Assembly (NCBI GenBank): GCA_025362975.1
Contig: JANYES010000011.1
Span: forward strand, 317,581 to 381,580
Direction of reading: 5' to 3'
Length of the DNA: 64,000 nt
From: Alphaproteobacteria bacterium
GTDB taxonomy: Bacteria > Pseudomonadota > Alphaproteobacteria > Rickettsiales > SXRF01
In this document: piece by piece, positions 1 to 64,000 of the stretch
Numbering within the stretch: position 1 is the stretch's first letter
How the letters are laid out: every line of letters begins with the position of its first letter
Notes under the pieces: model-generated
Database searches by the model: none
What the model was told of the DNA's origin: nothing
Seen by the model: only the letters and a program-made list of their open reading frames with translations
Made by a program: the position numbers and the translations under genes

Positions 1-2090
1 ACTACACGCTCGACGAAATTAAAGGCAAGCATCACGCCATCTTCCTCGACCCCAGCTACCGTTCCAGCCCGGAATACGCGCAGTTCTGGGAGTCGCTCAA
101 CCGCGGCCAGTATCAACAAACTGAATACAAGCGCTTCGGCAAAAACAACAAAGAGGTCTGGATTCTGGCCTCCTACAACCCCATACTCGACGACGAAGGC
201 AAGCCTTTCAAAGTCGTCAAATACGCCACCGACATCAGCAAACAAAAACTGCAAGTCGCCGATTTTTCCGGCCAGATTAAAGCCATCGGCAAGGCGCAGG
301 CCGTCATCGAATTCAACATGGACGGCACCATCATCAACGCCAACCTCAACTTCCTGCACACACTGGGTTACACGCTCGATGAAATCAAGGGCCGTCACCA
401 CTCGATTTTCGTCGACCCTTCCTATCGCTCCAGCCCTGAATACACGCAGTTCTGGGATACGCTGGCTCGCGGACAGTATCAGCAAGCCGAGTATAAACGC
501 TTCGGTAAGGGCGGCAAGGAAGTGTGGATTCAGGCGTCATATAACCCGATTCTCGATTTAAACGGAAAGCCGTTCAAGGTTGTCAAATACGCGACCGACA
601 TCACCAAACAGAAGCTGCAATCCGCCGACTTCTCCGGCCAGATCGACGCCATCGGTAAATCCCAAGCCGTCATCGAATTCAACATGGACGGAACCATCGC
701 CAACGCCAACCCGAATTTCTTGGGCGCCGTGGGTTACAACCTCGATGAAATCAAAGGCAAGCACCATTCTATGTTTGTCGAACCGGCTTATAAAAATAGC
801 ACCGAATATAAGCAATTCTGGGACACGCTCAATCGCGGCGAATTCCAGCAGGCCGAGTACAAACGCATGGGCAAGGGCGGTAAGGAAATCTGGATTCAGG
901 CCTCCTACAACCCGATCATGGACATGAACGGCAAGCCATTCAAAGTCGTCAAATACGCCACCGACGTCACGCAGATGGTCACCAACCGCACCGAAAACGA
1001 AATGGGCATGAACGAAGCCGTCAGCGTACTCACGGGCCTCTCCGAAGGCAACCTCACCCGCCAGATGGATAAGGAATACAAAGGCACTTTCAGCCAGATC
1101 AAAGGCGCGTTGAATGCCACCATCGAACGCCTGAAAGACACCGTTCTGCGCATCAAGGAATCGGCCGAGTCGGTCAATTCCGCTTCCAGCGAAATCTCCG
1201 CCGGCAGCACCAATCTGTCACAGCGCACCGAGGAACAAGCCTCGTCGCTAGAAGAAACCGCCGCCTCAATGGAACAGCTCACCGGCACCGTGCGCCAGAA
1301 CTCCGAAAACGCGCGTAACGCCAACTCGCTTTCGTCCGAAGCCCAGAATGTCGCCGAGCGCGGCGGCCAGGTGGTCGGCGAAGCGGTGAACGCCATGAAT
1401 AGCATCGAAAAATCCTCGAAGAAAATTTCCGACATCATCAGCGTGATCGACGAAATCGCCTTCCATACCAACCTGCTCGCCCTCAACGCCGCCGTGGAAG
1501 CGGCGCGCGCCGGTGATGCTGGTAAAGGTTTCGCGGTGGTCGCTTCCGAAGTTCGCTCGCTCGCGGGCCGTTCGGCGACAGCTTCCAAGGAGATCAAAGC
1601 CCTCATCATGGAAAGTTCCTCGCAGGTCAAAACCGGCGCGGAACTCGTCAATCAAGCGGGTTCGACCCTTAAGGACATCGTCGGCTCCGTTAAAAAAGTC
1701 GCCCAGATCATCTCCGAAATCGCCAATGCCAGCGCCGAACAATCCACAGGCATCGACGAAATCAACACCGCCGTGTCGCAGATGGATGAAATGACCCAGC
1801 AAAACGCCGCGCTCGTGGAACAAAACACCGCCGCCGCGCAGTCGCTTGTGCAACAGGCGCAGTCGCTGGGCAACATGGTGTCCTTCTTTAAAGTTGACGA
1901 GCGCGACACCGCCCCTTCGGCGCACCACGCGTTCGAGCCGGTCATTGTGAAACCATCCGCCAAGCCGCGCCCCGTTGCCAAGCCGCGCACGCCGCCACCG
2001 CGCCCAAGCAAAAGCCCGATGCTGACCGACCGCAAGCTGATCGCCTCCTCCAACACCCCCGGCAACGACCGCGAATGGGAGGAATTCTAA
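1..2090 (+). CDS. PAS-repeat methyl-accepting chemotaxis protein (5' partial)
   Basis: Soluble chemoreceptor that would sense through PAS domains and signal to CheA/CheW. The reading frame is open from base 3 to the stop at 2088-2090, so the true start lies before the window. Three tandem PAS units with a period of about 366 bases (122 residues) are visible, the first incomplete; each carries blocks like EYTQFWDTL and [10 protein letters not shown] linker and a long coiled-coil signalling domain follow, with the receptor hairpin tip ([15 protein letters not shown]) encoded near 1470-1515. No membrane segment is visible in the part shown. The last five residues are EWEEF, matching the xWxxF peptide by which receptors tether CheR, and cheR begins 3 bases after the stop. 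Receptor identity is firm; the ligand is unknown. Confidence 0.93.
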
Positions 2091-2093
2091 TCC

Positions 2094-2939
2094 ATGTCCC
2101 GTTCGGCAACCTCAGAACGCGAATTTGAATTCCGGGACGCCGATTTCCGGTTCATCTCCACGCGCGTCCACCAACAGACCGGCATCGTGCTCGCTGACCA
2201 TAAGAAAGACATGGTCTATGCCCGCATTGCCCGCCGTCTGCGCAGCCTCGGACTTACCAGCTTCGCCGACTATTGCGCGTTGCTGGAAAGCGAATCGGGC
2301 GACGCGGAGCTTGGCAATTTCGTAAACGCCGTCACCACCAACCTCACCAGCTTTTTCCGCGAGCCCCACCATTTCGATTTCCTGAAAGCCGATGTACTCA
2401 AGCCCGCCGTTTCTAACCCGCCGCCATCAAAGCGCCTGCGCTTATGGTCGGCTGCGTGCTCTTCCGGCGCGGAGCCTTACTCAATGGCCATGATGTGCGC
2501 CGACGCCATCCCCGATTTCCCCCGCTGGGACATCAAGATTCTCGCCACCGACATCGACACCGGCATGCTTGCCGAGGCTGCTGCCGGTGAATACAGCGAA
2601 GAAGATTTTGAGCCCGTGCCCACCGCGCTTCACAACCGCTATACATCATTCGACAAAGCCTCCGGCAAATTCAAAATCGCCGATTCCATCCGCCAACTCA
2701 TCACCTTCAAACAGCTCAACCTCATCGAAGAATGGCCCTTAAAAGGCCTGTTTGACGCGGTCTTCTGCCGCAACGTGGTCATCTATTTCGACAAGGACAC
2801 GCAAAAACTGCTCTTTGAAAAAATCGCCCAGCGCATGCACCTTAACGCGCCCCTCTACATTGGCCATTCCGAAACCCTGCACGGCATATCCCCGCGTTTC
2901 AAGCTCACCGAAAAAACCGCCTACCGGAAGGTTGCCTGA
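2094..2939 (+). CDS. cheR: Chemotaxis protein methyltransferase CheR
   Basis: S-adenosylmethionine-dependent enzyme that methylates glutamates of chemoreceptors during adaptation. The 281-residue product has the usual CheR length, an N-terminal helical domain, the block FFREPHHFDFL near residue 90, the SAM-binding stretch LWSAACSSGAEPYS near 120 and CRNVVIYFD near 226. ATG at 2094 follows the receptor stop by 3 bases. Its TGA overlaps the cheD ATG (TGATG at 2937-2941), which implies translational coupling. The receptor just upstream ends in a CheR-type tether peptide. Confidence 0.95.
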   Translation: MSRSATSEREFEFRDADFRFISTRVHQQTGIVLADHKKDMVYARIARRLRSLGLTSFADYCALLESESGDAELGNFVNAVTTNLTSFFREPHHFDFLKADVLKPAVSNPPPSKRLRLWSAACSSGAEPYSMAMMCADAIPDFPRWDIKILATDIDTGMLAEAAAGEYSEEDFEPVPTALHNRYTSFDKASGKFKIADSIRQLITFKQLNLIEEWPLKGLFDAVFCRNVVIYFDKDTQKLLFEKIAQRMHLNAPLYIGHSETLHGISPRFKLTEKTAYRKVA

Positions 2940-3586
2940 TGCTGGAGCACAACTCCATGCACGACCGCCGCAGCGCCGATCGTCGAGCCGCCGACCGCGA
3001 TGAACCTGTCAAAGTCGTCAAGCTTTTCTCCGGCGACTACTACGTCACCGACCAGCCCGGCGAGATGATCGTTACCATCCTCGGCAGTTGCGTGGCCGCC
3101 TGCATGCGCGACCCGCAGACCGGTGCTGGCGGCATGAACCATTTCTTACTGCCCGATTGCCCCGACATCGCTTCCAAAACCGATTCCCAAGCGGCGCGCT
3201 ACGGCGCTTATGCGATGGAAACCCTCATCAACGGCATCATCAATATCGGCGGCAATAAAAAGCGTCTCGAAGTCAAAGTATTCGGCGGCGGCAACGTTAT
3301 CGAAAGCTCGCAGATGATCGGCGCGCGCAACTGCGAATTCGTGCGCGATTTCCTGCGCAATGAAGGCATCCGCATCGTGAAGGAAGACCTCGGCGACACC
3401 TACCCCCGCCGCCTTCGCTACTACCCCGACACTGGCAAGGTCATGCTGATGAAACTACGCCGCAAGGAAGACTTCGCTGTCGTCGACACCGAGCAGAGCT
3501 TCGCAAGAACACTCAAAGAAAAACCAGTGGAAGGCTCAATCGAGTTATTTAATTATGGCAGCAAAAACCAAGGTTATCATCGTTGA
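2939..3586 (+). CDS. cheD: Chemoreceptor glutamine deamidase CheD
   Basis: CheD deamidates glutamines of chemoreceptors and in some bacteria also interacts with CheC or CheY. The 215-residue protein has the family blocks TILGSCVAACMRDP with the probable catalytic Cys51 and GGMNHFLLP with His68. An extra, charged N-terminal segment of about 25 residues (RRSADRRAADR) precedes the core. It overlaps cheR by 1 base and cheB by 32 bases, so the three adaptation enzymes are packed as one translational unit. Confidence 0.93.
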   Translation: MLEHNSMHDRRSADRRAADRDEPVKVVKLFSGDYYVTDQPGEMIVTILGSCVAACMRDPQTGAGGMNHFLLPDCPDIASKTDSQAARYGAYAMETLINGIINIGGNKKRLEVKVFGGGNVIESSQMIGARNCEFVRDFLRNEGIRIVKEDLGDTYPRRLRYYPDTGKVMLMKLRRKEDFAVVDTEQSFARTLKEKPVEGSIELFNYGSKNQGYHR

Positions 3587-4589
3587 CGATTCCCAGACCA
3601 TCCGCGACATGTTCACCGCGATCCTTTCCGCCGACCCCGGCATCGAGGTTGTCGCCACCGCCGAGGACCCGTTCGACGCGCGCGAGAAAATCAAACGCCT
3701 CAACCCCGATATCATCACGCTGGACGTCGAAATGCCCAAGATGGACGGCATTTCCTTCTTAGAAAAAATCATGACGCTGCGCCCCATGCCCGTCATCATG
3801 GCCTCCACCCTCACCACGCGCGGTGCCGAAACCACACTGCACGCGCTCGAAGTCGGCGCCGTCGACTACATCGCCAAACCCACTAATTTCGCTGATAGCA
3901 GCCTCGAGCAGTTCAAGCAGGAACTCACCCGCAAGGTCAAAAGTGGTGCTACCATCCGCATGACCGGCCCAAAACCTAAGTACACCGGCACGCAAATCCT
4001 GCTCTTCAACAGCGCCAACACCCACCAGCTCATTGCCCTCGGCTCATCCACCGGCGGTGTCGAGGCGCTGCGCGACATCCTTATCCACATCCCCGCCAAC
4101 GCCCCGCCCATCGTCATCACCCAGCACATGCCCGAAATCTTCACCGCCTCTTTCGCCCGGCGTATCGACAGCATTTGCGCCATGAAAGTACAGGAAGCCG
4201 CCCACGGCCAGCCGGTGCTGCCCGGCAACGTCTACATCGCCGCCGGCGACCACCACCTCGAAATCGTGCAGAAAGGTTCGCAACTCACCTGCCAGCTCAG
4301 CAAAGCCCCGCTCGTCTCAGGCCACCGCCCATCCGTCGACGTGCTCTTCGAATCCGTCGCCAAAATCAAAAACAAAAAACTCGTCGGCGCTATCCTCACC
4401 GGCATGGGCCATGACGGCGCCGCAGGCCTGCTCAGCATGCGCAACGCCGGTGCCTCCACCCTCGGCCAGAGCGAAGCCAGCTGCACCGTCTACGGCATGC
4501 CCAAGGCCGCTTATGCCGTCGGCGGCGTGGAAAAAGAAATCTCGCTCACCGAAATGCCCAAAGAAATCCTCAAACTCTGCAATTTATAG
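3555..4589 (+). CDS. cheB: Chemotaxis response regulator methylesterase CheB
   Basis: Receiver domain plus methylesterase that removes receptor methyl groups when phosphorylated by CheA. Receiver residues Asp11/Asp12, phosphoacceptor Asp57 (ITLDVEMPKMDG) and Lys108 (YIAKP) are present. The catalytic triad is visible as Ser165 (LGSSTGG), His191 (TQHMPE) and Asp287 (GMGHDGA). At 344 residues the length is normal for CheB. The start lies 32 bases inside cheD. cheA, cheW and cheY are not in this window and may lie upstream. Confidence 0.96.
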   Translation: MAAKTKVIIVDDSQTIRDMFTAILSADPGIEVVATAEDPFDAREKIKRLNPDIITLDVEMPKMDGISFLEKIMTLRPMPVIMASTLTTRGAETTLHALEVGAVDYIAKPTNFADSSLEQFKQELTRKVKSGATIRMTGPKPKYTGTQILLFNSANTHQLIALGSSTGGVEALRDILIHIPANAPPIVITQHMPEIFTASFARRIDSICAMKVQEAAHGQPVLPGNVYIAAGDHHLEIVQKGSQLTCQLSKAPLVSGHRPSVDVLFESVAKIKNKKLVGAILTGMGHDGAAGLLSMRNAGASTLGQSEASCTVYGMPKAAYAVGGVEKEISLTEMPKEILKLCNL

Positions 4590-4598
4590 GAGCGCACC

Positions 4599-5690
4599 AT
4601 GCTGGCCGCCACGGTAGAAACCCTGCTTCCTAAATCCAACGGTCACGCAGACAGTGAAACAGCCGAAATCGCCCAGATGCTCGCCCGCTGGATCACCACA
4701 GTCGCCACCTACCAGCACGCCATCACCGTTATCCGCGAACAGCTCCCCAAAACCGCCCGCCTCGTCGAGGATTCCACCAAGGACCTCTCAGACCGCTTCA
4801 TGGACTTAACCAAGGGTGCGAAGCTGCAAAGCGACCACATCCGCCAGATCCTGCAAATGGCCGGTTCGCTCGAACTCGGAGACCAGCGCATCAGCTACTC
4901 CGACTTCACCGAGCTGTTCTCCTCGACGCTGTCGGACTCCGTTAACAAAATCCTCTACGTTTCCAAACACGCCATCAGCATGGTTTACGAGCTGGATCAG
5001 GCAATGGCCGACCTCGCCTCCATCGAAGGCTTCGTCAAAGAAATTCAGCACATCAATAAAAAAGTTAATCTCCTCGCGCTCAACGCCACCATTGAAGCGG
5101 TCCGCGCCGGTGAAGCGGGCAAAAGTTTCGCCGTGGTCGCCCATGAAGTCAAAGACGTATCCCGGCAAATCAGCGACCTTGCCAGTAACATGAACAGCCG
5201 CATCGCCGCGGTCACATCGAGCGTCCAGTCCAGCTACAAAACCCTGCAGGAGGTCGCCACCACCGACATGAACAGCAATATCCTCGCGCAGGAAAAGCTC
5301 AACCTCCTGATGAACAGCATGATGAAGCAAAATGAAAACTTTAACACGGTGCTCAACGAATCCGCCACCGCCAGCGATGAAATCGCCAAAACCATTTCCA
5401 GCATGGTCGTCGGCATGCAGTTCCAGGACCGCACCACACAGTACATCGATAACAGCGTCAACCTGCTGATGCATTTGCAACGCACACTCGATGGACTCAG
5501 CATCGAAAGCCGCGATCACGTGCCCCATGTAAGCCCGCAACGCACCGACAAGGAGCTTGCTACCGCCATCACCAGCCAGTTCAAGCTGAGTGAATTCTCG
5601 CAAATGTTCGAAAATTTGCTCGCTGGCAGGCCTATCTCGAACGCCCCAGCCGCCAAAGCCGACCCCGAAGACGATATAGAACTTTTTTAA
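4599..5690 (+). CDS. Soluble receptor-like chemotaxis protein with CheZ-like FQDxTxQ motif
   Basis: A 363-residue, mostly helical cytoplasmic protein. Residues 153-180 (VNLLALNATIEAVRAGEAGK) match the hairpin tip of methyl-accepting proteins, but there is no sensor domain, no membrane segment and no HAMP domain. Residues 273-281 read MQFQDRTTQ; Asp277 and Gln281 are spaced like the catalytic Asp and Gln of CheZ phosphatases (FQDLTGQ). The C-terminus is acidic and ends DDIELF, loosely recalling the CheY-binding tail of CheZ. It may be a receptor-type scaffold, a phosphatase for a CheY, or both. FQD motifs also occur in receptor families without proven phosphatase activity, so the CheZ reading is inference. 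It is 9 bases downstream of cheB. Confidence 0.75.
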   Translation: MLAATVETLLPKSNGHADSETAEIAQMLARWITTVATYQHAITVIREQLPKTARLVEDSTKDLSDRFMDLTKGAKLQSDHIRQILQMAGSLELGDQRISYSDFTELFSSTLSDSVNKILYVSKHAISMVYELDQAMADLASIEGFVKEIQHINKKVNLLALNATIEAVRAGEAGKSFAVVAHEVKDVSRQISDLASNMNSRIAAVTSSVQSSYKTLQEVATTDMNSNILAQEKLNLLMNSMMKQNENFNTVLNESATASDEIAKTISSMVVGMQFQDRTTQYIDNSVNLLMHLQRTLDGLSIESRDHVPHVSPQRTDKELATAITSQFKLSEFSQMFENLLAGRPISNAPAAKADPEDDIELF

Positions 5691-5702
5691 AAGGAGCTTT
5701 TT

Positions 5703-6017
5703 ATGGAATACTCAATGACACGCGACACCAACGGCATTCAGGTCATGCTGTCGGGCAATTTCACCTTCGCGTTCAACCAGAAGTTCAAAGAAATCCTCGC
5801 CCTTCTGGACAAAGAGACCGCACCCACCATCGTGCTCAATTTAAAAGATGTGGATTTCATCGATTCGGCGGGGCTTGGCATGCTGCTGTTGCTTCGCGAC
5901 CAGTGCAACCAGCGCAACGTCCATGTCGAGCTTACCCAGGCGCAGGGGCAGGTCGAAAAAATCTTCCTGCTTTCCAGGTTCGACCAGCTCTTCGGTTCCT
6001 CGCACACGGAGCACTGA
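5703..6017 (+). CDS. STAS-domain anti-sigma factor antagonist
   Basis: A 104-residue single STAS domain, as in SpoIIAA or RsbV, which binds an anti-sigma kinase when unphosphorylated. The signature FIDSAGLGMLLLL contains the probable phosphorylated Ser55. The ribosome-binding sequence AAGGAG is at 5691-5696. It is followed 1 base later by a HATPase gene and then by a PP2C phosphatase, giving the full antagonist, kinase and phosphatase set of a partner switch. No sigma factor gene is present in the window, so the output may be a distant sigma factor or a non-sigma target. Confidence 0.9.
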   Translation: MEYSMTRDTNGIQVMLSGNFTFAFNQKFKEILALLDKETAPTIVLNLKDVDFIDSAGLGMLLLLRDQCNQRNVHVELTQAQGQVEKIFLLSRFDQLFGSSHTEH

Positions 6018-6018
6018 C

Positions 6019-6696
6019 ATGCACTTTGCCATGCCGCAACCGCTTGACCTGCTGCGCAACCTGAAGCCCTCGCACTGCCATGCTGCGGCCTCGCCGCAGC
6101 ACTATTTTACCCTGACCGGCATCGAGGCCTTACCCGGTGTGCTGGCGCAACCAGCGCGGCATTTCATCGAAATCGGCGAACGCCAAATGCTTGAAGACGC
6201 CCTCACCTACATCCACAACAGTACCCCCGATTTCGCCCTCAATCTCGCCACTATCACCGCCTTCAATGGCTCCCTCGCCCAGATCGCGGGCACCGCGCTC
6301 GAAGATCGTTTCTGGCTGCCGCTTGAGCGCCGCATGACCATCCGCACCTGCCTGCACGAAGCCATCGCCAACGCCGTCATCCACGGCAACCTCGATGTCG
6401 GCAACCCCTCAGATACTCCCGAGGGGTTCGACGAATACTATCTGCACATCACCGCGCTGGTCAAACACGAGCCGTATTGTTTGCGCCGCGTCGGCATCTA
6501 CGCATGGTATAACCGCTCGCAGATCAAGCTCAGCGTGACCGACCAGGGCTTCGGTTTCACCGACACCAGCGTGCTCACCCGCGCGCCCAACCCCACTGCA
6601 CGCTACGGGCGCGGCCTGCACATTATCGGCGCACTCGCCGACCACGTGGTGATCGAAAAAGACAAGCGCACGCTCACGATGATGTTCAACCATTGA
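6019..6696 (+). CDS. RsbW/SpoIIAB-like ATP-binding (HATPase) kinase
   Basis: A 225-residue protein with a GHKL-type ATPase fold: N box LHEAIANAVIHGN (about 112-124), G1 box DQGFGF and G2 box GRGLHII. RsbW-type proteins phosphorylate the STAS partner and sequester their target. The reading frame is open upstream of 6019, but ATG 6019, 1 base after the STAS stop, fits the operon packing. About 95 residues precede the N box, longer than a minimal RsbW, so an additional N-terminal segment is present that I do not recognise. Confidence 0.82.
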   Translation: MHFAMPQPLDLLRNLKPSHCHAAASPQHYFTLTGIEALPGVLAQPARHFIEIGERQMLEDALTYIHNSTPDFALNLATITAFNGSLAQIAGTALEDRFWLPLERRMTIRTCLHEAIANAVIHGNLDVGNPSDTPEGFDEYYLHITALVKHEPYCLRRVGIYAWYNRSQIKLSVTDQGFGFTDTSVLTRAPNPTARYGRGLHIIGALADHVVIEKDKRTLTMMFNH

Positions 6697-6701
6697 GCCC
6701 C

Positions 6702-7907
6702 ATGAAAACACACGCCATTGCCGAAGAACGCCTGCATAATGCCCTGATCCTCGTCGTCGACGACGTCGAGGCTAACCGCGTGATGCTGGTACGCAGCCTG
6801 AGCGCGCGCGGCTACAATAACATCCTCATCGCCAATGACGGCTCGCAAGCCCTGCAAATCACCCACGAGCACAAGCCCGACCTCGTCATCTTAGATCTCG
6901 TCATGCCCGGCATGGATGGGTTTTCCTATTGCCAGGCGATCCGCCACGACCGCGCTTTTGATAACATGCCCATCGTCGTGCAGACCATGCTCGAAGACAT
7001 GAACGACAAGGTCAAAGCCTTCTTCCTCGGCGCCTCGGACTATATCTGCAAGCCAATCGACCCCGATGAGCTTTCGGCGCGCACGCAGGTGCACCTCATG
7101 AATAAACTGCTGATCGAGGACCTCGACACCTACCGCAGCCACATCAACGCTGAGATGGAAGCAGCCCGCAGCATGCAAAACCGCCTCATGCCAGACGGTG
7201 CCAGCATCGCCATGTGCGAGCACACGTTCAACATGAAGATCGCCTCGCATTTTGAAACTTCTTCCATGCTGGGCGGCGATTGCTGGAGCATGCGCCCGCT
7301 TTCCTATAAAAAACTCGCCATTTACGCGTATGATTTCTCCGGCCACGGCGTCTCCGCCGCGCTCAACGTGTTTCGCATGCACACCGTCATGCAGGAATGC
7401 TCATACGCCAGCAACGACCCCGGCCAGTTCCTAAGCCAGCTCAACAAGCGCCTGCAACCGCTGCTGGATGCCAATGAATTCGCCACCATGTTTTACGGCG
7501 TCATGGAAACCGACGCCAATTCCCTGCTCTACGCCACCGCAGCTTCGCCCACAGCCTTCATCTTCAACCGCAACGAAGCCAGCGCGCGTAATTTAAGCGG
7601 CCGCGGTTTCCCCCTGGGGGTACAGCCCGGCATCGCTTACGAAACGAAATACACCCATTTCGCCGCCGAGGATTTATTACTTTTATACAGCGATTGCCTC
7701 ATCGAAAGCAAAAACCCTTCCGGGGAATGGCTCAGCGAACTGGAATTGCAAAACTGCGTAATGCAGCATCTGCACGATCACCATGAAAATCCGGCGGCCA
7801 ATATGGTGTCAGCTGTGCTAAACCTGTTCCGCAACCACTGCCACACCCCGCTGGGCGATGACCTGACGATCAACGCCTACTGGCGCGCGCCGCTCAAACT
7901 GGTTTAA
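6702..7907 (+). CDS. Receiver-PP2C (RsbU/SpoIIE-type) serine phosphatase
   Basis: A 401-residue response regulator whose output is a metal-dependent serine phosphatase. The receiver has Asp20/Asp21, phosphoacceptor Asp65 (LVILDLVMPGMDG) and a Lys in YICKPID. The PP2C-like domain starts near residue 150 and shows acidic metal-binding motifs GGDCW, YDFSGHGV, YSDC and GDDLT. It probably dephosphorylates the STAS protein two genes upstream when its receiver is phosphorylated. ATG 6702 was preferred over a TTG at 6693 that overlaps the previous gene. Its stop overlaps by 3 bases the end of a possible opposing small reading frame. Confidence 0.9.
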   Translation: MKTHAIAEERLHNALILVVDDVEANRVMLVRSLSARGYNNILIANDGSQALQITHEHKPDLVILDLVMPGMDGFSYCQAIRHDRAFDNMPIVVQTMLEDMNDKVKAFFLGASDYICKPIDPDELSARTQVHLMNKLLIEDLDTYRSHINAEMEAARSMQNRLMPDGASIAMCEHTFNMKIASHFETSSMLGGDCWSMRPLSYKKLAIYAYDFSGHGVSAALNVFRMHTVMQECSYASNDPGQFLSQLNKRLQPLLDANEFATMFYGVMETDANSLLYATAASPTAFIFNRNEASARNLSGRGFPLGVQPGIAYETKYTHFAAEDLLLLYSDCLIESKNPSGEWLSELELQNCVMQHLHDHHENPAANMVSAVLNLFRNHCHTPLGDDLTINAYWRAPLKLV

Positions 7908-8118
7908 AAATCGATCACGGTGCCGCGCTCAAAGCCAATCAGGCTGCGCTGTTCAAGGAATTGCTGCATTTTGTGCCGCAGCTGATGGAACGCCGGATTC
8001 TCGCCCGCTACTTTGCCAGTCGTTCAAACACCGCGGCAATAAGAAAGCTCGAATGTTTCCCGCCCTGCGCAATGGTGAGCCCCGCGCCGTTTTTGCGGTC
8101 AGCATGCGTGCTTTTCAT
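7904..8118 (-). pseudogene. Possible small frameshifted gene between rsbU-like gene and mnmA
   Basis: On the minus strand an ATG at 8118 opens 36 codons that stop at TAG 8008-8010. The frame that opens just there continues (KVAGENPAFHQL...) to a TAA at 7904-7906, and the two pieces read together as a basic protein of roughly 70 residues ending in ERGTVIDF. The C-terminal frame reaches exactly to the end of the convergent phosphatase gene. This suggests one small gene with a single indel, or a sequence error. No family was recognised; it could also be chance. Confidence 0.3.
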
Positions 8119-8140
8119 AAAGAGAATTTTCGCGCATCGC

Positions 8141-9238
8141 TTATTCCGCCGTTATCCATCCACCGCCGAGCAGGTGGTCACCCGCATACGCTACGCATGC
8201 TTGCCCCGGCGACACCGCCGATTGCGGCGTTTCCAGCGTCACGCGTGCACGGTTATTCTCCAGCTTTTCAATCGATGCCACCGCGCCCGGATGCGCCGAG
8301 CGCAGCTTCACTACCACCGACGACATGTCCTGCGCCGCGCTCAGCCAGTTGCATTCGCGAATCACGAAGCTCTGCTTCAGCAGCGCCGCTTTCGGCCCCA
8401 CCACCACCTGCTTTTTCGGCGCGTCGAGCTTCACCACATACAGCGGCTCGTCATTGCTGATGCCCAAACCCCGCCGCTGCCCCACGGTATAATTAATAAT
8501 CCCCTCATGCTGCCCCAGAATCGTGCCGTCGATATGCACCACCAGCCCCGGCTCCAGCGCCCCGGGACGCAACTTTTCAATCACCTTGGCGTAGCCGCCC
8601 GTCGGCACAAAACAAATATCCTGACTGTCCGGCTTATCCGCCACCTGCAACCCGTACCGCGCCGCAAGCGCGCGCGTTTCATCCTTGCTTTTCAAATGTC
8701 CGAGCGGAAATCGCAGGAAATTTAACTGGTCCTGCGTGGTCGCGAATAAAAAATAACTCTGGTCGCGCGACGGGTCCGCCGCGCGGTGCATCGTCGAATG
8801 CTCACCATTGACGGAGCGCTGCACATAATGCCCCGTCGCCATCACATCGGCGCCAAGTTCGCGAGCCGTGGTCAGCAGATCCTTGAACTTCACCGACTGG
8901 TTGCACTTCACGCACGGAATCGGCGTTTCGCCCGCAAGATACGTATCGACGAAATCGTCCATCACGCTTTCTTTAAATTTGCTCTCATAATTCAGCACAT
9001 AATGCGGAATCCCGAGCGTTTCGGCCACGCGCCGCGCATCATGGATATCCTGCCCCGCGCAGCACGCGCCTTTTTTATTCACCATCGCACCGTGGTCGTA
9101 CAGCTGGAGCGTAATGCCGATCACCTCGTAGCCCTGCTCATGCAACAATGCCGCCGCCGCCGAAGAATCGACACCGCCTGACATCGCCACCACCACACGC
9201 GTGTCGGCAGGATTTTTATCAATACCTAGAGAATTCAT
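8141..9238 (-). CDS. mnmA: tRNA-specific 2-thiouridylase MnmA
   Basis: Sulfurates U34 of Lys, Glu and Gln tRNAs using ATP and sulfur relayed from IscS and the Tus proteins. The PP-loop SGGVDSS is at residues 20-26, the catalytic Cys112 in CNQSVKFK and the second conserved cysteine in QDICFVP. The C-terminal part contains [12 protein letters not shown]. The frame extends to an ATG at 9268, but ATG 9238 (MNSLGIDKN) is preceded by GGAACGATCT, a plausible ribosome-binding site, and gives 365 residues, a normal family length. Confidence 0.95.
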
Positions 9239-9320
9239 AGATCGTTCCAGTAGTGTAACGGTTATCATACCTTGCCAAAATCAATATACAACAAGGTTAA
9301 TTTTACAAATTTTCAATGCA

Positions 9321-9860
9321 TTAAGCTGGCGGACGCGCGACTTCATACCATTGGCACAGCTCCTCGCGTTCACGCGCCGGGGCATAAAACATGCCCTGCT
9401 TGGTGGGTTTCATGCCGCAAGCGGCCATGATTTTGAATGACGCCGCGTTGCCAAGCTGGGCCGCCGCTTCGATCACATCCACCTCTAAAAATGCAAACGC
9501 CGCGCGCAATGCGTTCGGTGCAATTTCACTCATATACCTCTTGCCGTGATACGCCTCGCCCAGCCAATAACCAACCCCCGCGCGGCGCGCATCGTTGTCA
9601 TCGCGCTTCACCGTCACCCAGCCGATAAGCTGTCCGTCCAGCTCCACCGCCCACGCCATCATACGTTTTTCTGCCACCGCCTTGCGTGACGCCTTGATGC
9701 GCGCGGATGCCATCTCCACTGTAAACGGATATTTCTACGACGCCACCCAACCACTCACCATCGGCGTCATCAACTCCGACGTCGCCACCGCATCGCGCGA
9801 CTCAACACAGCGCAAGCGCAACCGTTTCGTTTCCATCGGCGCGAACATGTCGCCGCTCAT
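9321..9860 (-). pseudogene. GNAT-family N-acetyltransferase gene interrupted by an in-frame amber codon
   Basis: The frame from ATG 9860 reads MSGDMFAPMETKRLRLR..., a typical RimJ-like acetyltransferase start, up to TAG at 9735-9737. The same frame then continues KYPFTVEMASARIKA... to the normal end at 9321, with the acetyl-CoA region near YWLGEAYHGKRYMSE. Acetyltransferases of this type usually have Trp at the interrupted position, and one base change (TGG to TAG) would explain it. The ATG overlaps the prfB stop (TAATG), so the full 540-base frame is the ancestral gene. Other genes here end in TAG, so recoding is unlikely; a nonsense mutation or a sequence error fits best. A GTG at 9719 could restart the C-terminal part. 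Confidence 0.8.
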
Positions 9861-10976
9861 TAAAGGGATTCCAGCTTGCCCTTCACGCGCTCGGCGAGCG
9901 CCGCGCTCATGAATTTGTCGAGGTCGCCGTCGAGCACGCCCTGGCTGTCACTCGTTTCAGTTTCGGTGCGAAGGTCTTTAATCATCTGGTACGGATGCAG
10001 CACATACGAGCGAATCTGGTGCCCCCATCCGTTGTCGGTTTTCTGCGCGTTGAGCGCGTCGGTTTTTTCTTCGCGGATTCGCAGTTCGCGCTCATACATG
10101 CGGGCTTTGAGCATCTGCATCGCCTCGGCGCGGTTGGCGATCTGACTTCGCCCCGTCTGGCATTTCACCACGATGCCTGTCGGCAAATGCGTAAACCGCA
10201 CCGCCGATTCGGTTTTATTGACGTGCTGACCGCCCGCGCCACCGGAGCGCATGGTATCCACTTTCACGTCTTTCATATCGACGACGATCTCAATCGTATC
10301 ATCGATCTCCGGATACACCCACACGCCCGAAAAACTCGTATGCCTGCGCGCATTGGAATCGAACGGCGAGATACGCACCAGCCTATGCACGCCGGATTCA
10401 GTCTTAGCCCAGCCATAAGCGTTATGCCCGGACACTTTGATAGTCGCGGATTTGATGCCCGCTTCTTCGCCCGCGTTCTCATCGACGATTTCGGTTTTGT
10501 AGCCGCGCTTTTGCGCCCAGCGCAAATACATACGCATCAGCATCGACGCCCAGTCCTGCGACTCGGTGCCGCCCGCGCCGGAGTTGATTTCGATGAAGCA
10601 GTTATAATGGTCCGCCTCGCCCGACAGCAGCGATTCGATTTCCAGACGGTGCAGTTGTTCGGCCACCGTTTCCAGCGCTTTTTCCGCTTCGGCGAGCATG
10701 GCGGTATCCTTTTCGCCTTCCGCCATTTCGGCCAGCTCCATATTATCGAGGAATTCGCGGTCTAGCTTTTCGTAGGACGTAATCAGCTCATCGAGGTGGT
10801 TGCGTTCGCGCAGTAACTCCTGCGCCTTTTTCGGGTCGTTCCACAGATTCGGGTCTTCGGTGAGTGAATTCAGCTCGTCGCGGCGGCGGTTGGCGTTGTC
10901 CCAGTCAAAGATACCTCCTCAGCAGCTCTTGCGACTGCTTGATCTTTTTGGACAGGGTTTCGATTTCGGCTTTCAT
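9860..10976 (-). CDS. prfB: Peptide chain release factor 2, with programmed +1 frameshift
   Basis: RF2 ends translation at UAA and UGA. The first 23 codons run from ATG 10976 to an in-frame TGA at 10905-10907. A +1 shift at CTT TGA C then joins the main frame (DWDNANRRRDE...), which runs to TAA at 9860-9862. The main frame has the stop-recognition motif SPF and the catalytic GGQ (GGAGGQHVNK). The total is about 371 residues, normal for RF2. Presence of the autoregulatory frameshift shows that UGA is a stop in this organism. The gene lies 69 bases after mrcA on the same strand and overlaps the downstream acetyltransferase by 1 base. Confidence 0.97.
10904..10919 (-). promoter_or_regulatory. 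prfB programmed +1 frameshift site
   Basis: Read on the minus strand, the site is AGGAGGTATCTTTGAC. It combines an internal Shine-Dalgarno-like AGGAGG, three bases (TAT), the slippery codon CTT and a TGA stop followed by C. This matches the arrangement known from Escherichia coli prfB, where low RF2 lets ribosomes slip forward and make more RF2. Confidence 0.95.
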
Positions 10977-11045
10977 AGGCGCATAAAGTCGCCAAATGGG
11001 CCAAAGGTCAAGCTTTTTGTCCCTCTAACATGTAAAAAGTATGGC

Positions 11046-13643
11046 TTAGTACAGCCCGCCCGTGCCCTGAATAGGCGGTTTGGCGTGCTCCATCGGCAAT
11101 CCGCCAGCCGGTTCGTCTGGCTGCCCGTCCGCCCCGTCTACAGCCCCGGTATCGACAGGCGCTGGCACCGAACCCGGCAGCGGCGGGGCCGCGTCTTTCG
11201 GCGTCACGCCCGGAATGGCGATGCCCTTACCGGTGATAAACGCTTCGTCGATCACGGTACCAGTTGCCGGGGCAACCGAGGTCGGCACGCCGGTATGCAA
11301 ATCAACCTGTACGAACTGGACACCAGCAGGCACGCGGAACGGCGTGTTCGGCTTATCTTTCAGCGCGTCCTTCATGAACGAAATAAACGCTGGCAGCGCC
11401 ACAGACGCGCCGGTTTCTTTTTTGCCCATGGTGCGCGGCTTATCATAGCCAACGAACACACCCGCCACGAGATCCGGCGAGAAACCGATAAACCACGTGT
11501 CGTTACTGTCGTTGGTCGTGCCTGTTTTGCCCGCAACGATATTTTTTAACTCAAGGTGCGCGCGCGCCGCCGTGCCGCGAGTGGTGACACCCTGCAACAT
11601 CGAGGTCATCTGATACGCAACGCGCGGATCGATCAGCTGTTCGCGTTCATCAGCCGGAATCGGCGGCGCGGAATGCTTGTCGTCCTGATTAAACGTATCG
11701 AGCACGCAGCCTTTGCACTGACGGCTATCGCGGCGGAAGATAGTGACACCGTGGCGGTCGTCGATGCGCTCGATCAGCGACGGCGTAATTTTCTTACCGC
11801 CGTTATCGATAATTCCGTAAGCGTTAGACAATTTCAGCAGCGTCGTTTCCGCCGCACCGAGCACGATCGAGAAGTTGCGCGGCAGGTCTTCATAGATGCC
11901 GCAGCGCTTGCCCATCTCGATCACCTTGTCGATACCGAAGACCTGCGCCATGCGCACCGTCATTGTATTGCGCGATTTCTCCAGACCCACACGCATCGTC
12001 GTCGGCCCTAAATAATCGTCATGGTAGTTCTGCGGTTTCCACGCTTCCTGCCCGGCGCCCTGACTCATCTCCACCGGCGCATCGAGAATAATGGTCGATG
12101 GCGTAAAGCCGTTTTCCAATCCGGTCAGATAAACAAACGGCTTGAACGACGAACCCGGCTGGCGCTTAGCTTGCGTGGCGCGGTTAAACTCCGTGCCGCC
12201 ATACGAATACCCGCCCGACATGGCCAGCACGCGTCCGTTATGCGGGTCGAGCACCACCATTGCGCCGTTAATTTCCGGCACCTGTTCGAGGTTCCATGTT
12301 TTTTTCTGGTCCACATCCGGCACAAGCTTTTTCTGCTCATCGGAAATCGCCCCGACCATGACCACGTCGCCGATCTTGAAAATGTCCCCCGGTTTTTTAA
12401 TTTCCGGCCCGAGCTGGCCGTCGGCGATCACGCGGCGGGTCCATTTCAGCAGGTTGAATGGAATTTGCCCCTGCGCTTCATCATCAAGCATAATGCTCGC
12501 TTTTTTCTCATCGAGCGAGGTGACGAGTGCTAAACGCTGCCCGTCGAAAATATGGTAGCTATGCTCTTTAGCGAGTTTGGCCAGCTGTTCTTTCCAATCG
12601 TCCACCTTCGCACCGAATGTCGGCAGGTGCGACATCGGCCCGCGATAGCCGCGGCGGCGGTCGTAGTCGATCAGCGTTTTGCGCAAGGCCGCTTCGGCGT
12701 ATTTCTGCAAACCCGGGTCGAGCGTGGTTTTGACGACCAGCCCACCTTCATACAGCACGTCTTCGCCGTACATGTCTTTCAGCTGCTTGCGCACTTCCTC
12801 GGAAAAGAAGTCGGCGCGCGCCACTTCGGCGCCGTCGCGGCGGCGTAGCGTAATCGGCGTTTTCTTGGCAATTTCGTCTTCCTCGGCAGTGATGTGCCCG
12901 GCATCGCGCATGCGGTCGATCACCCAGTCGCGGCGTTCTTTCGCAGCGTTATAGCTCTTGCGCGGATCGTACAGCGCGGGGCCTTTGGGCTGGGCAGCCA
13001 GTAAGGCAACTTCCTCAATGGTCAAATCATCCAATGACTTATTGAAGTAGTTTTGGGCTGCCGCCGCTACACCATAGGAACCGAGGCCTAAATAGATTTC
13101 GTTCAGGTACAGCTCGAGAATCTTATCCTTGCTGTACACGTGGCTGATCCGCGTCGCTAAAATCGCTTCCTTGATTTTTCGCTCGATGGATTTTTCGTTG
13201 GTCAGCAAAAAGTTTTTGACCACCTGCTGCGTGATCGTCGAGCCGCCTACCAGCCCTTTGCCGTGGCCGTAATTGATAATGTTGTCACGCATGGCGCGAA
13301 GCAGGCCCGTGAAGTCGATGCCTTCATGCTCATAAAAATTCTTGTCCTCCGCCGAAATAAACGCGGAGCTGACACGTTTTGGAATTGCGGTAAGCGGCAC
13401 GAAAACGCGTTTTTCGGTGGCGTATTCGGCGAGCAGCCTGCCGTCATCGGCATAAAGCCGGGTGATCGTAGGCGGATCGTATTTAGCGAGCTGGCTGTAA
13501 TCCGGCAACTCATTACTATAATGAGCAAACAGCAGGTACCCCGCGCCCCCGCCGATAATCAGCAGCGTAAAGCCCAGCGAGAAAATCCACCCGAGCATGC
13601 CGATGATGCTGCCAAAGAAGCGGTTGATGAATCTGCGGATCAC
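11046..13643 (-). CDS. mrcA: Penicillin-binding protein 1A (bifunctional transglycosylase/transpeptidase)
   Basis: Class A penicillin-binding protein that polymerises and crosslinks peptidoglycan at the inner membrane. A short cytoplasmic N-terminus is followed by one membrane segment (about 13-38). The GT51 domain has catalytic Glu100 in the AEDKNFYEHEGID region. The transpeptidase motifs are SxxK at Ser498-Lys501 (GSSFKPF), SRN at 557-559 and KTG at 706-708. The tail after about 800 is rich in Pro and Gly. The 865-residue length is normal. The start is GTG at 13643, overlapping the amiC stop by 4 bases (GTGA). Confidence 0.96.
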   Translation of the reverse strand: MIRRFINRFFGSIIGMLGWIFSLGFTLLIIGGGAGYLLFAHYSNELPDYSQLAKYDPPTITRLYADDGRLLAEYATEKRVFVPLTAIPKRVSSAFISAEDKNFYEHEGIDFTGLLRAMRDNIINYGHGKGLVGGSTITQQVVKNFLLTNEKSIERKIKEAILATRISHVYSKDKILELYLNEIYLGLGSYGVAAAAQNYFNKSLDDLTIEEVALLAAQPKGPALYDPRKSYNAAKERRDWVIDRMRDAGHITAEEDEIAKKTPITLRRRDGAEVARADFFSEEVRKQLKDMYGEDVLYEGGLVVKTTLDPGLQKYAEAALRKTLIDYDRRRGYRGPMSHLPTFGAKVDDWKEQLAKLAKEHSYHIFDGQRLALVTSLDEKKASIMLDDEAQGQIPFNLLKWTRRVIADGQLGPEIKKPGDIFKIGDVVMVGAISDEQKKLVPDVDQKKTWNLEQVPEINGAMVVLDPHNGRVLAMSGGYSYGGTEFNRATQAKRQPGSSFKPFVYLTGLENGFTPSTIILDAPVEMSQGAGQEAWKPQNYHDDYLGPTTMRVGLEKSRNTMTVRMAQVFGIDKVIEMGKRCGIYEDLPRNFSIVLGAAETTLLKLSNAYGIIDNGGKKITPSLIERIDDRHGVTIFRRDSRQCKGCVLDTFNQDDKHSAPPIPADEREQLIDPRVAYQMTSMLQGVTTRGTAARAHLELKNIVAGKTGTTNDSNDTWFIGFSPDLVAGVFVGYDKPRTMGKKETGASVALPAFISFMKDALKDKPNTPFRVPAGVQFVQVDLHTGVPTSVAPATGTVIDEAFITGKGIAIPGVTPKDAAPPLPGSVPAPVDTGAVDGADGQPDEPAGGLPMEHAKPPIQGTGGLY

Positions 13644-14926
13644 TGGTCGCCCCCGGAATTTTCGACATGGAAATACTTATCGACGCCGTCGGCGATGCCG
13701 CTGGTCACTTTTTCGCGGTATGCTTTCGAGTTAATCAGTTTTTCCTCCTTAGGATGCGACAGGAAGCCTATTTCAATCAGCACTGATGGTACGTCAGGCG
13801 CTTTGAGAACGGCAAAGCCTGCAAAGCGGTGTGAATTTGACAGAAGATGCACCTTGTCGTCAAGTGTCGTCACCAGTTGATCGGCCAGTGTCGCGGAACG
13901 ATTTTTCGTCTCGCGTTCAGCGAGCGAAATCAGGATACCCGCTACGTCCTCGCGCTCGTCGGCAAGGTTCACGCCGGTCAGCACATCAGCTTTATTTTCA
14001 CGCGCGGCGAGTGCCCCTGCCTCTTCGTCCGAGGATTTTTCCGACACGGTATACACCGACAACCCGCGCACCTCGTCCGGCGCCGAATCGGCGTGCAGCG
14101 AAATGAAGATGCTGGCGTTCGCCTTGCGCGCAATCGCCACGCGCATGCGCAGCGGCACGATTTCGTCCTCGTCGCGCGTCAGCTTGACTACATAACGCCC
14201 GGTTTTCTGCAACCGCGTGCGCAGTTCGCGCGCATAGGCGAGCACCACGTCTTTTTCATATGTGCCGTCCGGGCCTTCGGTCCCGGGGTCGACGCCGCCG
14301 TGGCCGGGGTCGATCATGATGACCGGCTTGCCGCTATGGGCTTTGCCGAACGAGCTGCGCGATTTGGATTTATTTTCGTGTCCGCTATAAGCTTCCTGCG
14401 TGATATTCTTTTTCGTATCGACGGGGAATTGCTGATCGTCGGTGTTGTTGTCATCGCTGCTGGCTTTGGTTTTTTTTGCTGGCTTCTCCACTTTTTCCGG
14501 CGTCCGCGCTTTCGGCGCATCGTCCACCGTTTCGCCCGATGGCGTAAGCTGAATCACCAGCTCGTCGTCATTTTCATCCTGATCGCTCACGCGCACAATC
14601 TGGTTCAGATCAAACGCAATGCGCCACGTATGTGGGTCGAACTGCCCGAAGCGCACGCGGCTGATGAGCTTGCCATGATACCCGGACGGCAGTGAAATAT
14701 CCGGCTTGCCGCCCACGCTCGGCACATCGACGACCAACCTGTCCGGGGACGGCAGGGTGAACACCTTATGCGGTGAGGTTTTTTTCAAATGCAAGGTAAT
14801 GGTTTCCGAATGACGGTCAGTCGCAATCGACAGTGCGTCAGACGCAAAGCAATCCCAAACCGGGAAAAGCCCCACGCACACCACCAACATACCTCTTAAT
14901 TTAGGCCCCAATTTAGGTACGATCAT
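13640..14926 (-). CDS. amiC: N-acetylmuramoyl-L-alanine amidase, AmiC type
   Basis: Exported zinc amidase that splits peptidoglycan side chains from the glycan during cell separation. A hydrophobic export segment (about 12-28) is followed by an AMIN-like beta domain (about 35-130), an acidic and lysine-rich linker (about 135-198) and an Amidase_3 domain. Zinc-site residues include His209 (IDPGHGG), Glu224, the His of SLHAD and the Glu of LIEIGF. The gene is coupled to mrcA through a 4-base overlap, an order common in alphaproteobacteria, where rne lies divergently upstream. Here an extra membrane-protein gene sits between amiC and rne. Confidence 0.94.
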   Translation of the reverse strand: MIVPKLGPKLRGMLVVCVGLFPVWDCFASDALSIATDRHSETITLHLKKTSPHKVFTLPSPDRLVVDVPSVGGKPDISLPSGYHGKLISRVRFGQFDPHTWRIAFDLNQIVRVSDQDENDDELVIQLTPSGETVDDAPKARTPEKVEKPAKKTKASSDDNNTDDQQFPVDTKKNITQEAYSGHENKSKSRSSFGKAHSGKPVIMIDPGHGGVDPGTEGPDGTYEKDVVLAYARELRTRLQKTGRYVVKLTRDEDEIVPLRMRVAIARKANASIFISLHADSAPDEVRGLSVYTVSEKSSDEEAGALAARENKADVLTGVNLADEREDVAGILISLAERETKNRSATLADQLVTTLDDKVHLLSNSHRFAGFAVLKAPDVPSVLIEIGFLSHPKEEKLINSKAYREKVTSGIADGVDKYFHVENSGGDQ

Positions 14927-15023
14927 ATACTCCGCAGACTGATACTGAACCAGTTGTACGGTAATTCAAAAACCATTTGAATCAAAAAAACGGCGCTCGC
15001 TACGTTTATTCGTAAGCTGTGGT

Positions 15024-16211
15024 TTATTGAGCGCGCTTCAACCTGTCAGGCAGCTTCCATGCGAGGATGGACAGTTTGCCGAAGAGCAGCCTGATGATCG
15101 CCAGCGATACCAGCACATAGCAGGTAAACCCAACCCACGGTTCGAAGAACAGGAACCCGATGTTGTGGAAAATGGTCATCGCCAGTGATGGCACATGCGG
15201 CGGCATGAGTGCGGCGTCGCCCAGATAGAAGAACAACGACAGCGACAGCGCGTTCAGCACAAACACCGCCACCGTCCCTCCGACGGCTATGAGCGCAAAG
15301 CGCTTGCCGCTGACCTGCCTGCCCGACAGCATCACCTCCAGCGACAGCAGGAATAAAAACGCAAATATCCCGGCGGCGACATTTTCAATGGCGCCGATGC
15401 GGTAGACAAAATGCTCCGACCCCAGCGCCATATAATCCTGCACCGCGCGATGCACGGGCATCGTAGGAACCGGCAGCGGGTGCGGCTGTGCATGATACGG
15501 CACGCGCACAATATTGCGGTGCGGGATGACTCGATGGAACATATGCGGGTGCGCCGGTGGCATCACCGGGTGCGGATGCGGCAGAGGCGCCGGACGCGGC
15601 GGCAGCTGTCCCCGGGCGAATATCCAGAGCTTCTCGATAAACGCAAACAGGAACCAATACATGGTGTTGGCGGTGGTCGCCGCAATGGTTTTCCAGCCCA
15701 TTAACTGCGACCAGAGATACGAAATACCCGAAAGCCCGCCTACGCAGGCAGCAATCGCAGCCGGAATGCGTTTCTGCACCAGCTTGTGCAGCACATTATA
15801 ATCCACATAGATAAACATGCCTCCACTCAGCCCCGTGGCCAGCATCAGCAGTTGCAAGAATCCGCCGGAGAACACCGACAGGAAGAACCCGCTCGCGCAG
15901 ATGATCGCGCAATGCTCCGACCCTTTTATATATAGAGTTGGTCCGGCATCCCGGTCCGTCGCCCGCAAAAACAGGTAAAAGAACAGCGGCACCGTCAGCA
16001 GCCAGAAGGCCTGATTATGAATCAACCTCCAATGCCCCATCCCTATCCAGACGGCAAACACTACGGCTAGCCCAAACACTATCGGCAATACCGCCAGTAT
16101 CCTAGGATACTGGCGCAACACGGCGTATTTGGCCACTGTTCCGCGCACTGCACGGCTGGCTCGCAAACGGGTCATGGCGTCGTCTAAAGCTTTGCGGTAT
16201 AGCTGTGTCAT
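15024..16211 (-). CDS. Polytopic membrane protein with Pro/His-rich loop, function unknown
   Basis: A protein of about 395 residues with several hydrophobic segments in two groups. They flank a soluble loop extremely rich in Pro and His (LPHPHPVMPPAHPHMFHRV). The C-terminal half has an Asn followed about 30 residues later by a His next to a Phe-rich segment (IFHNIGFLFFEPW), loosely like the end of exosortase/archaeosortase proteins, but the conserved Arg after Asn is absent and I do not assign that family. ATG 16211 has AGGATACC upstream and is preferred over ATG 16265. The His-rich loop could bind metal; that is inference. Confidence 0.7.
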   Translation of the reverse strand: MTQLYRKALDDAMTRLRASRAVRGTVAKYAVLRQYPRILAVLPIVFGLAVVFAVWIGMGHWRLIHNQAFWLLTVPLFFYLFLRATDRDAGPTLYIKGSEHCAIICASGFFLSVFSGGFLQLLMLATGLSGGMFIYVDYNVLHKLVQKRIPAAIAACVGGLSGISYLWSQLMGWKTIAATTANTMYWFLFAFIEKLWIFARGQLPPRPAPLPHPHPVMPPAHPHMFHRVIPHRNIVRVPYHAQPHPLPVPTMPVHRAVQDYMALGSEHFVYRIGAIENVAAGIFAFLFLLSLEVMLSGRQVSGKRFALIAVGGTVAVFVLNALSLSLFFYLGDAALMPPHVPSLAMTIFHNIGFLFFEPWVGFTCYVLVSLAIIRLLFGKLSILAWKLPDRLKRAQ

Positions 16212-16718
16212 GGTATCCTGCTTTGGTGAAGACAATACGTTGATTTCATTATGATAATGAAACACATCATAGCAAGCTTACATCTAAAATTTAAGCAAAA
16301 AATCATCCACAAAGATCGTATTGTATAATCATTTTTTTACCTCTATAATGTAGACCATAGTGGTGCCGAAACTGATTCATTTGAATTGATTGGGCACGCT
16401 GTAACGGAATTAACATCAAGGCCCTTTTGGCAGAACACGCCCCCGCCGTCCCACTTTCGGACGAAACTTTCGGGGCTTGCTGCAGAAACATCAGGGATTT
16501 GATTCGAGTTTTGGAGTTTTTTTTAAATAACCGTCGACCTCGCTAGGTATGGCATAATCAGTATAATCATGGTTCATTTGTTCAATCAGTTTCATAAGCC
16601 AGCACTACTACCGTCGGGGCGTTACCGCCCGGGTGGAGCTGTCGGCTTGTATCCTGAAGTAGCATCTCCGCCTAGCTGACCCGCATCTATTGAGGCGACC
16701 CTATCAAGGAGTCGCATC
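16212..16718. other. Divergent intergenic region and long rne leader
   Basis: About 500 bases separate the divergent membrane-protein gene and rne, with no convincing gene. The left part is AT-rich with TATAAT-like stretches on both strands (for example 16562-16567). The last 120 bases before rne are GC-rich, with a possible small stem at 16616-16630 (ggggcgttaccgccc). A strong ribosome-binding site, AAGGAG, lies at 16707-16712. A long structured leader would fit RNase E autoregulation as known in E. coli; that role here is inferred. Confidence 0.5.
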
Positions 16719-19493
16719 ATGACTAAAAGAATGTTGATCGATGCCCAGCACACGGAAGAAACCCGTGTCGTCATCGCCGATGAATCACAAATTTACGATT
16801 TCGATTTCGTAAGCACCGCAAAAAAACAGCTTAAAGGTAACATTTACCTCGCGAAGATCACGCGGGTGGAACCGTCCTTGCAAGCAGCCTTCGTCGAATA
16901 CGGCGGCGGCAAGCAGGGCTTCCTGCCCTTCTCGGAAATCCACTCCGACTACTACCAGATCCCCGTTTCCGACCGCAAACGCCTGATGGAAGAGCAGCAG
17001 CGTGAAGAAGAAGCCGAAGAACGCCGCGAAGCCGCCCGCGAGGCGCGCCGTAGCCAGCACGGCGGCCTGCATCACCACGCCGAAGAAGCGCCCGTTGAAC
17101 AGCCGGACGCATCCGAAACCAGCCTCGAAGAAACCCCTTCCCAGCTTGAAGGCGACATCCTGCCACCCGAACTCGAAGCGATCGCCGACGGCGAAATCGA
17201 TCATCCGGCCTATTTAATGCAAGGCGCCATCGACATCTCCGTCAGTGAAGAAGTCGACATGCCAGAGCACGCCGACGATCACATCCCGCTGTCGCAAGCC
17301 ATCGACCAGCACGTCGCCGCCGACCACGGCGAGCCGATGGAAAGGGAATCCGCGGTCATCGAAGGCGGCGAAGCCCCCGCCGAAGCGTCCGGCGAACCCC
17401 GCACCGCCGAAGGCGTTGAAACCTTAGCTGCCGAAGAAGACGATTACCGTCCGAAAAAGAACGTGTTCTTCAAGCGTTACAAAATCCAGGAAGTCATCCG
17501 CCGCGGCCAGATCGTACTCGTGCAGGTTATCAAGGAAGAGCGCGGCAACAAAGGCTGCTCGCTCACCACTTATCTGTCGCTCGCTGGCCGTTACTGCGTG
17601 CTGATGCCGAACTCGCCGAAAGACGGCGGCATCTCCCGGAAGATCGCCAACGCAGAAGACCGCAAGCGCCTCAAAGCCATTTCCACCGAACTGCGCCTCG
17701 CCCAGGGCATGAGCGTCATCGTTCGAACCGCGGGCATGGACCGCACCCGCGCCGAAATCAAGCGGGATTACGATTACTTAGTGAAGCTCTGGAACCAGAT
17801 CCGCGAGGACACGCTGAAGTCCAATGCCCCGGCCCTTATCTACGAAGAATCCGACATCATCAAACGCGCCATCCGCGACCAGTACACCTCCGACATCGAC
17901 GAACTCATCGTCGAAGGCGACGACGGTTACAACGCGGCCCGCGAGTTCATGAAACTCCTGCTACCCAGCCACACACCCAAGATCAAGCATTACAAGGAAA
18001 ACATCCCGCTCTTCTACGCCTACAATGTCGAAGAACAGCTGCTTTCCATGCATGACCCCGTCGTCAAACTGAAATCCGGCGGCTACCTCGTCATCAACCC
18101 GACCGAAGCGCTCATCTCTGTAGACGTAAACTCGGGCCGCGCCACTGGCGAGCGCAACATCGAAGAAACCGCACTCAAAACCAACATGGAAGCCGCCGCC
18201 GAAGTGGCCCGCCAGTTGCGCCTGCGCGATCTTGCTGGCCTCGTCGTTATCGATTTCATTGACATGATGGAATCGCGCAACCGCCGCGCCGTCGAAAAAA
18301 CGTTGAAGGATTCGCTCAAGGCCGACCGCGCCAAAATCCAGCTTGGCCGCATCAGCCCGTTCGGTCTTCTGGAAATGTCGCGCCAGCGCCTGCGCCCGTC
18401 GATCTCGGAATCCAACATGGTCACCTGCCCGCATTGCATCGGGCGTGGCATCATCCGTTCCAACGAATCGATGAGCATCCAGATGGTTCGCGCCATTGAA
18501 AAAGAAGCCGCTTCCGGCGCGTGGAGCAGTTTGCGCCTCATCGTCCCGCAGGAAGTCGCCCTTCACCTGCTCAACTCCAAGCGCGACGTGCTTCGCGCCA
18601 TCGAGCAGCGTCACGACCTGACTGTGCAGGTACTGATCGACACCGATCTCGCCAGCAGCGAATTCAACCTCGAAAAAATGCGTCGCTCGCAAGGCGGCGA
18701 ACGTTCCGAAGGTAGCGAACGTCCTGAACGTCCGCGCCGCGAACGTGGCCGTGATCGCGACCGTGCTGAACGCGGCGAACGCAACGAGCACCGCCGCCAG
18801 CCGCAACCGCAGGCCGCTGAATCGCATGACGACGCCAGCAACGACAACAACACGCCGCACGAAGGCTCCATCGAAATGGTGGACACCCCGCGCGACGAAA
18901 CCGCATCCCCGCATGACCGTGGCGACCGCAAGCGCCGCCGCCGTGGTGGCCGCAACCGCGACCGTGATCGTCCTCGCGGCGAACGCCCGGAACGCGATGG
19001 CAATCGCACCACTCCACCAATGGCAGCCGAAGGCGAACTTCCGGCTGAAAGCCAGGAAATACAGCACGGCGAAGGCATCAGCGAAGCCCCGCGTGAAGGC
19101 GGCGAACAAGGCACCCGCGAACCGCGCGAAGGAGCACGCCGCAGCCGAGGTGGCCGTGGCCGTCGCCGCTGGCGCGACCGTGACGGAAACCCACGTGAAG
19201 GCGCACCGAACGGCGAAGCCACTTACGGCGAAGCCCCAATCAGTGCCGACGCACCCATGCAGTCCGAACATATTCCTGTCGCACCGCATGAACACACCCC
19301 CGCTCCGCAGCGCGAAAATGTAGACGCAAGCTCCCTGCCCGCGTTCGCAACGCAAGAACCCATCCCCGCACCGCCCGCGCCGAAGCCATACGATCCGTAT
19401 GACGACCGCATGCAGAAGCAGGCCGCAGCCGCAAGCTCCGACCAGCCGAGCAAAAAAGGGTGGTGGCAGAAAATAATCGATCTGGACGACTAA
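16719..19493 (+). CDS. rne: Ribonuclease E/G family endoribonuclease
   Basis: Central enzyme of mRNA decay and rRNA/tRNA processing. The 924-residue protein starts with an S1 domain (KQLKGNIYLAKITRVEPSLQ) interrupted from about residue 88 to 245 by a strongly acidic insertion, a trait seen in alphaproteobacterial RNase E. The catalytic DNase-I-like part contains SVDVNSG and VVIDFIDM with the metal-binding Asp residues. A zinc-link motif CPHC lies near 570. The tail from about 655 is disordered and very Arg/Gly/Glu-rich (RRRRGGRNRDRDR), as expected for RNA and degradosome contacts. It follows a strong AAGGAG. Confidence 0.96.
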   Translation: MTKRMLIDAQHTEETRVVIADESQIYDFDFVSTAKKQLKGNIYLAKITRVEPSLQAAFVEYGGGKQGFLPFSEIHSDYYQIPVSDRKRLMEEQQREEEAEERREAAREARRSQHGGLHHHAEEAPVEQPDASETSLEETPSQLEGDILPPELEAIADGEIDHPAYLMQGAIDISVSEEVDMPEHADDHIPLSQAIDQHVAADHGEPMERESAVIEGGEAPAEASGEPRTAEGVETLAAEEDDYRPKKNVFFKRYKIQEVIRRGQIVLVQVIKEERGNKGCSLTTYLSLAGRYCVLMPNSPKDGGISRKIANAEDRKRLKAISTELRLAQGMSVIVRTAGMDRTRAEIKRDYDYLVKLWNQIREDTLKSNAPALIYEESDIIKRAIRDQYTSDIDELIVEGDDGYNAAREFMKLLLPSHTPKIKHYKENIPLFYAYNVEEQLLSMHDPVVKLKSGGYLVINPTEALISVDVNSGRATGERNIEETALKTNMEAAAEVARQLRLRDLAGLVVIDFIDMMESRNRRAVEKTLKDSLKADRAKIQLGRISPFGLLEMSRQRLRPSISESNMVTCPHCIGRGIIRSNESMSIQMVRAIEKEAASGAWSSLRLIVPQEVALHLLNSKRDVLRAIEQRHDLTVQVLIDTDLASSEFNLEKMRRSQGGERSEGSERPERPRRERGRDRDRAERGERNEHRRQPQPQAAESHDDASNDNNTPHEGSIEMVDTPRDETASPHDRGDRKRRRRGGRNRDRDRPRGERPERDGNRTTPPMAAEGELPAESQEIQHGEGISEAPREGGEQGTREPREGARRSRGGRGRRRWRDRDGNPREGAPNGEATYGEAPISADAPMQSEHIPVAPHEHTPAPQRENVDASSLPAFATQEPIPAPPAPKPYDPYDDRMQKQAAAASSDQPSKKGWWQKIIDLDD

Positions 19494-19500
19494 GCAATTG

Positions 19501-19537
19501 GCTGGAGCATTTCAGTGATTCACGGAAATGCTCCAGC
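19501..19537 (+). terminator. Hairpin after rne
   Basis: A perfect 13-base inverted repeat (19501-19513 and 19525-19537, loop of 11) starts 7 bases after the rne stop. No U-tract follows, so it is either a transcript-stabilising 3' hairpin or a weak terminator. Confidence 0.6.
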
Positions 19538-19802
19538 AGTCGCAAAGCAGAAATTCGCAATGCCCAGCCGTTTCCTCCTCAAATCCCAGCTACACGAACA
19601 GATCTCACTTATAAAACCGTGACACGCCGTTGTGCTTTTTTTCGTCTTAAATTCCACGCGTGACAACGAACTGCCTCGTTTCGAACAACAAGCTTCAGGC
19701 TTGCTCATTATCAACGTGTTGCCGACTTGCGTTTTATGCACTTCGGTCTATAATTCCTACTCACGAAGGAGATTGCTGCAAACGCAGCCGCGATGGCCAC
19801 TC
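19538..19802. other. Intergenic region upstream of the M48 protease gene
   Basis: A reading frame extends upstream of the protease start to 19632, but its translation has no signal or domain and the real start is at 19803. No RNA gene or clear promoter was recognised. The sequence AAGGAG (19767-19772) lies 30 bases before the ATG, too far to be its ribosome-binding site. Confidence 0.4.
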
Positions 19803-21170
19803 ATGAAAATCCCTAAACTCACCGCCCTGCTTCGCAGCATCGCCTGCGCTATGACCATCGCGACCCTGCTGGCCAGCGAAGCCTATGCCGTGCCGCTCAT
19901 CCGCGACGCGGAAATCGAACACACGCTGCGGCTTTACACCGACCCCATCTTCAAAATCGACGGCCTCAAGCCCTCCAACGTCAAGCTCTTCATCGTCGAA
20001 GACGATTCGCTCAACTCCTATGTCGCAGGCGGCGCCAACATCTTCATCCACACCGGATTGCTGATGGATTGCGACACGCCTGACATGGTCATCGGTGTTC
20101 TTGCACACGAAACCGGCCACATCGTCGGCGGCCATCTCGCCCAAGGCAGCGAAAAAATCAAAGACGCCCAACTCGGCAGTATTTTAAGCTTCGTCCTCGG
20201 CGCTGCCGCAGCCGCTGCATCGGGTCGTCCTGAAGCCGCCGCCGCCGTCATTACCGGCGGCCAAAACGCGGTAGGCCGCAACTTCCTCGCCTTCACCCGC
20301 GCGCATGAAGAAGCCGCCGATCAATCTGCGCTCGGCGCGCTCGACAAGCTCGGTATTTCCGCCGAAGGCATGCTCAAAGTCTTCGAACTCCTGCGCCGCC
20401 ACGAACGCGAACACATGGGTTCGCCCGACCCGTATTTGCTCACCCATCCGCTCACCGCCATCCGCATCGAGCATGTGCGCGACCACGTACAGCATGCCTC
20501 TGTTCCCGAAGGTCAATATCCGCACAGCCTCGCTCTGCCGCACCAGCGTATGATCGCCAAGCTCTACGGCTTCCTGGCCACGCCCGAGCGCACCATCCAG
20601 AAATACCCCGTCACCAACAAATCCATCCCCGCCCGCATGGCCCGAGCCATCGCCTATTATAAAATGCCCGATACCGACAAAGCGCTTGCCGAAATGGATG
20701 GCCTGATCGCCGAATCGCCCAAAGACGCGTTTTTCTACGAACTCAAAGGCCAGATTTTATTTGAAAGCGCCCACCCGCGCGAAGCGCTCGTCTCCTACAA
20801 TCAGGCAGTAAAACTCCTACCCGATTCGGCCCTCATCCTCGCTGATCTCGCCAAGGTCGAAATGGCGCAGCACGACCCCGCGCTCGTCCAATCCGCCGTC
20901 GGCCATCTCGAACATTCCGTCCACATCGACGACACCAACGCCAACACATGGCACCAGCTCGCCGCCGCCTACGAAAAATCCGGCAACGAGCCGATGGCGT
21001 CGCTCGCACTTGCGGAAGAAGCCATCCTTGAAGACGACCCGAAAATGGCGCTGTCAGAAGTTGAGCATGCTCTGCCAAAACTGAAAGAAGGCAGCCCCGC
21101 CCACCAGCAAGCGCAAGACATTAAAGCGCACGCCATTAATATGCGCCGCGAAGAACAAGAAAACCGCTAG
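19803..21170 (+). CDS. M48-family metalloprotease with TPR repeats (BepA-like)
   Basis: Periplasmic zinc protease of the BepA/YfgC type, which in other bacteria monitors outer-membrane protein assembly. The 455-residue product has a signal peptide ending around ASEAYA (29). The zinc-binding HETGH is at 102-106 and is followed by IVGGHLAQG; a Glu-rich third-ligand region (HEEAADQSALGAL) comes later. From about 280 on, TPR-like helices follow. ATG 19803 is chosen because the signal peptide begins there. Confidence 0.9.
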   Translation: MKIPKLTALLRSIACAMTIATLLASEAYAVPLIRDAEIEHTLRLYTDPIFKIDGLKPSNVKLFIVEDDSLNSYVAGGANIFIHTGLLMDCDTPDMVIGVLAHETGHIVGGHLAQGSEKIKDAQLGSILSFVLGAAAAAASGRPEAAAAVITGGQNAVGRNFLAFTRAHEEAADQSALGALDKLGISAEGMLKVFELLRRHEREHMGSPDPYLLTHPLTAIRIEHVRDHVQHASVPEGQYPHSLALPHQRMIAKLYGFLATPERTIQKYPVTNKSIPARMARAIAYYKMPDTDKALAEMDGLIAESPKDAFFYELKGQILFESAHPREALVSYNQAVKLLPDSALILADLAKVEMAQHDPALVQSAVGHLEHSVHIDDTNANTWHQLAAAYEKSGNEPMASLALAEEAILEDDPKMALSEVEHALPKLKEGSPAHQQAQDIKAHAINMRREEQENR

Positions 21171-21231
21171 CGATAACACCGCTAACACGCTATATAAAAC
21201 CCCACGAATCATCACCCTCGGGAGAATGCAA

Positions 21232-22110
21232 ATGTCACTAAAAAACGTCTTGTTCGCCACCGCCGCCCTGAACTTCCTGCCATTTGCCGCGCTTGCTCAG
21301 GTTGGCTCCTCACCCGCAGCCGCCACCGCTCCCGCCGCCGCTGCACAACCTGCCAGTACCCCGGTGACCCACACGGAATTTGAAGAACTCCTGCATAAAA
21401 CCCTCGTCGACCATCCTGAAATCATCATGGAAGCAGTGAAGAAAATGCGCGAAAAAACGATGGCCGAATCCAGCAAGCAGATGCAGGAATCGATGGCCCA
21501 GCACAAACAGGAACTCCTTGCCGACACCACCTCGCCCAGCCTCGGCGATCCCAAAACCACCGACCTCACCATCGTCGAGTTCTTCGACTATCATTGCGGC
21601 TATTGCAAACACATGCTGCCGGTTATGACCCAGCTCACTGAAAACGACAAGAAGCTGCGCGTCATCTTCCGCGAATTCCCGATTCTGGCTGAAGACTCCG
21701 TGCTCGCGTCGCGCGCTGCCATCGCCGTGTACAACATCGACAAAACGAAATACTTCGAATACCACTCGCTGCTGATGAAGAGCTCCGGCAAGTTTGACGA
21801 AAAAACCCTGCTCGACATGGGCAAGCGCATCGGCATCGATCCTAAGAAGCTGAAAAAAGAAATGGCCAGCACCGACATCACCAAGCAGCTTGACGACACC
21901 CGCCAGCTCGCCGACGAAATGGGCGTCCGCGGCACGCCGGCTCTCGTCGTAGGCGACGAAATGCTCCCGGGTGCAGTGTCCTATGAAGACATGCAGAAAT
22001 ACGTCGCCAAAGCGCGCGAAGACCAGAAAAATAAGAAAACCGATTTAGACGCAATCAAAAAAGACAGCGCTGCAAAGCCGGAAGATAAAAAAGAAGAAGA
22101 CAAGAAGTAA
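21232..22110 (+). CDS. DsbA-family periplasmic thiol-disulfide oxidoreductase
   Basis: Exported thioredoxin-fold protein of the DsbA/Com1 type, about 292 residues. A signal peptide (to about AALAQ, 23) and an Ala/Pro-rich stretch precede a helical segment, then the thioredoxin fold with active site Cys122-Gly-Tyr-Cys125 and a cis-Pro in RGTPALVV. The C-terminal tail is lysine/glutamate-rich. GGGAGA lies at a good distance before ATG 21232, so I prefer it to ATG 21226. A second DsbA-like gene occurs at 32937. Confidence 0.9.
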   Translation: MSLKNVLFATAALNFLPFAALAQVGSSPAAATAPAAAAQPASTPVTHTEFEELLHKTLVDHPEIIMEAVKKMREKTMAESSKQMQESMAQHKQELLADTTSPSLGDPKTTDLTIVEFFDYHCGYCKHMLPVMTQLTENDKKLRVIFREFPILAEDSVLASRAAIAVYNIDKTKYFEYHSLLMKSSGKFDEKTLLDMGKRIGIDPKKLKKEMASTDITKQLDDTRQLADEMGVRGTPALVVGDEMLPGAVSYEDMQKYVAKAREDQKNKKTDLDAIKKDSAAKPEDKKEEDKK

Positions 22111-22115
22111 GCTCC

Positions 22116-22155
22116 CCACATTGTCACCCCGTCGCATGACGGGGTGACAATGTGG
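22116..22155. repeat. Perfect 40-base palindromic repeat
   Basis: Two 18-base arms match perfectly around a gcat loop; the core is caccccgtc/gacggggtg. It lies between the convergent dsbA-like gene and the 142-residue gene, so it could also fold in both transcripts. Related copies lie at 22174-22197, 36196-36228 and 56170-56193, identifying a dispersed element. Confidence 0.85.
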
Positions 22156-22173
22156 TTAATGTGGAGAGACGGA

Positions 22174-22197
22174 CCCCGTCATGCGACGGGGTGACAC
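22174..22197. repeat. Second, partial copy of the gtcaccccgtc palindrome
   Basis: accccgtcatgcgacggggtgac; stem ccccgtc/gacgggg with a 4-base loop. It follows the 40-base palindrome after 18 bases. The copy at 56170-56193 differs from it by one base over this length. Confidence 0.75.
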
Positions 22198-22207
22198 ATT
22201 GCAAATG

Positions 22208-22636
22208 TTACGCTTCGTCTTCCGGGTCGGCAATTTCTTCTAACTCATAATGCTCGCGATACGTCCGGACCAACGTGCGGCCCGCAAGCGTCACCAGCGT
22301 TTCCGCGATCAAATCATACGTATCGATCGGGCATTCCGATTTCGAAAAATGATTTTCCCGATGGTCGAAAATTCCGTCAAGCAACACCGGGCACCACACA
22401 TTGCCTTCAAACACATCCACTTTAAAATAACCTGAAAACCCCGTATTGCCGTAATCGCCCAGGCGCGTCGAGTTTAGCGCGTCGTTGCACGGATAGACCA
22501 GCATATCGCCGCGCTTGGCGCTTTCAGCCGCGATGTCGTCCTCGTCGTCGTATTTCAAATACAACTGCCCGGTCAGTACGATGATCACCTTATCCTTCGG
22601 CTTTGCCACGTAACGGATTTTATTGCGTTTTCCCAT
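22208..22636 (-). CDS. Conserved-looking protein of unknown function (142 aa)
   Basis: A soluble acidic protein without signal peptide or membrane segment. It has a beta-rich look (KVIIVLTGQLYLKYDDEDD; GFSGYFKVDVFEG) and a helical C-terminus rich in Glu. No family was recognised. Its start overlaps the end of ispE by 17 bases on the same strand, so it is probably the last gene of the TPR-ispE transcript. Confidence 0.7.
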   Translation of the reverse strand: MGKRNKIRYVAKPKDKVIIVLTGQLYLKYDDEDDIAAESAKRGDMLVYPCNDALNSTRLGDYGNTGFSGYFKVDVFEGNVWCPVLLDGIFDHRENHFSKSECPIDTYDLIAETLVTLAGRTLVRTYREHYELEEIADPEDEA

Positions 22637-23498
22637 ATTCCATCGCTCCTATTGTCGTTAGTTCCACCCACCAGCCGGGCTGCGCCTCGCGCACGGCCTG
22701 CGCCGCCTCGCGCACGGTGGTTTCATCGTCGTAGATCGCAAAGCAAGTCGCCCCGCTGCCAGACATGCGCGCAATCAGGCAATTAGTGCCGCGCAGCGCC
22801 TGCAATATTTTCGCAATCACCGGCATCAGCGCAATCGCCGGTTTTTCAAGATCGTTCTTATGCGCCTGCATCACCTCCACCAGCTCCATCAGCGAGCCAA
22901 TCGACGCCGGTCGCTCCGCCGTCCCCGAGTGCTGCTTGCATGCCTGATACACATCTTTGGTCAGCAACGCCGCGTTAGGATTGACCAGCAAGATATAGCC
23001 ATCCGCCAAACTCGGCACGCTCTCCACCGCCTCACCTACGCCCGAAACCCACGCCATCGTCGCGTTCAAACACACCGGCACATCGCTACCGAGCGTCATG
23101 CCCAGCTTGGCCAGCTCGTTGTCACTGATCTCCACATCCCACAAATCCCGCAGCGCCAGCAGCGTCGCCGCCGCATCCGAAGACCCGCCGCCAAGCCCCG
23201 CGCCCATCGGAATTTCTTTATGCAGCATAATGGCCGCACCCATATTCACGCCCGCTTTTTTTTGCAATGCGCGCCCAGCCCGCAGCACAAGGTTATCATC
23301 GAGATTATCCTGCAAACTATGGGCAAACGTCCCGGTAATCGAAAGTGTCAGCGACTCCGCTGGCTCCACTTCCACCACATCGCCGAACCCCGTAAACCCC
23401 ACAAGGCTATTTAGCCAGTGATAGCCGTCGCGGCGCTTGCCGATCATGTGCAGGAAAAAATTCAGTTTGGCAGGGGCAACCCGTTTCAACGCGCTCAT
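22620..23498 (-). CDS. ispE: 4-diphosphocytidyl-2-C-methyl-D-erythritol kinase
   Basis: GHMP kinase of the MEP pathway for isoprenoid precursors; it phosphorylates CDP-methylerythritol. The 292-residue protein has the substrate Lys11 (APAKLNFFLH), the ATP-binding loop PMGAGLGGGSSDAAA at 97-111, Asp139 (GSDVPV) and the C-terminal GHMP motif MSGSGATCFA. It lies 15 bases downstream of a TPR-protein gene, a neighbourhood common in alphaproteobacteria. Confidence 0.95.
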   Translation of the reverse strand: MSALKRVAPAKLNFFLHMIGKRRDGYHWLNSLVGFTGFGDVVEVEPAESLTLSITGTFAHSLQDNLDDNLVLRAGRALQKKAGVNMGAAIMLHKEIPMGAGLGGGSSDAAATLLALRDLWDVEISDNELAKLGMTLGSDVPVCLNATMAWVSGVGEAVESVPSLADGYILLVNPNAALLTKDVYQACKQHSGTAERPASIGSLMELVEVMQAHKNDLEKPAIALMPVIAKILQALRGTNCLIARMSGSGATCFAIYDDETTVREAAQAVREAQPGWWVELTTIGAMEYGKTQ

Positions 23499-23513
23499 GG
23501 GATTTCGTTTCGC

Positions 23514-25334
23514 TTACTGAATCACCGACGATTCGGCTTTACTGGTCATCGCGTCCGGCCCGCTCTTTTGCGCCATGTGCGACGGCGGCAGCCCGTCTTT
23601 CAGCTTCTTATGAATCTGCTCGATCGCTTTCATTTCCGGCGAGAAGCTCAACGAGCGCTGCCACTGGAACCGCGCCTCGTTATGGCGCCCAAGCCGCCAG
23701 TACGCATCGCCCAGATGATCATTGACCGTAGGATCGCCCGGCAACAGTTCAACCGCTTTTTCCAGATACGAAATCGACGTCGCATAATCGCCTTCCATAT
23801 ACAGCGCCCAGCCCATGCTATCGACAATCTGCGCATCGTCCGGACGCGCCTTCACCGCCTTAGCAATCATGTCGCGTGCTTCATCGATATGTACCCCGCG
23901 CTCAAGCCACCCAAAGCCCAGATAATTCATCACATCCGGCTGGTCTGGTTTTAATTCCAGCGCCGCTTGTAAATCTTTTTCCGCCAACGCCCATTTGCCT
24001 TCGCGCTCATAGCACGAGCCACGCGCGAATAAAATCGGCCAATACATCCCTTTCATATCCGGAATGCGCTTCAGCGCCTGCGAATATGCCTCCACCGCTT
24101 CCGGGTATTTCGCATGGATACGCAGCAAATCGCCCTTCGTCACCAGCGCTTCTGTTGTGTTCGGCGCGTCCTTGGCGAGCTTATCCAGCTGCGCCACCGC
24201 TTCTTTAAACTTGCCCATGCGCTCATAATTCACCGCGATATGCAGCTGCGCTTTAGAATACAGGAAATTTTGCGGCGTTACTTTCAAATACATCGCGTTC
24301 GAGCGATCATACTGCTGCAACTCGCTATACGTATCCCCCAGCGCTACCACCGCTTCGCTCAGCTCCGGCTTTATATACACCGCCAGCTGCAAATAAATCG
24401 CCGCGTCATTGGTCACGCCCGCGCCGAACATGATGCCGCCCATCGTATATAAAATTTCCGCCACACCGTCGCGCGCCGTATTGATCGCCGGGGTGTTGCC
24501 ATCATTTTCAATCGAGGGATTCGCTTCGCGGTAGGTTTTGACAATTGGCGTCAGTGTTTCCGGCGCATCGTTCTGATCATAAAAACGCAAAAGTTGCTTC
24601 ATCACCCGAATCGGCGGGTCCTTGGCATCCTGAATCGCCGCTTTGAAATTCTTCGCCGCCTCATCTTTAAACCCGCCCTGACTATTAATCAGTGCCAGAT
24701 GATAATTGATCAGCGGTGCCGCACGCCCCGCATCATTACTGATGCTATCGGCCAGCACTGGTTTTTCCAGACTGTGGCGCTGGATATCCACCCACGCCTG
24801 AATCAGCGGCAGCCACAGCTGCGAATTTCCCCCATCAACCGCATGATCGAGCACTTTCGACGCATCATTGGGATGATCCTGTTTAATCGCATGCAGCGCC
24901 AGCAGCAGCGTCGTCAACGGATCCTTGCCACCCGCCTTATCGATATCGCCCGCCAGCAGCACAGCTTCATCCACACGCCCCTGCACCAGCATCAACCCCT
25001 GCAATTGCATGGCCACGCTCATATTACCCGGGTCTTCGCGGTGCACGCGCTGTAATTCATTGATCGCCAGTTCGATGTTGCCGCTGTTGCGCGCAAACTG
25101 GCTCGACAGGTAATTCCCGCTCACATTATTGGCAATGGGCACGGACTCTTCCTGCGGTGTGGCTTTGCTGTCTTCCTGTACATCACCGCTCTCGGCGGTA
25201 GCGTCCTGACCTTCGTCCAAAACGCCTTCGGTCGTGCCGTGCAGCGGCTTTCCGGTGGCGAATGCCGGGTTGGTAGCTGCGAAAGCCAGCCATGAGGCGG
25301 CCAGCAGGTGAATAAAAATAATATTTAATTTCAT
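23514..25334 (-). CDS. Exported TPR-repeat protein
   Basis: A 606-residue protein with a signal peptide (cleavage near NPAFA) and an acidic, Gln/Thr-rich segment to about residue 65. A superhelix of TPR units extends to about 575, clearest in the second half (for example ALAEKDLQAALELKPDQPD and ATSISYLEKAVELLPGDPT). Such proteins act as periplasmic scaffolds. The partner is unknown; co-transcription with ispE is likely from the 15-base spacing. Confidence 0.88.
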   Translation of the reverse strand: MKLNIIFIHLLAASWLAFAATNPAFATGKPLHGTTEGVLDEGQDATAESGDVQEDSKATPQEESVPIANNVSGNYLSSQFARNSGNIELAINELQRVHREDPGNMSVAMQLQGLMLVQGRVDEAVLLAGDIDKAGGKDPLTTLLLALHAIKQDHPNDASKVLDHAVDGGNSQLWLPLIQAWVDIQRHSLEKPVLADSISNDAGRAAPLINYHLALINSQGGFKDEAAKNFKAAIQDAKDPPIRVMKQLLRFYDQNDAPETLTPIVKTYREANPSIENDGNTPAINTARDGVAEILYTMGGIMFGAGVTNDAAIYLQLAVYIKPELSEAVVALGDTYSELQQYDRSNAMYLKVTPQNFLYSKAQLHIAVNYERMGKFKEAVAQLDKLAKDAPNTTEALVTKGDLLRIHAKYPEAVEAYSQALKRIPDMKGMYWPILFARGSCYEREGKWALAEKDLQAALELKPDQPDVMNYLGFGWLERGVHIDEARDMIAKAVKARPDDAQIVDSMGWALYMEGDYATSISYLEKAVELLPGDPTVNDHLGDAYWRLGRHNEARFQWQRSLSFSPEMKAIEQIHKKLKDGLPPSHMAQKSGPDAMTSKAESSVIQ

Positions 25335-25395
25335 TCGCTTAATGATTCAAAAGGCAGGTTTGAGGAAGAAAAATGTCGGCGCCGCGACAAAATGC

Positions 25396-25423
25396 TTGCA
25401 CGGGGAGCGTATATTACTAGAAT
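25396..25423 (+). promoter_or_regulatory. Putative sigma-70-type promoter for the 62-aa gene
   Basis: TTGCAC at 25396-25401 and TAGAAT at 25418-25423 with a 16-base spacer, 44 bases before the ATG at 25467. Confidence 0.5.
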
Positions 25424-25466
25424 CCGGCCAACTTAAAAACAACAGTTTTAGTAAAGCGAGAGATTT

Positions 25467-25655
25467 ATGAGCAGCAAAAATAACCCGGAAGCCCGCGGCA
25501 AAGTCACCGAACTTCGCAAATACAACGGCAAGTCGGTTAAACCCGTCCTCTTTATCAAACGTGGCGTTGGCCGCTACATGGCTGCCATGTTCGAAAACGG
25601 CGAACTGGTGATCGACAAATCGACCCAGCTGCCGATCGCTTACAAAAACATCTAA
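25467..25655 (+). CDS. Small basic protein of unknown function (62 aa)
   Basis: A 62-residue Lys-rich protein without membrane segment (RKYNGKSVKPVLFIKRGVGR...). It has a plausible promoter and a GAGAGA element just before the ATG, and its codon use is like its neighbours', so it is probably real. No family was identified. It lies 8 bases before a sulfotransferase-like gene in the same direction. Confidence 0.75.
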   Translation: MSSKNNPEARGKVTELRKYNGKSVKPVLFIKRGVGRYMAAMFENGELVIDKSTQLPIAYKNI

Positions 25656-25663
25656 GCAAACAC

Positions 25664-26488
25664 TTGCCCGACATTCTTGTCACGGGTTTGCCACGCGCGG
25701 GTTCTGCGGTCGTGTCGGCGTTGCTAGATTATTTGCCCGATACAGTCAGCTTAAACAGCCCGCCCTTCCAATCCGCCTTCGCCGCGCGCCCGCTTGAGAT
25801 CATGCCATTTTGCAAATGGCTCATCGGCGATAGCGTACTCACCCGCCGCATGTTGCTCACGAAAGAGCCAATGGGCGACCACCGTGCCCCCGACGCTGCC
25901 CCGCTCTTCGACGGCCTGTACGACCCCCGCCAGAAATTCAAACCCGACACGCTGCCCAAAGAGCCGGAACTCGTCTATTTCCTGCGCGAAGGCCTGACCC
26001 CTGATTTTATGCTCGCCATGCGTTTCACCACGCTCTACACCAGCGTACTGCCCACGCTCATCAAATTCGAGCATTTCAAAATCCTCGCCGTCATCCGCCA
26101 CCCGCTTGACGTGATCGCATCATGGCAGCGCATGCCGCAACCGCTCTTCGCTGCCGGCAACCCGCCCGGCATCGCGCGTTTCTGGCCCGAATTGCTGACG
26201 CTCGCCGAAGCCTCTACCGACCCGCTTGAGAATTTCGTCCAGCTCTATGAAATGTTCTTAGGCCGATACCACGAATTACGCGACCATATCGACATCGTCA
26301 AATTCGAAGACATCATCGAAAACCCGCACCGCGTCGCCTCTCACGCCCGCGCTCAAACCCTGCCCGAAGCCGCCGTTGCCCGCATCGAGCCACGCCCCAA
26401 CCTGCGCAACAAAGCGCAAATCGCCAAGCTTCGCGACGCCGTCAAAAAATATGGTGTGTTCACCAAAATTTATTATCCCGATATTTAG
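25664..26488 (+). CDS. Sulfotransferase-like P-loop protein
   Basis: A 274-residue protein that opens with ILVTGLPRAGSAVVSALL, a P-loop of the kind used by sulfotransferases to bind PAPS. A downstream VIRHPLDVIASW block corresponds to the Arg/Asp region binding the 3'-phosphate, and KFEDIIENP is also typical. The only suitable start is TTG at 25664, 8 bases after the preceding stop. The acceptor is unknown; bacterial members modify glycans or lipids. Confidence 0.75.
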   Translation: MPDILVTGLPRAGSAVVSALLDYLPDTVSLNSPPFQSAFAARPLEIMPFCKWLIGDSVLTRRMLLTKEPMGDHRAPDAAPLFDGLYDPRQKFKPDTLPKEPELVYFLREGLTPDFMLAMRFTTLYTSVLPTLIKFEHFKILAVIRHPLDVIASWQRMPQPLFAAGNPPGIARFWPELLTLAEASTDPLENFVQLYEMFLGRYHELRDHIDIVKFEDIIENPHRVASHARAQTLPEAAVARIEPRPNLRNKAQIAKLRDAVKKYGVFTKIYYPDI

Positions 26489-26564
26489 TCTCTAAGTCTT
26501 GCCGAGATTCACGCCAGGCCGCCAACAAAACAGCAAGTCCTAGTAGTGAAGATCGGCGGGACGC

Positions 26565-28184
26565 TCACATCCCCGAATAGTTCGGCCCACCGCCACCTTC
26601 TGGCGGCACCCATACGATATTCTGCATCGGGTCTTTTATGTCGCAGGTTTTGCAATGCACACAGTTCTGCGCATTGATCTGCAGCTTCGGCTGCCCCGCG
26701 TCGAACACATATTCATAAACCCCCGCCGGGCAGTAACGCTGCTCCGGCCCGTCATATTCCTTATAATTAATGGAAGCAGGCACCGAAACATCCTTCAACG
26801 TCAAATGCGAAGGCTGGTCCTCCTCATGGTTGGTGCTCGACAAAAACACCGAGCTGAGCCGGTCAAATGTCAGCTTCCCATCCGGTTTCGGATAATCGAT
26901 CTTCGCGCATTGCTCGCGCTTCATCAGCCGCGTATTATCCGCATGGTGATGCAGTGTCCAAGGCGATTTCCCGCGCGTGACCGTCTCCCACACCGCATTG
27001 ACCAGCCCGTTATAAAGACTATGCCGGAAGCCCGGGCGAATATTGCGCACCGCTTTCAATTCCTCATGCACCCAGCTATTTTCCACTGCCTTCGGATACG
27101 ATACCAGCTCGCCCGTCTGCCCATTTTGCAACGCCGCAAAAGCGCTCTCAGCTGCCAGCATCCCCGTTTTCATCGCCGTATGGCTGCCTTTGATTTTCGC
27201 CACATTTAAAAACCCCGCCGAGCACCCAATCAGCGCACCGCCCGGGAAAGTGAGTTTCGGAATCGACTGCAACCCGCCCTCATTCAACGCCCGCGCGCCA
27301 TAAGCGATACGCTTGCCGCCTTCGAACATCGGCGCCACGGCTTTATGGGTCTTGAACCGCTGCATCTCCTGGAACGGGTCAAGATAGGTATTGCGATAAT
27401 CAAGCCCGATAACCATCCCCATCGACAAGAGGTTCCCCTCCATATGATAGATAAACGACCCGCCATACGTCCCTGAATCCATCGGCCAGCCGATGCTATG
27501 AATTACCTGCCCCGCCGAATGTTTCGCCGGGTCGATCTCCCATACTTCTTTTACCCCGATAGCATACGTCTGCGGCTGCACACCTTCTCGTAGCCCGAAT
27601 TCCTTCATCAGCCGCTGCGACAACGACCCGCGGCAGCCTTCCGCAAACAGCGTATAAGCCCCCCGCACTTCAATCCCCGGTTGGTAGGACTGTTTTTCAT
27701 GCCCATCCTTTGCGCGCCCGAATTCGCCCGTCACCACGCCCGCCACGCGCCCGTCTTCAATAATCACCTCTGCCGCCGGAAACCCCGGGAATACCTGAAC
27801 GCCCAGCGCCTCCGCCTCGCTCGCCAGCCAGCGGCAGACATTGCTCAAGCTCACAATATAATTGCCTTTATTGTGCATCTGAGGCGGCGTCGGCAGCCGA
27901 ATCGCCTTGTTTTTCGTCAGGAACAGGAATTTATCGCCCGTCACTTGCGTGGTAATCGGCGCATTTTTAACCCGCCATTCCGGCAGCAATTCATTCAGCG
28001 CACGCGGCTCCAGCACCGCGCCGGACATGATATGCGCCCCCACTTCCGAACCTTTTTCCAATACACAGACGCTCACATCCTTGCCAGCCGCTATCGACAG
28101 TTGGCGCAAGCGAATGGCCGCTGAAAGCCCCGAAGGACCGCCGCCCACGATGACAATGTCGTACTGCATGCTGTTTTCGCTCAT
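26565..28184 (-). CDS. Electron transfer flavoprotein-ubiquinone oxidoreductase
   Basis: Membrane-associated FAD and 4Fe-4S enzyme passing electrons from ETF to ubiquinone during fatty-acid and amino-acid oxidation. The 539-residue protein has the FAD-binding motif VIVGGGPSGLSAA near residue 11 and, near the C-terminus, cysteines in YCPAGVYEY and NCVHCKTCDIKDP that bind the cluster. ATG 28184 is preceded by AAAGAGG and starts directly before the FAD domain; an upstream ATG at 28292 would add unlikely sequence. No ETF subunit genes are in the window. Confidence 0.96.
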   Translation of the reverse strand: MSENSMQYDIVIVGGGPSGLSAAIRLRQLSIAAGKDVSVCVLEKGSEVGAHIMSGAVLEPRALNELLPEWRVKNAPITTQVTGDKFLFLTKNKAIRLPTPPQMHNKGNYIVSLSNVCRWLASEAEALGVQVFPGFPAAEVIIEDGRVAGVVTGEFGRAKDGHEKQSYQPGIEVRGAYTLFAEGCRGSLSQRLMKEFGLREGVQPQTYAIGVKEVWEIDPAKHSAGQVIHSIGWPMDSGTYGGSFIYHMEGNLLSMGMVIGLDYRNTYLDPFQEMQRFKTHKAVAPMFEGGKRIAYGARALNEGGLQSIPKLTFPGGALIGCSAGFLNVAKIKGSHTAMKTGMLAAESAFAALQNGQTGELVSYPKAVENSWVHEELKAVRNIRPGFRHSLYNGLVNAVWETVTRGKSPWTLHHHADNTRLMKREQCAKIDYPKPDGKLTFDRLSSVFLSSTNHEEDQPSHLTLKDVSVPASINYKEYDGPEQRYCPAGVYEYVFDAGQPKLQINAQNCVHCKTCDIKDPMQNIVWVPPEGGGGPNYSGM

Positions 28185-28321
28185 GGTAACCTCTTTGACC
28201 TGCAATGATTTTTTGTAACATTCCTTTGTAACATAAATGTCATAACTAATAAATATACGTTTAGGGGCAAATACACTAAATTTAATGATCATTAACCCAA
28301 CCCTCCCGGTGGAGAATGCTT

Positions 28322-29011
28322 ATGGCCTACACACCTGCAGTTGCCATCGGCCTCGACGCAGCCATCGACAAAGCAAACCACCACATGAAGAACCATGAAG
28401 CACACAAGGAGCACCCCGTGAGCGAACAACACGCCCCCAAACAGCATGGCCTTACCCAAGAACAGCTCGCCGCCATCGGTGCCGCCACCATTTCCGCCAA
28501 CACCCCGTCCGAAGACGACCGCCCGGCAGAACTTCCCAAGCGCACGCTCTACACCATCATCGCTGGCGCCGTCAGCGCTGTGGTCGGTTATGCCGTTGCG
28601 CATATCTACAGCCAGGATAAAATGCGCGAGTTTGAACTCGCCTATGAGAAGAAAGCGCAGGACCTCATACTTGAAAGCCGCAACGGCCTTGGGGGCGCTA
28701 TCGCCGACGGCAGTTCGGGTTTTGCCGGTGGCGTGCCGCTGCTGAGCAACAACCTCGCCGCTGGCAGCTCTTCGCATTTGCTGGAAAACGTGGCCTACAA
28801 ACAGCTCCTCGTCGAAAACGCAGGCGGCAAATACACCTTCGCCAAATGGATGGACCGCATCGGCGGCAAGGGCATGTTCACCCTCGGCGCCGGTCTTGCC
28901 GCGGGCCTCGCGGGCGCTGCGATCGCCCATTCCATCGTCAAGGACGAAAAGCCCAAGGACTGGTCCGACCGCGTCGAAACCGACAAAGACCAACCGCGCA
29001 CACTCAACTGA
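28322..29011 (+). CDS. Membrane protein of unknown function (about 229 aa)
   Basis: Begins with a His- and Glu-rich soluble part (about 1-70), then a hydrophobic segment (TLYTIIAGAVSAVVGYAVAH), a central soluble part and a Gly/Ala-rich second segment (LGAGLAAGLAGAAIAHSIV). The tail is hydrophilic. No family was recognised. GGAG precedes ATG 28322 by 7 bases, so I prefer it to ATG 28316. The gene is divergent from ETF-QO and 45 bases before the glycosylase gene. Confidence 0.7.
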   Translation: MAYTPAVAIGLDAAIDKANHHMKNHEAHKEHPVSEQHAPKQHGLTQEQLAAIGAATISANTPSEDDRPAELPKRTLYTIIAGAVSAVVGYAVAHIYSQDKMREFELAYEKKAQDLILESRNGLGGAIADGSSGFAGGVPLLSNNLAAGSSSHLLENVAYKQLLVENAGGKYTFAKWMDRIGGKGMFTLGAGLAAGLAGAAIAHSIVKDEKPKDWSDRVETDKDQPRTLN

Positions 29012-29056
29012 TCTTTCGATTTTGCCATTCCTGCTTTCACTGCTATAGGTCTTCCT

Positions 29057-29863
29057 ATGGATAAGAAACAGCTGCTGCAATGGTACAAGGATGCCGGGGT
29101 CGACGAAGCCGTTGACGACGTGACCGCCAATTATTTCGCCGTCAGCAGCACCCCAACGCCTATTGAGTCACCTGACTCAGCCATGCCGACCGTTGCATCC
29201 TTGCGGACCGCAATGGAAGCCGCCGCAAAGCCCACCCCCCTTCACCACTCCCCGTCCGCTGCCGCAATCATGGCCCGCGAACTCGCCGCCAAGGCAACCA
29301 CCTTGGCCGAACTCGAAGCAGCGGTCCGCGCCTTCGAAGGCTGTGCTTTAAAGAAAACTGCCAGCAAAACCGTCTTCTGCGACGGCAACTCCAACGCCCG
29401 CGTCATGATTATCGGCGAAGCCCCCGGCGCGCAGGAGGATCTGCAAGGCATTCCCTTCTGCGGCCCGCCCGGCCAGTTGCTAGACCGCATGCTCGCCTCC
29501 ATCGGCTTATCGCGCGCCGAGAGCGCCTACATCTCCAACACCGTCTTCTGGCGCCCGCCGGGCAACCGCCAGCCCAGCCCCGAAGAAACCACCATCTGCT
29601 TGCCCTTCGTCGAAAAGCACATCGCGCTGGTGAGGCCCTCTTTATTATTACTCTCCTGCGGCACCGCCACCACGACACTATTAAAGAAGGACCTGTCGAT
29701 TTCACGCCTGCGCGGCAAGCTCTACGACTACACCAATGAATTCATGGACGCGCCCGTGCGCACGATGGTCACGTTCCATCCGTCCTACCTGCTTCGCTCC
29801 CCGGCCCAAAAACGCCTCGCATGGAGCGACCTGCTACAGGTCCAGATGGTCCTGAATAGTTAA
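29057..29863 (+). CDS. Uracil-DNA glycosylase, family 4-like
   Basis: Removes uracil from DNA. The 268-residue protein has a variable N-terminal part of about 95 residues, then the family blocks MIIGEAPGAQEDLQGIPF, GQLLDRMLASIGL and the later TFHPSYLLR. Family 4 enzymes carry a 4Fe-4S cluster; candidate cysteines are those in FEGCALKK and TICLPF, but the usual CxxC pair at the first site shows only one Cys. Cluster binding is therefore uncertain. Confidence 0.9.
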   Translation: MDKKQLLQWYKDAGVDEAVDDVTANYFAVSSTPTPIESPDSAMPTVASLRTAMEAAAKPTPLHHSPSAAAIMARELAAKATTLAELEAAVRAFEGCALKKTASKTVFCDGNSNARVMIIGEAPGAQEDLQGIPFCGPPGQLLDRMLASIGLSRAESAYISNTVFWRPPGNRQPSPEETTICLPFVEKHIALVRPSLLLLSCGTATTTLLKKDLSISRLRGKLYDYTNEFMDAPVRTMVTFHPSYLLRSPAQKRLAWSDLLQVQMVLNS

Positions 29864-29904
29864 TTTCGCACTGTAGATCGAAAATTATCTCGCTGAAATA
29901 TAAA

Positions 29905-29922
29905 CATAAAGTTAACTTTATG
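29905..29922. promoter_or_regulatory. Perfect 18-base palindrome upstream of the lytic transglycosylase gene
   Basis: cataaagttaactttatg is perfectly self-complementary. A weak promoter-like pair, TTTCAG at 29926-29931 and TATAAG at 29949-29954, lies just downstream. The palindrome could be an operator; the binding protein is unknown. Confidence 0.4.
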
Positions 29923-29970
29923 GCATTTCAGCTTGCCTGACAGAACGTTATAAGGTAGACATCTGACCTC

Positions 29971-31653
29971 ATGGTTAAACGCAAACCATACCAGACCAAG
30001 TTGTGCCGCTCATTACTTTACACGGCTTGGTGTGTTGCCTTCCTTACCCCGGTTATGACCGTTACCGGTCCTCACCACTGGGTAAAGAAAGGCAAAACAG
30101 CGTCGCTCTATTTCAGCGGCAATGCCCCCGCTATATCCGCCCCCTCAAAACAAACCCCTGAAACTAAAGCAATCGCCCTCAACCAGGAAGGCGTACTGCC
30201 CAATATTCTTGAGCCCCACGACATCGATCTGTACAAGCAGGTAATCAAGGCCCAGCGCGCCTCAGACCTGCAAACCGCCGATGCTGGCATCGGCGAAATC
30301 AAGAATAAGCTGCTCATGGGCCATGTTCTGGCCGAGCGCTACCTGAACCGCCGCTACCACGCGACCAGCGAAGAGTTGGCTAACTGGCTCAACCAATACC
30401 CCGACCACCCGCAAGCCCCCGAAATCTACGCTTACGCCATTGCCAAGAACCCCTCGGCCAAGCAGGACGTGCCCCTCATCCGCCGCCAGCAAGCGCTTGA
30501 AGCCTACGGCGACGACAAAGGCATGAACACCCACGACGCCGAAAACGGCCCGTTCAGCAACGCCTACCGCGCGGGTCTCGCCGCCTATAAGAACGGCCAG
30601 AAAGCCGACGCCGCCAAGCTTTTCAGCGAAATGGCCTTGCACCAGAACATGCTCACCCCGTGGATGACCTCGGCCTCCGCCTACTGGGCATACCGCTCCT
30701 ACACTGCCGTCGGCAACCATTCCGAAGCTGCGCTTTACCTGAAAATGGCCTCCGAACACCCGCGCAGCTTCTATGGCATCTTAGCGCGCAAGCAGCTCAA
30801 CCTGCCCCTAGACCTCGATATCAGCCCGGTTGAACTCACCGATTCCGACGTGCTGGAAATGGTCGGCGACCAGACCATCCGCCGCGTCGTAGCGCTTTCA
30901 CAAGCGGGCATGTCCGACATGGCCGAAAAAGAACTCCGCCTGCGCTTCACGCAAGCCGACGACACCGAAAAGCAGCGCCTGCTGGCCCTCGCCCACGAAC
31001 TCGGCCTTGCCTCCATCCAGATCAGCATGGCTAAATATCTCGGCTCCGACGGCCACGAGCTTGATTTCGCCCGCTTCCCTATCCCCAACCTGCAGCCCGC
31101 AGGCGGCTTCACTGTCGATCCGCTGCTGATCTTCGCGCTGATGCGTCAGGAATCCGGCTTCCACACCACTGCCATCAGCCCCTCGGGCGCGCTCGGCCTC
31201 ATGCAGCTCATGCCGCAGACCGCCTCGCTCATGCAGAAAAAAATGAATCTTGACCTCACCGCCGTTTCGAACTTCGTCAGCAATTTCTCCGACCCCGGCG
31301 TCAACATCACCCTCGGCCAGAACTACGTTCAGGATTTGCTCCGCAACAACCTGGTCGACAACAACCTCGTCTACCTCCTCGCCGCCTACAACGCCGGTCC
31401 CGGCCGCCTTCAGGAATGGAAAAAAATCAACCTCGGCCACAACGATCCGCTCATGTTCGTCGAGTCCATCCCCCTTCCCGAAACCCGCCACTACGTGATG
31501 CAGGTGATGACGAACTACTGGATTTACTCTGAACTAGCCGGAGCCACCAACCATTCCGCATTCGCCCTCGCCAAAGGCAAATGGCCGTCCTACGGCGGCT
31601 TCCAGGGCCCCGTCGCTGCTGACCAGAAACCTGCCACTCCCGGCGGCGCATAA
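29971..31653 (+). CDS. Soluble lytic murein transglycosylase (SLT family)
   Basis: Cleaves peptidoglycan glycan strands to anhydro-muropeptides in the periplasm. The 560-residue protein has an N-terminal hydrophobic export segment (about 14-32), a long helical region with repeat-like blocks (NAYRAGLAAYKNGQKADAA), and the SLT domain with catalytic Glu in MRQESGF. This is followed by SGALGLMQLMP and YLLAAYNAGPGR. This matches the doughnut-type Slt70 architecture. Confidence 0.93.
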   Translation: MVKRKPYQTKLCRSLLYTAWCVAFLTPVMTVTGPHHWVKKGKTASLYFSGNAPAISAPSKQTPETKAIALNQEGVLPNILEPHDIDLYKQVIKAQRASDLQTADAGIGEIKNKLLMGHVLAERYLNRRYHATSEELANWLNQYPDHPQAPEIYAYAIAKNPSAKQDVPLIRRQQALEAYGDDKGMNTHDAENGPFSNAYRAGLAAYKNGQKADAAKLFSEMALHQNMLTPWMTSASAYWAYRSYTAVGNHSEAALYLKMASEHPRSFYGILARKQLNLPLDLDISPVELTDSDVLEMVGDQTIRRVVALSQAGMSDMAEKELRLRFTQADDTEKQRLLALAHELGLASIQISMAKYLGSDGHELDFARFPIPNLQPAGGFTVDPLLIFALMRQESGFHTTAISPSGALGLMQLMPQTASLMQKKMNLDLTAVSNFVSNFSDPGVNITLGQNYVQDLLRNNLVDNNLVYLLAAYNAGPGRLQEWKKINLGHNDPLMFVESIPLPETRHYVMQVMTNYWIYSELAGATNHSAFALAKGKWPSYGGFQGPVAADQKPATPGGA

Positions 31654-31700
31654 ACTTCTCGCCTTGTATCCGCGCGCGCGCAGCGTTATGACTTAACGTC

Positions 31701-32324
31701 ATGGCACACAAACCCAACCTAACGCATGAGCGCACCCACGGCGGCATCGTCGCCGGTATCGACGAAGCGGGCCGCGGCCCGTGGGCTGGCCCAGTCGTGG
31801 CCGCCGCTGCCATCCTCGGCAAAAAACGCCCGCCGCACATGAACGATTCGAAAAAACTCAAAGCGCAGGACCGCGAAGCCATTTTCAACGTCCTCATCAC
31901 CCAATGCACTTATGGGGTCGGCATCGCCACTACCGAAGAAATCGACAGCCTGAATATCTTGCAAGCCACCAAACTCGCGATGGTCCGCGCCTTCAAAAAC
32001 TTAGGCACCATGCCCTGCGCGGTCCTTATCGACGGCAACCAGCCGCCGGTGCTTCCCTGTAAAGTCCAGGCCATCATCGGCGGCGACGGCGAAAGTCTCA
32101 CCATCGCCGCCGCTTCCATCATCGCCAAAGTCACCCGCGACCGCATGATGCGCCAGCTCGCCCTAGAACACCCCGGCTACGGCTGGGAGCGCAACGCCGG
32201 TTACGGCACGCAATGCCATCAGGATGCCATCGCCACACTTGGCGTTACCATCCACCACCGCCGCTCCTTCCGCCCCATCCGCGAAATTCTCGAAAAACTC
32301 AGCGCCGAAAAACTAAGTGCATGA
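31701..32324 (+). CDS. rnhB: Ribonuclease HII
   Basis: Removes ribonucleotides misincorporated in DNA. The 207-residue protein carries the catalytic pair Asp21-Glu22 in GIDEAGRGPWAGP, the block MNDSKKL and a further Asp in LIDGN. Length and motifs are normal. Its stop overlaps the next ATG (ATGA), so the DUF721 gene is coupled. Confidence 0.95.
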   Translation: MAHKPNLTHERTHGGIVAGIDEAGRGPWAGPVVAAAAILGKKRPPHMNDSKKLKAQDREAIFNVLITQCTYGVGIATTEEIDSLNILQATKLAMVRAFKNLGTMPCAVLIDGNQPPVLPCKVQAIIGGDGESLTIAAASIIAKVTRDRMMRQLALEHPGYGWERNAGYGTQCHQDAIATLGVTIHHRRSFRPIREILEKLSAEKLSA

Positions 32325-32797
32325 GCGACAACATCCGCCGCTTCTCCATGTTCCCCAAAACCCTCGACAAGCTCGTCGAGCAGCTCACCCGCCCCATGTT
32401 CAAAACCCAAGGGTTAGGTGGCTCGCGCATCGTCAGCCAATGGCAATCCATCGTCGGCAAGGAGCTGGCGCAGCACACTCTGCCAGAAAAACTTTCCTTC
32501 CCCAAGGGCAAGCAAACCGGCGGCACGCTGGTCATCTCAACCGAAAACGGCTTCGCCACCGAACTGCAACACCGCATCCCGCAAATCATAGAGCGCCTCT
32601 CCACGTATCTCGGCTACCAAGCCGTCTCCCGCATCGTCATTTCCCACAGCTGGGTGCCAGCCCCCGAAATCGCCGACGTGCCGCCGCCCATCCCCACGCT
32701 CAAACACGCCGCCAAGGATTTAACCGACGGCATCACCGACCCCGACTTAAAAAAAGCCCTGGAATCACTGGGCCAAGCGCTCTCGGGCACCAACTAA
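32321..32797 (+). CDS. DUF721 (DciA-like) protein
   Basis: A 158-residue protein with the DUF721 core: VSQWQSIVGKELAQHTLPEKL followed by a beta-rich part (GGTLVISTENGFATELQH) and IIERLSTYLGY. DciA proteins of this family load or assist the replicative helicase DnaB in bacteria lacking DnaC/DnaI. ATG 32321 overlaps the rnhB stop by 4 bases. The C-terminal 40 residues are less conserved. Confidence 0.82.
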   Translation: MSDNIRRFSMFPKTLDKLVEQLTRPMFKTQGLGGSRIVSQWQSIVGKELAQHTLPEKLSFPKGKQTGGTLVISTENGFATELQHRIPQIIERLSTYLGYQAVSRIVISHSWVPAPEIADVPPPIPTLKHAAKDLTDGITDPDLKKALESLGQALSGTN

Positions 32798-32800
32798 CCC

Positions 32801-32831
32801 CGTCATTGCGAGCGCAGCGAAGCAATCCACC
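32801..32831. repeat. Dispersed cattgcgagcg...gcaatcc repeat
   Basis: The unit is about 30 bases, cgtcattgcgagcgcagcg at 32801-32819 followed by aagcaatccacc. It lies in the spacer after the DUF721 gene. A second copy, inside a longer inverted repeat, is at 56345-56429. Elements of this type are common in alphaproteobacterial spacers. Confidence 0.75.
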
Positions 32832-32936
32832 CACAACACGCAACCATTAAGCATTTGTAACGATAAATCCCATTGCGCGGATGCTAGAATCGCCATAATA
32901 ATGAGCGTCTTTTTATTTCATCGGAGGATTTCCACT

Positions 32937-33701
32937 ATGCGCAGCGTTCTGACGGGTTTAGCTCTTTCCATCCTACTTTCCAGCGCGGCCTTCGCCCAAA
33001 GCGCAAACACTTCGGCCGCCACCACCCCGGCAGCCGCCACCAACGCCACCAGCCCGGCCTTCTCCGAACCGAACCTCAAACTCCCCAAAGACAGCGGCGG
33101 CATGTCACTTTCCCCGCAGGTTAAAGATGCCCCCCTTGCCGACGACTATGTCCAGGGCAAGCCCGATGCGCCCCTGATCATGATCGAATATGCCTCCATG
33201 TCCTGCCCGCACTGCGCGCATTTCTCCGCCGCCGTGCTGCCTGACATCGAAAAAACCTACGTTGAAACCGGCAAAATGCGCTACATCCTGCGCCAGTTCC
33301 CGCTCAACGAACCGGCCCTCAAAGCCGCCGAACTCCTTGACTGCGTCGGCGAACAGAGCGTCGATAAATATTACGTTTTCGCCAAAGTCCTGTTCGACGC
33401 GCAAGCCAAATGGGCCTTCGACAGCAACTACATGGCCGGGTTAGAAACCATCGCCACCGTGGGCGGCCTGTCCAAAGACCAGTTCAACAACTGCGTCACC
33501 CCGACCGAACGCGAGATGAAGGTCTTGAAAAAGAAGAAGCTTGCCGAAGACAGCGTGAAAGTACCCCACACCCCGTACATCTTTATTGGCGGCGAAGCCT
33601 ATGAAGGCGAACGTTCTTTCGACGCGATTTCGAAATTCATCGACAAAGAGCTGGCTGAAACCAAGGCGGACGCCAAAGCCAAAAAAGACGAGAAGAAATA
33701 G
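32937..33701 (+). CDS. DsbA-family thiol-disulfide oxidoreductase
   Basis: A 254-residue exported protein: signal peptide ending SSAAFA (20), an Ala/Thr-rich spacer, then a thioredoxin fold with Cys90-Pro-His-Cys93 and a cis-Pro region HTPYIF. CPHC is the classical strongly oxidising DsbA motif. A lysine-rich tail ends the protein. GGAGG lies 9 bases before ATG 32937. With the protein at 21232 (CGYC) it forms a second, distinct DsbA of this cell. Confidence 0.92.
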   Translation: MRSVLTGLALSILLSSAAFAQSANTSAATTPAAATNATSPAFSEPNLKLPKDSGGMSLSPQVKDAPLADDYVQGKPDAPLIMIEYASMSCPHCAHFSAAVLPDIEKTYVETGKMRYILRQFPLNEPALKAAELLDCVGEQSVDKYYVFAKVLFDAQAKWAFDSNYMAGLETIATVGGLSKDQFNNCVTPTEREMKVLKKKKLAEDSVKVPHTPYIFIGGEAYEGERSFDAISKFIDKELAETKADAKAKKDEKK

Positions 33702-33723
33702 TCGTATTAGCTGAATATCACTC

Positions 33724-33752
33724 TTGACAGGGGGCGGGCGCATCCATACATT
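33724..33752 (+). promoter_or_regulatory. Putative sigma-70-type promoter of the atp F0 operon
   Basis: Consensus TTGACA at 33724-33729, a 17-base spacer and TACATT at 33747-33752. Transcription would start near 33759, leaving a very short leader before the atpI start candidates at 33765 and 33774. Confidence 0.6.
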
Positions 33753-33764
33753 GCGCCTGCCTTC

Positions 33765-34094
33765 ATGGGACCTATGCCAACACCTGACGAAAACGAGACC
33801 ACCGGCTCATTGCCATCACTGGAATCGCTGCAAAGCAGGATCGATACGGTTAAGTCCAGTGCCGGTGTTGAAAAACAAAGCGAAAATTCCTCCTACGCGG
33901 CCAACGGTATCGGCGATGCGATGCGAATCGGGATTGAGTTGGTTTCGGGCGTTGCCGTCGGTGCGGTTGCAGGATTTTTCCTCGACCGCTGGCTTCACAC
34001 CATGCCGCTGTTTTTCATCGTGGGCCTGTTACTCGGCGCTGCTGCGGGTTTCCGCAACATGATCCGCGAAGTCAACAGGAACATCGATAAATAG
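33765..34094 (+). CDS. atpI: ATP synthase assembly protein AtpI
   Basis: Small membrane protein that helps assemble the c-ring. The 109-residue product has a hydrophilic N-terminus and two hydrophobic segments (IELVSGVAVGAVAGFFLDRW and MPLFFIVGLLLGAAAGF), then an NMIREVN tail typical of AtpI/AtpQ. ATG 33774 is an alternative start. First gene of the F0 operon. Confidence 0.88.
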   Translation: MGPMPTPDENETTGSLPSLESLQSRIDTVKSSAGVEKQSENSSYAANGIGDAMRIGIELVSGVAVGAVAGFFLDRWLHTMPLFFIVGLLLGAAAGFRNMIREVNRNIDK

Positions 34095-34115
34095 AATTTG
34101 AAAAGGATTAAGTAA

Positions 34116-34871
34116 GTGGCAGAAGCAGAAGCAGCAGCCGGGCATCATTCCCCCCTCGCCCAGTTCGAGGTTCACCCGCTGATTCCGTTCAAGGTCGGAC
34201 ATCTCGACCTGAGCTTTACCAACGCGTCGTTGTGGATGGTGCTTGCCGTCGGCATGGTCACCTTCATGATGTTCATGGGCGTTCGCTCGCGCCAGCTCGT
34301 TCCCGGCCGCTGGCAGTCGCTTTCCGAAGTGCTCGTGCAGTTCATCAATAACACCGTGCGTGACTGCGCTGGCAATGCGGGCCTCAAATATTTCCCGCTG
34401 ATCTTCTCGCTGTTCATGTTCATCTTGCTGTGCAACCTGCTCGGCATGATTCCGTATTCCTTCACCGTCACCAGCCACATCATCGTCACCTTCGCGCTCG
34501 CCATCGTGATTTTCGTCGGCTGCACGCTGATCGCCATCGTCAAACACGGCCCCGGCAAATTCCTGCATTCCTTCCTTCCCGAAGGCACGCCGCTGTGGAT
34601 GGCCCCGCTGATGTATTTCATCGAATTATTTTCCTACCTCGCCCGCCCGGTAAGCCTCTCGGTTCGTCTTGCCGCCAACATGATGGCTGGCCACACGATG
34701 CTGAAAGTCATCGCGGGTTTCGTGATCATGCTGGGCATTTTCGGTGGCTGGGCGCCGCTGGCGCTGCTCGTCGTGCTGACCGGCTTCGAAGTAGGTATCG
34801 CTGTATTGCAGGCGTATATTTTCACGGTACTGACGTGCGTTTATCTCAATAATGCACTTCATTTACACTAA
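34116..34871 (+). CDS. atpB: F0F1 ATP synthase subunit a
   Basis: Membrane stator subunit forming the proton channel against the c-ring. The 251-residue protein has multiple membrane segments and the essential Arg in the SVRLAANMMAGH block. The start is GTG at 34116, preceded by AAAGGA. It belongs to the alphaproteobacterial F0 operon atpI-B-E-F'-F. Confidence 0.96.
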   Translation: MAEAEAAAGHHSPLAQFEVHPLIPFKVGHLDLSFTNASLWMVLAVGMVTFMMFMGVRSRQLVPGRWQSLSEVLVQFINNTVRDCAGNAGLKYFPLIFSLFMFILLCNLLGMIPYSFTVTSHIIVTFALAIVIFVGCTLIAIVKHGPGKFLHSFLPEGTPLWMAPLMYFIELFSYLARPVSLSVRLAANMMAGHTMLKVIAGFVIMLGIFGGWAPLALLVVLTGFEVGIAVLQAYIFTVLTCVYLNNALHLH

Positions 34872-34925
34872 GATTTTGGCACTAGAATTTTTTCTTATTA
34901 ACTTAAACTCTAAAGGATTAAACAA

Positions 34926-35153
34926 ATGGAATATGTAGCTCTTAAATTCATCGGCGCTGGCCTCATGTCGTTCGGTATGCTCGGTGCGGCTATCGGCGTA
35001 GGTAATGTGTTCGCTGCCATGCTCACCGGCATCGCCCGCAACCCGGCCGCTGAAGGCAAGCTCTCCAAATATGTATACATCGGCGCGGGTCTCGCGGAAG
35101 CAATGGGCCTGTTCGCGCTCGTTATCGCACTCCTGCTCATCTACGCAGTTTAA
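34926..35153 (+). CDS. atpE: F0F1 ATP synthase subunit c
   Basis: A 75-residue hairpin of two membrane helices; the proton-carrying Glu lies in GLAEAMGLF and the loop is [15 protein letters not shown] at 34913-34918 precedes the ATG. Glutamate with this spacing indicates a proton rather than a clear sodium signature. Confidence 0.96.
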
Positions 35154-35176
35154 TTACAACATTCAGGTAGTCTGAA

Positions 35177-35668
35177 ATGCCGCAACTTGACCCTACATGG
35201 TTTGCTTCCCAGCTTTTCTGGCTGGTAGTGACGTTCCTCGCGCTGTACACGATTTTGTCGCGCCTCGTCCTGCCGCCGCTACTGGAAGTCATGGCACGCC
35301 GTGCTAGCACGGTTGAGGGCGACATTTCGACTGCGCAATCGCTTAAATCTCAGGCCGAGCAGGCGCGTTTGGATTACGAACGCGCCTTCGCCGAGGCTCG
35401 CGGCAAAGCGCAAGCCCTGATCAACGACACTATGTCGATCTACAAAGCCAAGGCGGAAGTTTCGGCCAAGGATATGGACAAACAGATTGAAACCAAGCTC
35501 GCGCAGGCAAGCAAGGACATCATCGCCCAAAAGCAGGAAATGATTTCAAATCTCACTCCCGCGGTCGGCGAACTCACCAACTTGATCGTCGAAAAACTGC
35601 TGCAGGCCTCGCCGGGCAGCGAACAGGTTGAAAAAGCCGTCGCAGGCGCACAGAAAGGCCGGAGGTAG
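35177..35668 (+). CDS. atpF': F0F1 ATP synthase subunit b'
   Basis: Peripheral-stalk subunit of 163 residues: one N-terminal membrane segment (LFWLVVTFLALYTILSRLVL) and a long coiled coil rich in Ala, Glu, Lys and Gln. The presence of two b-type genes in tandem (b' then b) is typical of alphaproteobacteria and cyanobacteria. Confidence 0.93.
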   Translation: MPQLDPTWFASQLFWLVVTFLALYTILSRLVLPPLLEVMARRASTVEGDISTAQSLKSQAEQARLDYERAFAEARGKAQALINDTMSIYKAKAEVSAKDMDKQIETKLAQASKDIIAQKQEMISNLTPAVGELTNLIVEKLLQASPGSEQVEKAVAGAQKGRR

Positions 35669-35670
35669 TC

Positions 35671-36153
35671 ATGTTGGAAGATCCACGTTTCTGGGTTGCC
35701 GTTTCCTTCTTCGCGTTCGTCGTCGGCACCTACAAAAAAGTCTCGTCGCTCGCCATGAAAGCGCTCGATAGCCGCTCCGCCAAAATCAAGCAGGAGCTTG
35801 ACGAAGCGCGCTCGCTGCGTGAACAGGCCGAAGCCGTTCTCGCACAATATAAGCAAAAACAGGCCGAATACTTGCAAGAAGCCGAAATGCTCCTCGCCAA
35901 CGCCCGCCGCGACGCCGAAACCATGCGCGTCACCGCTGAAGCAGATCTGAAGGCTTCGCTCGACACCCGCCAGAAACAGGCGATGGACCGCATCGCGCAG
36001 GAAGAAACCAACGCTATCGCAGAAGTACGCAACCATGTTGTCGACATGGCCCTCACCGCCGCCCGCACCATCATCGCCGACCATGTGAGCAGCATGTCGC
36101 AGGACGATCTGGTGAAGATGGCGCTGTCCGATATCGACCGCAAAATTCACTAA
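35671..36153 (+). CDS. atpF: F0F1 ATP synthase subunit b
   Basis: A 160-residue peripheral-stalk subunit with a short N-terminal membrane segment (FWVAVSFFAFVVGTY) and a coiled coil, starting 2 bases after the b' stop. It ends the F0 operon; no F1 genes (atpHAGDC) follow, as expected for alphaproteobacteria, where F1 is a separate locus. Confidence 0.93.
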   Translation: MLEDPRFWVAVSFFAFVVGTYKKVSSLAMKALDSRSAKIKQELDEARSLREQAEAVLAQYKQKQAEYLQEAEMLLANARRDAETMRVTAEADLKASLDTRQKQAMDRIAQEETNAIAEVRNHVVDMALTAARTIIADHVSSMSQDDLVKMALSDIDRKIH

Positions 36154-36195
36154 ATACTCCGGGTCAACTTGCTCACGCACAGCCACTCCACGAAT

Positions 36196-36228
36196 TGTCA
36201 TCCCGTCCCCGTCATGCAGCGGGTGACA
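36196..36228. repeat. Copy of the gtcaccccgtc-type palindromic repeat
   Basis: tgtcatcccgtc...cagcgggtgaca in the spacer downstream of atpF; imperfect relative to the copy at 22116-22155. Confidence 0.65.
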
Positions 36229-36356
36229 GCCTGTGAATAATGGCACACTGGCATTTTAGCCACTATCGGTAATTATCCACCACCGAAGCTCCTGTCCTGT
36301 ATTGATGCACATGCCTGATTTCAATACACTCGTCCTCAATTATGGATGGGTAAGGA

Positions 36357-37193
36357 ATGTGTTCTGCGCGTCGACTGCGATTTAGCTACCTCGCCGCCCT
36401 CGCGGCCAATGTCCTTGCTACCCCTGCGTATGCTGGCGCATGGATGCAAGCTCCCAACGAGGCGCTGGTCATCCTCAGCTCTTACGCCTACCAGTCCAAC
36501 CAGCGCTTCGACAATTCCAGCCACCGCGTCCACCAGCCGAATTACACGCAAGTTGGCCTCAACCCTTACGTTGAATACGGCCTGCGCGAGGACATCACCA
36601 TCGGCGCCAATCTCTTCTTCATCCGCGCGGCGCAATCGGGCGCACCAGCCCAGCGCGGCCAGTCCAATTTCGGCATCGGCGACAGCGAGTTTTTCCTGCG
36701 TAAAAAACTCTGGCAGAAAGACGGCTTTGCGCTGTCGCTGCAACCCTTCATCAAACTTCCAAGCCCTCAGTCTTCCACGTCCGACACCCCTAAGTTAGGC
36801 AGCTCACACCCAGATCTCGGCGCCAGTCTTTCCGGCGGTTACGGCTTCTCCGCTTTCGGCCAGAACCATTTCATCGAGATCACCCCGCAATACCGCTATC
36901 GCTTCGGCCCGCAGCGCAACCAGCTCAACGCTGCCGCCACACTGGGCGTTCATGTCACGGAAAAATGGATGCTCATGCCGCAACTCTTCCTCACCTCGCG
37001 CACCTCTGAACGCGCCAACGCCACATTCACCCAGTCGTCCGCCGACGATTACGACGCCACGCGCGCGCAGCTTTCCGCCGTCTATGATTTGCGCAAAGAC
37101 GTCTCCGTGCAATTCGGCGGTTTCACCGACCTTAACGGTCGCAACGCTGGCCGCGGCCAAGGCATTTTATTCGCGTTATGGAAGCGGCTGTAG
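36357..37193 (+). CDS. Outer-membrane beta-barrel protein
   Basis: A 278-residue protein with a signal peptide (cleavage near TPAYA) and alternating polar/aromatic strands through the whole length (for example HFIEITPQYRYRFG). It ends in an aromatic-rich strand GILFALWKRL. It resembles small barrel proteins annotated as transporters or DUF-type barrels; the cargo is unknown. It immediately precedes a membrane glycosyltransferase gene, so the two may form an export pathway. Confidence 0.75.
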   Translation: MCSARRLRFSYLAALAANVLATPAYAGAWMQAPNEALVILSSYAYQSNQRFDNSSHRVHQPNYTQVGLNPYVEYGLREDITIGANLFFIRAAQSGAPAQRGQSNFGIGDSEFFLRKKLWQKDGFALSLQPFIKLPSPQSSTSDTPKLGSSHPDLGASLSGGYGFSAFGQNHFIEITPQYRYRFGPQRNQLNAAATLGVHVTEKWMLMPQLFLTSRTSERANATFTQSSADDYDATRAQLSAVYDLRKDVSVQFGGFTDLNGRNAGRGQGILFALWKRL

Positions 37194-37204
37194 CCTTCAG
37201 GCCC

Positions 37205-39052
37205 ATGCATTTTAAAACGCCGCTCGGTGCCATCCTGATCGAGCGCGGGCTGATCAGCCACGACGAACTGCGCGAAGCGCTCGCCATACAAAGCCGTGAC
37301 GGCACGCGGCTGGGCGATATCCTCATCAGCGAAGGCCTGATCGACTATTACGATCTCTACAACGCCATCGCCGAAAGCAACAACATGCCCTTCATCAACC
37401 TGCTTGAACAGCCGCCGCAGACCGACCTGCTCGATGCGATGGACGCCGACACCTACCTGAAGCTACGCATCCTGCCGTGGAAGCGCGAAGGCGATTCGAT
37501 TATCATCGCCGTATGCGAAGTGACGCTCGAAATCATGATATGGATTCGCCAATGGTTCGGTCTCAGCACGCAGCTCGTCGCCACCTCGCCTATCGATATC
37601 AAACAAACCGTCGAGCGTCTGTTCGGCTCAAAACTCGAAGAAGAAAGCTGCCTGACTTTGCTCAAACACGCGCCCCAGGCTTCCGCCTACCTGACACTCA
37701 TGCCGCGACAAAAATGGGTGCTCGCCGCCTTGCTGCTCACCACCATCGGCTGCATCCTCTATAATGCCCCCACCACCTTACTCGTATTGCTGATGTTGTG
37801 TCAGGTAACTTACGCACTCACCATGATCTTCAAAACTTTAGTCTTTTCGGTTGGTCAATTGCAACGCCCAAAACTCAAAAACTACACCAGTATCGACCCG
37901 CAGGATTTGCCCATCTACACCATTCTCATCCCCATGTACCGCGAGGCCGAAAGCCTGCCCGGCATGCTCATATCCATGCACAATCTTGACTATCCCGCTT
38001 CCAAGCTCGACATCAAACTCGTGCTCGAAGAAGACGACGACGAAACGCTCGACGCTGCTTACGCGCTTCGCCCGCGCTACCAGTTCGACCTCATCCGCGT
38101 GCCGCGCGGGCAGACGCGCACCAAGCCCAAAGCCTGCAATTACGCACTGCGTTTCGCGCGCGGCGAATTCATCACCATCTTCGACGCCGACGACCGCCCC
38201 GAGCCCGCGCAGCTTAAAAAAGCCGTGCACGCTTTCCGCACCTTGCCCGAAGACGTCGTCTGCCTGCAAGGCAGGCTCAATTACTACAACGCCAACGACA
38301 ATTTGCTCACGCGCTTTTTCTCGCTGGAATATTCAATGCTGTTTCGCGTCCTCCTTCCCGGCTTAGAGCGTCTCGGTATCCCCATCCCGCTTGGTGGCAC
38401 CTCCAACCACATCGCCCTCGAACGCCTCAAAAACTTGGGCGAGTGGGACCCCTACAACGTCACCGAAGACGCCGATCTCGGCACCCGCCTTGCTGCTCAA
38501 GGCCTTCGCACCGCGATGCTCGATTCCGACACGATGGAAGAAGCCCCCAACCTCTATTGCGCCTGGATCCGCCAGCGCTCGCGCTGGATTAAAGGCTACA
38601 TGCAGACATGGCTGGTGCACATGCGCCATCCCGTGTCGCTTTATCGCCAGCTTGGATGGCGCAGCTTCTTAGGTTTTCAGTGTTTCATTGGCCTGTCCAG
38701 CTTCACGTTTCTGTCCGCGCCGGTGCTGTGGTGTGTGTCGCTGGCATGGGCAAGCGGCATGCTGCGCATGGAATTCCCCACATGGCTCGGCTGGCTCACC
38801 GCCGCGAATCTCATCTTCAACGGCGCTACGCACTGGTACTACACCCTGTACTGTGCCGCGCGTTACCACCGGCGCAGCTGGGGCATGGCACTGGCCGTGG
38901 CGGCCTATCCGCTCTATCTCGTGCTGCATTCCATTGCCAGTTACAAAGCGTTATGGCAGCTCATGGTCCGTCCGCATTTCTGGGAAAAGACGGTGCACGG
39001 CCGGGCGCGCACGCAGGTTGCGCCGCCCGCTTATGCGGCGTCATTGAAATAA
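37205..39052 (+). CDS. Processive family 2 glycosyltransferase with N-terminal MshEN domain
   Basis: A 615-residue inner-membrane enzyme. Residues about 6-140 form a MshEN (GspE N-terminal) domain with two motif copies (LGAILIERGLISHDELREAL and RLGDILISEGLIDYYDLYNA), the type that binds c-di-GMP in MshE and NfrB relatives. Two membrane segments follow (about 170-215), then a GT2 domain with DAD at 327-329, TED at 420-422 and QRSRW at 457-461, the processive synthase signature. More membrane segments close the protein. ATG 37205 is chosen; the frame also opens at 37178, inside the barrel gene. It probably makes an exopolysaccharide under c-di-GMP control; this is inferred. Confidence 0.88.
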   Translation: MHFKTPLGAILIERGLISHDELREALAIQSRDGTRLGDILISEGLIDYYDLYNAIAESNNMPFINLLEQPPQTDLLDAMDADTYLKLRILPWKREGDSIIIAVCEVTLEIMIWIRQWFGLSTQLVATSPIDIKQTVERLFGSKLEEESCLTLLKHAPQASAYLTLMPRQKWVLAALLLTTIGCILYNAPTTLLVLLMLCQVTYALTMIFKTLVFSVGQLQRPKLKNYTSIDPQDLPIYTILIPMYREAESLPGMLISMHNLDYPASKLDIKLVLEEDDDETLDAAYALRPRYQFDLIRVPRGQTRTKPKACNYALRFARGEFITIFDADDRPEPAQLKKAVHAFRTLPEDVVCLQGRLNYYNANDNLLTRFFSLEYSMLFRVLLPGLERLGIPIPLGGTSNHIALERLKNLGEWDPYNVTEDADLGTRLAAQGLRTAMLDSDTMEEAPNLYCAWIRQRSRWIKGYMQTWLVHMRHPVSLYRQLGWRSFLGFQCFIGLSSFTFLSAPVLWCVSLAWASGMLRMEFPTWLGWLTAANLIFNGATHWYYTLYCAARYHRRSWGMALAVAAYPLYLVLHSIASYKALWQLMVRPHFWEKTVHGRARTQVAPPAYAASLK

Positions 39053-39082
39053 TCCTTGCAATTGCCGCGAAAAATAGTACCA

Positions 39083-39101
39083 ATTGCGAATCGTTCTCAA
39101 T
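39083..39101. promoter_or_regulatory. Putative Fur-type iron box
   Basis: attgcgaatcgttctcaat is an imperfect palindrome (7 of 9 pairs) resembling Fur boxes such as GAGAATNATTCTC. It lies 20 bases before the ATG of a cupredoxin-FTR1 iron-uptake pair, which supports iron repression. Confidence 0.6.
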
Positions 39102-39121
39102 CATAATAAAGGACTTTTCCC

Positions 39122-39484
39122 ATGACTCGCTTCACCGTGAATTATTTAATTGGCTTCGCCCTCGCACTTCTCTTTCCAGCCGCCGCCTTCGCCGCCGACG
39201 CCACCACGCCCGCGACCGCCGACACGAAGCGCTACGTCATCACCCTCAAGAACCACGAATTTACCCCGATGGAACTCACCGTCCCCGCCAGCCAGAAATT
39301 CGAACTCACCGTGAAAAATGACGACCAGCAACCCTTCGAATTCGAAAGCAGCCAGCTTAAGCGCGAAAAGATCGTGCAGCCGAACGAATCCATCATCATC
39401 AAATTCAACGAGCTGAAACCCGGCACGTATAAATACGTCGACGATTTCAACGAAAGCGCGTTCGGTTACATCACCGTCAAATAA
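39122..39484 (+). CDS. Periplasmic cupredoxin-domain protein (FTR1 partner)
   Basis: A 120-residue exported protein: signal peptide ending AAAFA (about 24) and one cupredoxin fold. Blocks NHEFTPMELTVPA, FESSQLKREK and PGTYKYVDDFNE fit the Cupredoxin_1 group found next to FTR1 iron permeases. The usual Cys copper ligand is absent, so it is probably an iron-delivery or accessory domain rather than a blue copper protein. Its stop abuts the permease ATG. Confidence 0.8.
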   Translation: MTRFTVNYLIGFALALLFPAAAFAADATTPATADTKRYVITLKNHEFTPMELTVPASQKFELTVKNDDQQPFEFESSQLKREKIVQPNESIIIKFNELKPGTYKYVDDFNESAFGYITVK

Positions 39485-40309
39485 ATGCTGTCCACCGCCA
39501 TCATCATTTTCCGCGAGACGCTTGAGATTGCCATGATCTTAGGCGTGGTGCTCGCAGCCACGCGCGGCCTCGCCGGGCGCACAAGCTGGATTGCGTTCGG
39601 CTTTGCTGCGGGCGTGGGCGGTGCGGGGCTAGTGGCGCTGTTCACCAGTTCAATCTCCAACGCCCTGTCAGGTTCCGGTCAGGAGCTGTTCAACGCCGCT
39701 ATTTTATTCGCCGCCGCGCTCATGATCGGCTGCACGGTGCTGTGGATGCACAAACACGCCCGCGAGATGGCGGCCCAGCTCCGCAAAGTCGGCCAAGAAG
39801 TCAGCGCCGGCAACATGCCGCTATATTCGCTATCGCTCATCATCGGCCTATCGCTTTTACGCGAAGGCTCGGAAATCGTGATGTTCATCTACGGCATGAT
39901 GCTTTCCGGCCAAAGCGGCGCTTCCATTACCGGCGGTGCCGCGCTCGGTTTCGCGCTCGGCACGGTGGCCGGTGTGATGCTTTACTACGGCCTGCTCAAA
40001 ATTCCCTCGCGCCACGCGCTGAAAGTCACCAGCTGGCTGCTGATTCTGCTCGTGGCGGGCCTCATGTCCCAGTGCGCCGGATATCTTCAGGCCGCCGGGT
40101 ATTTCGAAGATTATTCCTCGCCCGTCTGGGACAGTTCATGGCTGCTTTCCGAGGAAAGTATCGCCGGAAAAACCCTGCATAGCCTGGTCGGATATAGCGC
40201 CTATCCCACCCCCGTGCAGATCGTTTTCTACCTGTTCACCCTCGCCCTGATTGTCGGTTTAATGCGCCACCACCGCGCAAAACACGCGGTCGCGCCCATA
40301 GTGGCGTAA
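39485..40309 (+). CDS. FTR1-family iron permease
   Basis: A 274-residue polytopic protein with the two REXXE iron-binding motifs, RETLE at 10-14 and REGSE at 126-130, and about seven membrane segments. FTR1/EfeU permeases import iron, usually in oxidised form with a periplasmic partner. It directly follows the cupredoxin gene with no spacer, and a Fur-like box precedes the pair. Confidence 0.9.
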   Translation: MLSTAIIIFRETLEIAMILGVVLAATRGLAGRTSWIAFGFAAGVGGAGLVALFTSSISNALSGSGQELFNAAILFAAALMIGCTVLWMHKHAREMAAQLRKVGQEVSAGNMPLYSLSLIIGLSLLREGSEIVMFIYGMMLSGQSGASITGGAALGFALGTVAGVMLYYGLLKIPSRHALKVTSWLLILLVAGLMSQCAGYLQAAGYFEDYSSPVWDSSWLLSEESIAGKTLHSLVGYSAYPTPVQIVFYLFTLALIVGLMRHHRAKHAVAPIVA

Positions 40310-40610
40310 TTTTTTTTCCTGCAACTACCGCGAGCGCAACTGCTCTAAAAACGCTGATTTACACGGTGCAAACTAGTTTGCGCATCGCTTAAATCCAGTA
40401 TTTCGCAGTTAATTACAATTTATTGTGCAAAATCAACCTAAGCCCCGCACGCACCGCAACATGCAACTTCGGGTTGGTACAACCGCACGAAATCGCGTCC
40501 ACGCAAGATAAGAAGCATAGATTGCATTTTAGCTAAATACTTTGATTTAATCTTTGAAATATAAACAAAATTCACTGTTTAACACGCTGAAAAAACAGTA
40601 CTCTGGAAGG
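40310..40610. other. Intergenic region before the pseudopilin gene
   Basis: About 300 bases of mixed composition. A perfect 14-base palindrome, gcaaactagtttgc, is at 40368-40381. The frame of the next gene is open back to a TTG at 40554, but this stretch lacks a leader-like sequence. No RNA gene recognised. Confidence 0.4.
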
Positions 40611-41456
40611 ATGAAGCCTGTTACTACCACACGCGCCGGACCCGAACTTCAAGCGGGTTTCACACTGATCGAGCTATCGATCGTGCTGGTCATCATCGGC
40701 CTGATCGTCGGTGGTATTCTTGTAGGCCAGGATCTCATCAAAGCCGCCGAAATCCGGGCCACAATTTCACAGGTGGAAAAATACAACGCCTCGGTCAACA
40801 CCTTTCGAAATAAATTTAACGCCATGCCCGGCGACATGCTGCAAGCCAACGCCGCCGCATTCGGATTACTTTCACTCAGCAACGCCGCGATGACAGGCCA
40901 GGGCGACGGCAATGCGCTCATCGAGGGCGGCAGCACCAACGGCATCAACGGCATCGGCGAAACGCTCGGCTTCTGGCGTCACCTGTCGGAAGCGAATCTC
41001 ATCGACGGTTCGTTCGGGAGTAACGGCAACGGCAACATCGTCCCTTCCACCGGCCTTCTCACCAGCAACGTCACCAATGTCGACCAGTCGCTGCCCGCTT
41101 CGAAAATAACGCCGCGCCAGTATTTCATCGTCTACGCCAACGGCGGATTGAATTACTTCCAGCTTTCCCCCGTCACCAGCATTACCGCCGCAACAGGCGC
41201 GTATAATTTCGGCACCTCCGCCATCGCGCCGCTCACCGCTGTCAATATCGACACCAAGATTGACGATGGCATGCCCAACACCGGCAGCATCATCGCGCGC
41301 GGCATCGCCGCCGTCAACGTGGCACCGTCGGTCAACCCCGCACCGACAGCCAGCACCTACACTATCGGCTCAGGCGCATCCACCGACACCTACAACGTCA
41401 CGCGCAACAACGGCGGCACAGACGGTTCGTGCAGCATGCGTTTCCGGTTCAACTAG
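40611..41456 (+). CDS. Type IV pilin-like protein (prepilin N-terminus)
   Basis: About 281 residues. A short basic leader is followed by the prepilin peptidase site and N-methylation helix (AGFTLIELSIVLVIIGLIVG), with Glu5 after the G/F cut. The next part (NTFRNKFNAMPGDML) is typical of a pseudopilin group; the rest is Asn/Gly/Thr-rich with a C-terminal Cys (DGSCSMRF). ATG 40611 directly after GGAAGG is chosen over TTG 40554. No other pilus genes are nearby, and it overlaps motB tail to tail by 4 bases. Confidence 0.85.
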   Translation: MKPVTTTRAGPELQAGFTLIELSIVLVIIGLIVGGILVGQDLIKAAEIRATISQVEKYNASVNTFRNKFNAMPGDMLQANAAAFGLLSLSNAAMTGQGDGNALIEGGSTNGINGIGETLGFWRHLSEANLIDGSFGSNGNGNIVPSTGLLTSNVTNVDQSLPASKITPRQYFIVYANGGLNYFQLSPVTSITAATGAYNFGTSAIAPLTAVNIDTKIDDGMPNTGSIIARGIAAVNVAPSVNPAPTASTYTIGSGASTDTYNVTRNNGGTDGSCSMRFRFN

Positions 41457-42148
41457 TTTGAAGGAGTTTCCATGCGGATAATGATGCGCTGGTTACGCAG
41501 ACGATTGGATTCAATATCATTGCCCTTGGCATCGCGGTTCGGCACCAACGGCTGCGTGCCCGCAAAGCTCGTGGCGCGAAGCTGCGCCGGGTTTACGCCT
41601 TCTTCCTGCAACACGTTGACAATCGTCGCCGCGCGCAGTGCTGCCAGCGACCAGTCGTTCATCGGCATGCCGCGTTCAGCATCCTTGCCGCTCGTGTGGC
41701 CTTCCACTTCGATGGTGTAAGCTGGCTGCACGTTCGCTTTCAAGGCCTGTGCGAGTTTCACTATAATCGCCATCTGCGCAGGCGGAATATTTGAAGACCC
41801 ATCGTCGAAGAACTGCACCGCCGATACATCGATGGCAATCCCGCGATTGGTTTTCTGCAACGAGATAAACTGGTCCGCATCGCTTGACATGATGACCCCC
41901 ACCAGCGTGCGATACGCTTCATCGAACGACGTTCCCAATTCCAGCGTTCCCGATTTATGCGTTCCCACCGGATGCTCCTGCTCCACCCCGCGATTCATGC
42001 TCATCGGATGGTTCTGGCGCGATACCGACACGGAAATCAGAATCACGAACAGCATGAACAGCAGCGTAATTAAATCGGCATAGCTCATCAGCCATGCGTC
42101 GACATGATCGGTTTGCCCTTTGGAATGACGGCGAATGTGTTTTTGCAT
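41453..42148 (-). CDS. motB: MotB-like flagellar motor stator protein
   Basis: Inner-membrane stator subunit anchoring to peptidoglycan. The 231-residue protein has one membrane segment with the proton-binding Asp25 in SYADLITLLFMLFV and a C-terminal OmpA-type domain (VEGHTSGKD...NRLRNQRIII). ATG 42148 has AGGGG 8 bases upstream and is preferred to ATG 42163. It lies 18 bases after motA. Confidence 0.88.
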   Translation of the reverse strand: MQKHIRRHSKGQTDHVDAWLMSYADLITLLFMLFVILISVSVSRQNHPMSMNRGVEQEHPVGTHKSGTLELGTSFDEAYRTLVGVIMSSDADQFISLQKTNRGIAIDVSAVQFFDDGSSNIPPAQMAIIVKLAQALKANVQPAYTIEVEGHTSGKDAERGMPMNDWSLAALRAATIVNVLQEEGVNPAQLRATSFAGTQPLVPNRDAKGNDIESNRLRNQRIIIRMETPSN

Positions 42149-42166
42149 AGTATTTCCCCTCATTTT

Positions 42167-43003
42167 TTAGGCCGCCATCGCAATGCGTTTTTGCATGGTC
42201 GTATACACCTGATCGCTCAAGTCGAGATGCTTGGACGGCTCAAGGAAGCTGTTCAAACGGTCCTGCATATAGAACGGTCTGCGTTTCTCAGCCAGCATAG
42301 CCAGCCCTTCCGTCACCATCATGTGACGCATATGCAGCTTCTCTTCACGCTGCAATAATTTATCCGCCGCTGGCAGGCACACAAGGCGCGCCACCAGAAT
42401 CCCGTACAGCGTCGACAGCATCGCAATACCCAAACCGCTTTCAATCCCGGCCAGATCGCCCGCCGCCTGCGTCAGCAGCGCCACCATGCCCACGAGTGTG
42501 CCCACCATGCCAAAGGCCGGCGCCGTCGCCGCCATGTTGCGAAGCACCGTCACCGGCATACAGCGGCGTTCGAATTCATTCTCCGCCACCGTGCTCAGCA
42601 TCTGGCGCACGCTTTCAGCCGTATAGCCCGACAGCACAAGGTCAAGCCCGTAGCGCATCAGCGGGTCATGCGCCTTCTTGCCGCTTTCGCGCTCAAGGCC
42701 CACGAGGTCCTTCTGCTGAATCACATATGACCACATAATCATCTGCATGATATCAAGGTGCAGATTATGCCCCTCCACCGGCGCAGGCTTCAACATGGCC
42801 TGAATCGTTTCAAATGCTTTCACCACGTCCTGCTTCTGATAGCTCAGATATGCATTGCCCACGCACCCGCCCAGTACAATCACCAGCCCTTCTATATTCA
42901 AAAACGCCCCATAACCGGTCAATGCAACCAGCGTACTCAGCACCACAATCGCCCCCAAAGCAAGTGCCAGCGGCCTTTTTGGCCCATCCAACGCTATTTT
43001 CAT
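42167..43003 (-). CDS. motA: MotA-like flagellar motor stator protein
   Basis: Ion-channel subunit of the flagellar stator, 278 residues, four membrane segments. The conserved block PAFGMVGTLVGMVALL contains the key Pro. The frame is open to 43342, but ATG 43003 is preceded by AGGAGG at ideal spacing and begins directly before the first membrane helix. The motAB pair stands alone without other flagellar genes. Confidence 0.9.
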   Translation of the reverse strand: MKIALDGPKRPLALALGAIVVLSTLVALTGYGAFLNIEGLVIVLGGCVGNAYLSYQKQDVVKAFETIQAMLKPAPVEGHNLHLDIMQMIMWSYVIQQKDLVGLERESGKKAHDPLMRYGLDLVLSGYTAESVRQMLSTVAENEFERRCMPVTVLRNMAATAPAFGMVGTLVGMVALLTQAAGDLAGIESGLGIAMLSTLYGILVARLVCLPAADKLLQREEKLHMRHMMVTEGLAMLAEKRRPFYMQDRLNSFLEPSKHLDLSDQVYTTMQKRIAMAA

Positions 43004-43079
43004 ACATCCTCCTGTTGCTCGTTTCTTAACATATAAGCAAATCCCATGCCTAAATAAGGCGCATGGCTGCATATATTGA

Positions 43080-43107
43080 TTGACGAATTTATTTTTAAAT
43101 ATACAAT
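43080..43107 (+). promoter_or_regulatory. Putative promoter of the receiver-kinase pair
   Basis: TTGACG at 43080-43085, a 16-base spacer, TACAAT at 43102-43107; 34 bases before the ATG at 43142, in an AT-rich stretch. Confidence 0.5.
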
Positions 43108-43141
43108 TTATAGTTGTATAAACCCGTCCGGATAACAACCC

Positions 43142-43567
43142 ATGTTCAATAAACGCCTGCTTGTCATCGACGATGATAACGACATCACCGAACTCGTTTC
43201 GCGGATCGCGATCCAGAGCGGCTTTGACACACGCACGGCGCATAACGACCTGTCCTTCATCTCTATCTACGAACATTTCAAGCCCGACGTAGTCGTCACC
43301 GACATCGTCATGCCCGGCATGGACGGGTTTGAAATCCTGCAATTCCTTTGCGCGCGCGGCAGCACGGCTCGCATCGTCCTCATCAGCGGCAACCAGCAGT
43401 ATTAAGAGATGGCAGGGAAATTGGCCGAGAATTTAGGCCTCAATGTCCAGCTCATGGTCGCCAAGCCCTTCCGCCTGCACGAGCTGCGCATGGCGCTACG
43501 CGAAATCCACTACTGCCTGCCCGACCGCGACCCAGAGCCTGAACACGCCAAGAGCGGCACGCTGTGA
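43142..43567 (+). pseudogene. Response regulator receiver gene interrupted by an in-frame ochre codon
   Basis: The frame starts MFNKRLLVIDDDND with the acidic pair, phosphoacceptor Asp54 (VTDIVMPGMDG) and the beta4 Ser of ISGN, then meets TAA at 43403-43405 (codon 88). The same frame continues EMAGKLAENLGL...VAKPFRLHEL, supplying the conserved receiver Lys, to a TGA at 43565-43567 that overlaps the kinase GTG (GTGA). The full 141-codon frame is clearly one receiver gene. A base change from a sense codon such as TTA explains the stop. An ATG 3 bases after the stop could allow reinitiation and a two-piece receiver. Otherwise it is a mutation or sequence error. Confidence 0.85.
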
Positions 43568-44316
43568 GCGCGCTGACCCGCCTTGTCCGCGAACGCCCCC
43601 GCGATATCGACTGGCACCTCCAATGGCAAAAACTCGAAGCGATGGGCTATGTCACCAGCGCCATCGCGCATGATGTCAACAACATGCTCGCCGTCATCCT
43701 CGGCAATGTCGATTTTATAAAAGAGCAGCTCCCCGCCGACAGCCCGCTGCTCGATTTCATCCTCCCCGCGATTCAGGCCGCCGAGCAAGGCGTGCAAATG
43801 GCGCAGCAGCTCCTCGCCTTCGGCTGCAAACAAGCCTTACGCCCGCAGATAATACCTCTCAACGACGCCGTGCGCCGCTTCTGCCAACAAAAATTGCATT
43901 TCCCGGAAAACATGACGCCCACCATCACCCTGCCAGATCATATCGGCAATGTCCTCGTCGACGCACATCTGCTCGACGAGGCGCTAAAAAACATCGTCCG
44001 CAATGCCTGCGACGCCATGCCCGCTGGCGGCACGCTGGAATTCGAAACCAACACCAAAACCTATTCCAACGGCCGCCACGGCGTTCCACCCGGCGTCTAC
44101 TGCGTGCTCGCTATCCGCGATTCCGGCTGCGGAATGTCAAGCGACATCATGGAGCACGCCTTCGATCCATTCTTCACCACCAAGCATCCCGGGCGTGGGG
44201 TGGGGCTGGGCTTAAGTATGGTTTACGGCTTCGTCAAGCAAAACGCCGGCCACGTAACACTCGCCAGCGAGTTGGGCCGCAGCTCCTCGGTGCTGATTTT
44301 CCTGCCCCGGCAATAG
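43564..44316 (+). CDS. Histidine kinase without sensor domain
   Basis: A 250-residue soluble kinase. The dimerisation/phosphotransfer region has His36 (AIAHDVNNMLAVILGN), followed by the N box (NIVRNACDAM), G1 (DSGCGMS), F box (DPFFTTK) and G2 (GRGVGLGLSMVYG). Only about 30 residues precede the His box and there is no membrane segment, so input must come from a partner. It is coupled by a 4-base overlap to the interrupted receiver gene. Confidence 0.9.
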   Translation: MSALTRLVRERPRDIDWHLQWQKLEAMGYVTSAIAHDVNNMLAVILGNVDFIKEQLPADSPLLDFILPAIQAAEQGVQMAQQLLAFGCKQALRPQIIPLNDAVRRFCQQKLHFPENMTPTITLPDHIGNVLVDAHLLDEALKNIVRNACDAMPAGGTLEFETNTKTYSNGRHGVPPGVYCVLAIRDSGCGMSSDIMEHAFDPFFTTKHPGRGVGLGLSMVYGFVKQNAGHVTLASELGRSSSVLIFLPRQ

Positions 44317-44575
44317 GGGTTTTCGGACTCTTTTTGCCGCCAAAATTTAATAACCAAATCCGGCAGATTCCGTTAAGTTTTGAGTAATCATATTTTATGA
44401 TTCCTTTGTGTAGCATTTGCAACCTTATGATATAAATTGATTATATTCTACTCGTTTACTAATTTAAGGTAATTACTTTATTAAGCCAATTAACACAACC
44501 GTCACATAATAACTGATATTTTTTAACCTTTGGGCGCCATAATTAAGAGATAAGGTTTGCTCTTAAAGGTGACGT

Positions 44576-46048
44576 ATGCTTCAGGAAAAATCAGACAACA
44601 GCCCTAGCCTCTCGCCCGAAATCGACGACGAAGGCTCCCTGCTGGGCGAAGCGCAGTCCGCCGCCACCTTAATCACCTCCGCCAAAACCCTCGATCAGGT
44701 CGGCAGCGCCGAAAGTCAGCTCCTGGGTGTCGCCCGCAAAGCTGGCGGCTCGCCGCTTGCCTCGGCCATCGCCGGGATGATGGGCCTCGCCCAGTCCAAG
44801 ATCATCGAAATCCGTCAGGAGCTCTACGAAGCCACCACGCGTATCGCGCAGGAACGCTTCATCATGGATGCCTCGACCCAGAACTTATATAACAGCATCA
44901 AAGACCCCGCCCGTGGCATCTTTTCAAAAGAAGAAAGCGAATACATCGACAGCATCGATTCGAAAAAAGTCTACCGCGTCCAGAAATTCGACAAAGACGG
45001 CAAAGCGATCGAAGGCCAATACGAAGAAGTCACCGGCGCCGAACTCAAAGGCGCCATGATTCGCTCCCGCGCCTATTCGCAACGCGACAAATTAACCACC
45101 GACGAACGCCGCGACTTAGACAAAGGCATGACACGTGATGGGTTGAGCCGCGAGGAGAATACGTTGAAGGATGCCAGGATTATTAAGGGGCATGAAGCTG
45201 CCTCCGCAACCACACCCGAAGGCAAAAAGGCTGCTGAAGACGGCATGAAATTAGCAATACGGGCTATTGAAACGGATGGTGTAGCCAGTGTTGAACCCGG
45301 TAAGGCGCTAGTCCCCAAAGGCGCGCTTGATAACGCTTTAAAAAGTTCATTCGACACATGGAAAATACCGCAGCGGGAAGCGACAGTTTCCAACACCGAC
45401 ATCAAAGCCTCGGCCATTCAAGCCGCAGACCTCGCCAAACAAATGGAAGGGCGCTCAAAAGCCGAATCAGATACAATAAAACCGACAGACCCAAAAGATG
45501 CGGCTAAAGACGCCAAAGCATCGAAAGACGTCGATGACGACGACGATATTGGCTTAAAAGAATTGATGAGCAATATCGGGCGTGTCCCCACCGGTGATGC
45601 TAAAGCCCGCGCTTTGTTTGCAAAAGCAAAGACAGAAACTGCTCCGCCCACAGGCATGTCGGCAACTACAGCCCTGATGTTATCACCACTTCCAGACGAT
45701 CAATCATTACTCAATGGTTTTAACGCCAGCAAAACAAAACCTCCCACTACCACTGATTTTGCCGCTGATGAAGAAGCCAGTATGGCGGCTCTGACTCGCG
45801 GTACAGCAACAGCAAAACCGGCTCCCGCTGTCGATCCTTTAAAAGCTGCCAAAGCTCTTTTTTCTACCTCGCCGGTTCCCTCGGCTTTGCCACTGGGTGC
45901 TTCGACCTTGCCGACGGCCTCCCCTTCATCCACTTTACCGACCTCGTCTAAAATCAAACTATACGATGCCTCAACTAATGCCGGAGATTTCAAGCATGGC
46001 GGCAGCGATATCCCCACCTCAAAACGCAATCCATCCGCCTCAAGATAG
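44576..46048 (+). CDS. Unknown protein, paralogue of the next gene (490 aa)
   Basis: A soluble, Ala/Lys/Asp-rich protein without signal peptide. Residues 1-125 are helical. Residues 131-185 (KVYRVQKFDKDG...VTGAELKGAMIRSRAY...ERRDLDKG) align with residues 49-107 of the next protein. The rest is low-complexity, with an Asp run near 319-324, and contains KALFSTSPVP at 426-435, again matched in the neighbour. I know no family for it. It is preceded by about 260 bases of AT-rich DNA and follows a sensor-less kinase gene. A cytoplasmic or exported scaffold or effector is possible. Confidence 0.75.
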   Translation: MLQEKSDNSPSLSPEIDDEGSLLGEAQSAATLITSAKTLDQVGSAESQLLGVARKAGGSPLASAIAGMMGLAQSKIIEIRQELYEATTRIAQERFIMDASTQNLYNSIKDPARGIFSKEESEYIDSIDSKKVYRVQKFDKDGKAIEGQYEEVTGAELKGAMIRSRAYSQRDKLTTDERRDLDKGMTRDGLSREENTLKDARIIKGHEAASATTPEGKKAAEDGMKLAIRAIETDGVASVEPGKALVPKGALDNALKSSFDTWKIPQREATVSNTDIKASAIQAADLAKQMEGRSKAESDTIKPTDPKDAAKDAKASKDVDDDDDIGLKELMSNIGRVPTGDAKARALFAKAKTETAPPTGMSATTALMLSPLPDDQSLLNGFNASKTKPPTTTDFAADEEASMAALTRGTATAKPAPAVDPLKAAKALFSTSPVPSALPLGASTLPTASPSSTLPTSSKIKLYDASTNAGDFKHGGSDIPTSKRNPSASR

Positions 46049-46175
46049 GCAAGTATTTGTAATAAAGCATTATTACGAAATTCATCCACAGAGATTGGCA
46101 TTGACATCGTGCAATTTTTGCAGTAAAACTGCGCCCATTAGTTAGCAAATCGTTAATTATCGGGAGATTATCAGT

Positions 46176-47066
46176 ATGGCCGAAGAGCTTACAGAAGAAC
46201 AAAAAAAGAAAAACGAAACAGCAAAAAAACTGGCGGACATTCTTTTCAAGACCGAAAACAGCTGGAGCTGGGACAAGGCAGATGGCGATATTATGACCTT
46301 CGCCCAGTATAAGCCGGACATGGTCGTTAAAGTTCGCGAATTCGATCGCGAGAAAAAGAAATTCAAAGAAGATACAGATCCAAATCCTGATTACAGGGTG
46401 ACCGGTGCGGATTTCCGCTACGCCCTCACGCTTACCCGCGCTTTTGGCGCCTCGAATAGGATGTCGGAAGCCGAGCGGAAATTTGTTTACAAGGAAGTCT
46501 ACGGCCAGGAAACCAAACCCGTAAAAGGCACCAAAGAATACCGCGCAGGTTATGAAAAACTCATGTTCAACGGCTTGATCGTCACCGGCGAAGTCGTCGC
46601 TCATGGCACAGCATCTCCGGAAGAGCTCGACCGCAGGAAAAAAGAAGAAGAAGATAAGTCAAAATTGCCTTACAAAAAAGACGCCGAGCCAAAAGAACCC
46701 GGCAAAGATTCTCCAGAAGCCGCCGCCCTCAAAGAAGCCCAAAAACTCTTCTCTCCCGGCGAGGTCCCTTATATTTCTCCTTACCCAAAGACCGCCCCAA
46801 AAACCGAGCCGAAAAAAGAACCGGGCGGTGGGCGTTCTTCTGCCCTGCCAGCGCGTGGTGATAATTTCGATATCGACGCGTTCATGGCTGCCATTGAAGC
46901 TGACGACGCACTCGACACCCGCGTCAGCGATATCCCCGTAGTGCCCGACGCGCTGCGTGCGGCGTTGCAAGGAGTTGAGCTGAAGCTCGATGGCGTGTCC
47001 ACGGAAGGCACCGCCGGTTCGCTGCCTGCGAAGCTCGCCATGCGCAAGACCACCATCGCCGCTTAA
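46176..47066 (+). CDS. Unknown protein, paralogue of the preceding gene (296 aa)
   Basis: A highly charged soluble protein. The core (residues 49-107: VVKVREFDRE...VTGADFRYALTLTRAF...ERKFVYKEV) matches the upstream protein with about 5 residues of gap. A Lys/Glu/Pro-rich linker follows, then QKLFSPGEVP at 189-198, and a C-terminal acidic helix region (FDIDAFMAAIEADDALDTR). A GGGAG element at 46160-46164 precedes the ATG, and a strong terminator follows. Function unknown. Confidence 0.78.
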   Translation: MAEELTEEQKKKNETAKKLADILFKTENSWSWDKADGDIMTFAQYKPDMVVKVREFDREKKKFKEDTDPNPDYRVTGADFRYALTLTRAFGASNRMSEAERKFVYKEVYGQETKPVKGTKEYRAGYEKLMFNGLIVTGEVVAHGTASPEELDRRKKEEEDKSKLPYKKDAEPKEPGKDSPEAAALKEAQKLFSPGEVPYISPYPKTAPKTEPKKEPGGGRSSALPARGDNFDIDAFMAAIEADDALDTRVSDIPVVPDALRAALQGVELKLDGVSTEGTAGSLPAKLAMRKTTIAA

Positions 47067-47081
47067 CGGTATACGATCACG

Positions 47082-47115
47082 AAAAAAGCCGGCCTGTCAT
47101 GGGCCGGCTTTTTTT
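47082..47115. terminator. Strong bidirectional rho-independent terminator
   Basis: A-tract 47082-47087, stem gccggcc/ggccggc (47088-47094 and 47102-47108) with a 7-base loop, then a run of seven T. It separates the paralogue pair on the + strand from the lipoprotein gene on the - strand and can serve both. Confidence 0.93.
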
Positions 47116-47132
47116 ATGCGTGAAGGGGACCC

Positions 47133-47876
47133 TTACGCCTTCGAGCGGTCGATAAAGGAGCTGAAATTCTTGGCCAGTTGCATTTCAAGCTGGGCGTTGG
47201 TGCTATCGATCAACTTGAGTAGCATGGCGTTGAGCGACGCCTTGCGCCCGTCATAATCATTAATGCTTTTAATATTGGCCGACTGCGCCGCGCTCGTCGT
47301 CACGCTGGCCAGCACCACACCGTTGCGGTCGGTGATGCGCATTTCCACCGCGAGGCTCACATCGTAACGCTTATCCGCATCGCTGCCGGGTTGCGGCACC
47401 ATGCGGGCATCCTTGATCACCACTTGCAGCTTATTCACCCCGCCCGTCGGGCGAAGGCGCCCCGCCCAACTATGCACCGCCTCCGTCGCGGTCACAGGCA
47501 AATGATCGTCATAATTCGTCGAAACCGGGGCTGCATACTGGTCGACGACTTCCACCTTATACACTTTGAAGTACATCGAGTTGTAATGGTCGAACGCGAC
47601 CGCTTGCGGTTCGGCTACCTGTTTCGGTATGGTGTCCAATGCGGGGTGCACCCCGTGGCGCCATCGGTCGGCCTGTAAAACATCCTGGGTGTCGGTCCAC
47701 ATTTCCTCAGCCAACTGGCCGTAAGATTCAACCAGCGAATCGGTTGCCGGGGCGCTGGCCGTCATCTTATAGCGAATGCCATAGGGCGATTGCCCTTCGC
47801 AGGCGCTCAGCGTCAACATGGCGAAAAGCAGGAGTAAAGGCTTGAGGGGTAGGCTGGTACGCGGGTCTTGAATCAT
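47133..47876 (-). CDS. Lipoprotein of unknown function
   Basis: A 247-residue protein with a type II signal peptide; the lipobox LTLSAC places the lipid-modified Cys at 26. The mature part is mixed and polar with a beta-rich centre (VNKLQVVIKDARMV...YDVSLAVEMRITDRNG) and a helical C-terminus. The residue after Cys is Glu, so outer-membrane sorting is likely. No known family. Confidence 0.8.
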   Translation of the reverse strand: MIQDPRTSLPLKPLLLLFAMLTLSACEGQSPYGIRYKMTASAPATDSLVESYGQLAEEMWTDTQDVLQADRWRHGVHPALDTIPKQVAEPQAVAFDHYNSMYFKVYKVEVVDQYAAPVSTNYDDHLPVTATEAVHSWAGRLRPTGGVNKLQVVIKDARMVPQPGSDADKRYDVSLAVEMRITDRNGVVLASVTTSAAQSANIKSINDYDGRKASLNAMLLKLIDSTNAQLEMQLAKNFSSFIDRSKA

Positions 47877-48198
47877 AACGACCTCCGTTAGCTTATATGC
47901 TAATTAAAGCACATTTGCGTAAACAAATGATTGCTAAACGGTCTCGTGTATTGCTTTAAGTAATTATTATTGTTTATTGTAATATATAATTATTTTAGCA
48001 TTTTATTCTGATAAAAAGACTTAGGCGCACACACCAACATTAATGATTTATAAGAAAAAAACAGTAAATTTATTGATTTTTGCCTCGCGCCTGCCCGAAA
48101 ACGCGCTGCTACGGTGAAAAATGACAAATCCGGTGAATTATATGCGCCCGCGCCGCGAGCCGCGATAAAAGCACTTTCAGCGAAAGTCGCTAAACGCT
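47877..48198. other. AT-rich intergenic region
   Basis: About 320 bases, very AT-rich between 47940 and 48080, holding the promoter region of the lipoprotein gene on the minus strand. No gene or repeat recognised apart from the small hairpin at 48173-48187. Confidence 0.4.
48173..48187 (-). terminator. Weak terminator after the coiled-coil gene
   Basis: Stem actttc/gaaagt with a 3-base loop, followed on the minus strand by gcTTTTA. Located 12 bases after the stop of the coiled-coil gene. Confidence 0.4.
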
Positions 48199-48597
48199 TT
48201 ACTCTTCAATCATGTGGGTGAGTTTCTTCACGGAATCGTCCAGCTTATCGTAGACGGCATTGGCCACCTTCTGGAGATCGTTATACTGGCGCTGCAAACG
48301 CGCAATCGCACCGTTTAAGCTTTCGCGCTCCTGTTTCAGGGCAGTGTTTTCCTGCTGGAAATTTGACATCTGCTGTTCGTATTTGGCATCCACCTCATCC
48401 GGAAGCATGACCTGCTTCAGGTTGCCTTCAAGCTGGTCAAGGGCCTTTACTAGGCGGCGGGTGGCGATATAGAGGGGGTGTTCGCGTGTTTCTGGCATGG
48501 AAAATTTATCAATCAGCGATTTGGCAGGAATTCGAGTGGAATCCGCAGTTTTTGATTCTTTTGTGTTGAGAACTTTATTATCGTATGCTTGATACAT
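48199..48597 (-). CDS. Small coiled-coil protein (DUF4164/ZapB-like)
   Basis: A 132-residue protein whose second half is a continuous coiled coil (NFQQENTALKQERESLNGAIARLQRQYNDL). Alphaproteobacteria often carry a small coiled-coil gene of the DUF4164 type and zapA near tkt; only the first is seen here. A role in division or DNA organisation is therefore only a guess. The start could also be the inner ATG at 48498 (MPETREHPLY). It is divergent from tkt. Confidence 0.65.
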   Translation of the reverse strand: MYQAYDNKVLNTKESKTADSTRIPAKSLIDKFSMPETREHPLYIATRRLVKALDQLEGNLKQVMLPDEVDAKYEQQMSNFQQENTALKQERESLNGAIARLQRQYNDLQKVANAVYDKLDDSVKKLTHMIEE

Positions 48598-48688
48598 AAA
48601 CCCGTGTGATTTGACATGATAAGCTTACTTAACGGTTAGCATAACATGGTCAATCAAAAGTTAAAGCGTCAAATTAAAAACAGCATCC

Positions 48689-50716
48689 ATGCAACAGACC
48701 ATGACCTCGATCAAAGCCAACACCTCCCCCACTTCTAATCAAAGGATGGCCTCCATCGATATGGCCAACGCCATCCGCGCGCTTGCGATGGATGCGGTTG
48801 AAAAAGCCAATTCGGGACACCCCGGCATGCCGATGGGCATGGCCGATGTTGCCACCGTGCTGTTCACGCAGTTCCTCAATTTCGACCCCAAGCACCCCAA
48901 CTGGCCCAACCGCGACCGTTTCGTCTTATCGGCTGGCCACGGTTCGATGCTGCAATATGCTCTGCTCTACCTCACCGGCTATGAGGACATGACGCTGGAA
49001 GAAATCAAAAATTTCCGCGGCCTCGGCGCCAAAACCGCCGGCCATCCTGAATTCGGCCACGCCACCGGCATAGAAACCACCACCGGCCCGTTGGGGCAAG
49101 GCCTTGCCAACGGCGTCGGCATGGCGCTTTCCGAGCGCATGCTCGCCGCCCGCTTCGGTGATGTGATCAACCACACGACCTACGTCATCGCTGGCGACGG
49201 CTGCCTCATGGAAGGCATTTCGCAGGAAGCGATTTCGCTCGCGGGGCATTTGAAGCTCAACAAGCTCGTTGTGCTCTGGGACGACAATAAAATCAGCATC
49301 GACGGCCCGACCAGCCTCACCACCTCCGAAGACATGGTGAAGCGGTTTGAAGCCGCCGGGTGGACTGTGCTTTCCGTCGACGGCCATAACCATGAGCAGA
49401 TCGCCACGGCGCTCAGCGCGGCGAAAAAAAGCGACAAGCCCGTCATGATCGCCTGCCGCACCACCATCGGCTACGGCGCTCCGAACAAGGCCGGAACCTC
49501 CGGTTCGCACGGCTCGCCGCTCGGCAAAACCGAAATCGAAGGTGCGCGCACCAAGCTCAACTGGCCCCACGCGGCGTTTGAAGTCCCCGCCGACATCCTC
49601 GCCGGATGGCGTGATGCTGGCGCACGTGGCGGCGAGACCTTTGCCGAATGGACCCAAAAATACAACGGCGTCGATGCCGCTAAACGCACCGAATTCGAGC
49701 GCCTGATGCAAAAGCAACTGCCGTCCGCGTGGGTCGACACGTTGCAGGCATTCAAGAAAAAACTCGCCGAAACCAAGCCTAACGAAGCCACCCGCAAATC
49801 CTCCGAGAATTTCCTTGAGGCCATCGTCCCGGTCATCCCGGAACTGGTCGGCGGCTCGGCGGATCTGACCGGCTCCAACAATACCAAAACCAAGGCAATG
49901 AAAGCGGTCGCAGCGCCCGACTACGCAGGCAGCTACATCTATTACGGCATCCGCGAACACGCGATGGGCGCCATCATGAACGGCATGAGCCTGCACGGCG
50001 GATTCATACCCTACGGCGGCACCTTCCTCGTCTTCACCGATTATTGTCGCCCGGCCATCCGCCTGTCGGCGCTGATGAACCAGCGCGTCATTTACGTGAT
50101 GACCCACGATTCCATCGGCCTCGGCGAAGACGGCCCGACGCACCAGCCGGTCGAGCACCTCGCCTCGCTTCGCGCCATCCCGAACCTCAATGTCTTCCGT
50201 CCGGCTGATGCCACGGAAACCGCGGAATGCTGGGCGCTCGCGCTGTCCAACGAAACGACGCCGTCGATCCTGTCACTCACCCGCCAGAACCTGCCGACGC
50301 TTCGCAACGACTACACCGCCGATAATTTATGCGCACGTGGGGGCTACATCATCTTGCCCGCTAAAGGCAATGCCAAGGTTACGCTTATCGGCACCGGCTC
50401 GGAAGTCATGCTCTGCGTCGAAGCGCAGAAGCAGCTCGCGGCCAGAGGCGTCGAGGCCAATGTGGTTTCCATGCCGTGCTGGGAATTATTCGACGCGCAG
50501 CCAAAAGCCTACCGCGACAGCGTGCTGGGCACCGACACGCTCAAAGTCGCTTGCGAAGCTGCGCTTGGCTTCGGCTGGGAGCGCTATATCGGCGCAGACG
50601 GCATCTTTATCGGCATGAAGGGCTTCGGCGCTTCGGCCCCTGCCCCGGAACTCTACAAGCATTTCGGCATCACCGCCGAAGACATAGTCAAAGCCATCAC
50701 CGCAAAGTTAAACTAA
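48689..50716 (+). CDS. tkt: Transketolase
   Basis: TPP-dependent enzyme of the pentose phosphate pathway transferring two-carbon units. The 675-residue protein shows the N-terminal [21 protein letters not shown], the TPP motif GDGCLMEG with the downstream Asn of DDNKISIDG, and the pyrimidine-domain block [18 protein letters not shown]. First of a central-carbon cluster with gap and pgk. Starts at 48701 or 48746 are alternatives. Confidence 0.96.
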
Positions 50717-50980
50717 ATGGAAGAAATCAACGCGTTTTTCGCCAGCAAAGATGGCCATTTGCTTGCCACCGTGCTGGTGGTGATGGGCCTCGTGGAAACT
50801 TTCGGCAGTTACTTCTTTTTCAGCCGGGCCATCCGTAAATTCGAAGCCAACCCCGCGCCCGCCCCCACCCAGCCGGGGCAACAGGTGCCAACCGTCGCCA
50901 GCCTGACATTCGTCCGCAAAACCACCATGATCAGCGGCACTGTGTTCACCCTGATCGGCCTGTACGGGCTGAGCCGTTAA
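50717..50980 (+). CDS. Small membrane protein after tkt (87 aa)
   Basis: Starts directly after the tkt stop. Two hydrophobic segments (LLATVLVVMGLVETFGSYFF and TMISGTVFTLIGLYGL) flank a Pro/Gln-rich loop. No family recognised. Adjacency implies co-translation with transketolase. Confidence 0.7.
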   Translation: MEEINAFFASKDGHLLATVLVVMGLVETFGSYFFFSRAIRKFEANPAPAPTQPGQQVPTVASLTFVRKTTMISGTVFTLIGLYGLSR

Positions 50981-51172
50981 CGGCTAGACGTTTTTTGACG
51001 TTTCCGACACCATACAATTCAATATGTTACCCGTTGGTGCGTGACCGGCTCACAATCTCCTTGCCCGGGCCTTGGAAATGCTGCAAAAAGTGCCTGTAAA
51101 ATCGCAGCGCAGCCAAGGCTGGCCGCCGCTGCGGGATGTCCGGAACAACAAGAGGAGTTCGATCAGATTCCC

Positions 51173-51706
51173 ATGAATAAGGACACCAATCAGACGGTAC
51201 GTATCCTCATCGTCGACACACAGGCGAATTTGCGCGGCTTTGCCAGGTTCGGTATCGATGGGTTTTTGAATAAAAATAAGCTCCTTACCGCCACCTTAAA
51301 CGAAGCCTCATCCGCCCAGGAAGCCCGCGCGCTGATCGCCAAAAACAACTACGACGTCGTCATCACCGCCCCGGACCTTGAAACGCCGCAGGCAGGCGTT
51401 GAACTAGTGCGCGATATCCGCAGCAATCCCGCGCTAAACGCCACCGCCATCCTCGGCTTCAGCAAAGAAGTCGAAAACGAGCAGTTGATGCGCGCCGCCG
51501 GTGCCAACGATTATATCTGGATCGACTACTCGATGGGCATTAATCCGCTTGCCCATATGTCGAAAGTGTTGCAAAAACTGGTGGTGGAAAAAGATGCTGG
51601 TTTCGTGCAGGGTTTGGCGCTTGAGCATACGATGGTGCAGCAGACGCCCCCGGGTGTCGCCGCCGACCCCGAAAAGACGCAGCCAGGAAGAGGAGCGATA
51701 CGATGA
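51173..51706 (+). CDS. Degenerate receiver-domain protein
   Basis: A 177-residue protein with the beta-alpha pattern of a response-regulator receiver ([34 protein letters not shown]). The phosphoacceptor position is Ala66 instead of Asp, only one of the two acidic N-terminal residues remains, and the usual Lys-Pro after beta5 is replaced by WIDYS. About 40 residues of Pro/Gln-rich tail follow. It probably cannot be phosphorylated and may act by protein contact. Its last 4 bases overlap the gap start (ATGA). AGAGGAG lies about 14 bases before the ATG. Confidence 0.75.
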
Positions 51707-52725
51707 CGATTAAAGTAGGCATCAACGGATTAGGGCGTATCGGACGCTGCGTGCTGCGCGCGATTTACGAATCCGGCCATAAGGATATCGAGCTGGTGGC
51801 CGTGAACGGCCCGGCAACAGCCGAAACGCATGTGCATTTACTGAAATACGACTCCGTGCACGGACGTTTCCTAGGCGAAGTGAAGGCCGACGGCGACAAT
51901 ATTTCCATCAACGGCAAAACCATCCCGGTGTTTCGCGAGCGGGACCCGAAAGATATCCCGTGGGGGAGCGTGGGCGTCGATATCGTGTTTGAATGCACTG
52001 GCAAATTCAATAAAAAGCAGGATGCCGCTGCACATTTGGCAGCGGGCGCCAAGCGCGTGATCATTTCGGCCCCGGCCGACGGCGTGGACGCGACCATCGT
52101 GTACGGCGTCAATAACGCGGCGTTGAAATCCGGCGATACGGTGATTTCCGTCGGGTCGTGCACCACCAACGGCTTAGCGCCTGTGGTGAAAGTGCTCAAC
52201 GAACTCGTAGGCATCGAGTCGGGCTTCATGACCACCATCCATTCTTACACGGGCGACCAGAACCTCGTGGATAATTCGCACAAAGACCTTCGCCGCGCGC
52301 GTTCGGCGGCTTTGTCCATGATTCCCACCTCCACGGGCGCGGCCAAAACCATCGGCCTGATCCTGCCGGAACTCGCGGGCAAGCTCGACGGCACGTCGAT
52401 CCGCGTGCCGACGCCCAACGTGTCGCTGATCGATCTGTGCATCAGCGCGGGGCGCGATACGAGTGTCGAAGAAATCAATACCGCGATGCAGAATGCGGCT
52501 AGCGGCGCGCTTAAAGGCGTGCTCGGCGTTTCGGCGGAACCGCTGGTGTCGATCGATTTTACCCATACCGAATTTTCAAGCGTCATCGACCTTCCGGGCA
52601 CGAAAGTGGTCGGCAAACGCCTCGTGCGCGTGGCCAGCTGGTACGACAATGAATGGGCATTCTCCTGTCGCATGCTGGACGTGGCGCGGCTGTTCGCAGG
52701 GCTGGAAGGGCGTATCGCCATATGA
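51703..52725 (+). CDS. gap: Glyceraldehyde-3-phosphate dehydrogenase
   Basis: NAD-dependent glycolytic/gluconeogenic enzyme. The 340-residue protein starts with the Rossmann motif INGLGRIGR and has the catalytic Cys in [12 protein letters not shown]. The ATG overlaps the pseudo-receiver stop and its own TGA overlaps the pgk ATG, so the three are translationally coupled. Confidence 0.97.
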
Positions 52726-53951
52726 AATTCCCCCGCCTTGAAGATGTCGATGTCGCAGGGAAAACGGTGCTGGTGCGCACCGATTTGAACGTGCCGATGC
52801 AAGGCGGCAAGGTGACAAATAATAACCGCATCGTGCGGCTGCTGCCGACACTGAATTACCTGATCAAGAAAAAATGCCGCATCGTGTTGCTGTCGCATTT
52901 CGATAGGCCCAAGGGCAAGTTCGTGCCGTCGATGTCGCTGGCCCCGTTGGTGGATGCGCTGTCGGAAGCGATGGACGGCAAAGAAATCCAGTTCGGCGTC
53001 GATTGCATCGGCCCGGCCGCGAGCGACGCGGTGGCGAAGCTGAAACCCGGCGAAATCGTGCTGCTGGAAAACCTGCGCTTCCACGCAGAAGAAGAATCTG
53101 GAGACGCGCATTTTGCCCGCGAGCTGGCGAGCTTGGGTGATGTGTTTATCAACGACGCGTTCTCGGCGTCGCACCGCGCACATGCGTCGATTACGGGGCT
53201 TGCAAGCTTCCTGCCGGTAGCGGCCGGGCGGTTGATGGAAGAAGAGCTGTCGTCGATTTACGGCATATTCTCGACGGCAAAAAAACCGATTACGGCGATT
53301 GTCGGCGGCTCCAAGGTTTCGACCAAGCTGGAGTTGCTGGAAAGCCTCGTGGGGCGTGTCGATAACCTTGTGATCGGCGGGGCGATGGCAAATACGTTTT
53401 TGCTGGCGCAGGGGCATAATGTCGGCAAATCTCTGGTGGAAGCGAACATGAAGGCCACCGCAAAACGCGTGCTGGAAATGGCTAAGAAAAAGAATTGCAA
53501 TATCGTGCTGCCGGTCGATGTGGTCGTGGGAGAGCCGGGGCTTTCCGGGCAAGGCAATGCGTGCGTTTCGATTGAGCATATCCCTCACGGCATGATGGTG
53601 CTGGATATCGGCAACGCGACGCTGCGCAATATCGGCGTGTGTTTGCGCGAATCGAAAACGGTGATCTGGAATGGGCCGATGGGCCTATTTGAAACGCGGC
53701 CCTTCGACGTCTCCACCATCATGATCGCGCGTGAGATTTCGACGCTGACGGCGGGCGGCACTATTAAAAGTATCGCCGGTGGCGGCGATACGGTGGCAGC
53801 GCTTGCCATTGCGGGCCTCGGCGAAACGTTCAGCTATCTTTCCACGGCCGGCGGCGCGTTCCTTGAATACCTCGAAGGCAAGACCCTGCCGGGGATTACC
53901 ATGCTGATCGAAGCCAAAAACGGCACCGGCAAAATTAAGGTCCATGCCTGA
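52722..53951 (+). CDS. pgk: Phosphoglycerate kinase
   Basis: Glycolytic kinase making ATP from 1,3-bisphosphoglycerate. From ATG 52722 it is 409 residues with the signature [10 protein letters not shown], the substrate region [21 protein letters not shown] and the ATP-site [10 protein letters not shown] reading frame opens further upstream inside gap, but the ATGA overlap fixes the start. Confidence 0.97.
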
Positions 53952-54261
53952 GCCGGTGATCGTGCACACACGCGACGACATCGTGCGTGCGCTTACATCC
54001 CGCCACACTGTATTACAATCGGCGCCCGATGCGATTTTTTATGCGGGGCCGCTGTATTTGCTTTCCATGTTCGCGGGGGCGAAGCGCGAGTTTGCGCATG
54101 TTGATGCAATTTTTATCCTCGATTGCGCCGATGCAGGCGCGCAGGCGGTGAGCGCGATGCAGATGGGGCATACGCATATTAAGTCTAGCGCGCCAGCGCC
54201 GCTTCGGGCAAAGTTGCAGGATATCGCAGCACAGCTCGATGTCGTTTTTATGCAGGATTAA
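53944..54261 (+). CDS. Unknown 105-aa protein after pgk
   Basis: A small soluble protein overlapping the end of pgk by 8 bases. It has an alpha/beta look (HVDAIFILDCADAGAQAVSAMQMGHTHIKSS). No family assigned. Position between pgk and an aminopeptidase gene, with tight overlap, suggests it is translated with pgk. Confidence 0.65.
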   Translation: MPEPVIVHTRDDIVRALTSRHTVLQSAPDAIFYAGPLYLLSMFAGAKREFAHVDAIFILDCADAGAQAVSAMQMGHTHIKSSAPAPLRAKLQDIAAQLDVVFMQD

Positions 54262-54297
54262 GTTGAATCATTTCGAAAGAGGAATATATTTATTCCT

Positions 54298-55680
54298 ATG
54301 TCGAACGCATTTCCCATTATCGAATCCAAAAGCAAATCCATTCCGCTTTACGTTGTCAGCGCGAAGGGTTTTGGCGGGTGGGTGAAGTCGCAAAGCACCG
54401 CCACCAAAAACTGGCTCGACGCCAATGGATTCAAGGCCGATGCTGGCAGCCACTGCCTCATTCCGGGTAAGGACGGGGCGATTGCCGGTGTCGCCTGCGG
54501 GATTGCGGAAGCACCGGATTTATGGGCAATTGCACAGTTGCCGATGGCGCTACCCGCGAACACCTATCACATCGACAGCAAATTATCTGCCAGCGAGGCC
54601 ACGCAGCTGGCGCTAGGCTGGGCTTTGGCTACCTACCGGTTCAGTAAATATAAGAAACAAAGCAAAGCGCTCGCGCAGCTAGTAGCCCCTAAAGGTTGTG
54701 ATATCGCGTATGTGAAATCGATGTTCACCAGCATATGCTGGGCGCGCGATCTGATCAACACCCCCGCCAACGACATGCACCCGGCGGCACTTGCTGGCGA
54801 AGCGGCGTCGTGGGCGAAATCGGCGAAAGCGAAAGTGACCGTCATCAAGGGTGACGCGCTGCTGAAAGCCAACTGGCCGATGGTGTATACGGTCGGCAAA
54901 GCCGCGGAAATCCCCCCGCACCTGGTCGATATTTCCTTCCCCCACAAAGGCGCCCCCAAGGTGACGCTGGTGGGCAAAGGCGTGTGCTTTGACTCGGGGG
55001 GGCTGGATATTAAGCCGACTGCGGGCATGAAGCTGATGAAAAAGGATATGGGCGGGGCGGCGTGCGTGCTGGCGCTGGCGCGGGTGATTGTGGAGATGAA
55101 GCTTAAGGTGCAGCTGCGCGTGATTCTCCCGATTGTGGAAAACGCCATTGCGGGCAATGCGATGCGCCCCCTGGACATCGTGCCGACGCGCAAAGGCATC
55201 ACCGTGGAGATTGGCAATACCGATGCAGAAGGCCGCTTGATACTGTGCGACGCGTTGTTTGAGGCGGATTCGGAAAAGCCGGATTTGCTGATAGACTGCG
55301 CGACGCTGACGGGGGCAGCTCGTTCCGCACTTGGAACGGAAATTCCCGCATTCTTCACCGGCGACGACGCATTGGCGAACGAATTATCTTCCATCGCCAT
55401 GGGAAATGCCGACCCGATGTGGCGTTTGCCACTATGGAAAAATTATAGAAAACAACTGGATACAGCTAACGCCGACCTGTCTAACGACCCGGACAGCGCC
55501 TTCGGCGGTGCCATCACTGCGGCCTTGTATTTGCAGGAATTTGTGAGTAAAACACCCTCCTGGCTACATATCGACATGATGGCGTGGAATCCAAGTTCCA
55601 GGCCGGGGCGCCCGCAAGGGGGCGAGGCAATGGCCGTGAGGGCATTATTCGCATTACTCAAAAAACGTTATGGGCATTAA
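54298..55680 (+). CDS. Leucyl aminopeptidase family (M17)
   Basis: Cytosolic dimetal aminopeptidase, 460 residues. The metal and catalytic blocks are VGKGVCFDSGGLDIKP, MKKDMGGAA and NTDAEGRLILCDAL. The variable N-terminal domain is shorter than in PepA, closer to PepB-like members. It starts 36 bases after the unknown small gene. Confidence 0.93.
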   Translation: MSNAFPIIESKSKSIPLYVVSAKGFGGWVKSQSTATKNWLDANGFKADAGSHCLIPGKDGAIAGVACGIAEAPDLWAIAQLPMALPANTYHIDSKLSASEATQLALGWALATYRFSKYKKQSKALAQLVAPKGCDIAYVKSMFTSICWARDLINTPANDMHPAALAGEAASWAKSAKAKVTVIKGDALLKANWPMVYTVGKAAEIPPHLVDISFPHKGAPKVTLVGKGVCFDSGGLDIKPTAGMKLMKKDMGGAACVLALARVIVEMKLKVQLRVILPIVENAIAGNAMRPLDIVPTRKGITVEIGNTDAEGRLILCDALFEADSEKPDLLIDCATLTGAARSALGTEIPAFFTGDDALANELSSIAMGNADPMWRLPLWKNYRKQLDTANADLSNDPDSAFGGAITAALYLQEFVSKTPSWLHIDMMAWNPSSRPGRPQGGEAMAVRALFALLKKRYGH

Positions 55681-55693
55681 ATAGAGGATGGTT

Positions 55694-56065
55694 ATGGTAC
55701 AGGCTAAAGAAGAAAAAGTAGTTGGTTCGTCGAAAATCATTCGCGCATTGTCGTTCTGGCACGGCGTGACGGCAACCGCACTCAAACAGATGCCGATCGA
55801 TCTGTCGGCGCGCCAGACGGCGATTTTGCTCAACGTGTACCTGATGCCCTCGCCGCACAGCATCAAAAGCCTCGCGGACGATTTGATGATTTCCAAACCG
55901 GCGATCTGCCGCGCGATTGACGCGCTGGAAAAAGCCAAGCTCGTGAAGCGTATTCGCGACCGTCAGGACAAGCGCAACGTGCTGATTCAACGTACCGTGA
56001 AGGGTTCGGTGTATCTCAGTGAGTTCGCTGACATTATTTTGAGCCTGTCGAAAGAAGCGGCTTAA
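55694..56065 (+). CDS. MarR-family transcriptional regulator
   Basis: A winged-helix DNA-binding protein of about 123 residues: helices, then SIKSLADDLMISKPAICRAIDALEKAKLV (recognition region) and the wing VKRIRDRQDKRN. AGAGG before the ATGs favours 55694 over 55688. Possible targets are its neighbours; ligand unknown. Confidence 0.88.
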   Translation: MVQAKEEKVVGSSKIIRALSFWHGVTATALKQMPIDLSARQTAILLNVYLMPSPHSIKSLADDLMISKPAICRAIDALEKAKLVKRIRDRQDKRNVLIQRTVKGSVYLSEFADIILSLSKEAA

Positions 56066-56169
56066 GCACGGTTTTCTGGCCCCGGGATTTTTGGGGGATA
56101 GTTATTTAACAATATAGTTTGTTGTTGTGCCGGTTGATTGCGGTGGCTTTTTTGCGCGTGGTGGGACGT

Positions 56170-56193
56170 ACCCCGTCATGCGACAGGGTGACA
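56170..56193. repeat. Copy of the gtcaccccgtc-type palindromic repeat
   Basis: accccgtcatgcgacagggtgaca; one base different from the copy at 22174-22197. Confidence 0.75.
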
Positions 56194-56240
56194 GTTTACC
56201 TTAAAGCAGGGCATACGCTTATTTACTAACAACACACGGC

Positions 56241-56270
56241 ATTGTCGCCCCGCTGTATAGCGGGGTCTGG
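56241..56270. repeat. Related hairpin repeat
   Basis: Stem gccccgct/agcggggt with a short loop, beginning attgtcgcccc; a diverged relative of the gtcaccccgtc element. Confidence 0.55.
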
Positions 56271-56344
56271 GATTGTGTGGGTGACGCGGACAGCATTAGC
56301 ATGGGTGGATTGCGTATGGTGTTTCATGGGTATCCCTGCCCGAT

Positions 56345-56429
56345 CGTCGTTGCGAGCGTAGCGAAGCAATCCAGTTGGTATTTAGTGCGGCTTGGATTGC
56401 CGCGTCGGCTTGCCTCCTCGCAATGACGG
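56345..56429. repeat. 85-base inverted-repeat element (cgtcgttgcgag ... ctcgcaatgacgg)
   Basis: Terminal inverted repeats cgtcgttgcgag and ctcgcaatgacg, with inner inverted blocks gcaatccag and cttggattgc. Its left part matches the shorter copy at 32801-32831. Small non-coding palindromic element. Confidence 0.75.
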
Positions 56430-56440
56430 AAGGTTGGGAC

Positions 56441-56476
56441 CTGACTTCTTTCCTGACTTCTTTCCTGACTTCTATT
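56441..56476. repeat. Three tandem 12-base repeats
   Basis: ctgacttctttc twice, then ctgacttctatt, directly adjacent. Too short and too regular in spacing for a CRISPR array. Confidence 0.8.
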
Positions 56477-56776
56477 CTTTCTTCTCTTTCCTCATACCGA
56501 ACCCGCATTCGCGGGGAAATAAAAGTGGGCGCGCCCATGCAATGTTTCCTGCCTTGATGAGAGCTTTCATGAGGTGCGTGCCGGACAAAGGCTCTCGCCC
56601 ACGGGTTCCCTGGTACAGTTTCCCCGTGTTTTTGTGTCCGACCCCGTATGGCACAATCATCCAAAACGTGTCGCCGATGCTTTCATGCCGCCCTTGGGTG
56701 TTTGCAACCGTTGAGTGGTCTGGGTGTTAGCGCTAACACCATCATACAAACATGGGATGGAATGGCCCGGAAGGGA

Positions 56777-57358
56777 TTATTTTGCGGGACCGTTATTTGC
56801 CCTGTCCAGGCCGAATTCGCGGGCGGTTAAGCGCACGACGCTGCGCAGGCGGCTGATGTATTCGTTGGCGTCGGTGGTCATGATGTCGTCGCGCGTATCT
56901 TCGGGAAGCGCGTCGCAGACAATGAGCGCGAACAGGCGGCGCACGGGGGATTGCTGTTCGTCGGAGATGGGCTCGCCTGCCATGAAGGCGCGCTCAGTTT
57001 CGATAATGTCGCGGATGGAGCCAGTGAAGTGTTCGGACTGGAAGGGGTATTGCTCGCGGAGTTCTTCTTCGAGCGAATGGAGGCGTTGCTTATCGATCTT
57101 TTGCCCGGCGGTCAGCCGGGCGAGCATCAGAATGTACTCGTCTTCGAGTTCAACGAACTGGTGTATCTGCGGGCCGTTGGCGAGGATTTTAAAGGCGTGT
57201 TTGATATCGTCGCTCATCGGCTTGCCGGAATCGGTGGTGGCTTCGTCGATGGCTTTGTTGACGATGGCGTTGGGCGAATGCGTGTCGCGCATGTCGAGGA
57301 CGCGCTGGAGATAGGCGTCTTCGTCGAAGGCTTGGGTCAGGCGGGCAGCGTGGAGCAT
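56777..57358 (-). CDS. Unknown helical protein (193 aa)
   Basis: A soluble, acidic, helix-rich protein (SDDIKHAFKILANGPQIHQF; QKIDKQRLHSLEEELREQYP). No domain or signal peptide recognised. It lies 9 bases after the stop of the large AsmA-like gene in the same direction, so it is the last gene of that transcript. Confidence 0.7.
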   Translation of the reverse strand: MLHAARLTQAFDEDAYLQRVLDMRDTHSPNAIVNKAIDEATTDSGKPMSDDIKHAFKILANGPQIHQFVELEDEYILMLARLTAGQKIDKQRLHSLEEELREQYPFQSEHFTGSIRDIIETERAFMAGEPISDEQQSPVRRLFALIVCDALPEDTRDDIMTTDANEYISRLRSVVRLTAREFGLDRANNGPAK

Positions 57359-57367
57359 GGGAGTTCC

Positions 57368-60300
57368 TTATTTGCTTTCGTCGTCTTCTTCGTCGTCTTT
57401 TTTGGACGGGCCGTCGAAGATGTCGAACAGGCCGCGCAGGAAGCCGGGGGTGAGGATGGAGAGCGGGTTCACGGACACGTCGGGGTCTTTTTGCGTGCCT
57501 TTGACGGAATAGCGGGCGGCGAAGACGCCCTGCCCTTCGCCGCCGGTGAGGACACGGCCCAGCAGCGGCACGTTGCCCAGCGCATGATTAAGTGAGTAGG
57601 ACGGCACGATGGTGCCTTGGATGTCGAGTGCCACTTTCGGGAAGGTGGCGGTGCCTTCGGCGGTCATGCCAATGGCGTCGCCGTGGGTTTTGGCGGTGTC
57701 GAGGGTGAGGACGTCGTTACTGAGGGTGAATGGAGCGGTGAGTTTGGTGAAGCGAATGCCTTTGCCACCGAGCGTGTCGAACAGGCCGGTAAGCGAAGCG
57801 GAGGAGAGGATTTTGGCGAGCACCGAGGCGTTTTTAATGGTGTGTTCGTTGATGTCGGCTTTGCCGCGCAGGATGGAATGGCCGCTCTGCGTGGCGGTGG
57901 CTTCGGTGTAATTGCCGGTGACGGTGAGGTCGCCGCCTTCCATGCCGTCGAAGGCGTTGACGGCGCGCAGGAACGCACCGGCGCTTTGGACGTGCAGCGA
58001 AAGCTGGCGCCTGCCTTTGGGGTTGCGCAGGATGAGGAAGTTGAAGGGCTTGTTATCCACCGTGGCGCCATTGATGTTTGCTTTTTCGCAGTGGCGGGCG
58101 TCGCATTCGGCGGTGCTTTTTACGCTGCGAAGTTCGCGGCCTTCGTCGAAGACGACGTGGGAGATGTCGGTTTTAAGTTGCAGCGAGGGGAAATTCTCGA
58201 AGGAGAAATTGGTTTCGTCTTTGTTGGCTTTGCCCATCCACGGGCTTACGTCAAGGGTGTTGCCGCGCATGGCGATGATGTAGCCGGTGTCGGTTTTTTC
58301 GTAATTGAATTCGTCGAGGTCGGTGCCGTTGAGAATGAGTTTATCCATGTTGATGCGGCGTATGCCCGAGAGGTCTTTGTTGAGTTCGGCGGAGCCCTGG
58401 GCGTCCATGTCGCGGGCTTTGAAGTGGAAGGCGGGGATACTGGCGACATCGTCTTTTTTCTCGCCGGTGATGGAGAGGCTTGCGGGCATTGTCATCGGTT
58501 TGCGTATGTAAATTTTGCTCATGTTAATGGCAGCGCCGGTCAAGTCGATGGTGGCTTGGGTGGATTCGACGTTTTTGCCTTCTTTGACGGTGGCGCGGAT
58601 GCCGAAGTAGCCTTTCAGAAAATCAAACGCGGGGTAGCCGAAGCGCGGCAGCGACTCGACGGGGGCGGTGGCGGAAGCTTCGATGAAAGTGTCGAAGCCG
58701 CCTTCGGGGTGGAATAAATATTTGACGTCGGCATCCGACACATCGGCGCCGTTGATGTTACCGCCGCCTTTGAATTCGAGGCCTTTGTTGTCGGCGGCGA
58801 AACTTCCGGAGACGTTTTTGCCGTCGAATTTATGCATGAAGCCGGGTTGTGAGAAGTTGGTGACATTGGCCTTCACGTCGAAATCGACGTCGTTTTCGCC
58901 GTCGATGGGGTTGCCGTTTTTATCACGGGGGGCGAAGAAGCGGAAGCCGAGCATGGCATGGGCTTTGACCTTACCTTCGGCCTGTTCGGGGTGGAGGTTG
59001 AGGAGTTGGGCTTTTTTGAGCGGCGGGAGTTCGAGGATGTGGATGACATCCTTGGCGTCGGAATCGGCGTTGAAGGTGACTTTGATGTAGGGGTTGTCGG
59101 GGTTTAAGTCTTCGATTTCGACTTTGCCCTCGGTGAGTTTGGTGTTTTTCAAGAAGCTGGCAGAGTCGATCTGGGCGCTCAGCGCCTTGCCATCGATATG
59201 GACTTTGCCCATGAGGTCGGTGACGGGGGGATGCTCGGGGAGGTAGCGCACCTGCGCGCCATCCAGTTCGACGAAGGCGTCGATGTCTTCCTGCGGGAGG
59301 TTGGGTTTGGCGGTGTCGCCGTGGTTGATTTCGATTTTGGCGGTGGCTTTGGTAATTTTGCCATCGGTGATGTTGGAGGTGATCCACTCGCGGGTTTTGG
59401 GGGCGACGCCTTTGGGCCAGAAGAGGTGGATGTCGGGGGCGGCGAGATTCTGGGCTGCGACCTGCATGTGGATTTCGGGGTCGCCGTCTTGCAAGGCGGC
59501 GGTGCCTGCGGCGTCGATGAGCGTGCCGTTGAAATCGCACTTGAACTGGGTGAGGTCGAGGTGGTTGGTGTTGGTGACGTTGTCGTGGTTCACTTGGCCC
59601 TGGATGTGCAGCATGTTGACAGGGACGGAGCCGTCGAGGCGGGGGGAATCGATGGTGCCTTTGCCGCCGTCGGCGGTGAAGATGGCTTTTTCGAGCGCGC
59701 CGGTGGCGTCGACGACAAGTTCGGCTTTGCCGCTGACGGGAACGTTCAACGCGCTTGCGATACTTTCGTCGGCGAAGATGCCTGAGAGCGTGCCGGGCAT
59801 GAGTTCGCTGGCGTTGACTTCGCCGGTGAGGAGCTGGCTGTTTTTCTTGCGGGTGAATTCGGCGGAGATCATTGACTCATAATTGCCGTAGGCGATTTTG
59901 GCGCCGGCATAGGCATGGAGGCCTTCGCGGGTGCGCTTGAAGGTTAAGTCGGCGCCGCTGGCCTTGAACATCAGGCCCCTGGCCTTGCTGGTGATGGTCA
60001 TGTCGGCGTTGACGATGGAGATGAGGTGCAGGGCGGAAAGCGGGCTGCCGCTTGACGGATCGGTGAAAGAGGATAATAGCGCGGAAAACGGTACGGCAGC
60101 GGGTTCTTCAACGGGCGTGTCGGAGTCGCCGCGCTCGAGTTCAAGGCCGAAGGAGATGGAGCGGTCTTCGTTGGCGTATAAGCTGATGACGGGGTGGTTG
60201 ATGGTCAGCGACGTGGGCCAGAGATGGCCGCTGAGGAGGCCCAGCAGGTCGAGGCCGAGGGAGATTTCGGTGAATTTGGAATAGGTGTGGCGCTCGCCGG

Positions 60301-60562
60301 TGAGGATCTTGACGTTGCGCAGACGGATGTCGATCGGGTGTTTCCAGCCGTCCCAGACGAGCCATGTTTCGCCGACGGAGACGGAGTATTTATGGTCCGG
60401 CGGTTCGAACATGATTTCGATGTAGGGAGAGAGCATGTCGAGCGAGCGCGGGCCGGTGGCGACCCATGCGAGCAGCACGTTGAACGCGGTCAGCGCCGCA
60501 ACGGACAGACCGAGGGTCAGGCCAAGGAGGAGTTTGCCGAGTGCGATGTGCAGGTGCTTCAT
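57368..60562 (-). CDS. AsmA/YhdP-family (DUF3971-like) envelope protein
   Basis: A 1064-residue protein with an N-terminal membrane anchor (about 8-35) and a very long beta-rich periplasmic part ending in an AsmA-type C-terminal region (DVSVNPLSILTPGFLRGLFDIF). YhdP, TamB and AsmA relatives form bridge-like tubes carrying phospholipids to the outer membrane. This protein fits YhdP in length and end. Its ATG overlaps the stop of the upstream gene by 1 base (TAATG). Confidence 0.82.
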   Translation of the reverse strand: MKHLHIALGKLLLGLTLGLSVAALTAFNVLLAWVATGPRSLDMLSPYIEIMFEPPDHKYSVSVGETWLVWDGWKHPIDIRLRNVKILTGERHTYSKFTEISLGLDLLGLLSGHLWPTSLTINHPVISLYANEDRSISFGLELERGDSDTPVEEPAAVPFSALLSSFTDPSSGSPLSALHLISIVNADMTITSKARGLMFKASGADLTFKRTREGLHAYAGAKIAYGNYESMISAEFTRKKNSQLLTGEVNASELMPGTLSGIFADESIASALNVPVSGKAELVVDATGALEKAIFTADGGKGTIDSPRLDGSVPVNMLHIQGQVNHDNVTNTNHLDLTQFKCDFNGTLIDAAGTAALQDGDPEIHMQVAAQNLAAPDIHLFWPKGVAPKTREWITSNITDGKITKATAKIEINHGDTAKPNLPQEDIDAFVELDGAQVRYLPEHPPVTDLMGKVHIDGKALSAQIDSASFLKNTKLTEGKVEIEDLNPDNPYIKVTFNADSDAKDVIHILELPPLKKAQLLNLHPEQAEGKVKAHAMLGFRFFAPRDKNGNPIDGENDVDFDVKANVTNFSQPGFMHKFDGKNVSGSFAADNKGLEFKGGGNINGADVSDADVKYLFHPEGGFDTFIEASATAPVESLPRFGYPAFDFLKGYFGIRATVKEGKNVESTQATIDLTGAAINMSKIYIRKPMTMPASLSITGEKKDDVASIPAFHFKARDMDAQGSAELNKDLSGIRRINMDKLILNGTDLDEFNYEKTDTGYIIAMRGNTLDVSPWMGKANKDETNFSFENFPSLQLKTDISHVVFDEGRELRSVKSTAECDARHCEKANINGATVDNKPFNFLILRNPKGRRQLSLHVQSAGAFLRAVNAFDGMEGGDLTVTGNYTEATATQSGHSILRGKADINEHTIKNASVLAKILSSASLTGLFDTLGGKGIRFTKLTAPFTLSNDVLTLDTAKTHGDAIGMTAEGTATFPKVALDIQGTIVPSYSLNHALGNVPLLGRVLTGGEGQGVFAARYSVKGTQKDPDVSVNPLSILTPGFLRGLFDIFDGPSKKDDEEDDESK

Positions 60563-62643
60563 TAGAACAGGGTTTGGAAAATGTTGCTGTAGTTATCGGT
60601 CCAGATGGCCACTCTTGGGGCATCTTCCATCAATTGCCAATGTGGATCATCTTTTTCCAGCCCGTGGAAATCATCGATTTTCTTGGCGGCGACGACCCAG
60701 ATGGACGACGAGATGAGGCTTTTATCGTCGGTGACTTTGTCGGCCTTGATGAGGGCGACGAAGCCAGCGTCCTTGATCATGGCGGACATCAGGGGCGCTA
60801 AGTCCAAGTGGCGGTTGGAGATATTGAAGGCGATCATGCCGCCGTCGGCGAGTTTTCTCAAGTAAATGGCGATGGCTTCCTTGGTCAAGATATGTACCGG
60901 GATGGAGTCTGAGCTAAAGGTATCTACGACGATGAAGCCATAATGCTTCGCGTCCATTTTCGCTATTTCGAGGCGGCCGTCGCCGAGGCGGATGGTCGAA
61001 GTCGGCGGGCAGTTGGTTAAGAAGGTGAAATAGCTGGGATTTGAGGCGATGAGCGCGATGGCGGGATCGATTTCGAAAAAGTCGAATTTTTGTTCTTCGT
61101 GGCCGATGCAGGCGAGTGTTCCAGCACCCAGGCCGAGGACGGCGACCGGCAGGTGTTGCAGTTCTTTACCCACATGGTCGTAGACGGGTTTGATGACGGA
61201 ATAATAGCTGGTGAGGTCGAGTTTGTGGTCGGGGTCCATTGATTGGATGCCGTGCAGCGTGGTGCCGTGAAGCAGGACCATTGAATTGGTGGGGGGGAAT
61301 TTGAACAGGCGGTTGACGCCGAAGAAATTGCGCTCGGCGAAGAGCAGCGTGCCGCCCTCGTCTTTGGCGCTGGTGCCGATGTTTTTGCCGATGGGGACAG
61401 CGACGAACAGGGCGAGGACGAACAAAGCATAGCGCAGCGGGCGCTTGTGAGATTTGAGGGCGACGAAGGCGACGGGGACGACATAGTCGAGGATGCGTTC
61501 GCGCTTGACGTCGGCGATAAGTTGCGGGCGAAGCAGCAAGGTCATGATGAAGATCAGCGGATATTCGAACGGCTCGTCGAAAATCTGCGGGGCGATGAGC
61601 GCGTTGAACAGGCCGCCGAGCATGCCGCCAAAGGAGATCCAGAGGAAATATTCGGTCAGGTAGCGCGGGTCGGGCTTGAGGCGCGCCAGCGTGCCGTGGC
61701 AGCCCATGACGAAGGCGAAGAAGGTCATGAGGTGGAGTAGCAAAATGGCGGTGACAGAGTTGAGGTCGAAGAGCATGGCGATGGCGGTGAGCGGTACTAG
61801 GATGACCTGGGCCGAAAGCATGCGGTCGACGAGAATGGGTTTGCGGGCGAAGGCGAAGATGAAGGTGAGCAGGTAGATCGCAAGTGGAATCACCCAGAAA
61901 AGCGGGATGGAGGCGAGGTCGGTGGTGATGTAGGTGGTGACGCCGAGTAGCAGGCTGGAGGGGCAGAAGGAGAGGAATATCCAGTGGAGTTTCTGGGTGA
62001 GTCTGGGTTTGGTGCCCTGCTCTTCTGTGACCGCTGGTAATGGGACATAATGCTTGCGTAAGTAAACGATGCAACCGAGGATGAGCGCTCCGAAGAGGAC
62101 AAACCATGAAGACCAGAGATAGGTTTGCTGCGAGAGGGTGAAGAGCGGTTCCATGAGCAACGGGTAGCCGAACAAGGCGATGAGGCTGCCGATGTTGCTG
62201 GCGCTGTAGAGAAAGTAAGGGTTTTTGGCGTCGGGATGGTCGGTGTGGGCGAGCCATGATTGCAGTAGCGGAGCGTTGGCGGAAAGGACGAAGAACGGAC
62301 CGCCGACGGAGAGGAACAGCGATAGCATGACCCACTGGATGGGCTGGACGGCACTTACGAATCCGAGATTGGTTTTGGCGGTGATAGGGAGCCAGATGGC
62401 AGCTAAACATAGCATGACCATATGGAGGATGGACTGGCGCTTGGGGCCAAGATAGCGGCTGCCCAGATGTGCGTAGGCATAACCCAATAGCAGCATGATC
62501 TGGAAGAAGAGCATGGCGGTGTTCCAGACCGCAGGGCTGCCGCCGAGATGCGGTAGCAGGAGCTTGGAGATCATCGGCTGGATAAGGAATAGTAAGAAAG
62601 CGCTGGTGAAAATCGTGAGGGTATAAATACTGGTGATTAGCAT
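60562..62643 (-). CDS. Fused membrane protein with spermidine-synthase-like domain
   Basis: A 693-residue protein: about ten or more hydrophobic segments in residues 1-430, beginning SAFLLFLIQPMISKLLLPHLGG. The C-terminal methyltransferase-like domain has VLGLGAGTLACIG, FFEIDPAIA and VVDTFSSDSIPVH, as in spermidine synthases. Fused proteins of this kind are widespread, and their substrates are mostly unknown. It is first of a three-gene minus-strand operon with the AsmA-like gene. Confidence 0.85.
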   Translation of the reverse strand: MLITSIYTLTIFTSAFLLFLIQPMISKLLLPHLGGSPAVWNTAMLFFQIMLLLGYAYAHLGSRYLGPKRQSILHMVMLCLAAIWLPITAKTNLGFVSAVQPIQWVMLSLFLSVGGPFFVLSANAPLLQSWLAHTDHPDAKNPYFLYSASNIGSLIALFGYPLLMEPLFTLSQQTYLWSSWFVLFGALILGCIVYLRKHYVPLPAVTEEQGTKPRLTQKLHWIFLSFCPSSLLLGVTTYITTDLASIPLFWVIPLAIYLLTFIFAFARKPILVDRMLSAQVILVPLTAIAMLFDLNSVTAILLLHLMTFFAFVMGCHGTLARLKPDPRYLTEYFLWISFGGMLGGLFNALIAPQIFDEPFEYPLIFIMTLLLRPQLIADVKRERILDYVVPVAFVALKSHKRPLRYALFVLALFVAVPIGKNIGTSAKDEGGTLLFAERNFFGVNRLFKFPPTNSMVLLHGTTLHGIQSMDPDHKLDLTSYYSVIKPVYDHVGKELQHLPVAVLGLGAGTLACIGHEEQKFDFFEIDPAIALIASNPSYFTFLTNCPPTSTIRLGDGRLEIAKMDAKHYGFIVVDTFSSDSIPVHILTKEAIAIYLRKLADGGMIAFNISNRHLDLAPLMSAMIKDAGFVALIKADKVTDDKSLISSSIWVVAAKKIDDFHGLEKDDPHWQLMEDAPRVAIWTDNYSNIFQTLF

Positions 62644-62692
62644 CCGGCGTGCCTATAGTTGTGTTTCAAGGAAACATAGATAATATATTTTA

Positions 62693-64000
62693 ATGCAAAT
62701 GGAAAATGGTTCCTCGGTGACGCCCCTGCCCTACGATTTAAACGATGTGGACATCGGCTTCCAGAAATGGCGGGAGTTGTCGCGCGGGGATACGTTGCTT
62801 GGCGACTGGATGTCGCTGGTGGAAGCGCCTTCGCATCCGCTGAACCCGTTGCTAGCGGCGGTGTTTGGAGATTCACCGTATCTGACGCGGCTGTTGCTGC
62901 ACTATCCGGATGTGTTGTTTGAGATGAGCATGACCAGTGCCGATGAGGCGTGGAACATGCTGATTGCTTCGCTGTATGAGCCGGTAATCGATCAGGCGGG
63001 GCTGATGAAGCAATTGCGGGTGGCGAAGAATAAGGCGGCGTTGCTGATCGGGCTGGCGGATTTAGGCGGGTTGTGGGGATTGTTGCAGGTGACAGAGGCA
63101 CTATCGGCGATTGCCGAGCAGAGTTTGCGGCTGGCGGTGGATTTTTGTTTGGGTCTTGCGCACAAGCGCGGCGAAGTGGTGCTGGCCGATACGGTGATGC
63201 CGTCGGAAGGGTCGGGGATTATTGTGCTTGGCATGGGCAAGCTCGGCGGGCGCGAGCTGAATTATTCGAGCGATATCGATCTGATTATTTTCTTTGAGCC
63301 GGGGCGGAGGGAGTACACCGGGCGGCTTAGCGAGCAGAAATTCATGACACGGCTCAGTCACGACATCGTGACAATCATGCAGGAGCGCAATGCCAACGGG
63401 TATGTGTTCCGCACGGATTTGCGCCTGCGGCCCGACCCGGCTTCAACGCCGCCGGCGGTGAGTACGGAAGCGGCGTATTATTACTATGAATCCGTGGGGC
63501 AGAACTGGGAGCGGGCGGCGATGATTAAGGCGCGTCCGGTGGCGGGGGATATCATCGCCGGGGAGCGGTTTTTGAAGCGGATTGCGCCGTTTATGTGGCG
63601 GCGAAACCTGGATTTTGCGGCGATTAATGACATTCATTCGATCAAGCGGCAGATGGATAGCAAGCACAGCAAAACTATCGAGGTGAAGGGGCATAATATC
63701 AAGCTCGGGCATGGCGGTATTCGCGAGATCGAGTTTTATGTGCAGATTCATCAGTTGATCTGGGGCGGACGCGAGACGGTGCTGCGCACGAAAGCGACGT
63801 GCGAGACGTTGCGGCGGCTTAGTGAATACGGGCTGATCGATGCGGCAAGAGAGAAGTGGCTGGTTGAGGATTACGCCTATTTCCGCACGCTGGAGCATAG
63901 GTTGCAAATGGTCAATGACGAGCAGACGCATACGATGCCCGCCACCGACGAAGGGGTGCTGCGTATTGCGAAATTCATGGGATATGACACTACGGCGGCT
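62693..64000 (+). CDS. glnE: Glutamine synthetase adenylyltransferase/deadenylylase (3' partial)
   Basis: Bifunctional nitrogen-control enzyme that adenylylates and deadenylylates glutamine synthetase in response to PII. The frame from ATG 62693 is open to the window end (436 codons). The first nucleotidyltransferase domain shows GMGKLGGRELNYSSDIDLI, later FRTDLRLRPDP and HGGIREIEFYVQ, all typical of GlnE. The gene is divergent from the membrane/spermidine-synthase gene. ATG 62699 is an alternative start. The C-terminal half lies outside the window. Confidence 0.95.
   Translation, partial: MQMENGSSVTPLPYDLNDVDIGFQKWRELSRGDTLLGDWMSLVEAPSHPLNPLLAAVFGDSPYLTRLLLHYPDVLFEMSMTSADEAWNMLIASLYEPVIDQAGLMKQLRVAKNKAALLIGLADLGGLWGLLQVTEALSAIAEQSLRLAVDFCLGLAHKRGEVVLADTVMPSEGSGIIVLGMGKLGGRELNYSSDIDLIIFFEPGRREYTGRLSEQKFMTRLSHDIVTIMQERNANGYVFRTDLRLRPDPASTPPAVSTEAAYYYYESVGQNWERAAMIKARPVAGDIIAGERFLKRIAPFMWRRNLDFAAINDIHSIKRQMDSKHSKTIEVKGHNIKLGHGGIREIEFYVQIHQLIWGGRETVLRTKATCETLRRLSEYGLIDAAREKWLVEDYAYFRTLEHRLQMVNDEQTHTMPATDEGVLRIAKFMGYDTTAA

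Follow-up and report, generated by a model that had tools for sequence, protein, structure and literature searches.

Does a small outer-membrane barrel gene followed by a glycosyltransferase gene with an N-terminal MshEN domain, found together in a 64,000-nt stretch (hereafter the window) of the genome of an environmental Rickettsiales bacterium, encode a c-di-GMP-controlled polysaccharide pathway, and to which known system does it belong? Our preferred reading, to which we assign a probability of roughly two in three, is that the pair is a minimal XagB/Sfz2-like synthase with a barrel exporting a c-di-GMP-gated polymer, inherited, and acting without BcsB. Judging from its fold, the GT2 enzyme would assemble a polymer from a nucleotide sugar on the cytoplasmic face of the inner membrane and push this chain out through the enzyme's own transmembrane helices. 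Binding of c-di-GMP to MshEN would gate the synthase, and the barrel would give the chain passage across the outer membrane. Lineages that became gene-poor would have kept the synthase while losing the c-di-GMP motifs and the barrel.

Table 1. Features of the barrel and synthase locus in the window.
Feature	Position	Strand	Basis or remark
Outer-membrane beta-barrel gene, 278 aa	36357-37193	+	AF2 model, 4RL8 fold match, relatives in genomes
Putative signal peptide of barrel, about residues 1-26	36357-36434	+	Judged by eye
MshEN-GT2 synthase gene, 624 aa from ATG	37178-39052	+	AF2 pLDDT 92.6, pTM 0.91
Alternative synthase start, in-frame ATG 37205, 615 aa	37205-39052	+	
MshEN motif I, residues 15-38	37220-37291	+	
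MshEN motif II, residues 44-67	37307-37378	+	
Remainder of MshEN domain, residues 69-153	37382-37636	+	PF05157
GT2 catalytic domain, residues 247-473	37916-38596	+	PF13641; folds like BcsA, hyaluronan synthase, PcManGT
GT2 DADD, residue 336	38183-38194	+	
GT2 TED, residue 429	38462-38470	+	
GT2 QRSRW, residue 466	38573-38587	+	
F0 ATP synthase gene a	34116-34871	+	Context, not part of the system
F0 ATP synthase gene b'	35177-35668	+	Context, not part of the system
F0 ATP synthase gene b	35671-36153	+	Context, not part of the system

The original prediction placed the GT2 gene 11 bases behind the barrel gene, which is what is found when the synthase is read from the ATG at 37205; from the ATG at 37178 it overlaps the end of the barrel gene by 16 bases. 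Neither gene is a chance open reading frame, because both frames are conserved in relatives. Across 90 genomes of the order, the glycosyltransferase (GT) is present in about 61, a count read off the search output, and barrel relatives occur in 43. In 38 of these 43 the barrel gene immediately precedes that of the GT, so that a survey of the two genes also bore out their conserved adjacency. In 15 of 40 fetched Rickettsiales loci, atp gene clusters stand no more than five genes ahead of the GT (identity checked on L128, where the GT immediately follows an atpF-like gene, without a barrel or an MshEN match). In the search for a c-di-GMP riboswitch, Rfam returned no match in the 64,000-nt window at gathering scores and none between positions 36000 and 36500 at E up to 1. 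Promoter and terminator scans came out at chance level. A plasmid tblastn search gave 11 records, every one below 60% identity, three of them with 'glycosyltransferase' under the match. Cupredoxin and FTR1 genes lie downstream of the pair. The FTR1-type cluster (c26) was seen in only four loci of two congeners among 120 loci; we therefore placed this cluster outside the system and rejected an iron link.

The GT2 part scores 73.9 bits with PF13641 and 70.2 bits with PF13632, and carries the marks of a processive enzyme (a DxD-like motif, TED, QxxRW and transmembrane helices). With NF053729 and PF05157 also above cut-off at the N-terminus, the predicted combination of DAD, TED and QRSRW motifs with an N-terminal MshEN domain was confirmed. 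PilZ gave no match in the synthase at E 0.1. The top VIA-align match of the GT is the mannosyltransferase PcManGT (Z 28.9), and the BcsA fold reaches Z 26.4. In a tree, the GT rows of the order occupy one side of a branch (59 versus 46 others, SH-aLRT 100), where the 46 outside rows, from alignment A1, are the nearest matches of one scan and no sample of all GT2 enzymes. Nine rows taken as own-order copies were omitted; one of them, L050, had been assigned to the order only from its atp context, and adding it leaves the split unchanged and places it with the order. The tree also lacks L140 and L142, whose sequences were too short, and the placement of its long-branch rows is unsure. The GT/barrel pair was probably inherited vertically through the order.

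NF053729, which models the 53-residue c-di-GMP motif, matches residues 15-66 at 59.3 bits (cut-off 38), and PF05157 matches residues 69-153 at 42.3 bits (cut-off 23.1). Two 24-residue motifs, 5 residues apart, bear the LG and LxxxLxxQ contacts. When contact positions are taken from the available text of PMC5013675, 10 of the 12 positions at which MshE contacts c-di-GMP are kept, nine identically and one conservatively, so that the Arg/Leu/Gly contacts are mostly present by sequence. Motif I retains L16, G17, L31, L35 and Q38, with P15 replacing Arg9; motif II retains R44, L45, G46 and L60, has I64 for Leu58, and has S67 in place of Gln61, the loss of one of two conserved Gln contacts. Residues were transferred through an alignment with MshE (5htl) of the equal-length stretches 13-114 and 7-108, which presumes that neither contains a gap. 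The two MshEN copies that had been described are thus both there, albeit near-complete rather than perfect. The MshEN fold rests on the sequence models and on pLDDT, since the GT part fills the VIA-align list, which includes no MshEN chain.

These substitutions raise the question of whether MshEN survives here only as a structural relic that no longer binds c-di-GMP, the synthase being constitutive or regulated otherwise. P15 and S67 do not conform to the strict motif, and glycines have been lost in family members elsewhere (L054, L058, L064) as well as in G045 and G061, genomes with 4 GGDEF genes each. However, the nine identical contacts are all in place, both motifs satisfy the relaxed MshEN pattern given in the accessible portion of PMC5013675, and the window's genome has 10 GGDEF matches; we consider a relic unlikely. 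As far as the available texts of PMC11731258 and PMC12002112 go, proline at motif position 1 occurs in PilF GSPII-C, which binds c-di-GMP with an affinity near that of MshE, and changing both Gln to Glu in PilF GSPII-B abolishes binding. Of 56 aligned family members, drawn from many phyla, 47 match the c-di-GMP motif model (E 0.001). We infer from the sequence that the domain binds c-di-GMP and that binding would activate the synthase.

The barrel by itself has no Pfam or NCBIfam match at E 0.1. Its AF2 model (pLDDT 90.9) is closest to the COG4313 channel 4RL8 (Z 24.6, rmsd 2.6 over 240 residues, 13% identity), then to the protein transporter FapF (Z 23.0, 10% identity), and a profile of 42 members retrieves 4RL8 at E 1.3e-5. 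PF13557 (Phenol_MetA_deg) does not match the window barrel; with E allowed up to 1 it matches 3 of the 42 relatives, the best of them at 1.4e-8, which hints at a weak relation with which the fold is consistent. Such neighbours in fold space could point to a general diffusion or nutrient channel, co-transcribed by chance, with the polymer exiting otherwise or staying periplasmic, and in G036 and G045 the barrel match indeed lies away from the GT. This explanation is, in our estimation, improbable in view of the pattern of co-occurrence. Of 69 loci from diderm or unsure groups, 45 have a barrel close to the GT, against none of 11 monoderm loci; where close, it is always on the GT strand, in several phyla and in varied gene orders. 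Within the order it adjoins the GT in 34 of the 36 genomes that retain both motif glycines, versus 4 of 20 that do not. The other 24 diderm-or-unsure loci had no barrel within the stretch examined, some of them near contig ends. Scores of our own barrel HMM are inflated because it was trained on the very loci it scored, an effect that does not extend to 54 single-sequence seeds used at E 1e-10. Fold, adjacency and absence from monoderm groups together suggest that the barrel may be the exit of the polymer.

In reduced lineages the synthase persists, while loss of the MshEN motifs tends to coincide with loss of the barrel and of the majority of GGDEF genes. At least three GGDEF genes are found in 35 of 36 genomes that keep both motif glycines and in 3 of 20 where these are lost or absent; among genomes of 1.5-2.4 Mb the figures are 29 of 29 versus 3 of 11. 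This association follows clade boundaries, with four changes required for the MshEN state and only three to four independent pairs available; a sign test is not significant. G045, G061 and G089 have 4-5 GGDEF genes, yet glycines or part of the motif are missing. The joint loss fits c-di-GMP control, although the tree offers no more than three to four independent contrasts. A more tentative extension, which we hold to be possible but rather doubtful, is that the order's ancestor had a complete two-protein c-di-GMP-gated route without a BcsB-like subunit or TPR scaffold, and that lineages becoming gene-poor lost switch and exit together but kept the bare synthase, which in these reduced members would be ungated and serve a changed role. 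The genomes counted differ between analyses. Nucleotide-sugar gene scoring left out G005 and G013 (broken N-terminal frames) and ran without G036, G053, G060, G064, G069, G073, G078, G079 and G089; the GGDEF/glycine count added G036, G053, G060, G064, G078 and G089 and left out G005, G013, G069, G073 and G079 (broken or fragments).

As to the substrate, UDP-Glc or UDP-GlcNAc fit best here as predicted donors. The locus had been likened to a reversed form of E. coli NfrB, and an NfrB-type ManNAc polymer system would likewise join MshEN, a GT2 and an outer-membrane protein; wecB is above cut-off in the window's genome. Against this, of the 22 carriers that are at least 95% complete only 9 have wecB above cut-off, the NfrB model aligns only with the MshEN part (residues 13-118), the GT part being matched instead by the models of CelA and PgaC, and a barrel of this size is too small to include the TPR part of NfrA. 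On sequence grounds ManNAc is an unlikely donor, and such a system with reversed domain order seems very improbable. Of the original prediction, a likely c-di-GMP-gated polysaccharide synthase with a small barrel is supported; NfrB as its parent system is not.

A mannose-containing polymer made from GDP-mannose is also improbable in our view, if less so. Among 80 loci, 8 from four phyla have a ManC-like cluster on the GT strand within the stretch examined; of four scanned, L067, L103 and L116 have both ManC domains and L121 the nucleotidyltransferase alone. GH113, a family that holds beta-mannanases, occurs in 15 of the 80 loci, in 9 on the GT strand (all 80 are counted here; one locus comparison left out three near-identical Paenibacillus loci). 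G036 has a ManC match 35 bases upstream of its barrel, and PcManGT is the best structural match. However, full-length GMP_PMI, the sole GDP-mannose route covered, was not found in the window's genome or its two congeners, and is above cut-off in 15 of 22 complete carriers versus 21 of 22 for galU. The hints of mannose come mostly from other phyla, together with G036, and not from this genome.

If the preferred reading is true, gated polysaccharide export would need one inner-membrane and one outer-membrane protein, and reconstitution would therefore be feasible. Besides pel, Rickettsiales would also have a second candidate route to biofilms; a published reconstruction takes the loss of pel to mean that biofilm formation was lost, and its main text mentions neither glycosyltransferases nor c-di-GMP (PMC9352585). 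The step-by-step disappearance of the switch, the exit and, last, the synthase would then serve as a natural experiment on the roles of MshEN and the barrel.

Several known systems invite comparison. Processive GT2 enzymes activated by c-di-GMP are found in BcsA-BcsB-BcsC and PgaABCD, to which the closest NCBIfam models (CelA, PgaC) and the BcsA fold point; the C-terminal PilZ domain and the BcsB partner of BcsA are unmatched here, and the barrel is small and lacks TPRs. The barrel fold is common to 4RL8 and FapF, neither of which is known to have a polysaccharide role. E. coli NfrB-NfrA-YbcH also combines an MshEN-controlled GT2 with an outer-membrane protein, according to the available text of PMC8669469. 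In NfrB, however, MshEN is C-terminal, whereas here it spans residues 15-153 ahead of GT2 at 247-473, and NfrA is a large TPR-containing barrel protein of a ManNAc donor system, whereas the window protein is a barrel only. The Xanthomonas XagABCD system, compared by description, has a GT2 gene and a separate xagA, four genes against two here. In an rpfG mutant, whose biofilm is raised, deletion of xagA or of xagB brings it down, as reported in the accessible part of PMC3609779; in the wild type either single deletion leaves biofilm unchanged. Sfz2/Sfb2, of an xag-like cluster in stalk-forming iron oxidisers, share an N-terminal T2SS-E/MshEN-like domain joined to GT2; this order is in print for Sfz2 (PMC8250860, available text) and, given also the motif-model matches in many phyla, is not peculiar to our locus.

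Homology to the XagB/Sfz2-like family is full-length: the GT of Ferriphaselus R-1 (L078) aligns with query residues 14-612 at 43% identity. Its gene run (a CSACH-bearing ORF, BcsB-like, GT, c2, GH113) fits the order cyc2, bcsB, xagB, xagC, xagD in the accessible text of PMC4643136. No barrel was found in L078, whereas the window has a barrel and none of the other partners. Genes of the family often accompany a BcsB-like gene and a polytopic protein of about 500 aa, sometimes a GH113 hydrolase. Some alphaproteobacterial relatives have in the gene run a REC protein whose GGDEF domain is degenerate (cluster c10; GGDEF match above cut-off in 6 of 11 members scanned); an active diguanylate cyclase was rejected there, the GG[DE]EF signature occurring in 0 of 15. 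The 40 fetched loci of the order contain none of the clusters c3, c2 and c9 (BcsB-like, XagC-like, XagD-like), GH113, the REC-like cluster or ManC, and BcsB has no match in its 90 genomes. The notion of a minimal version is thereby upheld, and because these partners are absent we place the pair in that synthase family but do not regard it as the same gene system. By its sequence, the pair is best classed as a member of the XagB/Sfz2-like family rather than as a reversed NfrB; the synthase family itself is known but little-studied and is linked to biofilms.

The barrel gene and the MshEN-GT2 synthase gene form a real and conserved pair, which most likely encodes a polysaccharide synthase gated by c-di-GMP together with the outer-membrane exit for its product. 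The analysis establishes the domains, the predicted folds, the adjacency, the lack of a BcsB match, and the co-distribution, while c-di-GMP binding, activation, the identity of the polymer, and its export via the barrel are parts we infer. The pair is flanked by genes for F0 ATP synthase subunits a, b' and b on one side and by a cupredoxin-FTR1 pair on the other; an FTR1-type gene also follows the synthase in the window's two congeners.

Features of the window and of related loci
Feature	Position	Strand	Description
Barrel gene	36357-37193	+	278-aa product
MshEN-GT2 gene	37178-39052 (alternative ATG 37205)	+	624-aa product; N-terminal MshEN domain and GT2 domain
Iron uptake pair	39122-40309		Directly after the synthase gene; cupredoxin-like protein that weakly matches EfeO, together with an FTR1/EfeU-like permease
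Prepilin-motif protein	40554-41456		Prepilin N-methylation motif (PF07963, TIGR02532)
MotB/OmpA-like and MotA/ExbB-like pair	41453-43093	-	
Second MshEN-like match, window's genome (L003)	G000:C20:56071-56439		Inside a 629-aa frame, a length that would suit a PilB/GspE-like protein
Barrel apart from synthase	G036:C38:591-2491		Barrel 35 bases downstream of a ManC match
Synthase gene of locus L128	4022-5806		Begins 9 bases past the last sense codon of an atpF-like gene

The proposed combination of an MshEN-GT2 protein with an outer-membrane barrel was supported by domain matches and AF2 models. The synthase model (pLDDT 92.6, pTM 0.91) most closely resembles PcManGT (Z 28.9, rmsd 3.9, 339 residues); it also matches BcsA at Z 26.4 and, at Z 24.1, hyaluronan synthase. 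The processive-GT2 motifs noted previously were located at residues 336 (DADD), 429 (TED), and 466 (QRSRW), with D336, D339, E430, D431, Q466, R467, and W470 invariant across the family alignment. The NCBIfam NfrB model fails to align with the GT part and covers only residues 13-118, the MshEN part, while CelA and then PgaC rank best at full length (all far below cut-offs), so that, judged by these alignments, the protein looks like a separate fusion and not like an E. coli NfrB with rearranged domains.

The barrel protein begins with a signal peptide (identified by eye) and is predicted to form a beta-barrel (AF2 mean pLDDT 90.9) of about 12 strands once short neighbouring segments are merged. 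As a single sequence it matched nothing in Pfam or NCBIfam at E 0.1. A profile built from 42 relatives reached the COG4313 channel structure 4RL8 (E 1.3e-5), and the model resembles both 4RL8 (Z 24.6) and the protein transporter FapF (Z 23.0). The polymer would presumably be exported through this barrel.

Residues 13-114 of the synthase best match residues 7-108 of V. cholerae MshE (5htl), and equivalences were read across these equal-length stretches on the assumption that no gap intervenes. Relative to the c-di-GMP contacts reported in PMC5013675, MshE L10, G11, L25, L29, Q32, R38, L39, G40, and L54 have identical counterparts in the window, and three positions depart (L58 to Ile64, R9 to Pro15, Q61 to Ser67). 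Judged on sequence, the Arg/Leu/Gly contacts whose absence would have counted against the MshEN reading are largely present, yet an Arg and a Gln have been replaced. In the family alignment (n=56), position 15 most often carries Pro (15/56), and Gln occupies position 67 in 18/56. In PilF GSPII-C, according to PMC11731258 and PMC12002112, a Pro opens one motif and binding is retained with an affinity similar to that of MshE. The window synthase would be expected to bind, and be activated by, c-di-GMP.

Adjacency is conserved within the order: a barrel match occurs in 43/90 genomes searched and lies directly upstream of the synthase, on the same strand, in 38 of these 43, with gaps between matches of at most 151 bases. 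Among the exceptions, barrel and synthase sit on different contigs in G036, G045, and G086, a methyltransferase gene separates them in G038, and the barrel of G040 is at a contig edge with no synthase match; a trained profile adds barrels near the synthase in G021 and G047. The synthase is present in 61/90 genomes by our reading of the matches. The pair is probably vertically inherited, since the order's synthase rows occupy one side of a single branch (59 rows, SH-aLRT 100) and atp clusters lie at most five genes upstream in 15/40 fetched loci (Pfam check on L128). Broken synthase copies were seen in L136 and L140 (G064 and G073, small one-contig genomes of one family), and in L051 the open frame that holds the synthase is unusually long, at 1220 aa counted from its first start codon.

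The switch (MshEN motifs) and the exit (barrel) tend to be missing where GGDEF genes are few. Both motif glycines are retained in 36 of the 56 genomes scored for MshEN state and not in the other 20; at least three GGDEF genes occur in 35/36 of the former versus 3/20 of the latter (29/29 versus 3/11 among genomes of 1.5-2.4 Mb), and the barrel is adjacent to the synthase in 34/36 versus 4/20. The complete (100%) G016 has no GGDEF gene and retains the MshEN domain (43.6 bits) with the glycine gone from both motifs. Within family f23, G037 (two GGDEF genes) lacks MshEN and G056, G078, and G088 (three to four) carry it. Locus L128, with neither a barrel nor an MshEN match, is an in-place loss of both exit and switch. 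Exceptions to the rule are G045, G061, and G089; G053 (58% complete) has the glycines and a single GGDEF gene. A sign test is uninformative because the synthase tree requires only four changes of MshEN state and offers three to four independent pairs.

Donor genes were surveyed in 22 carriers with both glycines and completeness of at least 95%. As galU occurs in 21/22 (G004 and G088 score below the curated cut-off, the other 19 above it), full-length ManC in 15/22, wecB in 9/22, and none of the three in the complete G038, gene content disfavours ManNAc and weakens GDP-mannose as substrate in this order. UDP-Glc and UDP-GlcNAc, the latter required for peptidoglycan, remain candidate donors.

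The wider family comprises at least 80 loci from a scan of genome contigs, with cluster names resting on Pfam scans of representatives only. Among the matches listed, and within the stretch covered around each, the barrel is found in 45 of 80 loci, a polytopic protein of about 500 aa (5-11 hydrophobic peaks) in 44, a BcsB-like cluster in 40 (Pfam-named in L057, L101, L078), GH113 in 15 (9 on the synthase strand; named in L057, L077, L078), a REC protein in 15 (14 on that strand), and a ManC-like cluster in 8 (8/8 on that strand). The REC protein has a GGDEF match over cut-off in 6/11 scanned, with the signature absent; in L069, L076, L094, L100, L110, and L112 this degenerate-GGDEF protein sits between a membrane-protein gene and the barrel. 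ManC-like genes lie near the synthase in four phyla (L067, L070, L080, L081, L103, L104, L116, L121), with ManC domains recognised by Pfam in L067, L103, and L116, and in L121 without the isomerase part; together with GH113 in 15 listed loci, they hint at a mannose-containing polymer in these relatives. Barrels near the synthase occur, among the matches listed, in Pseudomonadota, Acidobacteriota, Synergistota, Aquificota, and Thermodesulfobacteriota; none is seen in the 11 listed loci of Chloroflexota, Thermomicrobiota, Actinomycetota, and Paenibacillus, groups which we take to be monoderm (Fisher 4e-5, with related loci not independent and MAG labels open to error).

The partner clusters (polytopic, BcsB-like, GH113, REC, ManC-like) are found in none of the 40 fetched loci of the window's order, and a model search matched BcsB in 0/90 of its genomes, although very diverged genes could escape because the BcsB-like genes of the family itself score 21.5 to 87 bits with this model. 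The notion of a minimal version is thus supported; an exception of a different sort is the ManC match close to the detached barrel of G036. Within the library searched, no paper combined XagB and MshEN. Sfz2 is described with the same domain architecture in PMC8250860, where its N-terminal part is interpreted as an EpsE-like domain, and the gene order in Ferriphaselus R-1 (L078) agrees with the cluster cyc2, bcsB, xagB, xagC, xagD given in PMC4643136. The window pair is a two-gene variant of this XagB/Sfz2-like family.
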